Shown here in pieces: positions 1-64,000 of a stretch of 64,000 bases of DNA. The translations under genes were made by a program, and so were the position numbers. Under the pieces are notes generated by a model that had not been told where the DNA came from, did no database searches, and saw only the letters and a list, made by a program, of their open reading frames with translations. Every line of letters begins with the position of its first letter. Within the stretch, counting starts at the first letter, position 1. The DNA lies in the NCBI RefSeq assembly GCF_007489285.1, contig NZ_VLIY01000001.1, positions 124,001 through 188,000 of the forward strand, in the 5' to 3' direction. Source of the DNA: Skermania sp. ID1734 (GTDB taxonomy: Bacteria > Actinomycetota > Actinomycetes > Mycobacteriales > Mycobacteriaceae).

Positions 1-1
1 C

Positions 2-907
2 GAGCAGGCCCGCACCCGCGACTGGGTGGTATCGAAAGTGGCGGTGCGGGCCCACCGTGGCCGGCTCGGCCGACGCAGCGCCGTCCACGTCGTGGATTCG
101 CCGAACGTCGCTGGGCTGACGCCGAGCGACCTGGCCATGCCGAACCAGGCCGTCTCGCAACTGCTTATGCAGTTCGACGGCTTGCGCCCCGCGGATGTCG
201 CCAACGCGCTGCGGGAACTGCCGGAAAAACGCCGACTCGAGGTCGCGTTGGCACTCGATGACGAGCGCCTCGCCGACGTGGTGCAGGAACTGCCAGACGA
301 CGACCAGGTCGACCTGCTCGGCCAACTCGAAGTCGAGCGCGCCGCCGACGTGCTCGAGGCGATGGACCCCGACGACGCGGCGGACCTGCTCGGCGAATTG
401 CCTGAGACCGAGGCCGAGTCGCTGCTGCGGTTGATGGACCCGGTCGAGTCGGAACCGGTGCGCCGACTGCTCGAGCATCTGCCCGACACCGCGGGTGGCC
501 TGATGACGCCGGAACCGGTGATCCTCGGACCGGCCACCACCGTGGCCGAGGCGCTCGCCCGGGTGCGTAACCCCGACCTGACCCCGGCCACGGCCAGTCT
601 GGTGTTCGTCGTCCGGCCGCCGACCGCCACCCCGACCGGCCGCTATCTCGGCTGTGTGCACCTGCAGCAGCTGCTCCGCGAGCCGCCGGCGAGTCTGGTC
701 GGTGGCGTGCTGGACACCGACCTGCCGCGGTTGCGTCCCGAGGCATCGCTCGCCGCGGTCACCCGCTACTTTGCGACGTACAACCTCGTGTGCGGGCCGG
801 TGGTGGATGAACAGGATCATCTCCTGGGTGCGGTAACGGTTGATGACGTCCTCGACCATCTGCTCCCCGAGGACTGGCGCGAGCAGGAGGACGTCGGCGA
901 TGAGTGA
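2..907 (+). CDS. MgtE N-domain / CBS-pair protein, 5' truncated by window
   Basis: The frame is open from base 2, so the gene starts before the window. The visible ~300 residues carry a leucine- and acid-rich helical repeat ([16 protein letters not shown] onward, with recurring ELPDDD/LGELPE units) typical of the MgtE intracellular N domain. A CBS pair follows, opening at the GGLMTPEP motif. There are no membrane segments after the CBS pair, so this is a soluble relative of MgtE, like M. tuberculosis Rv1232c, and not the Mg2+ channel itself. A regulatory, nucleotide- or Mg2+-sensing role is inferred. It overlaps the next gene by four bases (GTGA), so the two are probably co-transcribed. A GTG at 26 is an internal codon, not the start. 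Confidence 0.85.
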
Positions 908-1482
908 GTGGGCCGATGACTGAAAAGAACCAGCCGCGCTCGCGCCTCGACACCCCGCGTGGTTCCCGTGGGCTGCGGTGGCAGTTCGATGTCGAGGCAG
1001 CCGGCCGGGCCAGTGAAAGCATCGCCCGCTTCCTCGGCACCGGCCGCTACCTTCTTATTCAGACGGTCATCGTTGTGGTCTGGATCCTGTTGAACGTCTT
1101 TGCCGTTCGCCTGCAATGGGATCCATACCCGTTCATCCTGCTAAACCTTGCGTTCTCCACCCAGGCCGCGTATGCGGCGCCGCTGATTCTGTTGGCGCAG
1201 AACCGGCAGGAAAACCGCGACCGGGTATCGCTGGAGGAGGACCGCTCCCGGGCGGCACAAACCAAGGCGGACACCGAGTTTCTGGCCCGCGAACTGGCCG
1301 CACTGCGGATCGCGATCGGCGAAGTGGCCACCCGCGACTACCTGCGCCGCGAACTCGATGATCTGCGCACGGAACTCGCTGCCCTGCAGCGCCTTGACGG
1401 CGGCGACCGGGGCGACGGCGGATACCGGGGAGAAGGCGGCCCGGGTCACGGGTCGGCGAAGTCGCGCAGTTCACGAAAGTAG
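904..1482 (+). CDS. DUF1003 membrane protein
   Basis: A 192-residue protein with two membrane helices at about 49-68 and 76-97, separated by the conserved [22 protein letters not shown]-type stretch of DUF1003. The helices are followed by a charged, probably coiled-coil region (about 101-165) and a Gly/Arg-rich tail. The GTG start overlaps the preceding CBS-protein stop, which indicates translational coupling. The same pair is found in mycobacteria (Rv1231c/Rv1232c). The family has no established biochemical function. The pairing with an MgtE-like cytosolic protein suggests a joint role in ion or envelope homeostasis, which is inference. Confidence 0.85.
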
Positions 1483-1693
1483 GAGTAGTTCCACCGAAAT
1501 TGGCGCGGCTTTGGAGAAGATTCCAAACCTCGAGAATCCGCCGAAAGGCGCCCGCGACGGTGTCCGCAATATGTAGTCTTGGTCACGTTGTACTCACTGA
1601 CCGATTACAAATCGGTTGGTGTGCGGTTGCGACGAAGCTGCCCAGTTACTGACCAGACCTATACAAGACGAACTCCGCAGGTGGTGTTGACGA

Positions 1694-2932
1694 ATGCGGT
1701 TGAGAGCGCCAATCACGATGTCGGCGATCGTGCTTGCAGGCCTGGTTACGGCGGGGTCTTCAGCGATCACCCTCAAGGGACCGGACCCACGCACACCCGC
1801 TCCGTTGCTCAGCGCCGCCGCGCTCGAGCAACAGCAGAGCGCCACTGTGCAGTTGGCTACGCACGTCGGCATCGTCCCGGCCGCACCTCGCCAGGCCTAC
1901 AAGATGCGCGCCGCAGATCCGATGATGCCGTCGGCCGCTTTTGCCGCGGGCACGCCGATCAAGGAGGTCGCCATCCCGGGTGTGCTCGGCGCCTTGGGCA
2001 TTCCCGAAATCGCATTGGCCGCTTACCGCAATGCGGAATTGGCGATGGCCCAGTCAGATCCGGGCTGCGGATTGAGCTGGAGCCTCTTGGCTGGCATCGG
2101 CCGGATCGAGTCGGGTCACGCCGGCGACGGCCGCACCGACGCCGCCGGGACCACCATCACCCCAATCCTCGGCCCGTCGCTCGACGGCCACCTCCCGGGC
2201 AACGAGGTGATCCGCACCGCGGGCGGTGAGTACGTCCGCGCCATCGGACCGATGCAGTTCTTGCCGAGCACCTGGGCTCATTACGCCTCCGACGGCAATG
2301 GTGACGGCATAGCCGACCCGAACAACGTCTTCGACGCATCACTGGCCGCCGCCAAGTACCTGTGTTCCGGCGGCCTCAACCTGCGCGACCCAGCCCAGGA
2401 GCTGCGGGCGGTGCTGCGCTACAACAACTCGATGTCGTACGCGGCGAACGTGTTGACGTGGGCGGCGGCCTACCAAGCCGGCGGTACGCCCACTACGGTG
2501 CCGGTTTCGCCAAACCTGATCCCGCCCAGCGATTCTGTCGCGCTCGCCGCCGGTCCGGCCGACCCAGCCGCCGCCGCTGCCGCACTGGCCGCCAGCGGAG
2601 CCGCGAGTTCGACCACAACCACCACAACAACGACGACCACCGCGCCGCCAACCACCACCCAGCAGATGATCACCATTCCGGGGTTGCCGCCGATTCCGTG
2701 CGGAATCTTCTGCCCGCCACCGCCGCCTCCGCCGCCCACGCCAGCAGCTCCAGCGGAGCCGGCCAAGACCACCCCGACGGGCGGGGCCGAGCAAAAGGCA
2801 CCGGCAGCAGATCCCGAACACAAGGCGCCGGCGCCCGTGCAACCAGCGGCCACCACCACCGCACCGGCACCGGCTCCGCCGTCGATACAGATCGGCGGCT
2901 TCAAGCTGGTCATTCCCGGCCAACCCGGTTAA
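1694..2932 (+). CDS. secreted lytic murein transglycosylase, Pro/Thr-rich tail
   Basis: A 412-residue exported protein. Residues 1-25 form a signal peptide. Residues ~103-260 form an MltB-like transglycosylase domain with AGIGRIESG, where E139 is the probable catalytic acid, followed by AIGPMQFLPSTWAHYASDGN and the LRYNNSMSYAANVL motif. Such enzymes cleave the MurNAc-GlcNAc bond of peptidoglycan. The C-terminal third is low-complexity: an uninterrupted threonine run near 313-322, a run of nine prolines, and Ala/Pro repeats likely spanning the wall. It is homologous to the next gene and to M. tuberculosis Rv1230c. The upstream 211 bp holds no gene; no confident promoter was assigned there. Confidence 0.9.
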   Translation: MRLRAPITMSAIVLAGLVTAGSSAITLKGPDPRTPAPLLSAAALEQQQSATVQLATHVGIVPAAPRQAYKMRAADPMMPSAAFAAGTPIKEVAIPGVLGALGIPEIALAAYRNAELAMAQSDPGCGLSWSLLAGIGRIESGHAGDGRTDAAGTTITPILGPSLDGHLPGNEVIRTAGGEYVRAIGPMQFLPSTWAHYASDGNGDGIADPNNVFDASLAAAKYLCSGGLNLRDPAQELRAVLRYNNSMSYAANVLTWAAAYQAGGTPTTVPVSPNLIPPSDSVALAAGPADPAAAAAALAASGAASSTTTTTTTTTTAPPTTTQQMITIPGLPPIPCGIFCPPPPPPPPTPAAPAEPAKTTPTGGAEQKAPAADPEHKAPAPVQPAATTTAPAPAPPSIQIGGFKLVIPGQPG

Positions 2933-3056
2933 TAGATAACGATTTGGGGAGACTTAGATCACAGCAAGATAACAGAAGCATCTCGAATCGAGTACCCTCG
3001 ACTCCGGTCTTGTATCGGAGGGGCCTGACCACGGCCCATCGGGAGGTTTCAACCGC

Positions 3057-3896
3057 GTGGGACGCCATCGCGCCAAGTCCAACTTCACGCTTCGTCGGCA
3101 GTCGTTCTTGGCGATGTCGGGCTTACTTCCAGCCGGAATCGTCGCCGCGGCATCAACCGCAAATGCGTCGGGAGACGTAGCGCCGGTGGCCCGACCAGCG
3201 CACGAGATCGCGACTGTTGCCGCGGCCAAGACGGCGCCCCCGCCGGCGGTGCAAGCGCACGCCATCGCAGCGGCTCCGCAACCGGCTGCTGTGAAACAGG
3301 CCGCCGCCCCGGCACCACCCGAGCCTCCAGCGGCCCTGGTCCCCGGCCCGCTCGGCATTCCGCCCATCAACTTCGCGGCCTACAAGAACGCGGAACGGAT
3401 GTTGGCCCAGCAGGACCCCGCCTGCGGCATGCCGTGGAGCCTGCTGGCCGGGATCGGCCGCGTCGAATCCACCCAGGCCAACAACGGCAATGTCGACGCC
3501 AACGGCACCATGATCACCCCGATCTACGGGCCGATCCTCGACGGCAGCCTCGCCGGCAACAATGTGGTCGCCGACACCGACGGTGGCGCGCTCGACGGCA
3601 ACGCCACCTACGACCGCGCGGTCGGGCCGATGCAGTTCCTGCCCGAGACCTGGAAGCGCTACGGCTCCGACGGCAACGGTGACGGCAAGGCCGATCCGCA
3701 GAATATCTTCGACGCCGCGCTCACCACCGGGAAATATCTGTGCGACGGCGGGCTGAACATGGGTGATTTGGCCCAGCGGACCACCGCGATCCTGCGCTAC
3801 AACAACTCGATGGCCTACGTCGCGAACGTCATGGCCTGGTCGCTCGGATACGCCACCGGAATTGTGCCAACTCCGCAGCAGCTTCCGCGGATCTAA
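3057..3896 (+). CDS. secreted lytic murein transglycosylase (tandem paralogue)
   Basis: A 279-residue paralogue of the preceding gene that shares the whole catalytic core (AGIGRVEST with E137, AVGPMQFLPETWKRYGSDGN, LRYNNSMAYVANVM) but lacks the long Pro/Thr tail. The GTG start is supported by a GGGAGG ribosome site about 10 bases upstream. The N-terminus (LRRQSFLAM then a hydrophobic stretch ending TANA-SGD) is a signal peptide. It has twin arginines but not the exact RRxFL spacing of Tat signals, so Sec export is the default. An Ala/Pro linker (about 40-95) separates signal and enzyme. The tandem arrangement suggests duplication with divergence of the wall-anchoring part. Confidence 0.9.
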   Translation: MGRHRAKSNFTLRRQSFLAMSGLLPAGIVAAASTANASGDVAPVARPAHEIATVAAAKTAPPPAVQAHAIAAAPQPAAVKQAAAPAPPEPPAALVPGPLGIPPINFAAYKNAERMLAQQDPACGMPWSLLAGIGRVESTQANNGNVDANGTMITPIYGPILDGSLAGNNVVADTDGGALDGNATYDRAVGPMQFLPETWKRYGSDGNGDGKADPQNIFDAALTTGKYLCDGGLNMGDLAQRTTAILRYNNSMAYVANVMAWSLGYATGIVPTPQQLPRI

Positions 3897-3927
3897 GCCT
3901 CGCCCGGCCATCTCCTACGATTGAGCC

Positions 3928-5064
3928 ATGCCCGTTGTCACCGAATCCGCAGTTCGTGCCGCACTGACCAAGGTCATCGACCCGGAGATCCGCAAGCCGA
4001 TCACCGAGCTGGGCATGGTCAAGAGCGTCGCGGTCCGCGACGACGCCAGCGTGCATGTCGAGGTCTACCTGACCACCGCTGGATGCCCGATGCGCACCGA
4101 GATCAGCAACCGGGTGGCCACGGCCGTCGCCGACGTGCCAGGTGCGGGGCAGGTCACCGTCGACCTCGACGTCATGAGCGACGAGCAGCGCACCGAGCTT
4201 CGCAAATCGCTGCGCGGCGATTCCGCCGAACCGGTCATCCCCTTCGCCCAGCCAGGATCGATGACCCGCGTCTACGCAGTCGCCTCCGGCAAGGGCGGCG
4301 TGGGTAAGTCAAGCGTCACCGTGAACCTGGCGGCCGCCATGGCCGCGCGCGGGCTGTCCGTGGGGGTGCTCGACGCCGATATTTACGGCCACTCCGTACC
4401 GCGGATGCTCGGCACCGACGCCCGCCCCACCCAGGTGGAGCGGATGATCATGCCGCCCGTGGCCCACGACGTGAAGGTCATCTCGATCGCCATGTTCACT
4501 CAGGGCAACACGCCGGTGGTGTGGCGCGGACCCATGCTGCACCGCGCGCTGCAGCAGTTCCTCGCCGACGTTTTCTGGGGCGACTTGGACGTGTTGCTGC
4601 TCGACCTGCCGCCGGGCACCGGCGACGTGGCTATCTCGATCGCTCAGCTCTTACCGAGCGCGGAGATCCTCGTGGTCACCACCCCGCAGGCCGCCGCGGC
4701 GGAGGTTGCCGAGCGTGCCGGTGCGATCGCCCTGCAGACACGCCAGCGCATTGTCGGCGTAGTGGAAAACATGTCGTGGCTGGAGTTGGCGGACGGCACC
4801 CGGATGGAACTGTTCAGTTCCGGCGGCGGGCAGGCCGTGGCCGACCGGCTCAGCAAAGCCGTCGGCGCGCCGGTTCCACTGCTGGGCCAGATTCCGCAGG
4901 ACCCTGCCGTCGTGGACACCGGTGACAGCGGCACGCCGATCGTGCTTTCGGCCCCCGATTCGCCGGTTGCCCAGGCACTGAAGAGCGTCGCCGACAAGCT
5001 CGCCGTCCGGCAGCGCGGACTGGCCGGGATGTCACTGGGGATCGACACGACGCGGCGCGGGTAA
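3928..5064 (+). CDS. mrp: Mrp/NBP35 P-loop Fe-S cluster carrier
   Basis: A 378-residue cytosolic ATPase. Residues 1-90 are a MIP18/DUF59 domain. A deviant Walker A, GKGGVGKS, lies at 121-128, followed by the DADIYGHS switch and the LLLDLPPGTGD motif of the Mrp/ApbC/NBP35 group, which assembles or carries Fe-S clusters. The C-terminal region ENMSWLELADG lacks the CxxC pair found in many Mrp proteins; that loss is usual for the actinobacterial branch, so cluster binding may differ. The gene is convergent with the DUF2156 gene and is followed directly by a hairpin-repeat array that may end transcription of both. Confidence 0.93.
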   Translation: MPVVTESAVRAALTKVIDPEIRKPITELGMVKSVAVRDDASVHVEVYLTTAGCPMRTEISNRVATAVADVPGAGQVTVDLDVMSDEQRTELRKSLRGDSAEPVIPFAQPGSMTRVYAVASGKGGVGKSSVTVNLAAAMAARGLSVGVLDADIYGHSVPRMLGTDARPTQVERMIMPPVAHDVKVISIAMFTQGNTPVVWRGPMLHRALQQFLADVFWGDLDVLLLDLPPGTGDVAISIAQLLPSAEILVVTTPQAAAAEVAERAGAIALQTRQRIVGVVENMSWLELADGTRMELFSSGGGQAVADRLSKAVGAPVPLLGQIPQDPAVVDTGDSGTPIVLSAPDSPVAQALKSVADKLAVRQRGLAGMSLGIDTTRRG

Positions 5065-5068
5065 ACGG

Positions 5069-5208
5069 ACTTTCAGTGCTGCCGACGGTGCTCGATCGTC
5101 GGCAGCCACTTTCAGTGCTGCCGACGGTGCTCGATTGTCGGCAGCCACTTTCAGTGCTGCCGACGGTGTTGACTTGTCGGCAGCCACTTTCAGTGCTGCC
5201 GACGGTGC
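5069..5208. repeat. tandem 39-bp repeat, 3.6 copies, each a hairpin
   Basis: Three full 39-bp units (5069-5107, 5108-5146, 5147-5185) and a partial fourth run into the end of the minus-strand DUF2156 gene, whose stop lies inside the partial unit. Each full unit contains the 9-bp inverted repeat GCTGCCGAC/GTCGGCAGC (first: 5078-5086 and 5098-5106). Arms are intact in unit 1; the loop and inner bases vary in the others. The array sits between convergent genes and could act as a bidirectional transcription terminator. The unit appears to derive from the last codons of the adjacent gene. Confidence 0.9.
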
Positions 5209-6551
5209 GGCACGAATTCCAGCGTCAGCAACGCGAACGCCGCCGGGACCAGCTCCCGCAACCGGACCAGCACGAACCGCTGTTCGCCAAGCGCGTGGAA
5301 CTTGCGCAGAAAGCGGTACAGCGACTCCAGATTCAGCAACGGGTCGCCGAAATGCACCAACCGGTAGCAGACCCGCGAGCCGAAACTCCGGTCGGTGTCG
5401 GTGAACAGCTCCGGGAAGGCCGCAAACGCAAGCGAAATACGCTGCACGCCTTGCGACTTGCCATACTCGACAAGGTCGACGATCATCCGCTCGTCGATCC
5501 CGTTGGGGGCATGTTTAGCTCGCCACGGAACGTCGATGGTCAACTCGCGACCGCGCGCGGAACTGCCGTAGCGCTGGAATCCCACCACGCGACCCTCGAT
5601 GTCGCGCGCAATGACCACGAGCATGCCGGGATTCCGGCCGTCGAGTAGGTGATCCAGAATCATCGAGAAGCCGCGAGTCTGCCGGCCGGACTTCCATTGA
5701 TCCACCACGGCGAGCAGTTCGTCGCGGGTCTCCTCGGAAAGTGCGTGCTCGGAAAGGATTTCCGTGGTGACGCCGAAATTGTGCGTGCGGCTGACCGCCT
5801 GGCGCAGGTTACGGAACTTCCGGCCATCGAGGTTGAAGTTGGCGACATCGATCACCACGTCGCGGCCGATGGGCACCTGCCGCAGCGGCGGTGTTGCCGA
5901 CACCTGCCAGGTCTTGAGGCAACGCTCCCCTGCGCCCAAAACGGTCACCCGCCATCCCCGCGACCGCGCGAACGCACAGAATTCGGCGATCACGTTTTCG
6001 AAGGCCGCTTCGTCGCCGATCGGATCGCCGGACACCACCGCCATCCCCGCGCGGGCGTGGTAAGCGATGGCAGCCGTTCCAGCATCGTTGAAGTAGTAGC
6101 TCTTCATCGAATGCAGCGCGAAGGGCGCCAGCGGGTCCAACACCGTCCGATCGACCAGCGCGGAAACCCGGTACATCGATTGCGGCTCCGGCCGGCTCCG
6201 CACGGGCAGCATCAATACCGCTCCTGACGCGCTCAACATCGCGAAACCCGCGTGCGGGTGCTCGGCGCGGTACCCGAACTCCGCAAGCGCCACCAGCAGC
6301 AACGCAATGGTGGAGTGCGCGAGGGTGACCGGCCGATTCAGGTGGAGTCCGCGCGCGACGAACAACCCGGCGATCGCGATCGCGTACAGCCACGGCCGCG
6401 GGTCGCCGTGATGACCGCTGCGCAGCGCCGTATACGCAAATACGCCGCTGATCAGCAGGAACGCAACAACCAGAATGGGCCGCAGCGCCGCTGGCGCCGA
6501 ACGGGAACGTTCATGCTGCGCCATGATGCGCGCGCTAACGCGGGCATGCAT
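5190..6551 (-). CDS. DUF2156 membrane protein (MprF-type C-terminal domain)
   Basis: A 453-residue protein with about four N-terminal membrane helices (roughly 25-42, 53-68, 79-95, 104-120), then a soluble GNAT-like DUF2156 domain (about 145-435). The domain shows YHARAGMAVVSGDPIG, the FRNLRQAVSRT segment and a late LAFAAFPELF motif. DUF2156 is the aminoacyl-transferase part of MprF-type lysyl-phosphatidylglycerol synthases, so a membrane lipid aminoacylase or related acyltransferase is plausible. The substrate is unknown, and the flippase part is much shorter than in MprF. The start may instead be the internal ATG at 6524. The 134 bases upstream to tatB hold nothing recognisable. Confidence 0.8.
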   Translation of the reverse strand: MHARVSARIMAQHERSRSAPAALRPILVVAFLLISGVFAYTALRSGHHGDPRPWLYAIAIAGLFVARGLHLNRPVTLAHSTIALLLVALAEFGYRAEHPHAGFAMLSASGAVLMLPVRSRPEPQSMYRVSALVDRTVLDPLAPFALHSMKSYYFNDAGTAAIAYHARAGMAVVSGDPIGDEAAFENVIAEFCAFARSRGWRVTVLGAGERCLKTWQVSATPPLRQVPIGRDVVIDVANFNLDGRKFRNLRQAVSRTHNFGVTTEILSEHALSEETRDELLAVVDQWKSGRQTRGFSMILDHLLDGRNPGMLVVIARDIEGRVVGFQRYGSSARGRELTIDVPWRAKHAPNGIDERMIVDLVEYGKSQGVQRISLAFAAFPELFTDTDRSFGSRVCYRLVHFGDPLLNLESLYRFLRKFHALGEQRFVLVRLRELVPAAFALLTLEFVPHRRQH

Positions 6552-6685
6552 ACCTTTCCCTCCCCTTCGTCATGGCGAGCCGTGAAGCGGGCATGCCAAA
6601 AGAGGTTGCACATGGTTTGCAAAGCTCAACACTCACAGCCTACGACGCCGAGGTCACGATCCGACAATCGCTTCAGTGACGAGTG

Positions 6686-7120
6686 TCAGGTGGCGTCCGG
6701 GTCGATCGGCGGCACTTCTCCCGACTTCAGCGGCTTGTTGCGATACGGCTGCGCCGTAGGCGCTGGCGGAGGCGTCACGGGCTGACCGTTATGGCCGTTG
6801 GTGGCTGGGTGTTCTCCGGTGAGCCCGTCGAACGCGCTGGTCAGGAATGAATCGTCGCCGTCGAACAGGTGCTTGGTGATGACCGTGCGCGGATTCATGC
6901 CACGCAGCTTGCTGATCTCCGAGATCGGCTGGCGCAGGTCTTCGAACTCGGGGCCGAGTTCGTCCTTGAGTTGCTGCGTCGCACCGCTGGCATAGTCGCG
7001 AACCTGACGTAGCGCTTGGGTAACCCAGCGGATTGCGCCGGGCAATCGCTCCGGGCCGAGAATCACCAGCGCCGCAATCAGCAGCACCAACATCTCGCCC
7101 CAACCGATGTTGCCGAACAC
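6686..7120 (-). CDS. tatB: Sec-independent translocase subunit TatB
   Basis: A 144-residue protein that begins with GTG at 7120 ([20 protein letters not shown]), the characteristic TatB start: one membrane helix, then the [13 protein letters not shown] hinge and an amphipathic helix, with a variable Pro-rich tail. TatB works with TatC in recognising twin-arginine precursors. The start was chosen because the family always begins just before the FGNIG motif; longer upstream frames do not look like protein. It lies 22 bases downstream of htrA in the sigE-rseA-htrA-tatB block known from mycobacteria. A likely Tat substrate in this window is the DUF1906 protein at 57.7-58.4 kb. Confidence 0.93.
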
Positions 7121-7142
7121 CCGAACTCGCCCTGCCTCTTGC

Positions 7143-9077
<1,935 letters not shown>

Positions 9078-9078
<1 letters not shown>

Positions 9079-9689
9079 CAATTCCTCCCTGCGCTTGCGA
9101 CCCTCTCGTCAACGTCGAGTGCCAAGTATTCCCGCAATGCCTGCCGACCACGGTGGATACGGCTGCGGACAGTGCCGAGCTTCACACCCAGTGTGGCACC
9201 GATTTCCTCATACGACAGGCCTTCGATGTCGCACAACACGACCGCGGCACGAAACTCCGGGGCCAAGGAATCCAGCGCAGCCTGCAGTTGTGGGTCCAGG
9301 CGCGCGTCGTGATACGCCTGCTCCGGGCTCGGGCCATCGGCCGGCACCCGGTCGTAGTCCTCGGGCAGCGACTCCATGCGGATGCGACTGCGGCGACGCA
9401 CCATGTCGAGGAACAGGTTCGTGGTGATGCGGTGCAACCAGCCCTCGAAAGTGCCTGGTTGGTAGCTCGACAGCGAGCGGAACACGCGGATGAAGGTTTC
9501 CTGCGTGAGGTCTTCGGCGTCCTGCGCATTACCGGAGAGCCGGTAGGCCAGCCGGTACACCCGGTCGGCGTGCTCGCGAACCAGCTCATCCCACGACGGC
9601 ATAGCCGCCTTGTCGCCGGTGGCGTCGAACGCGGCCGTACCCGTGAGGTGCTCGCCGTCGGTGTTGATCCCCGGTTCGAGGTTGGCCAC
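9078..9689 (-). CDS. sigE: ECF RNA polymerase sigma factor SigE
   Basis: A 203-residue group-4 sigma factor. Region 2 (about 33-105) includes [20 protein letters not shown] and [15 protein letters not shown]. Region 4 (about 140-190) includes [17 protein letters not shown] and [12 protein letters not shown]. The sequence is very close to mycobacterial SigE. The GTG at 9689 is the only usual start codon before an in-frame stop, but coding-like sequence ([19 protein letters not shown]) continues upstream in frame without ATG, GTG or TTG, so the true N-terminus is uncertain. It heads the block with rseA, htrA and tatB. Upstream palindromes at 9841-9868 may take part in control. Confidence 0.93.
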
Positions 9690-10025
9690 GTCGATGTCGT
9701 GGGGGAAGTCGTCGGGCAGGTTCGAAAAGTCGCGCGTCGTACCGTCGGCAGCAGTCGGGACCTGGTGGATGGGAGCAACCTCCTGTTCGGGACGGCCAGT
9801 CGCGGCGAAATTCCGTTATCTGGCGCATCGCGCTTGGTTCAACCCGGCGGGTTGCCGGAATATTCCGGATTCAAACCGCTTGCCGAATACCTTCGACTAC
9901 CGCGATATGGACGGCGTGTGAAGAACCTGAATGTCGCCTGAGAACTTTGTCTCGCGCGGTTTCGCCTGCACGTCGAGTGCGCGCCTCGCCGATAACCGCA
10001 GCCGCGGAGGATAGCCTTTGGTTTC
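9690..10025. other. divergent intergenic region sigE / O-methyltransferase
   Basis: These 336 bases separate two divergent genes. About the first 100 bases next to sigE look coding in the sigE frame but lack a standard start codon. The middle carries two adjacent palindromes (annotated separately). No ECF -35/-10 pair was assigned with confidence. In mycobacteria this region holds several sigE promoters, including MprA- and SigE-dependent ones. Confidence 0.5.
9841..9868. promoter_or_regulatory. paired perfect palindromes upstream of sigE
   Basis: AACCCGGCGGGTT (9841-9853) is a perfect dyad around a central G, and CCGGAATATTCCGG (9855-9868) is a perfect 14-bp palindrome one base away. They lie about 150 bases upstream of sigE and about 160 bases before the divergent methyltransferase. 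Two adjoining perfect dyads in a shared promoter region suggest binding of a dimeric regulator. The regulator is unknown. Confidence 0.45.
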
Positions 10026-10658
10026 GTGGCTATCGATGCACAGCGAACGCTTGCCTACGTCGAAGAATCTGTCGTCGAGGACGAGGTGCTGGTTGCCGCG
10101 CGCGAACGCGCGGTCGATCTACGCGCCGAGCCGGTGGCACCCTCGGTCGGCGCCATGCTCAGCATCTTTGCGCAGATGCTGGGCGCGAAAGCCGTGGTAG
10201 AGGTCGGTACCGGCGCCGGTGTCAGCGGCTTGTGGCTGCTAGACGGCATGCGCGAGGACGGCACGCTGACCACCATCGACCCCGAACCCGAGCACCAGCG
10301 CGCCGCACGCGAGGCCTTCCGTGCCGCCGACATCGCGTCTTCGCGGACGCGGCTGATCAACGGCCGCGCGCTCGAGGTACTGCCCCGGCTCGCTGATTCC
10401 GCGTACGACCTCGTGTTTATCGACAGCTCACCGGTCGATCACCCCATGTACGTCGAGCAGGGGGTGCGGCTGCTGCGGCAAGGCGGGCTAATCGTGTTCC
10501 ACAATGCGCTGCTCGACGGCCGAGTGACCGACGCCGCCCAGCGCGACCCCGTCACGCTCGCCGTCCGTTCGGCTGCGCGAGCCATCGCCGAGGACGATCG
10601 GCTGACCAAGGTCTTGGTGCCCGTGGGCGACGGGTTGTTGTGCGCGTCGCGTAACTGA
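10026..10658 (+). CDS. class I SAM-dependent O-methyltransferase
   Basis: A 210-residue protein of the COMT-like O-methyltransferase_3 family. The SAM-binding motif [16 protein letters not shown] is at about 57-72, the acidic [10 protein letters not shown] loop follows, and the metal-binding type motif LVFIDSS is near 123-129. The orthologue position next to sigE matches M. tuberculosis Rv1220c, whose natural substrate is not known. GTG at 10026 gives the expected N-terminus ([14 protein letters not shown]). It is divergent from sigE and stands alone, 129 bases before the tetR gene. A cytosolic methyl transfer to a catechol-like or other small substrate is inferred. Confidence 0.88.
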
Positions 10659-10761
10659 GCCCGCTGTAGTCACCTCGGGCCGCGCGGTCTTTTGCGCTCA
10701 CGCACGCCCGCGAAGTGCCGCAGCACCGCAATTCAGCGCGCGGCACACTCTTGCGCCCACT

Positions 10762-10797
10762 TTGAACAAGTGTTTAGTATCTTAAACATGCGTTCAA
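10762..10797. promoter_or_regulatory. TetR autoregulatory operator (36-bp dyad over the start codon)
   Basis: A two-tier inverted repeat: outer arms TTGAAC (10762-10767) and GTTCAA (10792-10797), inner arms TGTTTA (10771-10776) and TAAACA (10783-10788), with identical 3-base gaps on both sides and a 6-base centre. The tetR ATG (10788-10790) lies inside it. Binding would block initiation, as expected for an autorepressed TetR gene and the exporter operon behind it. Confidence 0.8.
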
Positions 10798-11459
10798 CGA
10801 CGCTCGGCCGAGCGGCCGACGGCGACCTGACCACCCGGGCGCGGATTCGCGACGCGGCCATCGAGGTGTTCGGGGAACGCGGTTTCGCCACCGGCGTGCG
10901 CGCCATCGCCACCGCCGCCGGTGTGTCCCCCGGCTTGGTCAACCACCACTTCGGTTCCAAGGACGGCCTGCGTGCCGAGTGCGACGCTTACGTGCTGGAG
11001 TCAATCCGCGCAGCCAAGTCGGAGTCCCTGCGCAATCCGACGCCGGCCGGTCTGCTTGCCGCGCTCGCCGACATCGAGGGCTTCGCGCCGGTGGTCGCGT
11101 ATGTGGTCCGCAGCCTGCAAACCGGTGGCGCACTGGCGGTATCACTGTTCGAGCAGATGGTGGCCAACGCCGAACAGTACCTGGCCGAAGGGGTCGAGGC
11201 GGGCACGTTGCGGCCGAGCCGCGACGCTACGGCCCGGGCCCGTTACCTCGCCACGACCGGTGGCGGCGGCCTGCTGCTCTTCCTGCAACTGCGCGCCGAT
11301 TCCGGCGGCCGGATCGACTACCGAAAAGCACTGCGGGAGTATGCCGACCAAATGATGTTGCCCGCCCTCGAAATTCACACCGAGGGGTTGCTCACCGATT
11401 CGATGATGCTCGACACATTGCTCGACAAGCCCACACCTCGCCCCGGCCAAGGAGATTGA
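10788..11459 (+). CDS. TetR-family repressor of the adjacent ABC exporter
   Basis: A 223-residue regulator. The N-terminal helix-turn-helix (about 14-60) reads [20 protein letters not shown] ending with [18 protein letters not shown], standard for TetR. The C-terminal ligand and dimer domain is helical. ATG at 10788 was chosen because upstream codons do not resemble the family and the ATG lies within a strong operator dyad. One base separates it from the ABC ATPase, with AAGGAGATTGAG as the ribosome site, so all three genes form an operon. The layout matches mycobacterial Rv1219c-Rv1218c-Rv1217c, a multidrug efflux system. An inducing drug or lipid is unknown. Confidence 0.9.
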
Positions 11460-11460
11460 G

Positions 11461-12369
11461 ATGAGCGTTATCGACGTGGCAGATCTGCACAAGAATTTCG
11501 GGCATGTCCGCGCGCTCGACGGTCTCGATCTTGCGGTGTCCGAGAATGAGGTGCACGGGTTCCTCGGACCCAACGGCGCCGGCAAGTCCACCACGATCCG
11601 AATTCTGCTCGGCGCGCTACGTGCCACGTCGGGCACGGCCCGCTTGTTCGGCTGCGATCCGTGGTCGGATGCTGTCCCACTGCACCGCGAAATAGCTTAT
11701 GTTCCTGGCGATGTCACGCTGTGGCCGTCGCTGTCGGGTGGTGAAACCATCGACCTGCTGGCCCGGATGCGCGGCGGGCTGGACCAACGCCGCCGCGCCG
11801 AGTTGATCGAGCGTTTCGACCTCGACCCGCGCAAGAAAGCGCGCAGCTACTCGAAAGGCAACCGCCAGAAGGTCGCGCTCGTGTCCGCGTTCTCCTCCAA
11901 CGCCAGGCTCCTTTTGCTCGATGAACCGACATCTGGCCTGGATCCGCTGATGGAGCAGGTTTTTCGCGAATGCGTCATCGAAGCGCGCGAGCAGGGCGCC
12001 ACCGTGTTGCTGTCCAGCCACATCTTGTCCGAGGTGGAAGCCCTGTGCGAGCGGGTCACCATTATCCGCGCGGGTAAGACCGTGGAGACCGGCTCGCTTG
12101 CCTCGATGCGCCATCTCAGCCGCACGTCGATCACCGCCGAACTCCTTGGCAACGCAGGCGATCTCAGCCGAATCCCCGGCGTCGCAGACGTCCAGATCGA
12201 CGGCCACACGCTGCACTGCCAGGTCGACAGTGAGCACCTCGGCACGCTCATCCGTGTGCTTGGTGACGCAGGCGTCCGCAGCCTGGTCAGCCAACCGCCG
12301 ACCTTGGAGGAACTGTTCCTGCGCCACTACCAAATCGACCCGAACGCATCGGAGAAGGTGACGGCGTGA
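11461..12369 (+). CDS. ABC exporter ATPase, DrrA-like
   Basis: A 302-residue ATPase. Walker [10 protein letters not shown] is at 36-44, a degenerate signature YSKGNRQKV at about 130-138, Walker B LLLLDEP at about 150-156 and the D-loop SGLDP follows. The replaced LSGGQ (SKGN) is typical of the DrrA/CcmA-like drug export branch. The ~80 residues after the core form the regulatory C-terminal domain of that branch. It pairs with the permease downstream (GTGA overlap). It is probably the energy subunit of a two-gene efflux pump for hydrophobic compounds, as Rv1218c is in M. tuberculosis. Confidence 0.92.
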
Positions 12370-14066
12370 CCACCGGCCCGAAGGCGATCGCGAGCCAGCG
12401 TCGCAGCGAAGCGAGTGTCAGCCGAGGCACCCGCCGCCCGGTCGGTGGCCGAATTGTACGGGGCCGCAACGATTTCGCCGGCACCGGCCAACTGCTCCGG
12501 CTGTTCCTGCGCCGCGACCGCTTCATCGCACCGCTGTGGATCCTGCTGCTTTCAGTGCCGCTGTCCACCGTCTATGTCGGCAGCATCGAAAAGATCTATC
12601 CAGCAGCGGCGGATCGGGCACAGTTTGCCGCGTCGATCATGTCCAGCCCGGCCCAACTGGCCATGTATGGGCCGGTGTACAACACGAGCCTCGGCGCCGT
12701 CGGCATCTGGAAAGCCGGGATGTTCTACACGATCATCGGTGTCGCGGTGATCCTCACCGTCATTCGGCATACCCGGGCCGAAGAGGAAACCGGTCGGGCC
12801 GAGCTCGTCGACTCGACGGCCATCGGACGCTACGCGAATCTCACGGCTGCACTCATGCTGGGTTTCGGCGCATCACTCGCCACCGGGCTGATCGGCACAG
12901 CCGGATTGCTCACCACCTCCGTACCACCGGCCGGATCACTCGCATTCGGACTCGCGCTCACCGGTGCTGGATTGGTGTTCACGGCCGTAGCCGCCGTCTC
13001 GGCGCAACTGAGCCCCAGCGCCCGGGTCGCACGCGGCATCGCGTTCGCGGTGCTCGGCGCCACGTATGCGTTACGCGCGATCGGTGACGCCAGTTCCGGT
13101 GCCACCGACGGCATGTCGCTGTCATGGCTGTCGCCGCAGGGCTGGTCGCTGCAGGTGCGGCCCTACGCGGGTGACCGTTGGTGGGTGCTGGTACTGCATC
13201 TGGTCACCACCACCGCGCTCACCACCGTCGCATTCGCGCTCCTGCGCCGACGCGACCTCGGCGCCGGTTTGATCGCGGAACGGCCCGGCGCTGCGGCTGC
13301 TGGACCGACGCTCGGCGGCACCATGGGACTGCCTTGGCGATTGCAGCGCGGGACGCTCGCGGCCTGGACCGTCGGGCTGGGCATCTACGGCCTGCTGATC
13401 GGCAGCGTCGTGCATGGAATCGCCGACGAAATCGGCGGCTCGTCGACAATCAGCGACCTCGTCACCCGCATCGGCGGAACCCAGTCGTTGGAGAATTCCT
13501 TTGTCCGACTGGGCTATCTGATGCTTGCCGTCGCTGCGTCGGCCTATGCCATCTCCGCCGCGCTTCGCCTACACAGCGAGGAGTCGATGCAGCACGGTGA
13601 GACGATTCTCGCCGCTGCGGTGGCGCGAAATCGATGGGCCGCAAGCCACATCGCGTTCGCTGTGCTCGGACCGGTGCTCATGATGGTGACGGCCGGTTTG
13701 GTGGGCGGGGTGGCCTACGGGCTCGCCGCCCACGACCTGGCCGGGAAGATCACCGACGTGCTCGGTGCCGCCCTGGTCGGCCTACCCGCGATCTGGCTGC
13801 TGCCGGCGATCACGGTCGCGTTGTTCGGTCTCGCGCCGCGTTGGACGCCGCTGGCGTGGGGCGTGTTGACGGCCTTTGTCGCGCTGTTCCTGCTCGGTTC
13901 GATCTCTGGTTTCCCGCATTGGATGCTCGACCTGGTGCCCTTCGCGCATACTCCACCGATTCCGGGCGGAGCTTTCAGCGCGGCGCCGTTGGCCTGGCTG
14001 GTCGCGCTCGACGCGGTTGTCTTCGCGTTGGGGCTTACCGCCTTTCGGCAACGCGATTTGCGCTGA
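12366..14066 (+). CDS. ABC exporter permease (tetronasin-type)
   Basis: A 566-residue polytopic membrane protein with about 12 hydrophobic segments from residue ~53 on ([19 protein letters not shown]), in two homologous halves as in the tetronasin/anthracycline-exporter permeases. [20 protein letters not shown] is a conserved cytoplasmic loop of the family. GTG at 12366 overlaps the ATPase stop. The first ~30 residues ([17 protein letters not shown]) are unlike the family and their DNA resembles a GC-rich interspersed repeat found elsewhere in the window, so the N-terminus may be an insertion or the start may lie further downstream. Confidence 0.9.
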
Positions 14067-14171
14067 GTTTGCCCACGAAGCGGCCGAACTGTGACGCGCC
14101 GAGACCGCCTTGTTCTGGAATCGAAACCGGCATACCGTCATCTTTTGGGCAGCAAGTCAACGGAGGTCGTC

Positions 14172-14270
14172 ATGATTGGTTGGGCGCTGGTCGGGGCGGG
14201 AAACATAGTTCACTGGGTTGGCAACCTGCTGACGTGGATGGGAACCGGATTCGGGCCCTTCCCGGGCTAG
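14172..14270 (+). CDS. 32-residue hydrophobic peptide, function unknown
   Basis: A short frame with a strong ribosome site (CGGAGG, 7 bases before the ATG). The peptide starts MIGWALVGAGNIVHWVGNLL and ends in a Gly/Phe/Pro tail with no charged residue apart from histidine. It has three tryptophans with a helical periodicity and no signal-peptide cleavage site. It lies 105 bases after the ABC permease and three bases before the end of the convergent glgC. Signal-less hydrophobic or amphipathic peptides of this size include the small porins PorA/PorH of corynebacteria and some toxins; this resemblance is only in general character. Not recognised. Confidence 0.55.
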   Translation: MIGWALVGAGNIVHWVGNLLTWMGTGFGPFPG

Positions 14271-14273
14271 GCG

Positions 14274-15497
14274 TTAGATCCACACGCCTTTGCCGATAGT
14301 GACCACACCGCCGGCGCTGACGGCGAATCGTTCGCGGTCGCGTTCGAGGTCGACACCGATGATCTCGCCCTCACCGACCACGACGTTCTTGTCGAGGATG
14401 GCGCGGCGCACCACTGCGCCACGACCGATTCGCACGCCGGGCATGAGGACGCTGCCCTCAACCGTCGCGCCGTCGTCGACGATCACATTCGAGCTCAATA
14501 CCGAGTTGCGCACCGTCGCCGCCGACAGGATGCTGCCGGCGCCGACCACCGACTCCTGAGCCAGCCCACCCTGGACGAACTTGGCCGGCGGGTGGTTCTC
14601 CGACGCCCCGCGGATCGGCCAGCGTTTGTTGTACAGGTTGAACACCGGGTGCACGGACACCAGGTCCATGTGCGCGTCGTAGAACGCGTCGATTGTTCCC
14701 ACGTCGCGCCAGTAGCCGCGATCGCGATCGGTAGCGCCGGGAACGACGTTGTCCTTGAAGTCGTACACGCCCGCCTCGCCCGCGGCGACCAGCGCCGGAA
14801 TGATGTCCCCGCCCATGTCGTGATCGGAATCGGAGTTCTCCGAATCGGCCCGGATAGCGTCGACGAGCACCTTCGTCGTGAACACATAGTTGCCCATCGA
14901 GGCGAACGTCACGTTCGGGTCGTCCGGTGTGCCCGGCGGATGGATCGGCTTTTCCAGGAATTGCGTGATCCGGCCCGACTCGTCGGAGTCGATGCAGCCG
15001 AACGCCGACGCGGAACTGCGCGGCACCCGGATGCCGGCGACCGTGACTCCGGCCCCGGAATCGATGTGGTGCGCGACCATCTGTTCCGGGTCCATGCGGT
15101 AGACATGGTCCGCGCCGAATACCACTATGTACTCGGGGTCCTCGTCGTAGATGAGGTTCATCGACTGCAGGATCGCGTCGGCGCTGCCCGTGTACCAGCG
15201 CGGCCCGAGCCGCTGCTGGGCGGGAACCGGGGTGATGTATTCGCCGGAAAATCCGGACAGCCGCCAGGTCTGCGAAATGTGGCGGTCGAGCGAGTGCGAT
15301 TTGTACTGCGTGAGTACGCAAATGCGCAGATAGCCGGCGTTCACCAGATTGCTCAGTACAAAGTCGATGAGGCGGTAGGCCCCGCCGAATGGAACTGCTG
15401 GCTTCGCCCGGTCCGCGGTCAGCGGATACAGCCGCTTTCCCTCTCCTCCGGCGAGCACGATCCCGAGAACGTGCGGCTGACTCCTCACAGAATCCAA
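14274..15497 (-). CDS. glgC: glucose-1-phosphate adenylyltransferase
   Basis: A 407-residue nucleotidyltransferase. [20 protein letters not shown] (about 15-34) is the nucleotide-binding loop. [11 protein letters not shown] and the FLEKP motif follow, then a C-terminal left-handed beta-helix with hexapeptide repeats ([16 protein letters not shown]). It makes ADP-glucose, the donor for alpha-glucan synthesis. The sequence is very like mycobacterial GlgC. Start is ATG at 15497; an in-frame GTG four codons later (VRSQPHV) is an alternative. It is divergent from glgM across 119 bases, so both can share regulation of glucan synthesis. Confidence 0.95.
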
Positions 15498-15616
15498 CCT
15501 ATCCGCCCGACCCGCGCCGCCGCCATAAGGGGCGCTTTCGAAGTTGCGCGTGTGCGCGGGGCGTCCGGTCAGGAGGCGGCTCGCTCGAATTGTCTCGGAG
15601 GAGATACGTTTAGCCG

Positions 15617-16795
15617 GTGCGCGTGGCGATGATGACTCGGGAGTATCCGCCAGAGGTGTACGGCGGCGCCGGTGTACACGTCACCGAATTGGTCGCGAAT
15701 CTGCAGCCGTTGTGCATGGTGGACGTCCATTGCATGGGCGCACCGCGCCCGGGGGTGCACGTACACGAGCCGGACCCGGCGTTAATGAACGCCAACCCGG
15801 CGCTGCGCACCTTGTCCACCGAATTGCGGATGGCGGCTGCGGCCGGCGGTGTCGATGTGGTGCATTCGCACACCTGGTACGCCGGACTCGCCGGACACGT
15901 CGCGGCGGCCTTGTATGGCGTGCCGCACGTGGTCACCGCCCACTCGCTCGAGCCGCGCCGACCGTGGAAGGCCGAGCAACTCGGCGGCGGATACCGCATC
16001 TCGTCATGGTCGGAGCGCAACGCGATGGAGTTCGCCGACGCCGTCATCGCAGTCAGCGAAGGCATGCGCCTCGACGTCCTCGACGCCTACCCGGCGATCG
16101 ATCCTGCTCGGGTGCGGGTGGTGCACAACGGTATCGACACTGACGTCTGGCACCCTGGTCCGCCCGCCGCCGGACGAGCAAGTGCGGTCGAGCATTTCGG
16201 CATCGACCTCGACGCCCCGATCGTCGCGTTCGTGGGGCGGATCACCCGCCAGAAGGGCGTGCGCCATCTGCTGGCCGCGGCCCGCGACTTCGACCCGGCC
16301 ATCCAACTGGTGCTGTGCGCCGGCGCGCCCGACACCGCCGAACTCGAAGCGGAGGTTGCCGAGGCGGTCGCCGAGCTCGCCCGGACCCGCGCCGGCGTGC
16401 ACTGGATCCGGGACATGCTGCCGATCGAACAGGTCCGACAGATCCTCTCCGCAGCAACCGTTTTCGTCTGCCCCTCGGTGTACGAGCCGCTCGGAATCGT
16501 GAACCTCGAAGCGATGGCCTGCGAAACCGCGGTGGTTGCCTCGGATGTCGGAGGGATTCCGGAAGTCGTCGCCGACGGCGTCACCGGACGCCTCGTGCAC
16601 TACAACAGCCGCGAACCACGCGCGTTCGAGAAGCAGCTGGCCGAGGCGGTCAACGAGATTGCCTGCGACGCTTCGGTCGCCACGACGATGGGTCGCGCGG
16701 GTCGCGAGCGGGTGATCGCCGAATTCGGCTGGCCCGAAATCGCGCAACAAACCCTCGCCGTCTATGCGGACGTGATCGCCATGCGCGGTCGATAG
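15617..16795 (+). CDS. glgM: GT4 maltose-1-phosphate synthase GlgM (glgA-like)
   Basis: A 392-residue glycosyltransferase with an N-terminal Rossmann domain beginning [20 protein letters not shown] and a C-terminal domain with [14 protein letters not shown] and the E-x7-E motif in [19 protein letters not shown]. In mycobacteria this enzyme (Rv1212c) uses ADP-glucose and glucose 1-phosphate to make maltose 1-phosphate for the GlgE glucan pathway, rather than acting as a classical glycogen synthase. GTG at 15617 is used. It is divergent from glgC, which provides its donor. The 3' end overlaps the convergent rRNA methyltransferase gene by 34 bases. Confidence 0.92.
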
Positions 16796-17613
16796 GTCTG
16801 CAGCACCACCGATACGGTCACCGTCACGGGATTCGGCAGCCGCGCTATCCGTTCGGCACGCTCGCCCGGACTCATATGAAACGCGGACGGTCCCATCGCG
16901 ACCACGTCATCGACGGCGCCGTGGTCGAGTTGCACTGCGTGTTCGATGAGGCGCCGCTCGCACCGCTCGAACGTGGCCGACATCGTCTCGCTCAATCGCG
17001 CCGCCTTGTTCGTGTCGACGGCGACCATGCCGAGCGGGTCAATCAGCTCGGCGAGGTGGCGTGGAGTCGGTGTGACGACGACGAAAGTGCCCTCGGACGT
17101 GAGCACCCGCCGAATCTCCGCGGTGTTTCGCGGGGCAAAGATCGACAGCGCCACGTCGATGCTGTTGTCGCGCAGCGGTAACCGTTGCCACCCGTCGGCG
17201 ACCACCGCGGCCAGCCGGGGATGCATACGGGCCAGGCGTCGCCCGGCGGGTTTGGCGACGTCGATGCCGATGCCTACCGCATCAGGTCGCGCATCGAGTA
17301 CCGCCGCGACGTAGTGCCCGGTCCCCGCTCCCACTTCGAGCACCGTGCTGGGCGAGCCGGTCGCGTCGAGAATCGCTGCGGTGATCGGAGCGAAGTGGCC
17401 GCTGTCGAGAAATCGGCCGCGGGCCGCGAGCATGTCTGCGGTGTCACCGCTGAATTTGGGGGCACCGACGGAGAGGCTGACGTAGCCCTGCCGGGCCACG
17501 TCGAAGCTGTGGCCGCGCACGCACAGCAACGCACCCGAATCAAGATCGATCGAACTGCGGCACACCGGACACTCGAGCAGTGCTGCTACCGCGGCCAGTG
17601 GCGAGTCGATCAT
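16762..17613 (-). CDS. 23S rRNA (guanine) methyltransferase, RlmA/TlrB family
   Basis: A 283-residue protein. An N-terminal zinc finger (CPVC ... CVRGHSFD, about 15-40) is followed by a SAM-binding domain with VLEVGAGTGHYVAAVLD and SIFAPRN. RlmA-I methylates G745 and the Gram-positive RlmA-II/TlrB type methylates G748 of 23S rRNA, which can give tylosin resistance; a high-GC Gram-positive is expected to carry the G748 type, but the site cannot be read from sequence alone. It shares 34 bases at its 3' end with glgM on the other strand. Confidence 0.88.
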   Translation of the reverse strand: MIDSPLAAVAALLECPVCRSSIDLDSGALLCVRGHSFDVARQGYVSLSVGAPKFSGDTADMLAARGRFLDSGHFAPITAAILDATGSPSTVLEVGAGTGHYVAAVLDARPDAVGIGIDVAKPAGRRLARMHPRLAAVVADGWQRLPLRDNSIDVALSIFAPRNTAEIRRVLTSEGTFVVVTPTPRHLAELIDPLGMVAVDTNKAARLSETMSATFERCERRLIEHAVQLDHGAVDDVVAMGPSAFHMSPGERAERIARLPNPVTVTVSVVLQTYRPRMAITSA

Positions 17614-17674
17614 TGGAAAATCACGTTGAAAGACCCCGTGCGCCGCTGCGGCACACGGGGCCGGAATGGAAGAA

Positions 17675-17842
17675 CTATCCGGTGACGCCCTTGAGCTCGT
17701 CGCCGAGCGCAGCAGCTTCCTCTGGGGTGAGCTCGACTACCAAGCGGCCCCCGCCCTCGAGCGGAACGCGCATGACGATTCCTCGTCCCTCCTTGGTTGC
17801 CTCGAGGGGACCGTCCCCGGTGCGGGGTTTCATGGCCGCCAT
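17675..17842 (-). CDS. DUF3117 small conserved protein
   Basis: A 55-residue protein starting MAAMKPRTGDGPLEATKEGR, followed by IVMRVPLEGGGRLVVELTPE and ending LKGVTG. This is the actinobacterial DUF3117 family (Rv1211-like), very conserved in sequence and length but of unknown function. The ATG at 17842 was used; the second Met, three codons on, is a less likely start. It lies between tagA and the rRNA methyltransferase on the same strand, the order seen in mycobacteria. The 168 bases upstream to tagA probably hold its promoter; none was assigned. Confidence 0.92.
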   Translation of the reverse strand: MAAMKPRTGDGPLEATKEGRGIVMRVPLEGGGRLVVELTPEEAAALGDELKGVTG

Positions 17843-18010
17843 GCTCTGCTCCCTCCAGATTCTGCGCCGCCGCGTTGCCAGCGCTCGTCTTCGTTGTCAC
17901 ACCCAAAATTTGCGGGACTCGCCGACGATGCGACGAGCCTCGATCCATCATTCTTCCCTATTGCCGGAACTAGCGGGTAGTTGGCCGTGCAGATCGCCCG
18001 GCAAATCGAC

Positions 18011-18580
18011 TTACCGGGACGTTGCCGGCACGGCCACCCAGCAGTCCGCAAGGTGATCATCGACCATGCCGACTGCCTGCATCAACGCGTAGGCCGTGGT
18101 GGGGCCGATGAACTTGAATCCGCGGCGCTTGAGTTCGGAGGCCATCGCCGTCGACTCCGCAGTGATGGCCGGTACCTCGGCGACGGTGCGGGGCCGGGTG
18201 ACCGATCGCGGCGCGAACGACCACAGCAACTCGTCGAAGTCGGCGACGGACTCGGCGATAATTCGCGCGTTGTGTACACACGCGTTGATCTTGGCGCTAT
18301 TCCGCACGATCGCTGGGTTATTGAGCAGTCGGTCCACATCCGACGCGCCGTACGCCGCGACGCGATCGACATCGAAGCCGTCGAATGCTGCACGCAGCGC
18401 CTCCCGCTTGCGCAAGATGGTCAGCCACGACAGGCCGGACTGAAACGCCTCGAGGCATAGCCGCTCATATAGGGCATCGCGGCCATGCAGCGGCCGGCCC
18501 CATTCGAAGTCGTGATAGTCGCGGTAGAGGGTCGACTCGTCCACCCACGGACAGCGCGACCGCTGATCCGGATCGGTCAT
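18011..18580 (-). CDS. tagA: DNA-3-methyladenine glycosylase I
   Basis: A 189-residue base-excision enzyme. The N-terminus RCPWVDESTLYRDYHDFEWG is the family signature, followed by FQSGLSWLTILRKREALR and a C-terminal GFKFIGPTTAYALMQAVGMVDDHLADC with the Cys/His residues of the zinc-binding 'snap'. It removes 3-methyladenine from alkylated DNA. Start ATG at 18580 overlaps the stop of the DivIVA-like gene (ATGA), so the two are co-translated. Confidence 0.95.
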   Translation of the reverse strand: MTDPDQRSRCPWVDESTLYRDYHDFEWGRPLHGRDALYERLCLEAFQSGLSWLTILRKREALRAAFDGFDVDRVAAYGASDVDRLLNNPAIVRNSAKINACVHNARIIAESVADFDELLWSFAPRSVTRPRTVAEVPAITAESTAMASELKRRGFKFIGPTTAYALMQAVGMVDDHLADCWVAVPATSR

Positions 18581-18885
18581 CGCGATTCCTGTCCGTGGTC
18601 GGCCGACTGTGCCTCACTCACCTGCCCACGCAACGTGTCTATCTCGGCCGCGAGCCGAGCGAGCGCCCAATCCACCTCGCTGGCCTTGTAGCCGCGCACG
18701 ACTTGCTGAAAGCGCAAGGCACGGACGTCGTCACCCGTGACATCGGCAGCGGGTAGGACAGTGGGTGTGGTGCCCGGCGGCAGCGGCGGCAGCTCCTCCG
18801 ACCTACCGAACACCGCTGAGGCGACCAGGAACAGGACCGTGGCGACAAGGCCGACGATCACCACATACATCAGTATCGTGAGCAT
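18577..18885 (-). CDS. DivIVA-domain membrane protein
   Basis: A 102-residue protein. One membrane helix (about 4-24, LMYVVIVGLVATVLFLVASA) is followed by a Pro-rich linker and a DivIVA-type short motif RALRFQQVVRGYKASEVDWA with a predicted coiled coil to the end. Homologues (Rv1209) lie next to tagA in mycobacteria. DivIVA-type segments bind curved membranes or Wag31; a role at poles or septa is inferred. Upstream, a large inverted repeat (18938-19015) lies between this gene and gpgS. Confidence 0.85.
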   Translation of the reverse strand: MLTILMYVVIVGLVATVLFLVASAVFGRSEELPPLPPGTTPTVLPAADVTGDDVRALRFQQVVRGYKASEVDWALARLAAEIDTLRGQVSEAQSADHGQESR

Positions 18886-18937
18886 GGTTCGATACTGGCA
18901 CGGCCTGCCGACAAGTTCGGGTCTGAGCTGGGCCGGG

Positions 18938-19015
18938 GCGCAACTGTGCGAACAAAACTCGCGCCTTGGGACGGGATCCCGTCGCTAGGGTCCAGTTTTG
19001 TTACACGAGTTGCGC
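18938..19015. repeat. 78-bp nested inverted repeat
   Basis: GACGGGATCCCGTC (18970-18983) is a perfect palindrome. It is flanked symmetrically by AACAAAAC (18951-18958) with GTTTTGTT (18995-19002), and by GCGCAACT (18938-18945) with AGTTGCGC (19008-19015). All three pairs share the same centre at 18976.5, so this is one long dyad. It lies downstream of gpgS and upstream of the DivIVA-like gene on the minus strand and could be a terminator, a regulator site or the remnant of a palindromic element. Confidence 0.75.
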
Positions 19016-19032
19016 ACGTGGCGGTCAAAAAT

Positions 19033-19085
19033 GGCCCTACGGCCCTACGGCCGCAGTACTAAATTCGCGGCCCTACGGCCGCAGT
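19033..19085. repeat. direct repeat duplicating the gpgS 3' end
   Basis: GGCCCTACGGCCGCAGT occurs at 19041-19057 and 19069-19085, with a shorter copy GGCCCTACGGCC at 19033-19044. The second copy includes the last codons and the TAG stop of minus-strand gpgS. The stop and its flank are thus repeated downstream of the gene, possibly by slippage. Confidence 0.8.
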
Positions 19086-20011
19086 GTCCGCATGGGCGGC
19101 CGGTCCTCGAGCGACACATCGGTACGCACCGGCTCGATCGAATCCCCGCGCAACGGGAACTGCAGCAATGCAGCACCCGAATCCTTGACCCCGCAGCGGC
19201 CTAGCACCGTCCCGACGATCTGCCGGCTCATCACGCCAAGATCCGCCAACGGACGGTTGCGGTGTTTGCGGACGCCGAGGTTGACCTGCGCAATTGCAGA
19301 GAGTCCGAGCCGGTCGTAAGTATCGAGCAGCAGCCCGATCTCGACGCCGTACCCCGGCGCGAACGGCACCGATGACAGCAATTCGCGCGTGCCGGCGTAC
19401 TCCCCGCCGAGCGGTTGCAATACTCCCGACAGTTCGGGGCGCATCGCGGCGAGCAACGGCCGGGCCACCAACTCCGTCACCCGGCCACCGCCATCCGGGT
19501 CCACCGTGCCGCGGTTCTGCAGCGGCCGCCGGTAATAGCCTTTCACCAACTCGATACCGTCGACCGTCAACAGCGGACCGAGCAGTCGAGGCACGAACGA
19601 CGGGTCAGGATCTATCAGGTCGGAATCGATGAATGCGATCACGTCACCGGTTGTCGCCGCCAACGACCGCCACAGCACCTCGCCCTTGCCTGGTGCTGGT
19701 TCAAGCTCCGGTAAGGCCTGCTCGCGCGAAATCACGGTTGCGCCGGCGGCACGGGCGCGGGCAGCGGTGTCGTCCACCGATCCCGAGTCGAGCACGACCA
19801 GCTCATCCACCAAGCCGCCGAGCAGCGGATGGATCGAATCCACCACCCCACTCACCGTCAGCTGCTCGTTGAGCGCCGGCAACACGACCGAGACCGTACG
19901 GCCCGCCTTGGCGGCCACCAACTCCGGAATTGTCCAGGCCGGCTGCTCCCAGGTATTCGCCGCCACCCAGTCCTGTTGGTCGAGCTCAGACCAAATCTCG
20001 GTGATCGTCAT
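19073..20011 (-). CDS. gpgS: glucosyl-3-phosphoglycerate synthase
   Basis: A 312-residue GT81 glycosyltransferase. VSVVLPALNEQLTVSGVV (about 40-57) is the sugar-nucleotide fold start, FIDSDLIDPDP carries the metal-binding DSD motif, and GEYAGTRELLSSVPFAPGYG follows. It joins glucose from NDP-glucose to 3-phosphoglycerate, the first step to 6-O-methylglucose lipopolysaccharides of mycolic-acid bacteria. Start ATG at 20011 overlaps the folP2 stop (ATGA). The frame ends in a repeated 17-bp element. Confidence 0.94.
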   Translation of the reverse strand: MTITEIWSELDQQDWVAANTWEQPAWTIPELVAAKAGRTVSVVLPALNEQLTVSGVVDSIHPLLGGLVDELVVLDSGSVDDTAARARAAGATVISREQALPELEPAPGKGEVLWRSLAATTGDVIAFIDSDLIDPDPSFVPRLLGPLLTVDGIELVKGYYRRPLQNRGTVDPDGGGRVTELVARPLLAAMRPELSGVLQPLGGEYAGTRELLSSVPFAPGYGVEIGLLLDTYDRLGLSAIAQVNLGVRKHRNRPLADLGVMSRQIVGTVLGRCGVKDSGAALLQFPLRGDSIEPVRTDVSLEDRPPMRTLRP

Positions 20012-20886
20012 GCCAGACCTCGAACCGTGCGTCGGGGTTGCCGGGTACCCCGGATGGCAGCGACCATGTCGACCACCCGACGGGTATGGGCAACCTCATG
20101 CACCCGGAAGACCCGAGCGCCGGCCGCGGCAGCCAAAGCTGTTGCCGCCAACGTGCCCTCCAATCGCTCGGTCAGTTCCACGCCAAGAGTCTCCCCGATG
20201 AAGTCCTTGTTGCTGAGCGCCATCAGCACGGGCCAGCCGGTATTCACCAGAACGTCGACCTGCCGTAACAGCGCCAACCCGTGGTAGGTGTTCTTGCCGA
20301 AGTCGTGCGTCGGGTCGATCAGAATCGCGTCGGCCTTCACACCCAGCGAATGCGCACGCTCGGCCGCAGCCACCACCTCGGCCACGACCTCGGCCACCAC
20401 ATCCGCGTAACGCACCCGATGCGGCCGTGTCCGCGGTTGGGCTCCACCGGTATGGCTGCACACGATTCCCACGCCCAACTCGGCCGCCACCTCGACCAGC
20501 TCCGGATCGGCGCCCGCCCAGGTGTCGTTGATCAGGTCGGCGCCTGCCGCGCACGCCCGCCGGGCAACTTCACTGCGCCAGGTGTCGATACTGATGATCA
20601 GCTGCGGGTACGCGGAGCGAATCGCCGCGACAAACGGCACCACCCGACGCGTTTCCTCCTCGGCGTCGACCGTTTGGCCGGGACCGGCCTTCACTCCGCC
20701 GATGTCGACAATGTCGGCACCTTCGGCGACCGCCCGATGCACCGCTGACATGGCATCCGCGTCGGCGAAGGTGGCACCGCGGTCGTAGAAGGAATCCGGC
20801 GTTCGGTTGACGATCGCCATGACCAACGCGCGATCGGTCGCCACCGGTTTGCCGCACAGCGTCGGCAAGGGCAGCGGGACCGTCAT
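20008..20886 (-). CDS. folP2: FolP2, dihydropteroate synthase-like protein
   Basis: A 292-residue TIM-barrel protein. MAIVNRTPDSFYDRG (about 23-37) is the DHPS pterin-site start, and ISIDTWRSEVARRACAAGA and LIDPTHDFGKNTYHG follow. The second loop, which in active DHPS reads GGxSTRPG, is GGVKAGPGQ here, and the SRKxF motif is SNKDF. Loss of the Thr-Arg-Pro part argues against true dihydropteroate synthase activity, as known for mycobacterial FolP2 (Rv1207). Its coupling to gpgS suggests a role near that pathway, but none is proved. Confidence 0.9.
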   Translation of the reverse strand: MTVPLPLPTLCGKPVATDRALVMAIVNRTPDSFYDRGATFADADAMSAVHRAVAEGADIVDIGGVKAGPGQTVDAEEETRRVVPFVAAIRSAYPQLIISIDTWRSEVARRACAAGADLINDTWAGADPELVEVAAELGVGIVCSHTGGAQPRTRPHRVRYADVVAEVVAEVVAAAERAHSLGVKADAILIDPTHDFGKNTYHGLALLRQVDVLVNTGWPVLMALSNKDFIGETLGVELTERLEGTLAATALAAAAGARVFRVHEVAHTRRVVDMVAAIRGTRQPRRTVRGLA

Positions 20887-20914
20887 GTTGTCAATGGTGG
20901 CATGAATCGCCGAG

Positions 20915-22690
20915 TCAACCCTTCGGCACCTTCCCGGCCGACACCTCGTCGACGTATCCGTCGTAGGCCTCGAGGTAGCCCTCGCCGCGGCCCTTGAGCA
21001 CGTACAGCTGCCCCTCGGCGTCGGCGTCGAAGCCCTGCTTGCGCAGCTCGACCTTGCGGCTCTTGAAGGTCGAGGTCTGCTCCAGTTCGTCGACTACCCG
21101 GATGAACAGGGGTACCGCATACGACGGGAGCTGATCGTAAAGCCGCTGCGCCAGCGCCTTCCCGTCGAAGGACTTACCCTCGCGCAGCTTGATCGCGGCC
21201 ATGCCTGCCTTGCCGTCCGCGCCCGGTACGTCGACACCGAAAACGACCGCCTCCTCGACCGCCGGGTCGGCCCCGACGACACCTTCTACCTCGGTGGTCG
21301 CCACGTTCTCGCCCTTCCAGCGGAAGGTGTCGCCCAACCGGTCGACGAACGCGATGTGCATCCAGCCCTGGTTGCGCACCAAGTCTCCGGTGTTGAACCA
21401 GACGTCGCCGGACTTGAAGCCGTCGCGGACGAGCTTGGATTCGGTGGCTTCCGGGTCGGTGTACCCGTCGAACGGCGCTCGGTCGGTGACCTTCGCCAGT
21501 AGCAGGCCCGATTCACCCTTGCCCACCCGCGTCAGCTTGCCCTTGTCGTTGCGCTTTGGCTCGCCCGAATCGTCGTCGTATTCAACGACCGAGTACGGCA
21601 GCGGGCACATGCCCGCCGTCCGGTCGACGTTGAGCGCGTTGACGAACGCGATATTGCCCTCGCTGGCTCCGTAGAACTCGACGATCCGCTCGATGCCGAA
21701 ACGCTGCTTGAACTCGTCCCAGATCTCCGGCCGGAGACCATTGCCCACCACCAACCGAATCCCGTGCTTGGCGTCATCGGGCTTTTTCGGCTGGTTGAGC
21801 AGGTACCGGCAGACCTCGCCGATGTAGACCGCGGCGGTGGCCTTGTTGCGGTCGGCATCTTCCCAGAATTTCGACGCCGAGAACGAGCGCCCGAGCCCCA
21901 GCGTGGCACCGGCGTTCAGGGTCGCCGACAGCGCGACCGTGAGCGCATTGTTGTGATAGAGCGGTAGGCAGCAGTACATGGTGTCGTCCCCGTGCAGCCG
22001 CACCCCGAGACCGCCGAGCCCGTACATGCCCTTGACCCAGCGCAAATGGCTCATCACGCTGGCCTTCGGCAAACCGGTGGTGCCCGAGGTGAAGATCAGG
22101 AACGCCTTCTCCTTGCCGACGATCTGCTCGCATACCTGCGGGTCGGCGTCGTCGGCGCTTCCGGCCGCCTTGTGCAGGTCCTTGCTGTCGAGCACCACCT
22201 CGGCCTGTGGTTCGCCGTCGAGCGAGTCCAAGGCCTCCTGACATTCCGCCCCGGTGACCAGCACTCGGCTATCGAGCAAGCCGAGGCTGTGGTCGAGCAC
22301 CTTGCCGCGCTGATTGTGGTTCAGCAGCCCGGCGGTGGCGCCCAGTTTGACCGCCGCGAGCACCACAAACATGGTCTCGGGCCGGTTCTTCATCAGGATG
22401 CCGACGACGTCTCCGCGCTTGACGCCCTTCTCGGTCAGCACGGCGGCGTAGCGGTTGACCAGCTTGTTCGCGTCGCCGTAGCTGACGGCTTCGCCCTCGA
22501 ACCGCAGGAATGGGCGCTTCGGATGGCGGTGCGCGGCCTTCTGGAACACCAGGCCGACCGAGTTCTTGGTGTCCGGGCCGGTGAGCAGGCCCGTCGCGCT
22601 GGTAGCCATCCCGGGCAGGTCGCCGATCATCGACGGAAGCTGGCGCGCGAGGTCGAAGATGCTGATTTTCTGGCGGGCGCTTGTCGCCAT
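20915..22690 (-). CDS. fadD6: long-chain/very-long-chain acyl-CoA synthetase FadD6
   Basis: A 591-residue adenylate-forming enzyme. The P-loop IFTSGTTGLPKASVMSH (about 199-215), the FYGASEGNIAFVNA motif and the FNTGDLVRNQGWMHIAFVDR motif place it with the FATP-like acyl-CoA synthetases that couple fatty acid uptake and activation. ATG at 22690 is preferred because AGGAG lies five bases away; the GTG just before it would be too near. It lies between the LOG gene and folP2, as in mycobacteria. Probably membrane-associated. Confidence 0.92.
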   Translation of the reverse strand: MATSARQKISIFDLARQLPSMIGDLPGMATSATGLLTGPDTKNSVGLVFQKAAHRHPKRPFLRFEGEAVSYGDANKLVNRYAAVLTEKGVKRGDVVGILMKNRPETMFVVLAAVKLGATAGLLNHNQRGKVLDHSLGLLDSRVLVTGAECQEALDSLDGEPQAEVVLDSKDLHKAAGSADDADPQVCEQIVGKEKAFLIFTSGTTGLPKASVMSHLRWVKGMYGLGGLGVRLHGDDTMYCCLPLYHNNALTVALSATLNAGATLGLGRSFSASKFWEDADRNKATAAVYIGEVCRYLLNQPKKPDDAKHGIRLVVGNGLRPEIWDEFKQRFGIERIVEFYGASEGNIAFVNALNVDRTAGMCPLPYSVVEYDDDSGEPKRNDKGKLTRVGKGESGLLLAKVTDRAPFDGYTDPEATESKLVRDGFKSGDVWFNTGDLVRNQGWMHIAFVDRLGDTFRWKGENVATTEVEGVVGADPAVEEAVVFGVDVPGADGKAGMAAIKLREGKSFDGKALAQRLYDQLPSYAVPLFIRVVDELEQTSTFKSRKVELRKQGFDADAEGQLYVLKGRGEGYLEAYDGYVDEVSAGKVPKG

Positions 22691-22692
22691 CA

Positions 22693-23256
22693 CTACTCCT
22701 CTTTTCCGGTCACAACGCAGGCATCCAACGCCGCCGCGACAGTACTGGTCCGCGTCAACATATCCATGGCCTCGGGGCGCACGAACCCGTTGGCGGCGAG
22801 GTCATCGATCCACTCGAGCAGCCCTCGATAGTGTCCGAATGGGTCCAGGATGACCATCGGTTTACGGTGCATACCGAGGTATCCCCCGGTCCACGCTTCG
22901 AAAAACTCTTCGAGCGTGCCGATTCCGCCCGGCAGCGTGATGAACGCGTCCGCCCGGTCTTCCATGATCTGTTTGCGCTGCCGCATGGTGTCGGTGACGA
23001 TGAGCTCGTCGGCATCGACGTCGGCAACTTCGCGATGGACCAGCATCTTCGGGATGACGCCGACAGTGTGCGCACCGGCGTCCCGCGCCGAACGCGCGAC
23101 CACCCCCATCATCGAGACATTGCCGCCGCCGGACACCAAGTGCCAGCCGCGACGGCCGATTTCGGTTCCCACCTCGGCGGCAAGGTCAAGGTATTCCTGG
23201 CGTTGGGTGCCCGACGCGCAATACACGCATACCGCCAGCGCACGGTTCGGCTTCAC
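22693..23256 (-). CDS. LOG-family cytokinin phosphoribohydrolase-like protein (1)
   Basis: A 187-residue Rossmann-fold protein with HLVSGGGNVSMMGVVA and the signature FITLPGGIGTLEEFFEAW. LOG proteins release free cytokinin-type bases from their riboside 5'-monophosphates; the M. tuberculosis homologue Rv1205 does this with N6-modified adenosine monophosphate. GTG start at 23256 overlaps the end of the second LOG gene by four bases. The two neighbours are distant paralogues. The active-site Arg/Glu residues of the signature are present. Confidence 0.9.
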   Translation of the reverse strand: MKPNRALAVCVYCASGTQRQEYLDLAAEVGTEIGRRGWHLVSGGGNVSMMGVVARSARDAGAHTVGVIPKMLVHREVADVDADELIVTDTMRQRKQIMEDRADAFITLPGGIGTLEEFFEAWTGGYLGMHRKPMVILDPFGHYRGLLEWIDDLAANGFVRPEAMDMLTRTSTVAAALDACVVTGKEE

Positions 23257-24050
23257 TGGCGCGACTCCGTAATGATGCGAACGACTTCGTCGACGCTGTC
23301 GGTGACATTGAGCAATTCGACGTCCGGCGGGGAGATCTTGCCCGTGGGCAGCAACGAACCCTTGATCCAGTCGAGCAGGCCCTTCCAGTACTCGGTGCCG
23401 AACAGGATGATCGGGAATCGGGTGATCTTGCCGGTCTGCACGAGGGTGAGCGCCTCGAAGAGCTCATCGAGGGTGCCGAAGCCTCCCGGCAGGCACACGA
23501 ACGCCTGGGAATACTTGACGAACATGGTCTTTCGCGCGAAGAAGTAGCGGAAGTTGATGCCGAGGTCCACCCACTCGTTGAGCCCCTGCTCGAACGGCAA
23601 CTCGATGTTCAGCCCCACCGAGAAGCCACCGGACTCGCAGGCGCCGCGATTGGCCGCCTCCATCGCGCCCGGCCCGCCGCCGGTGATCACCGCGAACCCC
23701 GCCTTGGCCAACGCGGCACCTATGGCACGGCCCGCGCGGTAGTCGGCGCTGTCCACCGGCGTCCGCGCCGAGCCGAAAACCGTGACTGCCGAAGGTATTT
23801 CGGCCAGCGCGTTGAAACCCTCCACGAACTCGCTCTGGATCCGCAACACCCGCCAGGGATCGGTGTGCACCCAGTCCCCGCGACCGCGCTCGTCGAGCAG
23901 GCGCTGATCGGCCATGGTCGACTCGCGGTCACGGTCGCGGCGAAGCAGGAGCGACCCGCGGTAGTAGGTCGAATTGCGCACCGGCCGCGCGGAGGTGTCC
24001 TCGCCAGTGGCCTGCTCGGCGGCCCGTCTGGCGGAGTCTTCGGCTGACAT
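23253..24050 (-). CDS. LOG-family protein (2), longer paralogue
   Basis: A 265-residue LOG-fold protein with TVFGSARTPVDSADYRAGRA, FAVITGGGPGAMEAANRGAC and the VCLPGGFGTLDELFEALTL signature. An N-terminal basic region of ~80 residues (SLLLRRDRDRESTMADQ) is absent from the shorter neighbour. This is the type annotated as TIGR00730 Rossmann-fold protein. Overlap with the next LOG gene suggests that the two are made together and may act on related nucleotides or form mixed oligomers; this is inference. The start ATG at 24050 is six bases from the end of dapE. Confidence 0.88.
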   Translation of the reverse strand: MSAEDSARRAAEQATGEDTSARPVRNSTYYRGSLLLRRDRDRESTMADQRLLDERGRGDWVHTDPWRVLRIQSEFVEGFNALAEIPSAVTVFGSARTPVDSADYRAGRAIGAALAKAGFAVITGGGPGAMEAANRGACESGGFSVGLNIELPFEQGLNEWVDLGINFRYFFARKTMFVKYSQAFVCLPGGFGTLDELFEALTLVQTGKITRFPIILFGTEYWKGLLDWIKGSLLPTGKISPPDVELLNVTDSVDEVVRIITESRQ

Positions 24051-24055
24051 GGCGG

Positions 24056-25150
24056 TTAGGTTATCGACTCAGCGGTGTGCAGCGGCGCACCTCGCAGGTA
24101 TCCGCCCAGCACCGCGGCGACCTCGGTGATCTGCGCGACCGGCACCCGTTCGTCGCGCTTGTGCGCCAAGTTCGGGTCGCCGGGTCCGTAGTTGACGGCG
24201 GGAACGCCGAGTGCGGCGAATCGGGAGACGTCGGTCCATCCGTACTTGGCCCGCACCTGACCGCCCGCTGCGGTAATCAGGCTTTGCGCGGCCGGGGCCG
24301 ACAATCCCGGCAAGGCGCCAGCGGCGGAGTCGGTGATCTCGAATCCCACGTCGAGCCCGTCGAACACCTCCCGGACATGTGCGATCGCCTGGTCGACGGC
24401 TCTGTCCGGGGCGAAACGGAAGTTGACGTCCACCGCAGCGGCATCGGGCACCACGTTGCCCGCGACCCCGCCCTCGATCCGCACGGCCGACAATCCCTCG
24501 CGGTAACCGCACCCGTCGATGTCGACCGATCGCGGCGAGTAGCTGGCGAGCCGGTCCAACACGGCGCCGAGCTTGTGAATCGCGTTGTCGCCCAGCCACG
24601 ACCGTGCCGAATGGGCGCGGACGCCGGTCGCGGTCAATCGCGCGCGCAGCGTGCCCTGACAACCGGCTTCGATGTAGCCGCCCGTGGGTTCACCAAGCAC
24701 CGCGAGGTCGGCCGTCAGCCACTCGGGCAGTTCCCGTTCGATCCGGCCGAGACCGTTGAATTCCGAGGCGATTTCCTCGCAGTCGTAGAAGATCAACGTC
24801 AGGTCGTGAACCGGCTCGGCGATGCTGGCGGCAAGGTGCAAAAACACCGCGTCGCCGGACTTCATGTCGACGGTGCCGCAACCGTGCAGCACGTCGCCGT
24901 CGCGACGCGAAGGCACGTTGTCGGCGATCGGGACCGTATCCAAATGCCCGGCCAACATGACGCGGCTGCCGCGGCCCAGGTTGGTCCGGGCCAACACCGC
25001 ATTGCCGTTGCGGATCACCTCGAGACCAGTCTGCTCGCGCAGCGCCGACTCCACTGCGTCGGCGATCACCTGCTCGTCGCGGGAGACGCTCGGGATGTCG
25101 ACTAATGCGGCGGTGAGGTCGACGGGGTCGGCGGTGAGGTCTAGCTGCAT
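24056..25150 (-). CDS. dapE: succinyl-diaminopimelate desuccinylase
   Basis: A 364-residue M20 metallohydrolase. [12 protein letters not shown] (about 67-78) gives the first zinc ligand and its Asp partner, [15 protein letters not shown] contains the catalytic Glu-Glu, and GEPTGG with a small lid domain follows. It hydrolyses N-succinyl-LL-diaminopimelate in lysine/peptidoglycan precursor synthesis. It is divergent from dapD, which makes the succinylated precursor, across 108 bases that hold a GC-rich repeat. Confidence 0.93.
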
Positions 25151-25165
25151 GAGCCGAGGCCCTTC

Positions 25166-25212
25166 GTGAGCATCGCAGCGCAGCGAGGAGCGGAGCGAAG
25201 GACCGAGGCGAG
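25166..25212 (+). repeat. interspersed GC-rich repeat (GAGGAGCGGAGCG type)
   Basis: The first 31 bases (25166-25196) match, with one to two changes, the reverse complement of 46417-46447 and 46487-46517. The element lies in the dapE-dapD divergent gap. It is rich in GAGCG steps and contains a misleading in-frame GTG at its first base. Confidence 0.75.
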
Positions 25213-25258
25213 AAGTGGTGTCACAGCCTCAGCATCGCACCCAGTAGGCTCGGCAGAC

Positions 25259-26203
25259 GTGAGCACACTCGGCGCAGCAGCGGTAGGCATCGCAAACGTC
25301 ACCTCGGACGGAACCGTTTTGGACACCTGGTATCCGGCCCCTGAGCTGGGCGATTTCACCGAGAGCGGTACCGATCGGGTGGCCGAGGTGCCCGCCGAAT
25401 TCGCCGAGCTCGTCGGTCCGGACAAGGCCCGCGGCGTGGAGGTGGTCGCGGTGCGCACCACCATCGGTGACCTGGCCAAGCCGCCGATCGATGCCCACGA
25501 CGTATACCTGCGCCTGCATTTGCTCTCGCATCGACTCGTGCGCCCGCACGGGTGCAACCTCGACGGCATTTTCGGGTTGCTCACCAACGTCGTCTGGACC
25601 AATCACGGCCCGGCTGCGGTGGCCGGGTTCGAGCAGGCGCGGGCCCGGCTGAAGGCGCGCGGGCCGGTGACCGTTTACGGTGTCGACAAGTTCCCGCGGA
25701 TGGTCGACTACGTGCTGCCGTCGGGTGTTCGGATTGCCGACGCGGACCGCGTGCGCCTCGGCGCCCACCTCGCCGAGGGCACGACGGTGATGCACGAAGG
25801 TTTTGTCAACTACAACGCGGGCACGCTCGGCCACTCCATGGTCGAGGGCCGCATCTCGGCTGGCGTGGTGGTCGGCGACGGCAGCGACATCGGCGGTGGT
25901 GCCTCGATCATGGGCACGCTGTCCGGCGGTGGCAAGCAGATCATCTCGATCGGTAAAGGCTGCCTGCTCGGTGCGAACGCCGGCATCGGCATCTCGCTGG
26001 GCGACGACTGCGTGGTGGAGGCCGGGTTGTACGTGACCGCCGGCACCAAGGTCACCGGTCCGGACGGCGAGGTAATCAAGGCCGCCGACCTCAGCGGCGT
26101 CAACAACCTGCTCTACCGGCGCAACTCGGTCAGTGGCGCGGTCGAGGTGGTCTCCCGCGACGGCACCGGCATCGAGTTGAACGCCGACCTGCACAAAAAC
26201 TGA
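25259..26203 (+). CDS. dapD: tetrahydrodipicolinate N-succinyltransferase
   Basis: A 314-residue left-handed beta-helix acyltransferase. The hexapeptide region (about 170-270) includes [40 protein letters not shown] and [20 protein letters not shown]. It transfers succinyl from succinyl-CoA to tetrahydrodipicolinate. GTG at 25259 gives [18 protein letters not shown] and a length close to the 317 residues of the M. tuberculosis enzyme; an upstream GTG lies in a repeat and was rejected. A perfect 24-bp hairpin follows the stop. Confidence 0.94.
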
Positions 26204-26208
26204 TCACC

Positions 26209-26260
26209 TGGCTTGTGCGTGAATTTTCACCGCGGGCGGTGAAAATTCACGCACAAGCCA
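26209..26260. terminator. perfect 24-bp-stem hairpin after dapD
   Basis: The arms 26209-26232 (TGGCTTGTGCGTGAATTTTC...) and 26237-26260 are perfectly complementary with a 4-base loop CGGG. The gene-free gap between convergent dapD and the SnoaL-like gene is almost entirely this structure, which suits a bidirectional terminator. There is no U-tract. Its GTGCGTGAA core recurs in the hairpin at 58545-58588. Confidence 0.8.
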
Positions 26261-26265
26261 GATAT

Positions 26266-26739
26266 CTACGCCCACTTCATGACGGCCGGGCGGGCCGCCA
26301 GTTTCCCACCCGCTCGCACCCATGCACCGATCACCCGGCCGGCGTCGCGGGCCGGGTTGTAGATGTCTTCCTGCGACTTGAACAGTCCGTCGCCGCCGTA
26401 GACCAGGCGGGTGATGTTGGGAAAGGCGAACTCGGCGCCGCCCGCACCTGGGTCATCGAGGATGTTGTCGACCTCGAACACCACCGCGTCGTTCGCCTCG
26501 TCGTAGGCCACCCAGTTCTGCTCGATACGCATGTGCGGAAAAGGCGCCATGACCTCGACAATCCACTCCCGCACCGCATCTCGGCCGACAAAGGTGCCAT
26601 AGGCATGCTCGATGTATTCGACATCCTCGGTGAGCCGGTCCGGAAAGCCGGTCCAGTCTCCGGTCGTCGAACAGCGCGCCACGTTGGCCTCGTAGTCACG
26701 TAACGCTTCGAATACCTCAGCGCGGTCGAACCGCCCCAT
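26266..26739 (-). CDS. SnoaL/NTF2-like protein
   Basis: A 157-residue protein of the cone-shaped NTF2-like fold: YEANVARCSTTGDWTGFPDR, then VEYIEHAYGTFVGRDAVREW and VVFEVDNILDDPG. The family includes ketosteroid isomerase-like and polyketide cyclase-like enzymes, and many dehydratase or hydratase partners in lipid breakdown. It is divergent from the enoyl-CoA hydratase gene and shares the palindrome at 26756-26769, so both may act in one catabolic path, perhaps of steroid or unusual acyl-CoA substrates. Substrate is not known. Confidence 0.82.
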   Translation of the reverse strand: MGRFDRAEVFEALRDYEANVARCSTTGDWTGFPDRLTEDVEYIEHAYGTFVGRDAVREWIVEVMAPFPHMRIEQNWVAYDEANDAVVFEVDNILDDPGAGGAEFAFPNITRLVYGGDGLFKSQEDIYNPARDAGRVIGAWVRAGGKLAARPAVMKWA

Positions 26740-26755
26740 TGCCCGACCTCCAAAC

Positions 26756-26769
26756 TAGAACGTGTTCTA
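26756..26769. promoter_or_regulatory. KstR-type operator
   Basis: TAGAACGTGTTCTA is a perfect palindrome and fits the KstR consensus TnnAACnnGTTnnA exactly. It lies in the 40-bp divergent gap between the SnoaL-like gene and the enoyl-CoA hydratase, centred 11 bases before the latter's start codon, where it could repress both. Confidence 0.7.
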
Positions 26770-26779
26770 AGATGACTGG

Positions 26780-27598
26780 ATGGTACACCGCCGGGGAGAG
26801 TTCATCCTCGTTGATCGTCCACGGCCGCACGTCGCGCTGGTGACGCTCAACCGCCCAGAACGCATGAACGCCATGGCGTTCGACGTCATGCGGCCACTGC
26901 GCGACGCACTCACCGAAATCAGCGACGACAACGACGTTCGGGCCGTGGTGCTCACTGGAGCGGGCCGCGGGTTCTCCTCGGGTGCGGACCAGGTTTCGGC
27001 GGGCAGTCCGGGTCGCGTGGACGGCCTCACCCGGCCGACCGTGGCATTGCGCGCCATGGAGATGCTCGACACCGTGATCCTGACGCTGCGGCGAATGCAT
27101 CAACCGGTGATCAGCGCCATCAATGGCGCGGCAATCGGCGGCGGGCTGTGCCTGGCGCTGGCCACCGACGTGCGCATCGCTGGCGAAAGCGCCTACTTCC
27201 GCGCAGCCGGCATCAACAACGGGCTGACCGCGAGCGAGTTGGGACTGAGCTACCTGCTCCCGCGTGCCATCGGCACGTCGCGCGCGTTCGAAATCATGCT
27301 GACCGGACGCGACGTCTCCGCCGCCGAGGCGGAGCGAATCGGACTGGTATCGCGCTGCGTGCCCGATGATGCGCTGCTCGACGAGTGCGTGGAGTTGGCC
27401 GCGCAGATGGCGACGTTCTCCCGCCCGGGCATCGAGTTGACCAAACGGACGCTGTGGGCGGGCCTAGACGCGGGTTCGCTCGAGGCGCACATGCACGCCG
27501 AGGGCCTGGGCCAATTGCTCATTCGCCTGCTCACCGAGAACTTCGAAGAAGCGGTGGCGGCGCGAAAAGAAAAGCGGCCGCCGATGTTTCGGGATTAG
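26780..27598 (+). CDS. enoyl-CoA hydratase/isomerase family protein
   Basis: A 272-residue crotonase-fold enzyme. ALVTLNRPERMNAM and AGRGFSSGADQ form the CoA site and first oxyanion strand. INGAAIGGGLCLALATDVRIAGE gives the second, and ELGLSYLLPRAIG follows. It probably hydrates an enoyl-CoA in beta-oxidation. The expected second acid (Glu/Asp) sits in the GLTASELGLSYLL stretch. The gene lies behind a KstR-like palindrome, divergent from the SnoaL-like gene. Which of the mycobacterial EchA paralogues it matches was not decided. Confidence 0.9.
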   Translation: MVHRRGEFILVDRPRPHVALVTLNRPERMNAMAFDVMRPLRDALTEISDDNDVRAVVLTGAGRGFSSGADQVSAGSPGRVDGLTRPTVALRAMEMLDTVILTLRRMHQPVISAINGAAIGGGLCLALATDVRIAGESAYFRAAGINNGLTASELGLSYLLPRAIGTSRAFEIMLTGRDVSAAEAERIGLVSRCVPDDALLDECVELAAQMATFSRPGIELTKRTLWAGLDAGSLEAHMHAEGLGQLLIRLLTENFEEAVAARKEKRPPMFRD

Positions 27599-28026
27599 CG
27601 CGCCAGTCCGTAGAACCGCTCGACCACGACCTTCATCAGCAACCGGCCATCTGCCACCATGGCGGCGCGGAACTCGTCCCAGTTGGGATGTTCCCCGTTC
27701 AGCGCCCGGTATTGCTCGACGAGCGCATCGACGGTGGCGTCATCAGGTGATTGTGCAACCGGCGAAAGCTCCGCAAGCCCCTCGGCCACCGCGTATCCCC
27801 AGCCGTCATTGGCGTTGACATGCAAACTCACTCGCGGGTCGCGGCGGGCGTTGCGGGTCTTGGCCCGGCTGTCGGTCACCGAAATCTCGAACACCCGCTC
27901 GTCCGGGCGATACAGGTACATGATGTTGGAAATCTGCGGTCGCCCATCACGTTTCAGAGTTACCAGCGCCGCGATGCGGTGCTCGGCAAACACCTGGGCA
28001 AGTGGATCGGTGCTGTCAGCTGCCAT
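27595..28026 (-). CDS. F420-binding PPOX-fold oxidoreductase, Rv1155-like
   Basis: A 143-residue split-barrel protein: IAALVTLKRDGRPQISNIMY, then AKTRNARRDPRVSLHVNAND and GWGYAVAEGLAELSPVAQSP. These match the F420-binding Rv1155 type of the pyridoxamine-oxidase fold. In this branch F420H2 is used as reductant. FbiC, which makes the F420 chromophore, is encoded at 39.8-42.4 kb. ATG at 28026 was chosen, since longer frames upstream translate the acyl-CoA ligase gene. Its 3' end overlaps the convergent hydratase by four bases. The substrate is unknown. Confidence 0.88.
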   Translation of the reverse strand: MAADSTDPLAQVFAEHRIAALVTLKRDGRPQISNIMYLYRPDERVFEISVTDSRAKTRNARRDPRVSLHVNANDGWGYAVAEGLAELSPVAQSPDDATVDALVEQYRALNGEHPNWDEFRAAMVADGRLLMKVVVERFYGLAR

Positions 28027-28048
28027 GCGGCCCACCGTACGCCGGCGG

Positions 28049-29449
28049 CTACCCGAGCTGACGTTTTTGCACCTTGCCCATCGCATTCCGCGGCAGCGAA
28101 TCGACGAACCGGATCTCGCGTGGACGCTTGTGCGCCGACAACTGAGTGGCCACGTGCTCGATGAGGTCGGTCTCGGAAACCGTTTCGCGGGCAACCACAT
28201 ATCCCACGATTCGCTGCCCGAGGTCGTCGTCGGCAATGCCAACCACCGCCACCTCGGCCACCGCGGGGTGGCCCAGCAAGGCCGTTTCCACCTCGCCCGC
28301 GCCGATCCGGTATCCACCGGACTTGATCAGGTCGGTCGACGCCCGGCCGACGATCCGGTGGAAGCCATCACGGTCAATCACCGCCACATCGCCGGTGATG
28401 AACCAGCCGTCGGGTGTCTGCGATTGCGCGGTCGCGTCCGGCCGGTTGAGGTAGCCGTCGAACAGCGTCGGCGCACGAACTTCCAAGCCGCCCACCGCCT
28501 CACCGTCATGCGCCACTTGGCCGCCGCGCTCGTCGCGAAGCCGGGTCTGCACGCCCGCCAGCGGCAGGCCTACCCAGCCCGGACGCCGTTCGCCGTCGAA
28601 ACGAGTGGACAGCGTGATCAAGGTTTCGCTCATGCCGTAGCGCTCGACCGGCGGCTGCCCGGTGAGCTCGGCCAACCGCTCGAACACGGGCACGGGCAGC
28701 GGCGCACTGCCCGAAACCAGCAGCCGCGCCGACCGCAGGGCCTGCGCCGACGCCGGGTCCTCCACTACCCGCGACCACACCGTCGGCACGCCGAAGTAGA
28801 GGCTGCCGCCCGCGGCGGCGTAGACCTGCGGCGTCGGCTTACCGGTGTGAATTAACGGACTACCCACCCGCAGTGCGCCGAGCACACCGAGGATCAGTCC
28901 GTGCACGTGAAAGAGCGGCAGTCCGTGCACCAGTACGTCATCGGCAGTCCACTGCCACGCCTGAGCCAGCGAATCAAGGCCGGCCGCGATGGCCCGACGA
29001 CTCAACAACACGCCCTTGGGCGGGCCGGTAGTGCCGGAGGTGTAAAGGATGAAAGCCGTCGCGTCGTCGGCCGGTTCCGGGTAGCTGTGCCACGACCGGG
29101 CGTGCAGCCGCACCGGGATCGCCGGCAGCTCCGAGCCGGGCGGAGCCTCACCAAGCCACGCCTGGGCACCGGAATCGCCGAGAATGTGCGCGAGTTCCGC
29201 CGGTCCTGAATCGGGCGGCACCGGGACGACCGTGACGCCCGCGATCAGGCAGCCGGTGACCGCGATGACGGTCGCGGCGGTCGGTCGGGCCAGCACCGCG
29301 AGGCGATCGGCGCGGGCGATTCGTTCCGCCACGGCCGTCGCGGCACCGAGAACGTCGCTGCGGGACAGCGTCACCCCATCGATCGTGGCGGCGTTCGGAA
29401 TGTCGGTGCCGCGCGCCACCGACAACGGATTCAGCGAGGCCAGCAACAC
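28049..29449 (-). CDS. fadD36: acyl-CoA synthetase, FadD36-like
   Basis: A 466-residue adenylate-forming ligase with ATAFILYTSGTTGPPKGVLLS (P-loop), VERYGMSETLITLSTRFDGE and a C-terminal SGGYRIGAGEVETALLGHPA and LPRNAMGKVQKRQL, the hinge and the catalytic lysine. It matches the short FadD36 type (Rv1193, 473 residues). The enzyme should make an acyl-CoA, perhaps malonyl-CoA-like or short-chain; the family's substrate is not settled. The rhomboid-like gene lies four bases upstream on the same strand. Confidence 0.88.
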   Translation of the reverse strand: MLLASLNPLSVARGTDIPNAATIDGVTLSRSDVLGAATAVAERIARADRLAVLARPTAATVIAVTGCLIAGVTVVPVPPDSGPAELAHILGDSGAQAWLGEAPPGSELPAIPVRLHARSWHSYPEPADDATAFILYTSGTTGPPKGVLLSRRAIAAGLDSLAQAWQWTADDVLVHGLPLFHVHGLILGVLGALRVGSPLIHTGKPTPQVYAAAGGSLYFGVPTVWSRVVEDPASAQALRSARLLVSGSAPLPVPVFERLAELTGQPPVERYGMSETLITLSTRFDGERRPGWVGLPLAGVQTRLRDERGGQVAHDGEAVGGLEVRAPTLFDGYLNRPDATAQSQTPDGWFITGDVAVIDRDGFHRIVGRASTDLIKSGGYRIGAGEVETALLGHPAVAEVAVVGIADDDLGQRIVGYVVARETVSETDLIEHVATQLSAHKRPREIRFVDSLPRNAMGKVQKRQLG

Positions 29450-29453
29450 GCAG

Positions 29454-30092
29454 TTACCGTACCTGCAGCACAGATTTCGGTGGCCAGAGCACGCTCAGCA
29501 CGGCACCGATCACCATGCCCAACAGCACCGCGATGCCGTGGGCGTCCCGAAGCGCAACCAGCACGGCCCCGATGATGGCAACGCCGAAAGACACCACTGC
29601 ATCCCGGCGCGGCGGGGCGGACAGCGCCACCAATCCGGCGACGGACGCGGCCAGCGCCAAAGTAGCTCCCGAATTGCCCGCTCCCACCGTCGGCGAGACG
29701 AAGGTGGTGAACAACCCCCACAGCACCTGGCCGACCGCAAAGACGATGAGCGTCCGCGTACCGCCCCAAATCGCCACTGCGGCAGTGCCCACGATGGCCA
29801 GCGTGACCAGGTTGAACAACGTTCCCCAGAACCCGCCGTCCTGCACCAGCACCGAGGTGATCACCCGCCACCACTGACCGTCCACGTTGATCAACGGCGG
29901 ATCTCGCCGCAGGTCGGTCAACAGCGCCGGGAAAAAGCCTTGCAGGATCGACGGCACCGCGACGACAACCCACAACGCGACGGCCACCGGGAGCGCAGAC
30001 GACCGTTTGGGCGTGTGCACGAGCCGGACGGACGCGACGATGACCAAGACGTAGAGGACGCCGTTGATGACGCCCCCGCCCGACGTGCTCAA
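29454..30092 (-). CDS. rhomboid-like membrane protein
   Basis: A 212-residue protein with about six membrane helices. NVDGQWWRVITSVLVQDGGF is like the WR-motif of rhomboids, GAGNSGATLALAAS holds a GxSG-like serine, and DAHGIAVLLGMVIG resembles the H-x3-G-type catalytic helix. So a Ser-His rhomboid-family protein is likely, though GNSGA departs from the common GxSG and activity is unproved. TTG at 30092 overlaps the proline dehydrogenase stop (ATTGA); no ATG or GTG is nearby. Two downstream GTGs would cut into the first helix. Located between fadD36 and putB. Confidence 0.7.
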   Translation of the reverse strand: MSTSGGGVINGVLYVLVIVASVRLVHTPKRSSALPVAVALWVVVAVPSILQGFFPALLTDLRRDPPLINVDGQWWRVITSVLVQDGGFWGTLFNLVTLAIVGTAAVAIWGGTRTLIVFAVGQVLWGLFTTFVSPTVGAGNSGATLALAASVAGLVALSAPPRRDAVVSFGVAIIGAVLVALRDAHGIAVLLGMVIGAVLSVLWPPKSVLQVR

Positions 30093-31057
30093 TGCCGCGT
30101 GGCCAGTGAGCGCAGGAAGAACCGCAGGTTGGCGGGCCGCTCGGCGAGTCGTCGCATGAAATAGCCATACCACTCGGTGCCGTAGGGCACGTACACTCGC
30201 ATCCCCTTGCCGTCGGCCGCGAGTCGCTGCTGTTCCAGATCCCGAATCCCGTAAAGCATTTGATGTTCGAAACTATCAGCGGCACGGCCGGTGGCGGTGA
30301 TCAACTCGCCCGCGGCGACGATCATCTGCGGATCGTGTGAGGCGACCATCGGATAGCCGTCGCCGCGCATCAAAACCGAAAGACACCGTTTGTACGATTC
30401 GTCGACCTCGGCCCGGCGCTGGAAGGCCACCGACTTCGGTTCCCGATAAGCTCCCTTGCACAGCCTGATCCGTGATCCCGCGCCGGTCAGGTCAGCGAGG
30501 TCGGACTCGGTGCGACGTAGGTAGGCCTGAACGACTACGCCGAGCCACGGGTAGTCGGCACGCAGTTCGCCAACTGTCGCCAGCGTGGCGTCGGTGGTCG
30601 TGTGGTCCTCGGCATCCACGGTCACCCAGACGCCGCTCGATTCGGCAGCCGCGCAGATTTTCCACGCATTCTCGGTGGCCACTTTGACGCCGTCGCCCCG
30701 CAGCGCTTGACCGAGCGCCGATAGTTTCAGCGACACCTCCAGCGTTCTCACCCGGTTCGCCGCGGCTGCGTCGAGATTGCCCAGATCGTTGATGAGCGCA
30801 ACATATTCGTCCACGCTCTGATCGGCTGTGCGGCGGTCGGTGACCTGTTCGCCGAGGTAGTCAACGCTCACCATCCGTCCGCTGGCGAGTAGCGCCGTCG
30901 CCACCTCCAGGACGTCGCTGCGCTGAGTTCCGGACACGAAGCGCTGCACAACGTTTCGGGTCACCGGAGCGCGAACGATCGCGTGCTGCAGACGCGCCGA
31001 TTTTGCCGCCGCGAGGATCACCGGGCGCAGCGGATTGGGCGGCGCGAATTCTCCCAT
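30089..31057 (-). CDS. putB: proline dehydrogenase
   Basis: A 322-residue FAD-dependent TIM barrel. The C-terminal YGTEWYGYFMRRLAERPANL is the PRODH signature, and VVVQAYLRRTESDL and RIRLCKGAYREP supply the flavin and substrate sites. It oxidises proline to pyrroline-5-carboxylate at the membrane. The P5C dehydrogenase gene lies five bases upstream on the same strand, so the two form a pair for proline use. The stop is overlapped by the TTG start of the rhomboid-like gene. ATG at 31057 fits the family length (Rv1188, 329). Confidence 0.95.
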   Translation of the reverse strand: MGEFAPPNPLRPVILAAAKSARLQHAIVRAPVTRNVVQRFVSGTQRSDVLEVATALLASGRMVSVDYLGEQVTDRRTADQSVDEYVALINDLGNLDAAAANRVRTLEVSLKLSALGQALRGDGVKVATENAWKICAAAESSGVWVTVDAEDHTTTDATLATVGELRADYPWLGVVVQAYLRRTESDLADLTGAGSRIRLCKGAYREPKSVAFQRRAEVDESYKRCLSVLMRGDGYPMVASHDPQMIVAAGELITATGRAADSFEHQMLYGIRDLEQQRLAADGKGMRVYVPYGTEWYGYFMRRLAERPANLRFFLRSLATRH

Positions 31058-31062
31058 CGCAC

Positions 31063-32697
31063 TCAGCCGCTCATGTGTGGGTAACGGTAATCGGTTGGTG
31101 GCGAGAGCGTTTCCTTGATGGTCCGCGGAGAAACCCAGCGCAGCAGATTGAGTGGCGAACCAGCTTTGTCGTTGGTCCCCGATGCACGGGCGCCGCCGAA
31201 CGGTTGTTGGCCGACCACCGCGCCGGTGGGTTTGTCGTTGATGTAGAAGTTGCCGGCCGCAAAGCGCAGTGCGGACATTGCCTCTTCGATGGCCGCCGGG
31301 TCGCGTGCGAACACGGATCCGGTCAACGCGTACGGCGCACCCGCTTCCACCTCGCCGAGGATGTCCTCGAAGGAGCCGAAGACCGAGTCGTCGTAGATAT
31401 GCACGCTGAGAATCGGGCTGAAATACTCGGTGCTGAAAGCCTCGTCGCGCGGGTCGCCGATGAGCAGGACGGTGGGACGGACGAAATAGCCCTCGCTGTC
31501 GTCGTAGCTGCCACCGACGGCAATCTCCACGCCGGGCGCCGAGCGCGCTCGTTCGATGGCGGCTACTGCCTTGTCGTAGGCGCGGCGGTCGATGAGCGCG
31601 CCGCCGAAGTTGCGCAGGTCGGCGACGTCACCGTAGGTGAGCTCGGCGGTCTGGGCGAGGAATTCGTCACCCATCCGGTTCCACAGCGAGCGCGGAATGT
31701 AGGCGCGCGACGCCGCCGAACACTTTTGCCCCTGGTACTCGAAAGCCCCGCGGATGAGCGCGGTTTGCAGCGCCGCCGGATCGGCGGACGGGTGCGCGAG
31801 GATGAAGTCCTTGCCGCCGGTCTCGCCCACCATTCGTGGATAGCTGTGGTAGTTGGCGATGTTCGCGCCGACCTGTCCCCACAGATACTGAAACGTCTTG
31901 GTAGAGCCGGTGAAATGGATGCCCGCCAGCCGTGGATCGGCCAGCGCCACCTCGGATAGCGCCTTGCCGTCGCCGGTGACCAGGTTGATGACACCCGGCG
32001 GTAGACCGGCTGCTTCCAACACCTGCAGGGTGTAGTACGCCGCGAGGGTCTGGGTGGGCGAGGGCTTCCACACCACGGTGTTGCCCATAAGCGCTGGGGC
32101 CGTTGGGATGTTGCCGGCAATCGCCGTGAAGTTGAACGGGGTGATGGCGTAGACGAAGCCCTCGAGCGGACGGTATTCGAGCCGGTTCCAGGTGCCGGGC
32201 GACGAATTGGGTTGCAGAGCAAGGATTTGCCGACCGAACGCGACGTTGAACCGCCAGAAGTCGACAAGCTCGCAGGGGGCGTCGATCTCGGCTTGGGCCA
32301 CGCTCTTGGACTGGCCGAGCATGGTGGCCGCGCTGAGCGTCGCTCGCCATGGTCCGGACGCCAGGTCGGCGGCTCGCAGGATGACCGCGGCTCGGTCGTC
32401 GTAGGACAGTGCACGCCAGTCCGGCGCGGCCGCCATGGCCGCTTCGATGGCGGCGTGCGCGTCGTCGTGGGTGGCCGTGGCGTAGGTGCCGAGCACCAAC
32501 TCGGTGCGATGGGGGGCGACGATCTCCGCGCGGTCCGGCCCCTGGTGGCGCTTTCCGCCGATGACCATCGGCACGTCCAGCGGATTTTTGGCAAGCTCAG
32601 CCAGCTTGTCTTCGAGACGTTCGCGCTCCGGGGTACCCGGCGCGTAGGTGTATACCGGCTCATTGACCGGCGTCGGAACCGAGGTGACGGCGTCCAT
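31063..32697 (-). CDS. rocA: 1-pyrroline-5-carboxylate dehydrogenase
   Basis: A 544-residue aldehyde dehydrogenase of the PutA/RocA type. ITPFNFTAIAGN opens the NAD site, HFTGSTKTFQYLWGQ and MVGETGGKDFILAH hold the general base Glu, and YQGQKCSAASRAYIP holds the catalytic Cys. It turns pyrroline-5-carboxylate into glutamate. ATG at 32697 has a perfect GGAGG six bases upstream. It heads the rocA-putB pair. No PruC-type regulator was found next to it; the 182 bases upstream contain nothing recognisable apart from a short direct repeat. Confidence 0.95.
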   Translation of the reverse strand: MDAVTSVPTPVNEPVYTYAPGTPERERLEDKLAELAKNPLDVPMVIGGKRHQGPDRAEIVAPHRTELVLGTYATATHDDAHAAIEAAMAAAPDWRALSYDDRAAVILRAADLASGPWRATLSAATMLGQSKSVAQAEIDAPCELVDFWRFNVAFGRQILALQPNSSPGTWNRLEYRPLEGFVYAITPFNFTAIAGNIPTAPALMGNTVVWKPSPTQTLAAYYTLQVLEAAGLPPGVINLVTGDGKALSEVALADPRLAGIHFTGSTKTFQYLWGQVGANIANYHSYPRMVGETGGKDFILAHPSADPAALQTALIRGAFEYQGQKCSAASRAYIPRSLWNRMGDEFLAQTAELTYGDVADLRNFGGALIDRRAYDKAVAAIERARSAPGVEIAVGGSYDDSEGYFVRPTVLLIGDPRDEAFSTEYFSPILSVHIYDDSVFGSFEDILGEVEAGAPYALTGSVFARDPAAIEEAMSALRFAAGNFYINDKPTGAVVGQQPFGGARASGTNDKAGSPLNLLRWVSPRTIKETLSPPTDYRYPHMSG

Positions 32698-32879
32698 GAT
32701 GCCTCCTGCTTGTTTGCTGGTGGCCCCGCTGGTGCAATCCCAGCTTATCGCCGGTCTGGCGGGGCGGCCAGGAAGCGACGCGGCGGACGCGCCCACAGTG
32801 ATTTCGCTCCCCGACTGCGCACTTCACGGCCCTTACACAACCGACGCGAACTGCCCAGAGACGACGCGAACTCGGCCGG

Positions 32880-34166
32880 TTAGAAGTACCGCAGCCCGAT
32901 ATAAATCCACGCCAATACGGTGCTCAATGCCGTGACGATGATCCCGTAGCGGGTGAACTGCCAGAAACCGATGGGATGCCCGGTCCGCTGCGCAATACCT
33001 ATCGCAACGACGTTGGCGCTGGCAGCGACCGCGGTGCCGTTGCCACCGAAGCACGCGCCGAGCGCGAAGGCCCACCACAGCGCGCGCCCCGTCGCCGCGT
33101 CTGGTGCTTGCGCCGCAACTCCTTCCACTACCGGCGCCATTGTTGTCGTGTAGGGAATATTGTCGATGAACGCCCCAATCACCGCCGACCCGAACAGCAG
33201 CGCAGTGGCAGCAGTGAAGAAGTTGTCCCCGACCACCTCAAGGGTCCAACTGCCGATAGCTTCGATCACCCCGGTGTGTACGAGGCCGGCCACCATGACG
33301 AAGAGGCCAACAAAGAACGCAAGCGTCGGCCATTCGACCTCGCCGAGGACGTCGTTGACGTCGTAATCTGCAACCAGCAGCATCAACCCTGCCCCGATAA
33401 GCGCAACCAGCGATGGCGGTAGATGCAGCACCCCGTGCAGCGCAAAGCCGGTGATGACCAATGCCAGCACGATCATGCAGCGAAGCAGCAACTTCCGATC
33501 AGTGATGGCGCGGCGTTCTTGCAGCGCCATCACCTCGGCGATATTTTGCGGCTTGCAGCGCAACGACTTTCGAAACAGCAGCCGGGTGAACACCACGAAC
33601 AACGCGAAAATGCCCACGACAACGGGTGCCATGTGGACGAGAAAGTCGTTGAACGACAAGCCTGCTCGACTGCCGATGATGATGTTCGGAGGATCACCAA
33701 TAAGCGTGGCGGCACCACCGATGTTGGACGCCAGCACTTCTGCGATGAGATAGGGCTGGGCCGGAATACGCAATCGATTGCACACCACCACGGTCACCGG
33801 CGCCACAAGCATGATCGTGGTGACGTTATCCAGAAATGGAGATGCGACAGCGGTGATGAACATCAACATCACCATCAGCCGATAGGGCTTGCCACGGGAG
33901 CGCTTCGCCGCCCAAATGGCCAGGTAGTCGAAAATTCCGGTCTGCTTGACGATTCCGACGATCACCATCATGCCGAGCAAGAGGAAGATGACGTTCCAGT
34001 CGATACCCTCGTGCTCGGAAAAGAAGACCTCGTCGCCGGGAATGAGGCCGAGCAGCGCCATGGCACCGGCCGCCACCAGCACCGTCTTCACCTTGTCCAC
34101 CCGTTCGGTGGCAATACACCCGAACGCGACGATGAAGATGAGAAGGGCGAGCAGGGGTGCAATCAT
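32880..34166 (-). CDS. ion transporter, IT superfamily (ArsB/NhaD/P-protein type)
   Basis: A 428-residue protein with about 11 membrane helices. LLLGMMVIVGIVKQTGIFDY, FLDNVTTIMLVAPVTVVVCN and SNIGGAATLIGDPPNIIIGS are signatures of the ArsB/NhaD/P-protein branch; FIDNIPYTTTMAPVV is the matching motif in the second half. The branch carries anions with H+ or Na+, or acts as a Na+/H+ antiporter; the ion here is not determined. Immediately upstream, on the same strand, are a CBS-pair protein and a KhtT-like protein, which may regulate it. No arsenate reductase or ArsR lies near, so an arsenic role is not supported. Confidence 0.85.
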   Translation of the reverse strand: MIAPLLALLIFIVAFGCIATERVDKVKTVLVAAGAMALLGLIPGDEVFFSEHEGIDWNVIFLLLGMMVIVGIVKQTGIFDYLAIWAAKRSRGKPYRLMVMLMFITAVASPFLDNVTTIMLVAPVTVVVCNRLRIPAQPYLIAEVLASNIGGAATLIGDPPNIIIGSRAGLSFNDFLVHMAPVVVGIFALFVVFTRLLFRKSLRCKPQNIAEVMALQERRAITDRKLLLRCMIVLALVITGFALHGVLHLPPSLVALIGAGLMLLVADYDVNDVLGEVEWPTLAFFVGLFVMVAGLVHTGVIEAIGSWTLEVVGDNFFTAATALLFGSAVIGAFIDNIPYTTTMAPVVEGVAAQAPDAATGRALWWAFALGACFGGNGTAVAASANVVAIGIAQRTGHPIGFWQFTRYGIIVTALSTVLAWIYIGLRYF

Positions 34167-34194
34167 GCGGTCACACCCCTGCTCTCATGCAAGA

Positions 34195-34695
34195 TCAGTC
34201 GCCGGGGCCCGAGACCGCGAGGCTGGTGAGGAGGCGCTCCAACGTCACGGCGCCGATCAGGACACCGGTTCGGTCCACGACCGCCACCAAAGGGCTGTGC
34301 TGGCGTGCCATCAGGGTCGCCACCTCGAGCACGGTAGCGGTGGGCAAAACAGTGACCGGCTTGGCCGGCTGCTGCGGCAGACAGTCACCGACGGTCAGGG
34401 TGCCCGGCTCCAGCCAGAACAAATCGGCATGGACCTCGTCGATGGTGCGCGCCAGTGCAGGGTCATTCTGGTAGGAGCCGGGAATAGTCAAGCGCAACAC
34501 CTGTGTTCCGGGAAGAACGGCAATGGGCCGCGACTTCTCGTCCACGACAACGAGTCCCGGCATGCGGTTGACCACCATCAGCCGTACCGCCCGGGCCACC
34601 GGATCCGACGGGGTGACCGTCGGAAGTTTCGCGGCGATGTCGCGTGCTTGCATGGCACCGTCCCGTTGTGCGCAGTAGTCGGTGATCATCGGCAT
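34195..34695 (-). CDS. CBS-pair regulatory protein
   Basis: A 166-residue protein of two CBS motifs: one near 15-70 ([40 protein letters not shown]) and one near 100-160 ([40 protein letters not shown]). CBS pairs bind adenine nucleotides. There is no other domain. It lies 28 bases before the transporter, in the same direction, which suggests that it senses energy or nucleotide state and modulates the transporter. The start may be 34695, 34689 (ATGA overlap with the preceding gene) or the later Met of MQARD. Confidence 0.82.
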
Positions 34696-34952
34696 CGATC
34701 CTCACGAATCAGTTGGTCGACGAGTCGCTCCACGGTGGCAAGCCGATCGGGAATCGAACGGCTCTGCAGAAGTTGGGCGACCTGATCAGCCTCATCGGGT
34801 TCCAAAGCGATCACCTGGTAAGGCTCGTCGGCACCGTCATACACGAAAAGTTGCCGATCACGAGTGACAAGCACAGCGAAGCGCTGCCCGTCGCGGGTGA
34901 TCAGCTGGTGCAGGACGCCCGCGCCTGGAACCGTGCTCCGGGTGATCTCCAT
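34686..34952 (-). CDS. KhtT N-domain-like small regulator
   Basis: An 88-residue protein: [20 protein letters not shown], then [20 protein letters not shown] and [19 protein letters not shown]. The PGxG start, the beta-rich middle and the LDPDEA-x3-A-x3-L end match the N-terminal domain of KhtT-type regulatory subunits of cation/proton antiporters, without the C-terminal TrkA_C domain. It overlaps the CBS gene and is transcribed toward the transporter. The closeness to an IT-type transporter instead of a CPA2 antiporter is unusual. Start ATG at 34952. Confidence 0.6.
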
Positions 34953-35091
34953 GCTCCGACTCTCGCAGCGGCCGTCGCCGACGACCATCGGCGCCAACAC
35001 CCATGTTTGCCCGGCTCGGGAACGTGGACAGGGACGAAAATGGGCGACGAACCCCATGGACAACCGTCACGCACCGGGTAACGCTGGGGCG

Positions 35092-36066
35092 ATGGCAGTA
35101 CACCGGTCTCCCGCGCGAGCCCTGTTTCGACGACTCATCGCCATCAACGGACTCGTCTTTGCTGTGGGCACGCTCGCCTTGGCAGTGTCACCGGCGACCG
35201 TGTCCTCGCCGATTCTGCTCACCGAAATTCCAGTGTTGATCATCGGCCTCGCCGTGATTCTCACTGCGAACGGTCTGCTGTTGCGGGCCAGCCTTTCGCC
35301 CCTGGATTCGTTGGCGACGCTGATGGAGCGCGTCGATCCGCTGCGCCGCGGCGACCGACTCACCGTAGCGGGCAATGGAGACCTGTCCGAGCTGATCGCG
35401 AGTTTCAACTCGATGCTGGACCGCCTGGAGTCCGAACGTGCGGCGGCGAGCGCATACGCCCTCACCGCGCAGGAGGGCGAACGACAACGCATCGCACGCG
35501 AACTGCACGATGAAGTCGGCCAGAGCCTCACCGTCGCTTTGCTGACAATGAAGCGCGCGGTCGACCGGTCCCCGCCGGCCGCGCGCGATGATCTGCGTAG
35601 CGCTCAGGAAACGGTGCGCGCGAGCCTGGACGAGGTTCGTGGCATCGCGCAACGACTACGGCCGGATGTGCTCGACGATCTCGGCTTGGAGAGTGCACTG
35701 AACGCGCTGTGTTCCGACTTCGCCCGGGCCAGCGGGGTGGCTGTGGATCGAAACATCGATCCTGGCCTTCCGCGACTAGGTTCGGACGCCGAACTGGTCT
35801 GCTACCGGATCGCCCAGGAAGGTCTGACCAACATTGCCCGCCATGCCGACGCGACAACCGTCGGCTTTTCACTCAGTGCGTCGCAAGATCGAATACTTTT
35901 GCGGATCAAGGACAACGGCCGGGGCGGCGCCGACGAGGAGGGCGCCGGAATCCGGGGTATGCGCGAACGCGCTTTGTTGGTAGGCGGTGCATTGCGGATT
36001 AGTTCGCCGCCTCGGGCCGGCACGGAGATCCGGTTGGCCATCCCTGCCGTGACGGAACTGAAATGA
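35092..36066 (+). CDS. NarL-type sensor histidine kinase, intramembrane sensing
   Basis: A 324-residue kinase from ATG 35092 (ATG at 35056 would add 12 residues). Two membrane helices (about 14-33 and 41-63) are joined by only about seven residues, followed by a HAMP linker (64-115), the HisKA_3 dimer helix with phospho-acceptor H139 in RQRIARELHDEVGQ, and an HATPase domain (IAQEGLTNIARHADAT, IKDNGRGGADEEGAGIRGMR). It lacks an extracellular sensor domain, so it reads membrane state or a partner. It overlaps the response regulator (ATGA) and is divergent from the KhtT-like/CBS/transporter genes. Confidence 0.9.
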   Translation: MAVHRSPARALFRRLIAINGLVFAVGTLALAVSPATVSSPILLTEIPVLIIGLAVILTANGLLLRASLSPLDSLATLMERVDPLRRGDRLTVAGNGDLSELIASFNSMLDRLESERAAASAYALTAQEGERQRIARELHDEVGQSLTVALLTMKRAVDRSPPAARDDLRSAQETVRASLDEVRGIAQRLRPDVLDDLGLESALNALCSDFARASGVAVDRNIDPGLPRLGSDAELVCYRIAQEGLTNIARHADATTVGFSLSASQDRILLRIKDNGRGGADEEGAGIRGMRERALLVGGALRISSPPRAGTEIRLAIPAVTELK

Positions 36067-36716
36067 CCACGCCAATAAAGATTTTGCTCGCCGACGACCA
36101 CGCGTTGGTGCGCAGCGGCCTTCGCCTGATTATCGATGCCGAATCCGATCTGCAGGTGGTTGTGGAGGCGGCCAACGGTGCGGAGGCAATCGCCGCCGTC
36201 AGCGAAACGCCCGTCGACATAGCAATTCTCGACATTGCCATGCCCAGGATGACCGGTATCCAGGCGGCGCGCGAGATCGCCCGGCAGGCACCGAACGTGC
36301 GAATGCTCATGCTGTCCATGTACGACAACGAGCAGTACTTCTTCGAAGCGCTGAAAGCCGGTGCGTCCGGGTACGTGTTGAAGTCGGTCGCCGATCGCGA
36401 CCTGATCGAGGCCTGCCGAGCAACGATGCGTGGTGAGTCATTCCTGTATCCAGGAGCCGTCACTGCGTTGGTCAGCGACTACCTGCTGCGGATGCGCCGC
36501 GGCGACTCGATACCCGACGCGATACTGACGACCCGCGAAGAGGAGGTGGTCAAGCTCATCGCGGAGGGCAATTCGAGCCGCGACATCGCAAAAACGTTGG
36601 TGATCAGCGTGAAAACCGTGGACCGGCATCGCGCGAACATCCTGCAGAAACTCGGCCTACGTGACCGGCTCGAACTGACGCGTTATGCAATCCGGGCAGG
36701 GCTGGTGGAACCGTAG
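36063..36716 (+). CDS. NarL/FixJ-family response regulator
   Basis: A 217-residue regulator. The receiver domain (1-120) has the acidic pair D11-D12, the phospho-acceptor D57 (AILDIAMPRM) and K107 (GYVLKS). The C-terminal LuxR-type helix-turn-helix (about 150-210) has TTREEEVVKLIAEGNSSRDI and VKTVDRHRANILQKL. It is translated with the kinase by ATGA overlap. The divergent transporter block is the most likely target, which is inference. It is convergent with the thioesterase gene, five bases apart. Confidence 0.93.
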   Translation: MTTPIKILLADDHALVRSGLRLIIDAESDLQVVVEAANGAEAIAAVSETPVDIAILDIAMPRMTGIQAAREIARQAPNVRMLMLSMYDNEQYFFEALKAGASGYVLKSVADRDLIEACRATMRGESFLYPGAVTALVSDYLLRMRRGDSIPDAILTTREEEVVKLIAEGNSSRDIAKTLVISVKTVDRHRANILQKLGLRDRLELTRYAIRAGLVEP

Positions 36717-36721
36717 CGCTT

Positions 36722-37456
36722 TCAGATCCGGCTGACGCTCCCCAGCGTGCGCACATCACCGTCAACGGCGAACCACAGGTCCACGGCGTCGTCGCGCCGC
36801 CGCTTGTGGATGTGCACCGGTTCGCCGTAGGTGATCGGTTTGACGTACTCGATCACGGCTCGGTGCGGGGCCGTCAGGAGGTCGCGCTCGTCGGCCAATG
36901 CCTCGATGACGCCATGCCAGTACGCGGTGTTGTTGACGTGATTGAAGTGGTCGATGTCAGTGCGCCGCAACGGGAACGGCACCCCCGGCGCGTCCGACAA
37001 GGCGTCCGTGAGCCACGGCTTCCAGCGCAGCCGGAGATCGTCGGTGGTACTGGCCATCGTCGCGAAGAACTCGTCGGAAAGCCGGGCCGGACCCATCGTT
37101 TCCTTGCTCATGTTGATCCAGAAGCCCTCGGTCTCGACCAACCCGCCCTTGTCACCGTCGAGCCGCACGCGCATCGAGCACCAGCGCGAGGAAACACCGG
37201 AACACCAGCGGCGCAAGCGAATCCGGTCGGGCCACTCGATCGGGCGCAGGACGTCGATGACCGAACGCCGCACGATCCAGTGCGGGTGTGAGTCCATCAT
37301 TCCGGTGTGGTCGAGGTGGCGTACGCCGGCCTCCTGCACGTACCGGGCGATGCCGTCGAGGCCTAGCTGGTACTGGTCGTCCATGTCGGTGGTCGCCAGC
37401 GGCCACGACGTGTCGAAGATGTGTCCGGATTCGGGCACCGGCGCAAGCGTGCTCAC
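36722..37456 (-). CDS. acyl-ACP thioesterase-like double-hotdog protein
   Basis: A 244-residue protein with two hotdog domains. The first (about 12-125) holds SWPLATTDMDDQYQLGLDGI and IRLRRWCSGVSSRWCSMR, and the second (about 150-240) holds RRTDIDHFNHVNNTAYWHG, the site typical of thioesterases. It belongs to the acyl-ACP/acyl-CoA thioesterase family (PF01643-like). It hydrolyses fatty acyl thioesters; chain length is unknown. GTG at 37456 overlaps the dapC stop (GTGA), so it is translated together with dapC. Confidence 0.85.
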   Translation of the reverse strand: MSTLAPVPESGHIFDTSWPLATTDMDDQYQLGLDGIARYVQEAGVRHLDHTGMMDSHPHWIVRRSVIDVLRPIEWPDRIRLRRWCSGVSSRWCSMRVRLDGDKGGLVETEGFWINMSKETMGPARLSDEFFATMASTTDDLRLRWKPWLTDALSDAPGVPFPLRRTDIDHFNHVNNTAYWHGVIEALADERDLLTAPHRAVIEYVKPITYGEPVHIHKRRRDDAVDLWFAVDGDVRTLGSVSRI

Positions 37457-38580
37457 GACGCACCCAAACGCTGTGCGGCCGCAGCGATTCGCTCGTCCGG
37501 GGCGGTGAGCGCGACGCGGACATGCTGGCCGCCGCGTGGGCCGTAAAAGTCTCCCGGAGCCACCAGGATGCCGTGCTCGGCGAGCCAGTCGACGGTGTCC
37601 CGGCACGGCTCTCCGCGGCTGGCCCACACGTAGAGTCCGGCCTCGGAGTGGTCGACGGTGAAACCAGCACCGCGCAGCGCCGCCAGCAGAGTTACCCGCC
37701 GGCTGCGGTAACGCTCGCGCTGCTCGCGCTCGTGCTCGTCGTCGCGCAGCGCCGCCGTCATCGCCGCCTGGACCGGCAGCGGCAGCATCATGCCCGCATG
37801 CTTGCGAACCTCGAGCAACTCGGCCACCAACTCGGGATCACCGGTCACAAACCCGGCCCGGTAACTGGCCAGATTCGACGATTTCGACAACGAATGCACC
37901 GCAAGCAATCCCGTGTGATCGCCCTCGGCCACCCGGGGATCGAGGATCGAGGAGGCTTCCGCATCCCAGGTCAATCCCAGGTAGCACTCGTCGGAGACCA
38001 CCACTGCGCCTCGCTCGCGAGCAAACGCGACGACCTTACGCAGATGGTCGACGCCGAGCACCCGCCCGGTCGGATTCGACGGCGAGTTGACGTAGATCAG
38101 CGCCGGCGACTGCGGGCCGAGCTGGGTCAGCCCGTCGGCCCGAACCACCCGTCCGCCGGCCAGCAGGGCGCCGACCTCATACGTCGGGTAAGCCAGTTCG
38201 GGAATGACCACCAGATCCGACGAGCCCAGACCCAGCAAACGCGGCAGCCACGCGATCATCTCCTTGGTCCCGATCGCAGGCAGGACCGCCGCGGGGTCGA
38301 TACCGGCGACGCCGTAGCGACGTTCGAGCGCCTTGACCGCCGCCTCACGCAGCTCGACGGTGCCATGCGTGGTCGGGTAACCCGAGAGCTCCGACACCGA
38401 GGCCAGGGCGTCGCGGATTACCGTTGCCACCGGATCGACCGGCGTCCCGACGGAGAGATCGACGATCCCGCCCGGATGCTGCGCTGCGCGCGCTTTGGCG
38501 GCTCCGATTGTGTCCCAAGGAAAATCGGGCAGCCTGGTGGAGACCCGGCTCAACGGCAAGTCGGAACCCTCATTCCTCAC
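37453..38580 (-). CDS. dapC: succinyldiaminopimelate aminotransferase DapC
   Basis: A 375-residue fold-type I PLP enzyme. IYVNSPSNPTGRVLG, VVSDECYLGLTWD and the Schiff-base lysine in AVHSLSKSSNLASYRAGFV are visible. It matches the actinobacterial DapC group (TIGR03539; Rv1178 in M. tuberculosis), which makes N-succinyl-LL-diaminopimelate. With dapD and dapE in this window it covers three successive steps of the succinylase branch. The start GTG (38580) is next to an RBS-poor region; a later TTG is an alternative. fdxC lies 18 bases upstream. Confidence 0.9.
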   Translation of the reverse strand: MRNEGSDLPLSRVSTRLPDFPWDTIGAAKARAAQHPGGIVDLSVGTPVDPVATVIRDALASVSELSGYPTTHGTVELREAAVKALERRYGVAGIDPAAVLPAIGTKEMIAWLPRLLGLGSSDLVVIPELAYPTYEVGALLAGGRVVRADGLTQLGPQSPALIYVNSPSNPTGRVLGVDHLRKVVAFARERGAVVVSDECYLGLTWDAEASSILDPRVAEGDHTGLLAVHSLSKSSNLASYRAGFVTGDPELVAELLEVRKHAGMMLPLPVQAAMTAALRDDEHEREQRERYRSRRVTLLAALRGAGFTVDHSEAGLYVWASRGEPCRDTVDWLAEHGILVAPGDFYGPRGGQHVRVALTAPDERIAAAAQRLGAS

Positions 38581-38598
38581 ACGGTGCCATCTGGGGGA

Positions 38599-38922
38599 TC
38601 ATTCTTCACCCATGGGCGGCAGGGCCTTGATGAACGGCGGGTCGTAGTCGACCTTACCGAGCTTCGCGGCGCCGCCGGGCGAACCGAGGTCGTCGAAGAA
38701 GTCGACGTTGGCGCTGACGTAACCAATCCACTGATCCGGGGTGTCGTCTTCGTAGAAGATCGCCTCCACCGGACACACCGGCTCGCACGCACCGCAGTCA
38801 ACGCACTCGTCGGGGTGGATGTAGAGCATCCTGCCGCCCTCGTAGATGCAGTCGACAGGGCATTCCTCGATGCAGGCCTTGTCCAGCACATCGACGCATG
38901 GTTCGGCAATGATGTAGGTCAC
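38599..38922 (-). CDS. fdxC: 7Fe ferredoxin FdxC
   Basis: A 107-residue ferredoxin. The first cluster motif is C-x7-CIEECPVDC, typical of a [3Fe-4S] site, and the second is CVDCGACEPVCP, a [4Fe-4S] site, with the long C-terminal DTPDQWIGYVSANVDFFDDL extension of the mycobacterial type. GTG at 38922 gives VTYIIAEPCVDVLDKACIEE and the exact length of M. tuberculosis FdxC; GGGAGAG lies upstream. It delivers electrons to redox enzymes such as cytochromes P450; its partner here is not known. It leads the fdxC-dapC-thioesterase run. Confidence 0.95.
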   Translation of the reverse strand: MTYIIAEPCVDVLDKACIEECPVDCIYEGGRMLYIHPDECVDCGACEPVCPVEAIFYEDDTPDQWIGYVSANVDFFDDLGSPGGAAKLGKVDYDPPFIKALPPMGEE

Positions 38923-39038
38923 CGCAGCTCTCCCTCTTTCCGCGCCCATGGCACTGCCGTGCCGGGTCGCACATCTCGCGTCACACTCGAGGCAACATTA
39001 TCCCGGAACGGCTCCCCCGTTTCTCGGGCAGCCTCCGG

Positions 39039-39782
39039 CTAGACGAGTTCCATGTCGGCGAGCCAGGCTTCGCCGGCCTTGGCGGCGCGCGATAGTGCGC
39101 CGTACTCACCGAAGTACCCGCCGATCACGCCCACCCCCGGCAGCATCCCGATGAGCTGGAAGAACCGGTTGGGGTGTTGGCGTTTGTCGAGTTCGTCGTT
39201 GATGCCTCGGATGATCTTGGCGGTTCGCCACAGCCCCTTGACCATGGCGAATGGAGTCCAGGACGCGCTACCGCCGGTCGGCGCCTGCGGATCGTCAGGC
39301 AGGTGCGAAATGCCGCCCGGTGAGAGGTGTCGGCCGCACAAGATGTAACCGAGCAGTTGCACCTGCCGGTCCTGGTCGTCTACACCGCGCTCTCGCGCCA
39401 CCGCGCACAGCACGATCGCCTGATTGGCGAAGCCGAGCACGTTCTGAATCGGTAGCCGACTCGCCAGCACGCCGAACACGCCGGGCGCGGCGACGAGCAC
39501 TGTATTCAGTGCCCCGGCGCGGCGGACCCACCACCGCGCGCGCTGGTCGACGTTGAGTTCCGCCCAGCCCTTGGTGCCGGGAAAGTCGAGGACGTTGAGG
39601 ACCCAGGCGACGCCGTCCAGGCCCCGATCGACGACGGAAGTCGGCGGACGCGCCACCTTGGTGCGTGCTTTCAGCCCGAGCGGATCGGCCAGTTCAACCA
39701 CGTCGAGCACCGGGTCGACCACCCACACGACTCGGCCGAGAACAGTTGCGACGTGCTGGTCGGTTATCGAGGAGGTGGTCAT
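39039..39782 (-). CDS. hypothetical protein, EcsC-like composition
   Basis: A 247-residue protein not recognised with confidence. Hydrophobic stretches lie at about 95-115 ([18 protein letters not shown]), 118-135 and 215-232 ([20 protein letters not shown]). The Gly-rich last stretch recalls the GxxPGxGxxGG segment of EcsC-type membrane-associated proteins, but the rest is unlike them. Start ATG at 39782 overlaps the fbiC stop (ATGA), so it is co-translated with FbiC. A link to F420 metabolism is thus possible but unproved. Confidence 0.75.
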
Positions 39783-42352
39783 GCGGCGGTGAATCCTTTC
39801 CGACGGCCGTAGACGGTGGTGCGTTCGCGCGCGGGCCGGCCTATATCTTCGGCGATGGCACGCAGTTCCGCGACCGACTTCGCCGAACCGTGCTGGGAAC
39901 CGGCCATCCGGGAAATGGTCTCCTCCATCAACGTTCCGCCGAGGTCGTTGGCGCCGCCGCGAAGCATCGTCTGCGTGCCGAGGACCCCGAGTTTGACCCA
40001 GCTGGTCTGAATGTTGTCGATGCGGCCGTGCAGCATGATGCGGGCCAGGGCATGCACCGCCCGGTTGTCACGGTTGCTCGGGCCCGGGCGGGCGGCGCCG
40101 GCCAGGTACAGGGGTGCACTCTGGTGCACGAACGGCAGCGGAACGAATTCGGTGAAACCGCCGGTTTCGTCCTGGATCCCGCACAGCACCCGCAAGTGCC
40201 CGACCCAGTGCTTCGGGTTGTCCACGTGCCCGTACATCATCGTCGAACTCGACCGCAGCCCCACCTGATGGGCGGTGGTGACCACATCGATCCAGGTTGC
40301 CGTGGGCAACTTGCCCTTGGTGAGCACCCAACGCACCTCGTCGTCGAGGATTTCCGCCGCGGTACCCGGGATCGTGTCCAACCCGGCCGCCCGCAGCTCC
40401 ACCAGCCAGTCCCGAACGCTCTGGCCACCGCGGGAGGCGCCGTTGACGATCTCCATGGGACTGAAGGCGTGCACATGCATCGACGGCACCCGCTGCTTGA
40501 CCGCGCGGACCAGATCCGCATAGCCCGTCACTGGCAGGTCTGGGTCGATGCCGCCCTGCATGCAGACCTCGGTGGCGCCAGCCACATGCGCTTCCCAAGC
40601 CCGGTCGGCCACCTCGTGGGTGGACAGCGTGTAGGCATCCGCATCGCCCTTGCGCTGCGCGAACGCGCAGAACCGGCAGCCCGTATAGCAAATGTTGGTG
40701 AAGTTGATGTTGCGGTTGACCACGTACGTGACGTCGTCGCCCACCGCTTGCCGGCGCAGGTCATCGGCCAGCGCCGCCACCGCGTCGAGTTCGGCGCCGT
40801 CGGCGGTTGCCAGGGCGAGGTACTCGGCGTCGGTACATCCGGCTGGGTCGCGCTCGGCCGCACGTAGGGCCGAAACCACATCCGTGTCCAGCCGTTGCGG
40901 CGCAGCCAGACTCAGCACCTGCTCACGCACCGTGTCCCAATCGCCGAACGCATTGCCGATGTCGCTGCGTGTGCGGGTGTTTCGGCCCTCATCGTCGATC
41001 GACCGGTGTAAATCCGTACGTCCGGCCGACTCCCAGGACTCATCTGGCTCTTGCCAGGGCAGGCCGGTCGGGATCGCCCCCGCGCGGGCCAGTCCGGACG
41101 CCGGATCTGCCAGCGCACGAACGTGATTGGTTACCCGGGGATCGATCCACGGCGAGCCGGCAAGCACGTACCGCGGATGCGCCGTGAGCCGCTCGGTGAG
41201 CTGAAAACCAGCGGATCCGGTCAGCGAGGTTAGGGTGTCGAGATTCGGCCAGGGCCGTTCCGGGTTCACATGGTCCGGTGTGAGCGGCGAGACCCCACCC
41301 CAGTCGTCGATGCCCGCATTTATGAGCTGCTGACATTCCGTCAGCGACACCAGGTTTGGCGGTGCTTGAATCCGCATGTCCGGTCCCAGTACCAGTCGCG
41401 TCACCGCGATGGTGGCCGCGAACTCTTCGAGTCCGGCGTCGGGTACGTCGCGCATGGCAGTGTCGGGCTTGGCCAGGAAGTTCTGCACGATCACTTCCTG
41501 GATGTGGCCGAACGCCTTGTGCGACTTACGGATTGCAAAGATGGAGTCGGCGCGCTCAACCAACGTTTCACCGATGCCCACGAGGATGCCCGTCGTGAAG
41601 GGCACACTCAATCGGCCCGCGTCGGTCAGCGTGCGCAACCGCACGGCCGGGTCTTTGTCCGGCGAGCCGTGATGGCAGCCACCCTTGTCGGTGAAAAGGC
41701 GGGTGGCCGTGGTCTCCAGCATCATGCCCATCGAGGGCGCGACCGGCTTGAGCCGCGATAGTTCTTCCCAACTCAGCACACCTGGATTCAGATGGGGCAA
41801 CAGCCCTGCTTCCTCGAGCACCCGAATCGCCATGGCACGTAGGTAGGCCAGCGTCGAGTCGTATCCGCGCTCGTCGAGCCATTGACGGGCCTCGGGCCAG
41901 CGCGCCTCCGGTCGATCGCCGAGGGTGAACAGCGCCTCCTTGCACCCGAGTTCGGCTCCGCGGCGGGCGATCTCGAGCACTTCGTCGGGTTCGAGGTACA
42001 TGCCCTCTCCGGCGGCGCGGAGCTTGGGTGGCACGGTGACGAACGTGCAGTAGTGGCACTTGTCCCGGCACAGCCGGGTCAGCGGGATAAATACCTTGCG
42101 CGAATAGGTGATTAGGCCCGATTGTCCCGCAGCGGCGAGCCCGGCGTCACGCACCCGGGCGGCCGACGCGCACAGGTCCACGAGGTGTTCGCCGCGGGCA
42201 TGCAGCAATACCGTCGCCTCGTCCACGTTGAGCGTCGCGCCGTCCCGAGCGCGGCGCAACGCCCGCCGCATCGCCGATTCCCCCGGAACCCGGTCGAGGC
42301 CGGGCCGAGGCGGGACGCTCGGGGTTGGCAATTCAGTCACGGCTCCGATCAT
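39779..42352 (-). CDS. fbiC: FO synthase, fused CofG-CofH
   Basis: An ~857-residue fusion of two radical-SAM domains. The N-terminal half (CofG-like, about 70-400) has CRDKCHYC and the C-terminal half (CofH-like, about 530-850) has CYTGCRFC, each the CxxxCxxC cluster motif. It makes the deazaflavin FO of coenzyme F420 from a tyrosine and a ribityl-aminouracil. Start could be ATG 42352 or GTG 42340; both keep the domain whole and the length near the 856 of M. tuberculosis FbiC. It is divergent from the WS/DGAT gene. Confidence 0.96.
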
Positions 42353-42487
42353 GCGCCACCGGTCCGACAACCTGCCACCCGGCGGCCCCTTAGCGGCGGC
42401 CACGACCGTGCGAATCGGGCCAAAACCAGCCCGCGACGTGCAAAGATACGGTTCAAGATCGCCGTTGGGAATTCGGGAGTCCGCCGC

Positions 42488-43899
42488 ATGAGCGACAAGC
42501 TGTCACCGCTGGACCGCGCGTCGCTGAACGCCGAGTCCGGACCCGTCAACATGACCATCGGCAGCCTGATTTTCGTCGAGCCAGGCCCGGGCGTCACCTA
42601 TGACGCGATCTGCCAGCGCCTGCAGGATCGAATTCATCTGGTGCCCCGCTGCCGACAGCGCCTCGACGAGAGCCGGACCGGGCTGTCCAATGCGGTGTGG
42701 GTGGACGACGACAATTTCGAAGTCGAATGGCATGTGCGGCTGGCAACGCTGCCCTCGCCCGGCGGCCGCGCCCAACTGATGCGCCAGGTGGGCAACGAAA
42801 TGTCGCGCAAACTCGATCGCAGTCGGCCGCTGTGGGAAATCCACGTGATCGACGGCCTCGACGATGGCCGAATCGCGCTGCTCATCAAGATGCATCACGC
42901 GCTGGTAGACGGCGCATCGGCGCTGGGTATCGGCATGGCCGTCCTCGACATCGAACCGGAAGCGGATCCGGTCGAACCGCCGCCGGACACCGAAGAGGAA
43001 CGTCCCGGACTGCTGCTTCGCCAGGTCCGCCGATTCGCCATCAAGCCGCTGACCAAGGCTCAAGACCTGGTGGTGGACACCACCTCGAAGGTGCTCGAAA
43101 CCTCCCCGGCGACGGCCGCTGCAGACCTCCGCGAGGCCGCCGACGTGCTGCGCGATCTGCTGCGCGACCGCCCGCCGGCGGTGGCGACGCCGTTCAACAA
43201 GACCATCTCGGCCAACCGCGCCTACGACTGCACGAGCACGCCGTTGGACACCATCAGGGAAATCAGCGCGGCAACGTCTCGCACGGTCAACGATGTGCTG
43301 CTGGGAGTGGTCACCGGCGCGCTGGTGAACTACCTCCGTGCCGCCGGTGTGGAACCGACCGACCTCGAACGGGAACCGACCACGCTGGTGCCGGTGAGCA
43401 TCCGCCGCGAAGGCGAGACGGGCGGCAACCGGATCTCGGTGGTGGTCGTGGAACTGCCGGTGCGCGAGCCGGATCCGGCCCGCCGGGTGGAAATCGTCGG
43501 TAGTCGCATGGACGAACTCAAGAGCGCCGCGGTGTGATGGCCGGTGCGCTGTTCGTCGTCGTCGGCGGTCTCGCGCCCCCGCTGCTCTCCCCCGCGTTGA
43601 CCACGCTGCTGAGCACGGGCATCGACTTTCCGTCACACAACCTTGTGGTGTCGAACATTCCCGGTCCCACCGCCCCGTTGTACCTCAACGGGTCCCGGGT
43701 GTTGGAGATGTATCCGATTGTGCCGCTGAACCCTTCGGACCAGGGTTTTAATGTCGGCGCCTTTTCCTATGACGGCATCGTGTATTTCGGCTTCGATGCC
43801 GACCGGGAGCTCGACCCGCCGGTCGAGGAGGTCCGCGGCGCGTTCGACGCCGCGCTGAGTGAACTAGCCAGTGCGGTCGGCGTTCTCATGGTGCACTGA
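42488..43899 (+). pseudogene. wax-ester synthase/diacylglycerol acyltransferase, frameshifted
   Basis: The first frame (42488-43537, 349 residues) starts [18 protein letters not shown] and holds the catalytic HHxxxDG as HHALVDG at 136-142, then ends at a TGA in GCGGTGTGATGG. The rest of the enzyme (AGALFVVVGGLAPPLL to PGPTAPLYLNGS and the VGVLMVH end) continues at once in another frame, 43537-43899. An extra GT/TG dinucleotide in GTGTG at 43532-43536 explains the break; without it the protein is ~468 residues, the usual WS/DGAT length. It would make triacylglycerol or wax esters. It could be a recent mutation, a sequencing error, or two polypeptides joined by stop-start coupling (TGATG). Confidence 0.85.
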
Positions 43900-44575
43900 C
43901 GTCGCCGCCCCCTGCCTGTGCGTGCACAGCTGAACGGTTCCGCAGCGCATCGCGCACCGCCGGGTCGGGCGGCGAGGAAACGGTGACCCGCTTGCCAACC
44001 ACCATGTCCAACACGGCTTTCGGGCGTGCGAGCAGCACCTCCCGAGCCAGGTTCTTCTGCAGTATCCTTCGCCGGCAGTCGCATTCGGCAATGACGCCGC
44101 TCACGTCCAAGCCGGCGTGCGTGCACAGCGCCACCACCCGGGGCAGGTGGAAGGCCTGGGAAACGACGAGCGCGCGCCGCACGCCGTAGGTGCGCGACGC
44201 ACGCAACCCGGTGTCGAGCGTGCGCAGTCCTAGCCCGTCGCCGACTATCTGGGCGCGCGGCACGCCTTTGTTAACCAAATAGGTTGTCATCGCGGCAATC
44301 TCGTCGCCGGACTCGCCGTTGCGGTCGCCGGAGGCCAGCACCACATCGGCCTTGCCGGAGCGCACCAGGTCCGCGGTGGCAGCCAGCCGCCCGGTGAGAA
44401 ACGACCCCGGGCCCCCTTGCTTGACCTGGGCGCCGAAGACAATGACGACCGGCACCGGGTCGACGTCATCGACGCTGAAGATCCGCCCGGCGGAGAGTTT
44501 GCGCAACCACATCGTGGACGCGGTGATGAAGGCGGCCAGGCCGATTACCGCCAGTCCGGCGAGAGACTTGACCAC
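43886..44575 (-). CDS. SanA/YdcF-like DUF218 membrane protein
   Basis: A 229-residue protein. One N-terminal membrane anchor (about 5-25, GLAVIGLAAFITASTMWLR) precedes a DUF218 domain: VVIVFGAQVKQGGPGSFLTG, then DVVLASGDRNGESGDEIAAM, RTLDTGLRASRTYGVRRALV and VSQAFHLPRVVALC. SanA-like proteins affect envelope permeability and vancomycin sensitivity in enterobacteria. The biochemistry is not known. It lies three bases after the acyl-CoA dehydrogenase on the same strand, and overlaps the end of the broken WS/DGAT gene on the other. Confidence 0.87.
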   Translation of the reverse strand: MVKSLAGLAVIGLAAFITASTMWLRKLSAGRIFSVDDVDPVPVVIVFGAQVKQGGPGSFLTGRLAATADLVRSGKADVVLASGDRNGESGDEIAAMTTYLVNKGVPRAQIVGDGLGLRTLDTGLRASRTYGVRRALVVSQAFHLPRVVALCTHAGLDVSGVIAECDCRRRILQKNLAREVLLARPKAVLDMVVGKRVTVSSPPDPAVRDALRNRSAVHAQAGGGDVSAP

Positions 44576-44578
44576 CGT

Positions 44579-46357
44579 TCAGAACCACTCGTCCCGCATG
44601 GTGAGGGTGGTGCGGTCCAAGCTGGCCAGCAGTTCCAGCGTGGGTGCCGTCTTGGGTAGCTCATAGGCGAAAAAGTACCGGGCGGCTTGGCGTTTGCCGT
44701 CGTAGAAGTCGCCGGAGCGTCCGATGGTCGTGATCGCCTGCTCGAGCCACATCCAAGCAATCACGATATGTCCGAACGTCTCCAGATACACCGAACTGTT
44801 GGCGAGCGCGGCCTCGAGGTCGCCCGCGCCGAACATGTCCGCGGTCACCGACACCAGCCGCTGCCACGTCGCATCCAGTTGTGCAGCAAGGTCCGCGAAT
44901 TCGCTGTCACGTCCCGCTCGCACGGTTTCGGCAATCTTTGCCGCGAGCTCGACCAGGCTTGCCCCACCCTGCTGAACCACTTTGCGGCCCAGCAGGTCCA
45001 GCCCCTGGATGCCGTGCGTGCCCTCGTGGATGGGATTGAGCCGATTGTCGCGGTAGTGCTGTTCGACGTCGTATTCGCGGGTGTAGCCGTAACCTCCGTG
45101 CACCTGAATGGCGAGATTGTTGGCCTCGAGACACCACTGCGACGGCCAGCTCTTTGCGACGGGCGTGAGGATGTCGAGCAGCAGCGTGGTCGAACGCGCT
45201 TCCTCCTCGGACTGCGCCGAGTGCTGAATGTCCAGCAGCCGCGAGCAGTACAGCGCCAACGCCAACGCGCCTTCGACATAGGACTTTTGAGCCAGCAGCA
45301 TGCGTTTGACGTCTGGGTGGCTGATGATCGGCACCTGCGGCGCGGCAGGGTCTTTTGCGGTCGGTGGGCGGCCCTGAGCGCGGGTGCGCGCGTAGTCGAG
45401 CGACTTGAGGTAGCCGGTGTAGCCGAGCGCCGTTGCGCCGAGGCCAACCCCGAGCCGTGCCTCGTTCATCATGTGGAACATGTAGGACAGGCCACGATTG
45501 GCCTCGCCGATCAGGTAGCCGACCGCGCCGGGTGCCCCAGCGGGCGTGTATTTGCCCTCGCCGAAGTTCAACACGGTGTTGGTCGCGCCGCGGTAACCCA
45601 TCTTGTGATTCAGCCCGGCAAGGACCACATCGTTGCGTTCACCGGTGGGCACCACATATTTGGGCACGATGAACAGCGATATACCTTTGGTGCCGGCCGG
45701 ACCGCCCGGGATCTTGGCGAGCACGAGGTGAATGATGTTCTCGCTCAACTCATGATCGCCGCCGGAGATCCACATCTTGTTGCCGAACAACCGATAGGTG
45801 CCATCGGCCTGCGGTTCGGCGCGGGTGGTGATGTCCGCCAGCGAGGACCCGGCCTGCGTCTCCGACAGGCACATGGTGCCGAAGAACCGGCCCTCGAGCA
45901 TCGGGCGAACATAGGTAGCCGCTTGTTCTTCCGAGCCGTGCGCGATGAGCAGGTTCAGGTTGGCCAGCGTGAGGAACGGATAGGCGGAGGTGCCGACGTT
46001 GGCGGCCTGGAACCAGGCGAAGCAGGCGTTGCCGACCGTGGCCGGAAGCTGCGCGCCGCCGAACCGCTCATCGACGGTCATGCCCAGCAGTTCGGCCTTG
46101 GCGAACGCATCGAGCGCCGCGGACACTTCGGGGATGATGGTGACGGTTTCGCCGTCGAACGTCGGCTCATGGGTGTCGTTCAGCTTGTTGTGGGTGGCGA
46201 AATATCGGGTTGCGACCTGCTCGGAGAGGTCGAGCACGCCGTCGAACGTCTCGCGGGAGTGCTCGGCGAATCGCTTGCGCTCTGTCAAAGCCAACACGTC
46301 AAGCCATTCATAGAGCAGGAAGTCCAGGTCCCGGCGAGACAGCAGTGTCGAGCGCAT
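44579..46357 (-). CDS. acyl-CoA dehydrogenase (DmdC-like, with C-terminal extension)
   Basis: A 592-residue flavoenzyme longer than typical medium-chain dehydrogenases. The FAD site is in MCLSETQAGSSLADITTRAE and MWISGGDHELSENI. The catalytic base is likely the Glu of NPIHEGTHGIQGLDLLGRK. About 130 residues follow the core, as in the DmdC/large FadE type (PF12806 C-terminal domain). It oxidises an unspecified acyl-CoA. ATG at 46357 is preceded by a repeat region rather than a clear promoter. Confidence 0.88.
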   Translation of the reverse strand: MRSTLLSRRDLDFLLYEWLDVLALTERKRFAEHSRETFDGVLDLSEQVATRYFATHNKLNDTHEPTFDGETVTIIPEVSAALDAFAKAELLGMTVDERFGGAQLPATVGNACFAWFQAANVGTSAYPFLTLANLNLLIAHGSEEQAATYVRPMLEGRFFGTMCLSETQAGSSLADITTRAEPQADGTYRLFGNKMWISGGDHELSENIIHLVLAKIPGGPAGTKGISLFIVPKYVVPTGERNDVVLAGLNHKMGYRGATNTVLNFGEGKYTPAGAPGAVGYLIGEANRGLSYMFHMMNEARLGVGLGATALGYTGYLKSLDYARTRAQGRPPTAKDPAAPQVPIISHPDVKRMLLAQKSYVEGALALALYCSRLLDIQHSAQSEEEARSTTLLLDILTPVAKSWPSQWCLEANNLAIQVHGGYGYTREYDVEQHYRDNRLNPIHEGTHGIQGLDLLGRKVVQQGGASLVELAAKIAETVRAGRDSEFADLAAQLDATWQRLVSVTADMFGAGDLEAALANSSVYLETFGHIVIAWMWLEQAITTIGRSGDFYDGKRQAARYFFAYELPKTAPTLELLASLDRTTLTMRDEWF

Positions 46358-46400
46358 GCCAGCAACATACGCTCACGCGACCTACACCTCTCAGGCCAAT

Positions 46401-46532
46401 CGTCGGCTCCGGTCGGGCTCCGCTCCTCGCTACGCTGCGATGCTCACCCGACCTACACCTCTGTACCCATCGTCGGCTCCGGTCGCGCTCCGCTCCTCGC
46501 CACGCTGCGATGCTCACCCGACCTACCCCTCT
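46401..46532. repeat. 70-bp-period tandem repeat
   Basis: Two nearly identical 62-bp units, 46401-46462 and 46471-46532, begin CGTCGGCTCCGGTCG and end CCGACCTACMCCTCT. A third partial copy of the unit end lies at about 46368-46392. A 31-bp core of each (46417-46447, 46487-46517) is the reverse complement of the repeat at 25166-25196. It lies in the divergent gap between the acyl-CoA dehydrogenase and the membrane protein, upstream of both. Confidence 0.85.
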
Positions 46533-46545
46533 AGAGTCAAGATCA

Positions 46546-47811
46546 ATGATCGAGCGCACCTCCGCAGCCGTCACCGCGCTGTTGACCGGTTTGTTAGTCG
46601 GCTACGTCCTCAACATCGCGTTACCGGACGACTCATCGAAAATTTTGCTGGAATCCGGCTGGCACGTCACCTACTTCGGCTTTCATGCCGGTGGCTGTGT
46701 CGCGCTGCTGGTCGCGGCTCTGACGGCAGTGTTGCTGGGACGAACGACCTCGTTGGTCGCGGTGCTGATGACCGCCGGAGCGGGTCTGGCACTGATCGCG
46801 GTGATGGCCGCAGCGGAGTTTGGACTCGCCGAGGTCTATCTCAACGGACTCGGTTGCGGCCTGGTGCTCGGCGGCGTGGTCGCGCTCCTGCGCGGCGAGC
46901 ACCATCGACTCTTACTCGTCGCGCTGATCACTGCTGGAATCGTTTTTATCTACCTTTTCGGCGACAACCTGCGCCGCACACTCAACAGCCGCCCGCGGCG
47001 GTACGCGGACTACGTGCCCGACGAGCCGTCGATATCGTGGGGCATCGTCGCTGCCGCGGTCCTGGTGGCTGGGGCGATCGGGTGTGTGATCGCGACCCGG
47101 GTGGAGCAGCCGCATCCGGCCCCCGACTCCGCCCCTGGTCGCACGATCGGGGCTGGGGCGCTACTGACGGCCGCCGGCTTGGCGACGTTGTTTGCGCTCA
47201 CCCAACTCGGTTGGACGATCGAACTGTGGCGAATCACGGTTGGCGTCACAGTGGTGGTTGTGCTGTTCGCCGCGTGGCTGCTGCCGGGTCGCACCGGTTG
47301 CGCGGTGCTTGCAAGTACCGCGATCGCGGCCGCGTCGGTGTGTGCGCAACGTTGGGAAATGGCGGCCGGTGCGCTGGTTCTCGCCGCGGTATTGACCGCG
47401 GTGGGAATTGCAATCGGCACGAAGTGGCCGCAGCCTGCCTTCGCCACGCTGTTGCTGGCCGTCGTTCCCATCGCCACCTCGTTCAGCGGCCACCCGGACT
47501 GGTCATCGGTTAGCGTCCTGTGGCTCGGTCCGGCAGCCGGGTTTGCGCTCGCCTCGTCGGTGCGCACCATCGATGCACCGGCCGCGATGAGTTGGCCCGT
47601 GGTGTTTGCGCTGCCCGTATTTGCTGGCGCGGTAGGACTTGGTCGCGACTTCGGCTGGACGGCCTACACGCCGCTCACCGACAGGTCGCTGCCCCCTGGA
47701 CTTCTCGAACCCGAAACCACCGCGGTGACTACCGCGCTGGCGATACTGGCCTGCGCGGTCGGCAACTATGTGCTCGAATCGCGGCGAAAAATACCGGAGC
47801 CGACACCATGA
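46546..47811 (+). CDS. polytopic membrane protein, function unknown
   Basis: A 421-residue protein with about 12 membrane helices and few soluble loops; the longest is near 140-165 ([20 protein letters not shown]). The pattern is like an MFS-type or channel-like protein, but no signature motif of a known family was recognised. ATG at 46546 follows a repeat region; the ribosome site (GTCAAGATCA) is weak. Its end overlaps the UdgB gene by four bases (ATGA). The pairing with a DNA-repair enzyme is probably only operon convenience. Confidence 0.75.
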
Positions 47812-48506
47812 TCACCTCCATTACCGAACTCGACTGCGCAGTCTCCGAATGCCGGGCCTGCCCTCGACTGGTTGCCTGGCGCGAGCAGGTCGCCCAGGAG
47901 AAGCGGGCCGCGTTTCGAGACGAAACCTATTGGGGACGGCCGGTTCCCGGCTTCGGCCCCGACGATGCGCGCATCCTCATCGTCGGCCTGGCGCCCGCCG
48001 CCCACGGCGGAAATCGCACGGGCCGAATGTTTACCGGCGACCGCAGTGGCGACGTACTCTATGCAGCCCTGTACGCCGTGGGCTTGGTGAACCAGCCGAC
48101 GGCAACCGACATCAACGACGGATTGCAGCTTTTCGACACCCGAATCACTGCTCCGGTCCATTGCGCGCCCCCGGCCAACAAGCCGACCACCGGTGAACGG
48201 GATAACTGTCGCCACTGGCTCGTCGACGAACTGAGGCTGATACAGCCGACGCTGCGGGCGATCGTGGTGTTGGGTGCCTTCGGCTGGCAAGCGCTGATGC
48301 CGGCGCTGACCGAGGCCGGATGGCAGGTTCCGCGACCACGACCGCGATTCGGCCACGGGGTACGCGTCGAACTCGAAGGGCCATCTCCGCTGTACCTGTT
48401 CGGCTGCTACCACGTGAGCCAACAGAACACGTTCACCGGCAAACTGACCCCGGCGATGATCGAGGATGTGCTTCGGGCAGCGAAGTCGGCCGCGGGCCTC
48501 GGTTAG
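47808..48506 (+). CDS. udgB: uracil-DNA glycosylase, type 5 (UdgB)
   Basis: A 232-residue DNA repair enzyme. [19 protein letters not shown] (about 61-79) is the family 5 motif A with its Ala/His in place of the usual Asp, and [14 protein letters not shown] holds motif B (HVSQ). [12 protein letters not shown] contains two of the four Fe-S cysteines. It removes uracil, hypoxanthine and related bases from DNA, as Rv1259 does. ATG at 47808 overlaps the membrane-protein stop. It is convergent with the small membrane protein at 48503. Confidence 0.93.
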
Positions 48507-48871
48507 TGCGGAGTGTGCCGCACCGCCAGCCAGTACAGCACGAGCCCGGCCGGCGCGACTCCGACGACCAACATGAGCAGCGTCTGCCACTGCGCCGGCA
48601 GCACCACATCGCCGCCCGGGCCCCGCATGATTGCGATGACGAATCCGACCAGCCATCCGACCACGGGTAGTGCAAGCAGACGCAGCTGCCGGGTGACATT
48701 GAGTGCCGTGAGAATCAGAACGACGTTCCACAAACCCGCCGCCAATGCAGTGATCGGAAACGGGACCGGCCCGAGGTAGAGCGGCAGAAACAGCACCTCG
48801 AGGATGAAGCTTACGAACCCGCTGAGGGTCAACAGGGCCAGCAGGACCCCGTCGACCGTGCGTCCGGTCAG
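48503..48871 (-). CDS. small membrane protein downstream of mshB (Rv1171-like)
   Basis: About 122 residues with four membrane helices ([76 protein letters not shown]). A similar small membrane protein follows mshB in mycobacteria. The start is not certain: the only near one is CTG at 48871, overlapping the stop of the 54-residue ORF upstream, which would give strong coupling. The same frame stays open to an ATG at 49051, but that would require out-of-frame translation of the 54-residue ORF. Confidence 0.65.
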
Positions 48872-49032
48872 CCGACCGGCGGGTAGCCCAGCATCGTCAA
48901 CAACTGACTGTTCAGTTGAACGAATCCGTGCAGCACCGAGATGTAGAGGTCGTGCTGGTACTGGGCGCTCGGCCGGAGGCTGTCCACGAACGCCGCGATC
49001 GCGTTCTGTAGATCCCAGTTGTAATAGTCCAT
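48868..49032 (-). CDS. 54-residue aromatic peptide, function unknown
   Basis: A short frame with a strong ribosome site (ACGGAGGAAACACG before the ATG at 49032). The peptide starts MDYYNWDLQNAIAAFVDSLR and ends [11 protein letters not shown]. It is amphipathic, has no signal peptide, and is rich in Tyr and Gln. It stands between mshB and the small membrane protein, on the same strand, and its stop overlaps the latter. Corynebacterial porins PorA/PorH are peptides of this size with no signal sequence; similarity here is in type only. Not recognised. Confidence 0.7.
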   Translation of the reverse strand: MDYYNWDLQNAIAAFVDSLRPSAQYQHDLYISVLHGFVQLNSQLLTMLGYPPVG

Positions 49033-49063
49033 CGTGTTTCCTCCGTTGCATGGTCGCTACCGT

Positions 49064-49897
49064 CTAGCCGTCCAGTCCGGCGCACAGGTCTGTTTCCAGG
49101 TCTACGTAGTCGACAGCGCCCACCGTGCCGCGCACCAAAACGTAGTGCTCGGACGCCAGAATAGGCTGGTCGATTCCATTGGACAACGCAAATGAGTCAC
49201 CTTTGGACGAGACCACAACTTGAGTGGCATGGGCGCGGAGCGCAGCACGTTTGACGTCGAGGGTGTCGGTGATATCGATTGCTGTCGTGGCAGGTTCGCC
49301 GTCTGCTCCGGGCCACACCGCCCAGTAGTACTTCGGCACATTCCACGGTGAACCGGCGTCGGGGAATCGATCGGTGGCGGCGGCAACGACCGCCGTCTCG
49401 GTGATGCGGTGGACCCGAATGTGGTCGGGATGGCCATACCCGCCAGTCGGGTCATAGCCGACCACCACATGCGGGCGCAGTTGCCGAATCGCCGCTACCA
49501 ATGTCTCGACGAGCACGTCGATATCGGCATTCACGAACGCCCGCGGATTGGCGAGTGAGGGGGTATCGACCATGCCGGAATCGCGCCACCGGCCGGCGCC
49601 GCCGAGAAAACGTGGACCATCCACGCCGAGCGCCGACAGCGCCGAAGTGAGTTCGCCGATGCGGTATCCACCGAGCTGGTCGGCCTGATCGGCCGCCAGC
49701 AGCGCCCATTGCTCACCGATCACCTCGCCTTCTTCGCCCAGCGTGCAGGTCACGACGGCAACGTCAGCACCGGCGCGGACGTAGCGGGCAATGGTGCCGC
49801 CGGTGAGGATCGACTCGTCATCGGGGTGCGCGTGGACGAACAGCAGTCTCCGCTGCTGTGCCCCCTGGTCGCTCCGCAGGCTCCGCTCGGGCCTCAT
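49064..49897 (-). CDS. mshB: mycothiol pathway GlcNAc-inositol deacetylase MshB
   Basis: A 277-residue zinc enzyme. AHPDDE at 23-28 and [12 protein letters not shown] give the zinc ligands and catalytic Asp. It removes acetyl from GlcNAc-Ins in mycothiol synthesis. ATG at 49897 overlaps the lpqW stop (ATGA). The first ~15 residues ([15 protein letters not shown]) exceed the usual short N-terminus, and their DNA is like the GAGCG-rich repeat elsewhere in the window, so they may be repeat-derived. Confidence 0.93.
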
Positions 49898-51699
49898 TGC
49901 TGGACCCGGCTCCAGTCGCTGGCACCGCTGAAGACACCGACCTGAATCGGGCCGTCCAACGACACTCCAGACACTCCCGGACCCGCAGCGACCACCGTTG
50001 TGTCCTGCGCGATCGGGAGCGTCGCGGCAAGCTGCCACAGCCTCGGCTCCGCCTCCGCGATCACCGAAGACACGTCTGCCGTCCCGTGCAGCGCGGCGTC
50101 GATCGACGGCTGCAGCGACGGGTCACAGAGACCCGACAAGTTGCTGTCCGGCTGCCTGGCCGGTTGGGCGGCGGCGCTCGAGGCCGGGGTGGCGCTCGCT
50201 GTCGGCGTCACCGAGGTCACCGGTGTGGAAGGTGGAGCGGCCGGCGCGGGACATCCGAAACGCGAGGCCAGCGCGGTCGCGGGGTCGGTACCAGCGCGCA
50301 CCCAACCGACAATCGCATCCACGTCGCCTTTGAGCAGGTCATCACCATAGAGGTCTTCGGGCGGGCGGGGCACCACGGAGGCATCGATGCCAGCACCGCG
50401 CCACTGGTCGGCGACGGTGTCGGCGACGGCCAACGCCTCGTCGTCGTCCTGCACCACGCCGATCCGCAGGGAGAGCGGCTTGCCGTTCTTCGCGATCTGC
50501 GCCACCGGGTGCGCTGTCGTTGTGCTGCCCGGCGGCGTCGGCGGTTCGGGTGCCGCTTCGTAGCCAGCGTCGGCGAGCGTCGCCAGTGCCTGTTGTCTGG
50601 TTGGGCGCGCTGGCGCTGTTGCGACATAGCCGGGATCCGACGGCGACAAAACCTGCGCCCGGGCCGGAGCGACATTGGTGGAATTGCCAGCAGCGATGAT
50701 TGCCAGCAGATCCGGGTCGAGCAGGCCCAACACGCCGGTGCGCACCTTCTGGTCGGTGAAGACGCCGCCGCGGCCGTTCAGCGTCAGCTCCAGCAGCCTC
50801 GGCTGAGCCGCCGTCCCGACGCGCACGCCGGGGATCGCGGCCAACTGGGCCTTCGTGGAGTCGCCGCCGTGCACGGTCGCGACTTGAGCATCATCGGACC
50901 GCATCGAGTCCGCCAGTTGCGCCGGCGACCCGCCGCGCTGCATCCGAATCTGATCCGGCTTGGCAGCAACGCCCCAGAACCGGTCATTACGTTCGAGCAG
51001 AATCTCGTCCCGATCACGGTCGACCGTCTTGATATGGAATTGCGCGCCGGACACCGGAATGTTCTGTGCAAGTCCGCGCTCGAACCCACCCGGCGAATCC
51101 TTGATCAGGTGTGACGGCAGCAGGTCGGTGAACAACTCGCGCCACGCCGGATAGGGACCGTTCATTGTCACGACCACAGTCTTGCCGCCACCAGCGGAGG
51201 TCACGTTTGTGATCTGCTGGTACCCGGCCGCATCGACCACGCCCGGCTGACTGATCATCTGCTGCCACAGGTAGACGAAGTCCTCGGCGGCGATCGGCGC
51301 GCCGTCGGACCACTGGGCGTCGTCGCGCAGCTGGTAGGTGATGGTGAACGGATCCTGTGACGTCACGTTCGCCGAGACGAGCACAGACGGATCCGGCACC
51401 CAATCCGTGCCGCCGGCGCGCGTCGGACTCGGAACCGGCCGAAACGGGCTGGGCAGCACCAATGCGCTGACGGCGGCGTTGGTCGGGGACTGATCGGAAA
51501 GCAAATGCGGGTTGAAACCCACCCCGATGTTGTCGATGGCCACCACGACGGTGTTGCGGGTCGGCTGCGCCGGCGTGGTTTTGGGACTGTTCGTGCTCTC
51601 GATCGGCGGCGGCGGGTTCGCGGCGCACGCCGAAAGCAACAGCGCGATCGCGGTAAGACCCGCGCCTAAGGCGGGACCGAGGCCGCGCTGCGTCCGCAC
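49894..51699 (-). CDS. lpqW: lipoprotein LpqW, PIM/LAM branch-point regulator
   Basis: A 601-residue SBP_bac_5-like lipoprotein. GTG at 51699 follows AGGAGG; the signal ends in the lipobox LLSAC with Cys25 as the lipid site. Then comes the periplasmic-binding fold ([20 protein letters not shown] and [17 protein letters not shown]). In mycobacteria LpqW, though like a peptide-binding protein, controls flow of mannose into PIMs versus lipoarabinomannan and affects PimE. pimE is nearby at 54.8-56.1 kb. mshB is translated with it. Confidence 0.92.
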
Positions 51700-51761
51700 A
51701 CAGACCTCCTGTTGTACCCGGCGTTTCGTCACGCGCACTCTAGCGCGCCACGCTCGCACAC

Positions 51762-53657
<1,896 letters not shown>

Positions 53658-53950
53658 GATCTTTACTCCTGGCTGTGCGGATCGGGGCGCGCAAGCGCGA
53701 CGCAGTGGCGTGTTGCCGCGCGCCGAGGCGCGCAGCAGTGGCATATCGCTGCGCGCAGGGCGTGTAGCGGCACAGCTGAAACCACGCAGCCATCCGGAAT
53801 GCGTGGTGTTCGACTCCGAGAGCATACCGCCGCTGCAGTTGTGAGCTGGCCAGCCGTTGCGGCTTGTTGATCGTCTTCACCAGCGACTGATTTTCCGCTG
53901 ACGCAAATGCGGGTACGTTGACGTCTGCTGAGGTCGATAGGAGCGCACGG

Positions 53951-54127
53951 GTGGGCAAGGTCAAGGCCAAGAAGGTCGCACGCCTGAAGCCGAAGAAGAA
54001 GTGCTGCCGCAGCAAGAAGCGGTGCCTGAAATGCCCGGTCGTCATCATGCGGATGAAAAAGTGCGAGCGCGAGGGCCTCACTGGCAAGGACCTCAAGAAG
54101 GCGTTGAAAAAGGCGCGTGCGGCGTAG
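53951..54127 (+). CDS. AURKAIP1/COX24-type tiny basic protein
   Basis: A 58-residue, Lys-rich protein starting with GTG at 53951: VGKVKAKKVARLKPKKKCC, then KKRCLKCPVVIMRMKKCERE. It has the KKxxRKK-type AURKAIP1/COX24 pattern and Cys pairs that may bind zinc. In other systems this domain is part of small ribosomal proteins, so a ribosome-associated role is likely. It is divergent from typA, another ribosome factor. It ends two bases before the convergent mutT gene. Confidence 0.85.
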   Translation: MGKVKAKKVARLKPKKKCCRSKKRCLKCPVVIMRMKKCEREGLTGKDLKKALKKARAA

Positions 54128-54128
54128 C

Positions 54129-54524
54129 TCAGCACGGCCGCTCGAGCGTCAGCAGCGCAGTCAACTCCGGCAGCCACGCCCGGTCGTTCGGGACCAGCTC
54201 GATCTCCTGCAGCTCCGCGGCGTCCACCCACCGCAGGGCCGCATGCTCGACCGGCGTCGGAGTTCCCGCGACCAAGCGCGCCTGATACGCCCGCAGCACC
54301 AGCGCGCCGGAGAGCACGATGTCCACTCCAATGCGCGAGCCTGCCTCGGTGTCGATCAACAATTCCTCGCGCAGTTCCCGCTCCAACGCGGCGGCCGGCG
54401 ATTCGCCGTCCTCCACCTTGCCGCCCGGCAGTTCCCACAAGCCCGCTAGGTGCGCCGGCCGACGACGTTGCGCGAGCAGCAACCGGCCGTGCTGCACGAG
54501 CGCGGCCGCGACCACTTCACGCAT
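54129..54524 (-). CDS. mutT2: NUDIX hydrolase, MutT2-like
   Basis: A ~131-residue NUDIX enzyme. The box GKVEDGESPAAALERELREE (about 35-54) matches Gx5Ex7REUxEExGU. VVAAALVQHGRLLLAQRRRP opens the fold. It is like mycobacterial MutT2 (Rv1160), which hydrolyses 8-oxo- or methyl-dCTP. Start may be ATG 54524 or ATG 54548, eight codons upstream; the former starts at the usual family point. It is divergent from the pterin dehydratase by under 50 bases. Confidence 0.88.
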   Translation of the reverse strand: MREVVAAALVQHGRLLLAQRRRPAHLAGLWELPGGKVEDGESPAAALERELREELLIDTEAGSRIGVDIVLSGALVLRAYQARLVAGTPTPVEHAALRWVDAAELQEIELVPNDRAWLPELTALLTLERPC

Positions 54525-54570
54525 CGGCAACCGCCGACGCGACGCCATAAAAGTGGCACCATCGGTTGGT

Positions 54571-54870
54571 ATGGCTGAGTTGCTGTCCCAAGACCGCATT
54601 GACGAGGCGCTGAAGCAATTGCCCGACTGGCAGCAGGAAGAGGTCGACGGGCAGTCGACGATCGTCCGGACTGTCAAAGCGCAATCGTTTCCGTCCGGGA
54701 TCGACCTGGTGACCAAGGTGGCCGCGGAGGCCGAGGCCGCCAATCACCACCCGGACATCGACATTCGGTGGCGCAATGTGACGTTCCGGCTGTCCACGCA
54801 TTCCGAAGGCGGCCTTACCGAACTGGATCTATCGCTAGCGCGGGCGATTGATCGGCTGGCTCAGCAGTGA
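54571..54870 (+). CDS. phhB: pterin-4a-carbinolamine dehydratase
   Basis: A 99-residue protein of the PCD/DCoH family: LPDWQQEEVDGQSTIVRTVK, then EAEAANHHPDIDIRWRNVTF with the conserved HHPD-type motif, and the LTELDLSLARAIDRLA end. It dehydrates 4a-hydroxytetrahydropterin; a partner aromatic hydroxylase is not seen here. ATG at 54571. The 3' 56 bases overlap the convergent pimE. The same pair (Rv1159A-pimE) is found in M. tuberculosis. Confidence 0.93.
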   Translation: MAELLSQDRIDEALKQLPDWQQEEVDGQSTIVRTVKAQSFPSGIDLVTKVAAEAEAANHHPDIDIRWRNVTFRLSTHSEGGLTELDLSLARAIDRLAQQ

Positions 54871-56056
54871 CCGCTCGCCCGGCATAGCTGACCCAGACGA
54901 AGAACAACACCACGCCCACCATATCGACCGCGCCGAGCCACGCGAGGACGCCCGGGCGTGAGATTGGCCATTGATCCTGTTGGAAGAACGCCAAGATCCA
55001 GGGCACGCCGACCAGGGTGTCGATTGCCCAGTACGCGGTGACGAGCTTGGTGCCGGCGAGCTGCCGGTATGGGCCGTGCACCAGCCAGATCAGCATCGGC
55101 ACCACCCACACCCAGTGGTGCGACCACGAGATCGGCGAGGCCATCAGCCCGAACAACGAGACGACGAGCAACGTGCCAAGCCGATCGTCGGGGGCAAGTG
55201 AGCGCCAGGCCACAAAAGCCAACGCCGCCGTGACCGCGACTGCGCCGACCCACAGAGCTCCGGAACCGACGTCATGTCCGGCGATTCGACTCAGGGCGCC
55301 GCGCAGCGATTGGTTCCACACCGAGCCGACCGGACCGATCCGGCTGGCGTCACCAAGCAGATGTCCGAAGTACTGGCGGGCCTGATCGCCGATCACGAGG
55401 TAGCTCAGCGCCACCGTGGCACCGAAGGCCACCGCGGACATCGCCGTCGCCGCCCACCGCCGACGCGCAACGAAATACAGGCCGGCCACGGCCGGAGTGA
55501 GTTTGATTCCCGCGACGAAGCCGACGAGCAGACCGGACCACCACCATTTACTGCTGCGCGCAGCGACCAGCACGGCCAGTACCAGAAAAACGTTGACTTG
55601 GCCGTAGTCGAGCGTGGTGCGCACCGGCTCGGTCCACAGTCCGACGGCAGTCCAGACCATCGCCATGTGCCGCCAGCCCGGCTCGGCCGCCCGCTCACCG
55701 AGCAGCAGGTCGAAGGTGATCCGGACGATCGCGTAGAGCGCCGCCATGGTGAGCAGTTGCCACACGACGCCGACGAACCCGAACGGCAGGTAGTGCAGTG
55801 GAAAGAAGACCAGCGCGGCGAACGGCGGATAGGTGAACGGCAGCGGAAAGTCCGGGGTCAGCGCCGAATACGTGAACTCATAGAGTCCGCCACGCACCAA
55901 CGCCGCCGAACCATCGACGTAGACGCGCAGGTCAACGAAGTTGCGCCCATTCGGGAGGAAGAACACCCAGAGCAGCCGGGCAGCGACGGAGACGACGAGC
56001 AACGCGGGCGCCGCGCGCCGCAGCCGCGCCGAAGCGGCCCGAGCTCCCGTCATCAC
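54815..56056 (-). CDS. pimE: polyprenol-phosphate mannosyltransferase PimE
   Basis: A 413-residue GT-C (GT87) protein with about 10 membrane helices. The first periplasmic loop has NFVDLRVYVDGSAALVRGG, where an Asp (D42 or D48) is the probable catalytic base, then DFPLPFTYPPFAALVFF, a DxD-like region and SHHWVWVVPMLIWL. PimE adds mannose from polyprenyl-phosphomannose to Ac1PIM4, forming PIM5 and then PIM6. It is on the outer face of the membrane. The gene overlaps the pterin dehydratase at its 3' end. lpqW in the same window is its regulator in mycobacteria. Confidence 0.92.
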   Translation of the reverse strand: MMTGARAASARLRRAAPALLVVSVAARLLWVFFLPNGRNFVDLRVYVDGSAALVRGGLYEFTYSALTPDFPLPFTYPPFAALVFFPLHYLPFGFVGVVWQLLTMAALYAIVRITFDLLLGERAAEPGWRHMAMVWTAVGLWTEPVRTTLDYGQVNVFLVLAVLVAARSSKWWWSGLLVGFVAGIKLTPAVAGLYFVARRRWAATAMSAVAFGATVALSYLVIGDQARQYFGHLLGDASRIGPVGSVWNQSLRGALSRIAGHDVGSGALWVGAVAVTAALAFVAWRSLAPDDRLGTLLVVSLFGLMASPISWSHHWVWVVPMLIWLVHGPYRQLAGTKLVTAYWAIDTLVGVPWILAFFQQDQWPISRPGVLAWLGAVDMVGVVLFFVWVSYAGRAVTAEPADQSPALAIDPVR

Positions 56057-56387
56057 CGGTCCTCGTCTCTAGTCGGGGTGGACCCGAGATGGTCGAGCAA
56101 GAGCCTATCGGTCTCGGCGGCGAGTCAAGACGCGCTCTTGTGGAGTGCGAAGCTGGGCGTTACGGGAAGCGGCATAACAGTTGCATCAATATTCTCATTA
56201 GTCACATCGGTCACACGCTACAGTCACCTTGGCGGTCCGGCTGTACACGCCAGTGACGCTTTCCCTAGAGTGGGTCGGCGTATCTGGCAGCAAGTCCGAG
56301 CAGGCGACGATCGCGCACTCGGTGGGTCACACGAGAAGGATCACGCGAGTAAGGATGAGGAACGTGCGAGGTCTGGGAAGAACGCAC
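56057..56387. other. intergenic region pimE / secreted protein
   Basis: These 331 bases separate divergent genes. No coding sequence or repeat was recognised. The part at about 56170-56225 is distinctly AT-richer than its neighbours (GTTGCATCAATATTCTCATT) and is the likely promoter zone. Confidence 0.5.
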
Positions 56388-57152
56388 ATGGGGCGCAAAT
56401 CGCTTGTGGCGGTTGCTGTTGCAGCGGGGATGCTGCTCGCCGGTCCGGTCGCCGTCGCCGATCCGGCGCCTGCCGCCGCCCCCGCGATCCCGCCGATTCC
56501 CAAGGGCGTCCCGATCGATGCCATCGCGTCGCTCGCACCAGCGATCATCGGTGCCGCCGCTGGTCCGGCCGACGTCGACCAAGGGTCTGCACCGCAGACG
56601 GCGATCCTCGCCCAGGCCAAACAACTGCTCGATTCGTCGAATCTGCCGCCCGAGATCAAGAACACCCTCGGCGCCGTCATCACCTTCCTCGATGGCAGCG
56701 GCGGCGGTGGCCCGAACATTCCGAAGAATGGCCCGGCCATCTCGCAGTTCCTCTACCCCACCATCGGTAGGCAGTGCATTTCGGACACCGCAGACTCGGT
56801 CGGCACCGCACTAGCAGTACCTGGACCGGCCAAGCTGCCCCCGCCCGGACCGGCAGCCGGTCAGGTCGGCTTCGTCTTCACCGCTCTCGGCACCAAGGTG
56901 CCCAGCGCCGTCCAGCCGCAACCGATGACGGTCACCTGGCTCAACCTGGACAACCGCAAGACCGCCACGCAAAACCTGACCGATGCGGCAAACATCAACC
57001 ACCCCAACGGACCGTCGACGCTGTCGGCCATTGCGGACACCGGCTCGGGTCGGGTGTTAGCCGTGGTGTCGGGTTCGCTGACCACGGGCGCCGCCGGACA
57101 GGAACGGACCTGCAGTTTCCTGCCCACGATCGGCATGGTCACCGTCCCCTGA
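56388..57152 (+). CDS. secreted Ala/Pro-rich protein (Rv1157c-like)
   Basis: A 254-residue exported protein. A signal peptide (1-26; MGRKSLVAVAVAAGMLLAGP... ADPAP) is followed by an Ala/Pro segment, a conserved part with QFLYPTIGRQCISDTADSVG and a beta-rich end VTWLNLDNRKTATQN. Two cysteines may form a disulphide. ATG 56388 has GGGAAG nine bases away; ATG 56355 is an alternative. Homologues occur next to pimE in mycobacteria. The function is not known; a wall or surface role is inferred. Confidence 0.8.
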   Translation: MGRKSLVAVAVAAGMLLAGPVAVADPAPAAAPAIPPIPKGVPIDAIASLAPAIIGAAAGPADVDQGSAPQTAILAQAKQLLDSSNLPPEIKNTLGAVITFLDGSGGGGPNIPKNGPAISQFLYPTIGRQCISDTADSVGTALAVPGPAKLPPPGPAAGQVGFVFTALGTKVPSAVQPQPMTVTWLNLDNRKTATQNLTDAANINHPNGPSTLSAIADTGSGRVLAVVSGSLTTGAAGQERTCSFLPTIGMVTVP

Positions 57153-57206
57153 GGTGATCTCGGCGCGCGCATTCCGTTGACTCAGCCGATGTGGTAGACC
57201 GTCACA

Positions 57207-57542
57207 ATGGTCGGCACATCACAAAAGCGATCGTTGCGGTCACGAAACTCGATCCTGTCGATCGGGTCGGAAGGCTCGATTCTGTCGATCGGCTCGGCCT
57301 ATTCGGTGCTCTCCATTGGCAGCGTCGGCTCAGTGCTGTCGGTGGGTTCCGTGGGATCGTTCGGGTCGGCGCTGTCCTCGGCATCGTTCGCCAGTCTGGG
57401 ATCGGCGTTTTCGGGACTCTCCCAGTGGTCGCTGCTCAGCTGGAAAGGCAACCGGGCGCTGCCCGAACCGCGCCCGCGTCTCTACGTGGTGCAGGACAGT
57501 GAAGACATGGAAAGCGGTTCCGTCTACCACGTACAGACGTGA
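57207..57542 (+). CDS. Ser/Gly/Leu repeat protein, function unknown
   Basis: A 111-residue protein. After MVGTSQKRSLRSRNS come about seven units of a 9-11 residue motif (S-I-L-S-I-G-S-x-G-S), then QWSLLSWKGN and a polar C-terminus with DSEDMESGS. Small residues on regular positions with Ile/Leu/Val between suggest a packed beta-solenoid or a tight helical bundle in a membrane. There is no signal peptide. The ribosome site is weak. The repeat is not a PE/PPE motif. Not recognised beyond this. Confidence 0.6.
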   Translation: MVGTSQKRSLRSRNSILSIGSEGSILSIGSAYSVLSIGSVGSVLSVGSVGSFGSALSSASFASLGSAFSGLSQWSLLSWKGNRALPEPRPRLYVVQDSEDMESGSVYHVQT

Positions 57543-57558
57543 GGGCTGCGCGCAACGA

Positions 57559-57630
57559 TCAACTGTTCGCGCTCGTGTTGAACGCCTGGTAGGCCCAGCC
57601 TGCGACGGCGTAAAAGAGATTCACGAGCAT
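57559..57630 (-). CDS. 23-residue hydrophobic peptide, possible ORF
   Basis: A short frame MLVNLFYAVAGWAYQAFNTS plus three residues. It has an AAAGGGAACAG stretch upstream as a weak ribosome site. It lies between the DUF1906 gene upstream and the convergent Ser/Gly repeat gene. Its composition (Trp, Tyr, Phe on a hydrophobic background, no charge) is like the peptide at 14172. The length makes chance occurrence quite possible. Confidence 0.3.
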   Translation of the reverse strand: MLVNLFYAVAGWAYQAFNTSANS

Positions 57631-57678
57631 GTCCACGGTGAGCTGTTCCCTTTCTGCGATGGTCGGTCAGCCGAACGA

Positions 57679-58389
57679 TCACCACTGCCCGTAGTCGGGC
57701 TTCAGGATCGTGTTGAGGTCGACGCCGATGCCGTCGACCGAATGCTGATCTATTTCGAACTGGTGCAGGTGCGCTGCCGGATGCACATAGCCGGCCGGCG
57801 TGCCCCAATTGTGTTGCCAGAACCATGATCCGAGCCCGGCCTTGATTGCCCGGTCGATGGTCGGCGAGTTCGCGTATACCCCGGTGTTCTGCTTGCCGAC
57901 CACCGACTCCCAGCCCTGTAAATAGGGCGCGATCATGGAGTCGAACTCGTCGTCGGTCGGGTTGTCATCGATCGAGGCGTAGATCGGCTTGTCGGTGGGC
58001 CCACCGGCGGCCTTGTGCAGTTCCAGGCCCCGCGCGGCGTGCTGCTTGCCCGCCTCGAGTCCGCCGCGCCAGTCCGCCGTCGGGCCCTTGCCGTATTGGT
58101 AGCAGGACACGATCTTCAGGCCAATAGCGCGCAGCGACTGCACCTCGTCGGCCTCCAACGGTTTGCCGAGCATCCACTCGGCTCCCTTCCGACGATCCGA
58201 CACGTAGCGGATGGCGCCGGCGTAGCCGGCATCCTTGATGGCCTGGGCAGATGGCACGCCGGCCGCATAGTCGATGAGTGTGCCGAGGTCGTCTGCGCGC
58301 GCCCGTGCCATGTTGCCGAGTGCGCCGAAACCGACCACCGCGGAGCCTACTGCCGCGTACCGAAACAGATTGCGCCGGGAAACCTGCAT
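57679..58389 (-). CDS. Tat-exported DUF1906 glycoside-hydrolase-like protein
   Basis: A 236-residue protein. MQVSRRNLFRYAAVGSAVV is a clear twin-arginine signal, with a cleavage site near ARADD. The rest is DUF1906: TLIDYAAGVPSAQAIKDAGY, AIRYVSDRRKGAEWML, VSCYQYGKGPTADWRGG and PIYASIDDNPTDDEF, a TIM-barrel of lysozyme-like type. Rv2525c of M. tuberculosis is a Tat substrate of this family tied to wall stress. A carbohydrate-active role at the wall is likely. Confidence 0.88.
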   Translation of the reverse strand: MQVSRRNLFRYAAVGSAVVGFGALGNMARARADDLGTLIDYAAGVPSAQAIKDAGYAGAIRYVSDRRKGAEWMLGKPLEADEVQSLRAIGLKIVSCYQYGKGPTADWRGGLEAGKQHAARGLELHKAAGGPTDKPIYASIDDNPTDDEFDSMIAPYLQGWESVVGKQNTGVYANSPTIDRAIKAGLGSWFWQHNWGTPAGYVHPAAHLHQFEIDQHSVDGIGVDLNTILKPDYGQW

Positions 58390-58544
58390 TACGCCCTCGT
58401 CTTGCGAGTTGGTGGGAGCTGTCGGCGCGCCTTCCCCATTAACAATCAGCGCGCCGATAGCGTTGATCGTTTACATATTTCACCACAATCACTTCAGCTT
58501 CGCCAGAAACTTCTGAAGCTCTTGCCCCTTCAGTAACAAAGAAG

Positions 58545-58588
58545 CCGTGCGTGAATCTTCACCCTCCGCGGGGGAAAATCACGCACGG
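58545..58588. terminator. imperfect hairpin related to the dapD terminator
   Basis: CCGTGCGTGA (58545-58554) pairs with TCACGCACGG (58579-58588); the inner stem is imperfect around a CTCCGCGG loop region. It lies just after the minus-strand hypothetical gene ending at 58595. The core GTGCGTGAA is shared with the hairpin at 26209-26260. Confidence 0.65.
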
Positions 58589-58594
58589 ACGCCG

Positions 58595-59770
58595 TTAGGC
58601 GTTGTCGACGCGCTCAGCCACGTCGACGATCCGACCGCTCGGGTCGGCCGTTTCGTCGCGAACGGTCGCCGCGACCTGTTCACGCAGTTGTTTCTTCACG
58701 CCTCCGACCGCGCCGAGTACGTGGGCGCCGAAACCCTTGGCCGTCAAGTCGATCGAGATGTCGTCGGCCTGCACTGGCACCACATCGATGACGATGGACA
58801 GCGGCGCCGCGGCCCGCGCGTTGAGGACAAGCGGAATGTCGATGCGGGCTTCGTAATGGTTGTCGCGCGGAGCCGAGATGACCATGTCCAAGCCGATGGG
58901 GATCAGCAGATCGAAACTGACGTACTCGCCGCCGGGCCGGTCGCTCACCTTCGGCAACCGCATGGCGCCGTCTGCGCGCACGGTGACCATCTCCTTCGGA
59001 CCCGTCTTCAGCGGTCCGAAGGAGATTTCCCGGCCGTCCATGTCCGCGACCGCGTTCTGAATACGCTCACGAGTCACCGCCTCCCGGAAGAACCGGCGAC
59101 CGAACTCGCCATAGTCGATCCAGGTGAAGTCCGCGCTGGTGCGGGTTACCGGTGGGGTGTCATTGATGCGCTGGGCGATATCGAACACGCGCCCGTTGAC
59201 CGACCCGGGATCGCGCAGCATGGCGTTGATCCGGGTCGCCACCTCCCGTCGAATGCTCTCCCCCATCGGCGCGAGGATTCGCTGCCAGGCCGCGCCGAGC
59301 GCCTCCGCCTTGATCACCAGTCGGACATCGTCGTCGGTAATGGACGGGATGTCGATGACGATCAGCAGTGGATCGGCGGCCCGAGCGTGCATTTCGAGAT
59401 CGATCTCAACACCGACCTCGATGCGCACCTCCTGGCCGAGGGCATTGATCGTCACCACCAGTGCGGCAGGAACTTCCACGTCGAACGCCACCTGGTCGCC
59501 CTCGTGTTGACGAACCTTGGGCTGTCCGATGTCACCGTCCGCCCGGAAGCCCGCCAACAGACCGATTTGGATCGGCCCGATCTTGATACCGCGCCCCGCA
59601 ATGCCGTTGACAGCGTTGGAGATCCGGTCGATCGTGACGGCCCGCCGGAAGAATTCCGCGCCGAACTCTTCGTAGCTGATCCAGGTGATGGGCGCGGCCG
59701 GCGCCGCGGCCTCCCGAACTTCGGAATCGGTCATTCTGGGCTGCCGGTCCTTACTGTCGGTGCTGGTCAC
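58595..59770 (-). CDS. hypothetical protein with two tandem homologous domains
   Basis: A 391-residue protein of two copies of a ~185-residue domain. Copy A starts near 28 with ITWISYEEFGAEFFRRAVTI, copy B near 218 with FTWIDYGEFGRRFFREAVTR. Each goes on with a (K/S)IGP-like turn, a VSFDLLIPIGLDMVI/VAFDVEVPAALVVTI strand pair, a D(I/V)PSI- or DVVPV-type strand and a helical end with a DPGSVNGRVFDIAQRIN-like close. There is no signal peptide. The beta strands and terminal helix recall lipid-binding TULIP/DUF2993-like proteins, but this is only a guess. Not recognised. Confidence 0.78.
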   Translation of the reverse strand: MTSTDSKDRQPRMTDSEVREAAAPAAPITWISYEEFGAEFFRRAVTIDRISNAVNGIAGRGIKIGPIQIGLLAGFRADGDIGQPKVRQHEGDQVAFDVEVPAALVVTINALGQEVRIEVGVEIDLEMHARAADPLLIVIDIPSITDDDVRLVIKAEALGAAWQRILAPMGESIRREVATRINAMLRDPGSVNGRVFDIAQRINDTPPVTRTSADFTWIDYGEFGRRFFREAVTRERIQNAVADMDGREISFGPLKTGPKEMVTVRADGAMRLPKVSDRPGGEYVSFDLLIPIGLDMVISAPRDNHYEARIDIPLVLNARAAAPLSIVIDVVPVQADDISIDLTAKGFGAHVLGAVGGVKKQLREQVAATVRDETADPSGRIVDVAERVDNA

Positions 59771-59868
59771 ACGGGTTGGCGTTACGCCGCGTTACGGGCG
59801 GGTCAACAATACGCCGGGAGCCCGTCGTGCGCGGCGGAAAATGACCCGCAGCGATTGCCGACGGCAGC

Positions 59869-60090
59869 TCAGCCCTGGGGCTCCTGGATCTCGGGACCGT
59901 CGGAGAGCAACTTGTCGCGGACGAACCGGGCGAGTTCCTTGACCGCCTCGTGGTCGTACAGGTCGATAGTGCGACCCGCATTTTCCCGATCGGTGATCCA
60001 GCGCTCGATGGCCTCATGGATTACCGAGCCGACGACCATTCGCTTCAGGCTGACGATCTCTCCGGCCGACGATTGCACACTCTCAGTCAT
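59869..60090 (-). CDS. hypothetical 73-residue helical protein
   Basis: A small, mostly helical, charged protein: SLKRMVVGSVIHEAIERWIT, then HEAVKELARFVRDKLLSDG. It lies 98 bases upstream of the tandem-domain gene on the same strand and may be in one operon with it. Its ATG overlaps the stop of a short upstream frame (ATGA). No known family was recognised. Confidence 0.55.
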   Translation of the reverse strand: MTESVQSSAGEIVSLKRMVVGSVIHEAIERWITDRENAGRTIDLYDHEAVKELARFVRDKLLSDGPEIQEPQG

Positions 60091-60155
60091 CGCCGCTGAC
60101 CTGTGGGGTCGTCCACGGGGCGCGCGGCAGTCGGAACTGTCTGCTCATCGGTCAT
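60087..60155 (-). CDS. possible 22-residue leader ORF
   Basis: An ATG at 60155 opens MTDEQTVPTAARPVDDPTGQ and two Arg, ending in a TGA that overlaps the next ATG (ATGA). The overlap suggests a leader peptide coupled to the helical protein, or alternatively an upstream piece of the same protein in another frame. No clear ribosome site was seen (GTGAAC before the ATG). Weak call. Confidence 0.25.
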   Translation of the reverse strand: MTDEQTVPTAARPVDDPTGQRR

Positions 60156-60282
60156 GTTCACCGATCCTGTCACTTTTCACCTCGGCAGAGTGGATGTTCT
60201 CTGTGCGCTGTTACCCCATTCTGCTAAATCCATTTCGGTTCGGTACCCGCCGGGTCTGTTAGCTGCTTGCTAATGTGCGTGG

Positions 60283-61527
60283 ATGACGTCTGCAGATCTC
60301 AACGGCGAGAAGCGGACCGGCAGCGAAACCGACGCGGATCCCATCCCGACCGTCGTACCCAACGTTTCCGGCCATGACGCGACCGCCAACGGCCTTCCGT
60401 CCCTTCGCGAACTGTCCCTGCGTGACCGGGCGATCGTCAGTTCGTCCGCGCTGGCCGATGTGGGGCTGCGCACCGGAGCAGCTTCGCTGATCGCCGGCGC
60501 GATCGCTCCACACGCCCTGAATCCGCGGACCGCCCGACGTGAACGCGCCGACCTCGCGTTTTACGCCGAGCTCGCGCGCGAGCAGAACCCGGAGCTGTCG
60601 TTTCCACGGCCGACCGCGCAGCCGAAGATCCGGTCGCGGCCCGCGAACCTGGTCGCCCGGGCGATGACCCACGGTCCGGTCCACACGCTGAGTTTCGAGA
60701 GCCCGTTCCAGCCGATCAATCCGCGGCTGCGTCGGCAGTGGAAGTCGATGACCCGCAACAATGTCGCTTGCGCTCAGTACTGGCGGCACCCGGACGGCCC
60801 ACGCCCGACGCTGTGCGTCATCCACGGCTTCCTGGCGTCGCCATATCTGTTGAACAGCATGTTCTTTCAGCTGCCGTGGTTCTACAAGTCCGGGTTCGAC
60901 GTGCTGCTCTACACCCTGCCCTTCCACGGCGCACGGGCGCACCGGCTGTCTCCGTTCAGCGGTTACGGCTACTTCTCGCACGGACTGTCCGGATTCGGCG
61001 AAGCCATGGGACAAGCCGTGCACGACTTCCGGGTGTTCCTCGACTACCTCCAAGCCGAGGGAGTCACTGACGTCGGGCTGACCGGTATCTCACTGGGCGG
61101 CTACACCACCGCGCTGCTGGCCGCCGTCGAGGACCGCCTTCGGGTGGTCATGCCCAACGTCCCCGTGGTCGACGTCGCGGACCTGATCGAAAGTTGGTTC
61201 CCGGCTTCGGTGTTGCTCGACCACGGCATCCGAACCGCCGGGGTGAGCGCAGACGAATACCGCGCGGGCGTCGCATACCACTCGCCGCTGAACTACGCGC
61301 CGCTCGTCGCCAAGGAACGCCGGTTGATCATCACCGGTCTCGGAGATCGGCTGGCTCCCCCACAGCAGTCGGAGAAGCTCTGGCTGCACTGGGATCGGTG
61401 TGCGCTGCACTGGTTCCCGGGCAATCACATCCTGCACGTCAGTCAGCCCGACTATCTGCGCCGGATGACACACTTCATGCGCGACAACGACTTCATGCCG
61501 CCGCAGTGGCGTCCGGCAGTGGCCTGA
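60283..61527 (+). CDS. alpha/beta hydrolase (ABHD18-like)
   Basis: A 414-residue protein. LCVIHGFLASPYLLNSMFF (oxyanion HG), LLYTLPFHGARAHRLSPFSG and the nucleophile motif TGISLGGYTTALLAAVED (GISLG) define an alpha/beta hydrolase. The last His is likely in FPGNHILHVSQPDYLR. An N-terminal ~100-residue helical part is unlike small lipases, and the layout resembles the ABHD18-type family (PF09752). No signal peptide or membrane helix. It is probably an esterase of unknown substrate. It is divergent from the helical protein at 59.9-60.1 kb and convergent with the ClC gene. Confidence 0.82.
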   Translation: MTSADLNGEKRTGSETDADPIPTVVPNVSGHDATANGLPSLRELSLRDRAIVSSSALADVGLRTGAASLIAGAIAPHALNPRTARRERADLAFYAELAREQNPELSFPRPTAQPKIRSRPANLVARAMTHGPVHTLSFESPFQPINPRLRRQWKSMTRNNVACAQYWRHPDGPRPTLCVIHGFLASPYLLNSMFFQLPWFYKSGFDVLLYTLPFHGARAHRLSPFSGYGYFSHGLSGFGEAMGQAVHDFRVFLDYLQAEGVTDVGLTGISLGGYTTALLAAVEDRLRVVMPNVPVVDVADLIESWFPASVLLDHGIRTAGVSADEYRAGVAYHSPLNYAPLVAKERRLIITGLGDRLAPPQQSEKLWLHWDRCALHWFPGNHILHVSQPDYLRRMTHFMRDNDFMPPQWRPAVA

Positions 61528-61535
61528 GAGATTTG

Positions 61536-63587
61536 TTACGGCGCCGTGAGCAGCGCCGCGACGGCGTCGAGTTCCGCCCGACGACCGAGCAGAGTGAGCA
61601 CATCGTCGGCCGCTAGGGTGGTCGCCGCCGACGGTGGCAGCGAGGTGTCCTCCCGCAGCACACCCGCCACAATTACGCCGTCTGGCAACTGACCGTCACC
61701 GAGAGCCGAACCGACAAGCGGCGACTCGGCCGCCACGACGACGTCAGCGATCTCGACGTCGGCCGCCACCGTCGCGAATCGCCCGATCTCCTGTTGCACC
61801 GCCCTGCGATAGGCGGCGACCACTTCGCGCAAACCGATGACGCCCCGAACGTGCCGTTGCGCGTCGACGACGGGCAACCAATGTCGCTCGGGCACAAGGG
61901 CTTCGATGGCGAGGTCGACGCTGGCGTCGGGTGGCACGGTGACCGCCGCCCGGTCGACAAAATCCAACACGCAGTAGTGCCCGTCGGGATCAGATCGTCC
62001 AATCCGCGCAACTGTGCCGACGAATCGACCATCGGCATCCACGACGGGCGCGCCGGGCACCGATTCCGACTCGAGGCGGTGCATCGCTTCGGTCAACGGC
62101 AGGTCCGCAGCCAGCACCAGTCTCGGCGGCACCATCGCATCGGCCACTGCCACACCCTGAAGCAGCGGCATCGCACGGTTGAGCCGGTTGGCCATCGCGA
62201 CATCACGATTCTCCAACTGCGACCGGTAAATGGTTTCCCCGGATGCGCGCACAATCATGTACGACAGACCGACCGCGACCATCGCCGGCGCGAGCAACGT
62301 GATGCTGCCTGTCATTTCGGCAACCATGAGCATGACGGCGAGGGGCACTCGCGCAATGCTGCCGAAGCAGGACATCATGCCGACCACAACGAACGGTGCC
62401 GGGCTGTGCGGAACCGCCGGCGCGATCGGTTCGAGCAGGCGCCACACGGCCGCACCGGTGAAGGCCCCAATGACCATGCCGGGCCCGAAGATCCCGCCCG
62501 AACCACCGGACCCCACCGTGAGCGACGTGGCCACAATCTTCGCGACCGGTAAGACCAGCACCAGCCACAACGGCAGATCCAGCAGTGTCGCGCGGTTCAG
62601 CGCGTGCTGCACCCAGCCGTAGCCGCTGCCCAAGATTTGTGGAACCGCCAACGCCAGCACGCCGACCAGCAGACCACCGATGGCCGGCTTGATGATTCGA
62701 CTACCGGGTAACCGATGTGTCAGGCCGACGGTGAAGTAGAACGTCTTGGCGTAGAGCCAGCCGATGAACCCGCCCAGGATGCCGATCACCGCGAACCACA
62801 CCAGCTGGACGGGGTCGGTGAAGCGGTAATCTGTTGCCACATAACCGAATAACGGTTGGAAACCGAGAATCGAACCGTAGACGCCGTAGCTGACAATCGC
62901 GGTGAAAACACCTGGGATGATCGCCGAGAACTCGAAGTCGTCCTTGTAAACGATTGCGCCGCACAACAATGCACCGCCGAGCGGCGCCCCGAAGATCGCT
63001 CCGATCCCCGATCCGATGCCCACGGCCACCGCGATGCGGCCATCCCGCAAGGGCAGGTCGAGCCACCGGGTGAGCAGCGAGCCGAATCCCGCCGAAATCT
63101 GCGCGGTCGGGCCTTCTCGCCCGGCCGACCCGCCGGACCCGATGGTGATCGCCGAGGCGACAAGTTTGACAAGGACCGCGCGCATTCTGATCATGCGAGG
63201 ATTGGTGTTCACGGCTTCGATAGCCGCGTCGGTTCCGTGCCCCTCCGCTTCTGGCGCGAGAGTGAACACGATGAGGCCAGCCAACAACCCGCCCCCGCCG
63301 ACAACCAACGGGATGGCCCACCACCGGGTGAACCCGGCATCTCCCGTCGATCCCCCGTCGCCGTAGGCGTTCGGCGGCAGGTAGCCACCCAGTTTGTCGA
63401 GAAGAAGCGCGGTCGCCTCGCTGAGGCTCAGATAGAACACGACGGCGCCGAGACCGGCAATGACACCAATGGTCACGCCCAGAACGAGCCACTTGCGCAG
63501 GTAGCTCGACCGCCGGACCCACTCGCCGGCGCCATCGCCCGCCCGCCGCAGCGTCCGTTGCGTGGCTCCTATGACAGCGCCGGGCAT
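61536..63587 (-). CDS. ClC-family chloride channel/antiporter with CBS and TrkA_C domains
   Basis: A 683-residue protein. The ClC core (about 30-465) carries GSGGSAGREGP at 150-160, with E158 as the gating Glu, GSGGSGGIFGPGMVIGA and a third conserved motif region GIGAIFGAPLGGALL. Two CBS motifs follow (about 480-610; AMVPPRLVLAADLPLTEAMH, ALVPERHWLPVVDAQRHVRG), and a TrkA_C-like domain ends it. The CBS and TrkA_C domains suggest nucleotide or ion gating. It is transcribed away from the window edge toward the hydrolase gene. Confidence 0.92.
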   Translation of the reverse strand: MPGAVIGATQRTLRRAGDGAGEWVRRSSYLRKWLVLGVTIGVIAGLGAVVFYLSLSEATALLLDKLGGYLPPNAYGDGGSTGDAGFTRWWAIPLVVGGGGLLAGLIVFTLAPEAEGHGTDAAIEAVNTNPRMIRMRAVLVKLVASAITIGSGGSAGREGPTAQISAGFGSLLTRWLDLPLRDGRIAVAVGIGSGIGAIFGAPLGGALLCGAIVYKDDFEFSAIIPGVFTAIVSYGVYGSILGFQPLFGYVATDYRFTDPVQLVWFAVIGILGGFIGWLYAKTFYFTVGLTHRLPGSRIIKPAIGGLLVGVLALAVPQILGSGYGWVQHALNRATLLDLPLWLVLVLPVAKIVATSLTVGSGGSGGIFGPGMVIGAFTGAAVWRLLEPIAPAVPHSPAPFVVVGMMSCFGSIARVPLAVMLMVAEMTGSITLLAPAMVAVGLSYMIVRASGETIYRSQLENRDVAMANRLNRAMPLLQGVAVADAMVPPRLVLAADLPLTEAMHRLESESVPGAPVVDADGRFVGTVARIGRSDPDGHYCVLDFVDRAAVTVPPDASVDLAIEALVPERHWLPVVDAQRHVRGVIGLREVVAAYRRAVQQEIGRFATVAADVEIADVVVAAESPLVGSALGDGQLPDGVIVAGVLREDTSLPPSAATTLAADDVLTLLGRRAELDAVAALLTAP

Positions 63588-63627
63588 GACCGCACTGTAA
63601 CGCTATCGGCCGTCCGAGGCGGACAAG

Positions 63628-64000
63628 TCAGGCAATCGCAAGCCAGGCGGCCAGTCCCAGACCGCCGATGCCCACGACGATGCGCAGGACGGTCGGCGGC
63701 ACCATCCGGACGACCGGCGGTCCACACCAGCCGCCCACCAAGGCACCGAGCGCGAGAGCGAGCGCGGCCAACCAGTGCACGTGCGCGAAGATCGCAAAGT
63801 ACACCGCGGCAACGAGATTGGCGATACCAAGCAGGAAGCTCTTGAGAATCGTTGCCTGCCAGATCGTCTCGCCGGTACACAGCAGAATAGTGGCCACGAA
63901 CACCACCCCGGCTCCGGCACCGAAGTACCCGCCATAAACGGCGACGAGAAAAATCGCGACCGGCAGCAACCGGGAAGACCCCGTACCGGAAACACGCTTT
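63628..64000 (-). CDS. TauE/SafE-family permease, C-terminal part (cut by window)
   Basis: The frame is open to the window edge, so the N-terminal part lies beyond. The visible ~120 residues hold four membrane helices with VYGGYFGAGAGVVFVATILL and LKSFLLGIANLVAAVYFAIF, then GALVGGWCGPPVVRMVPPTV, the second-half motif of TauE/SafE permeases. The family exports sulfite, sulfoacetate or similar anions. A TTG at 63969 is internal and not the start. The ClC gene lies 40 bases downstream on the same strand. Confidence 0.82.
   Translation of the reverse strand, partial: KRVSGTGSSRLLPVAIFLVAVYGGYFGAGAGVVFVATILLCTGETIWQATILKSFLLGIANLVAAVYFAIFAHVHWLAALALALGALVGGWCGPPVVRMVPPTVLRIVVGIGGLGLAAWLAIA

Follow-up and report, generated by a model that had tools for sequence, protein, structure and literature searches.

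The known systems that come nearest to the locus studied here are KhtTU of Bacillus subtilis and CpeAB of Streptomyces, which are K+/H+ antiporters equipped with a KhtT regulatory subunit. On the side of the transporter, the comparison extends to NhaD and NhaB, for which we know of no CBS or KhtT-N partners, to the metalloid pump ArsB and to the magnetosome transporter MamN. We analyzed a 64,000-nucleotide stretch of the genome of Skermania sp. ID1734 (contig NZ_VLIY01000001.1 of assembly GCF_007489285.1, positions 124,001-188,000; referred to as the window). Five genes between positions 32880 and 36716 of the window resemble KhtTU and CpeAB in that a homologue of the KhtT N-domain shares a tight operon with a membrane transporter, and in an apparent theme of cation/proton antiport. 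They differ from these systems by the lack of an RCK_C (c-di-AMP) domain, by a transporter that belongs to the ion-transporter (IT) superfamily instead of CPA2, and by the addition of a CBS pair. The types of component are known. Their combination seems to be undescribed; a literature search for CBS domains together with ArsB and NhaD retrieved only unrelated work on Borrelia.

The reading that we prefer, and to which we give an even chance, is that the genes encode an IT-superfamily cation/H+ antiporter under transcriptional control, whose constant partner is the CBS pair and whose accessory subunit, the KhtT-N protein, was lost repeatedly.

Gene layout and recurrence of the module

All five genes were confirmed. 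On the minus strand, the gene of an 88-residue stand-alone protein resembling the KhtT N-domain (34686..34952) overlaps by 10 bp that of a stand-alone CBS-pair protein of 166 residues (34195..34695), and a gap of 28 bp separates the latter from the gene of the 428-residue transporter (32880..34166). Back to back with this operon, the plus strand carries a sensor histidine kinase (~35056..36066) and a NarL-type response regulator of 217 residues (36063..36716), whose genes overlap by 4 bp. An open reading frame of 125 codons at 34686-35063 represents the KhtT-N-like gene with its start placed too far upstream, at a TTG; in the homologues, the start corresponds to the ATG at 34952.

The original prediction proposed a regulated transport module and named a search for the five-gene neighbourhood in other actinobacteria as its own refutation test. 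This test was survived: the arrangement recurs in other actinomycetes, which supports a conserved, regulated module. In 80 named genome loci, the transporter gene came directly after the CBS-pair gene in all 80 and a kinase gene lay within 6 kb in 78, while a KhtT-N-like gene was located just upstream of the CBS gene in 43. Since it is missing from this place in the other 37 loci, the KhtT-N protein cannot be essential everywhere. In a class sample of 394 genomes, a CBS gene was found within 1 kb of 16 of the 18 close transporters and of 23 of the 52 relatives at 52-59%. Every close relative examined had the CBS pair except for two reduced copies (L178 and L179), a stripped-down and an N-terminally shortened one, in which the transporter occurs without CBS. 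The constant core consists of the CBS pair, the transporter and the two-component system, and not of a strict three-part transporter as had been envisaged, since the KhtT-N protein is an accessory that was gained or lost several times.

The arrangement was found in Nocardia, in Mycobacterium and on Rhodococcus plasmids, and likewise in Streptosporangiaceae, Pseudonocardiaceae and Thermomonosporaceae, in differing chromosomal surroundings. The rocA/putA genes that flank the module in Skermania do not accompany it elsewhere, and shared synteny as a trivial cause was rejected because flanking genes differ among the genera. Recurrence in different surroundings therefore makes the arrangement more than chance. 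The flanking families that do recur are cation/proton antiporters and not catabolic genes, and no ars gene was recognised among them. Mrp subunits neighbour the module in mycobacteria, and KhtT with KhtU does so in Nocardia, Lentzea, Umezawaea and Nonomuraea; on Streptomyces/Kitasatospora plasmids, a CPA gene forms one tight operon with the CBS and transporter genes. One genome (G237) carries an orphan KhtT-N gene amid CPA and NhaA antiporter genes. The antiporter neighbours seen elsewhere (Mrp, KhtTU, CPA and NhaA) point in the direction of cation/H+ antiport, and this company may reflect a common stress response rather than a common substrate.

Fold and candidate ion site of the transporter

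The transporter, publicly annotated as an 'ArsB/NhaD family transporter', matched CitMHS as its top Pfam family (E=6.5e-92) and in addition ArsB and NhaB. It is an unnamed protein that retains 70-78% identity across families (mycobacteria, nocardiae and streptosporangia). Its AlphaFold2 model (pLDDT 77) displays the two inverted halves and paired hairpins of the IT superfamily fold. The best match in the PDB was ArsB 10tp (Z 40.7, rmsd 3.4, 414 residues), well above the next one at Z 34.2; NaS1, NaDC3 and others followed at Z ~28-34, placing DASS carriers after ArsB, and there was no NhaD or NhaB structure among the matches listed. All curated family scores fell below their cut-offs, with 103.8 bits compared to 457 for ArsB, 67.2 to 577.1 for NhaD (63.1 to 80 for NhaD_1), 36.4 to 640 for NhaB and 205.4 to 500 for MamN. 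The MamN value was the best NCBIfam score obtained, but the context of the module contains no magnetosome genes. Full membership of the NhaD or NhaB family was rejected on these scores, and identity to the NhaD and NhaB examples compared amounts to ~21-26%.

What the transporter has in common with NhaD and NhaB, besides the superfamily, is an aspartate at each of the two hairpins. Asp113 and Asp335 are invariant in 36 sequences and align with Asp146 and Asp404 of Escherichia coli NhaB; in Klebsiella pneumoniae NhaB, mutation places this aspartate pair in the Na+ site (PMC9408914). The corresponding hairpin-tip aspartates of Halomonas NhaD1 are D166 and D405, and its essential S162-D166-N167 set (PMC9408914) is matched by S109-D113-N114 of the transporter, whose two tips both carry DN, like those of NhaD. 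The original prediction had named no substrate; the evidence points to monovalent cation/H+ antiport over arsenite, and the protein is most likely a Na+ or K+/H+ exchanger.

The lead of ArsB in the structural comparison and the public annotation could both be accommodated if the protein were an arsenite/antimonite efflux pump, whether a true ArsB or a protein of closely similar function. Of the residues that serve metalloid binding or proton coupling in ArsB (N111, D112, D148, N158 and N337; PMC13381914), asparagines are kept as Asn114 and Asn336, but D112, D148 and N158 are replaced by Val115, Gly151 and Asp158. Mainly on these residues, and with the shortfall in family score and a flanking repertoire of antiporters without recognised ars genes also speaking against it, the arsenite pump was rejected, and we regard it as very unlikely. 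An H+- or Na+-coupled carrier of carboxylates or other anions of the DASS/CitMHS type, with the CBS pair and the two-component system tuning nutrient uptake, is less remote but still unlikely. It would agree with CitMHS as the top Pfam family, with the position of the DASS carriers behind ArsB, and with a kinase domain that resembles those of UhpB and MctS, both of which function in nutrient uptake. In DASS symporters, however, the hairpin tips bear an SNT motif (PMC13381914) in place of the DN seen here, and the neighbours that recur are not catabolic genes.

The CBS-pair and KhtT-N-like proteins

Pfam detected two CBS repeats in the 166-residue protein (6e-15), and almost its full length matched PDB entry 4noc (E=2.9e-38), with which it also shares the conserved linker between the repeats and an arginine replacing the ribose-site aspartate. 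Entry 4NOC is an uncharacterised CBS-pair protein, and its title names no function. Visual alignment with the Pfam consensus showed no T/S-x-x-D at the corresponding position of repeat 1 and T-x-x-R in repeat 2, where Arg154 is invariant. Because both repeats are devoid of the usual ribose-binding motif, the control by nucleotides that had been proposed is weakened and appears doubtful.

The 88-residue protein gave no match in Pfam, TrkA_C included. A profile of its family matched the solved KhtT N-domain 7agw (E=3.2e-9), and KhtT occupied all of Foldseek ranks 1-13 and led the fold comparison at Z 6.6. Instead of the RCK_C (TrkA_C) domain of KhtT, the protein has a conserved C-terminal helix. 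The operon partner is of the CitMHS/ArsB type, and it is only in certain other genomes that the module has CPA genes as neighbours. Both sequence and predicted fold thus support the earlier assignment of a stand-alone KhtT N-domain beside a transporter other than CPA2.

It is conceivable, if rather unlikely, that the KhtT-N protein acts on the CPA2 antiporter KhtU elsewhere and is merely co-expressed here, making no contact with the transporter. The Skermania genome encodes a full-length KhtT-like protein on another contig (C5), KhtT and KhtU adjoin the module in some Nocardia loci, and the orphan copy of G237 lies amid CPA genes. Nevertheless, the KhtT-N gene overlaps the CBS gene and is co-directional with the CBS and transporter genes, most KhtT-N loci have no KhtU within 6 kb, and a well-supported branch separates all stand-alone copies, which come from several families, from KhtT. 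That the small gene is the remnant of a decaying KhtT gene, as the absence of RCK_C and the absent or fragmentary copies in some loci might suggest, we hold to be most improbable. Changes at the third codon position dominate (1474 versus 875 and 510), which is a coding signature, and the C-terminal helix is conserved; the pseudogene was rejected on the codon pattern together with the tree.

Two-component system and proposed mechanism

The kinase comprises HAMP, HisKA_3 and HATPase_c domains (Pfam) and starts at the ATG at 35056 or at 35092. Hydropathy and an alignment of 78 sequences revealed two transmembrane helices, peaking around positions 42 and 74 of the aligned protein, that are connected by a loop of ~12 residues and followed by HAMP. 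This very short extracytoplasmic loop and the lack of an extra sensor domain are the layout of an intramembrane-sensing kinase, in line with the original prediction. The regulator combines a receiver (Response_reg, 1.5e-28) with a GerE/LuxR helix-turn-helix (GerE, 5.2e-17), as is characteristic of the NarL/FixJ type. The divergent promoter region contains a 22-bp motif with the consensus RATGGGTGYCRGMCCCGATGGT (34984..35005, minus strand), which is located ~33 bp upstream of the gene for the KhtT-N protein. It was present with three or fewer mismatches in 66 of 74 loci, across families, compared to 0 of 370 control segments at four or fewer. This position is the best site in the Skermania genome, which has only one near-perfect copy, and a wide regulon was rejected on that account; two copies with two mismatches are situated on contig C9, in or beside apparently unrelated genes. 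The motif is probably the site of the response regulator, and the signalling pair probably switches the transporter operon on.

We infer the transported ion, the binding between the proteins, the direction of regulation, the signal and the regulator at the motif as follows. The minus-strand operon would produce a secondary monovalent cation/proton antiporter, whose scaffold resembles ArsB and whose ion site resembles that of NhaB/NhaD, and, along with it, two soluble partners, the CBS pair and the KhtT N-domain protein, that most likely dock on its cytoplasmic face and govern how active it is. As in KhtTU, the KhtT-N domain would serve for docking or respond to pH or ions, and the CBS pair would occupy the role of the ligand-binding RCK_C domain of KhtT. 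The divergent kinase would use its two helices and short loop to detect a signal linked to the membrane and would phosphorylate the NarL-type regulator, which would bind the 22-bp site between the two operons and control both. The more specific notion that the CBS and KhtT-N proteins jointly form a split gating assembly on the antiporter, in which CBS replaces the RCK_C sensor, is possible but tentative.

Taken together, the module joins four threads: an unnamed transporter, an orphan CBS family of solved structure, an unnamed small protein akin to a known antiporter regulator and an uncharacterised two-component system for which a candidate DNA site is now defined. Split gating, if true, would give the IT class of transporters its first described system of ligand-gated regulatory subunits, governed by a two-component system that is widespread in actinobacteria and acts in ion or pH homeostasis. 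If confirmed, it would extend KhtT-type soluble gating subunits to the IT transporter superfamily.

Conservation of the five-gene module

The original prediction described the gene layout accurately, and all five genes were located in the window. Genes for an 88-aa KhtT N-domain-like protein (KhtT-N; 34686-34952), a CBS-pair protein (34195-34695) and a 428-aa transporter (32880-34166) lie on the minus strand; those for a histidine kinase (about 35056-36066) and a response regulator (36063-36716) are divergent on the plus strand. A search of the family and class recovered the same cluster in other genera, and a CBS-profile scan of named genomes yielded 234 relatives. Among the best 80 of these, the transporter gene follows the CBS gene directly 3′ on the same strand at every locus (80/80; median gap of 42 bp, measured between BLAST matches), a kinase gene lies within 6 kb at 78 (divergent upstream at 74), the regulator is present at 76, and KhtT-N is immediately upstream of CBS at 43. 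The neighbourhood, which had been proposed for a search in other actinobacteria, is thus conserved.

The cluster occurs in, among others, Nocardia, Mycobacterium/Mycolicibacterium, Antrihabitans, Planomonospora, Nonomuraea, Streptosporangium, Saccharothrix, Lentzea, Prauserella, Amycolatopsis, Actinomadura and Virgisporangium. The module is also found on two Rhodococcus megaplasmids (loci L141 and L142) and is therefore able to move between strains; L142 has no annotated gene between kinase and CBS, at the place where L141 has the small protein.

The 80 named loci were chosen via CBS; the unselected test was the class sample. Here, CBS was found within 1 kb of 16 of 18 transporters of ≥70% identity, the other two being reduced copies, and of 23 of 52 more distant ones (52–59% identity), identifying CBS and transporter as the old core of the module. 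Simple synteny as the cause of this linkage was ruled out, because the flanking genes vary from genus to genus.

Fold and putative ion site of the transporter

The transporter model (pLDDT 77) is matched over 414 residues by the 2026 ArsB structure (Z 40.7), followed by DASS carriers. Whereas Asn111 and Asn337 of ArsB are retained, its Asp112, Asp148 and Asn158 are replaced by Val115, Gly151 and Asp158 (ArsB residues from PMC13381914). Both hairpins carry a DN pair, and Asp113 and Asp335 align with Asp146 and Asp404 of E. coli NhaB and with aspartates of NhaD-like proteins. The counterparts of the NhaB residues belong to the substrate site in K. pneumoniae NhaB, and the equivalent Asp166 and Asp405 of Halomonas NhaD are essential (reviewed in PMC9408914); Ser109-Asp113-Asn114 corresponds to the essential NhaD1 set Ser162-Asp166-Asn167 (PMC9408914). 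The transporter scores far under the NhaB, NhaD, ArsB and MamN family cut-offs and so belongs to a family of its own, one whose site resembles that of antiporters. Residues in equal positions are no proof of equal substrate, and an antiporter-type substrate is an inference.

The CBS-pair and KhtT-N proteins

The CBS protein is matched over nearly its full length, including the unusual linker between the repeats, by the uncharacterised PDB entry 4NOC (E=2.9e-38). The T/S-x-x-D motif canonical for nucleotide-binding CBS repeats is missing from both repeats, the second having an invariant T-x-x-R in its place. Of the proposed nucleotide control, the ATP/AMP part thus lacks motif support; other ligands or modes may apply.

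A Pfam match was sought for the 88-aa protein and none was found. The by-eye assignment to the KhtT N-domain was nevertheless right: a profile of its orthologues matches the solved N-domain 7agw (E=3.2e-9) and full KhtT 7agv (E=1.9e-8), and in a structure search with the predicted fold (pLDDT 81) KhtT chains took PDB ranks 1–13 (Z 6.6, versus 4.9 for the next unrelated entry). Codon differences among Nocardia orthologues cluster at third positions (1474, versus 875 and 510), so KhtT-N reads as a translated gene. A supported branch (99/93) in a 93-sequence tree separates all 56 stand-alone proteins from 37 N-domains of full-length KhtT, a result to be read with caution given the few columns; one of the 56, from Virgisporangium, is a long branch adjoining KhtT. 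The presence of the KhtT-N gene requires nine changes on the transporter tree; the protein is therefore an accessory and no obligate subunit. Of the envisaged three-part transporter, the co-location of both small-protein genes with the transporter gene stands, but not a fixed role for KhtT-N. In the literature consulted, the only partners of KhtT-type subunits are CPA2 antiporters (PMC10117811).

Elsewhere in the window, a ClC-type chloride channel protein (61536-63587, minus strand) has CBS domains as well as a TrkA_C (RCK_C) domain at its C-terminus, so that a single chain unites, in fused form, the type of regulation proposed for the module.

Promoter motif and neighbouring antiporter genes

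The kinase has two hydrophobic segments ∼12 residues apart, a strongly conserved loop (consensus SPATVS...LTE), HAMP and HisKA_3, a predicted layout that bears out the intramembrane-sensing type originally assigned. Between the divergent operons lies the motif RATGGGTGYCRGMCCCGATGGT, present with ≤3 mismatches at 66 of 74 loci, in the same orientation at 68, and kept where KhtT-N is missing. Among 370 control segments of equal length, taken from other parts of these loci, none contained it with ≤4 mismatches; the consensus came from the same 74 loci, which makes this a non-blind control, but the margin is wide. The window copy (34985-35004) has one mismatch to the 20-bp core and is the best in the genome. 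The motif is an imperfect dyad, as often used by NarL-type regulators, and is a candidate binding site of the response regulator.

Antiporter genes recur beside the module. Mrp Na+/H+ antiporter genes lie downstream of the transporter gene at many mycobacterial loci (at locus L108 they start 113 bp after it), and full KhtT with TrkA_C plus a CPA2 antiporter adjoin the module in Nocardia, Lentzea, Umezawaea and Nonomuraea. On Streptomyces/Kitasatospora plasmids, the CBS gene and that of a CPA antiporter overlap or are separated by a few bases, and CBS also overlaps a transporter gene whose product is 52–54% identical. The sole orphan KhtT-N gene (genome G237) sits amid CPA, CPA+TrkA_C and NhaA antiporter genes.

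Other neighbours were also seen. An SPFH/Band 7 (stomatin-like) gene is within or adjoins the module at L031, L032, L070, L131 and other Streptosporangiaceae loci, at times between KhtT-N and kinase, and a flotillin/SPFH gene is close to CBS on Streptomyces plasmids. In Streptosporangium amethystogenes (L109:1952-3463), the regulator has next to it another CBS protein together with a nitroreductase-like one, a pair recalling hypoxia/dormancy regulons. A gene for a DUF1707 SHOCT-like small membrane protein recurs on the regulator's far side at mycobacterial loci among L085-L132.

No paper matching this gene combination was found in the open-access literature searched, a part of the whole; the parts are known and their combination is apparently undescribed. 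Taken together, the transporter is a conserved member of the IT superfamily, probably under transcriptional control, and its most likely activity is monovalent cation/H+ antiport. The CBS pair is its constant partner and KhtT-N its optional one.
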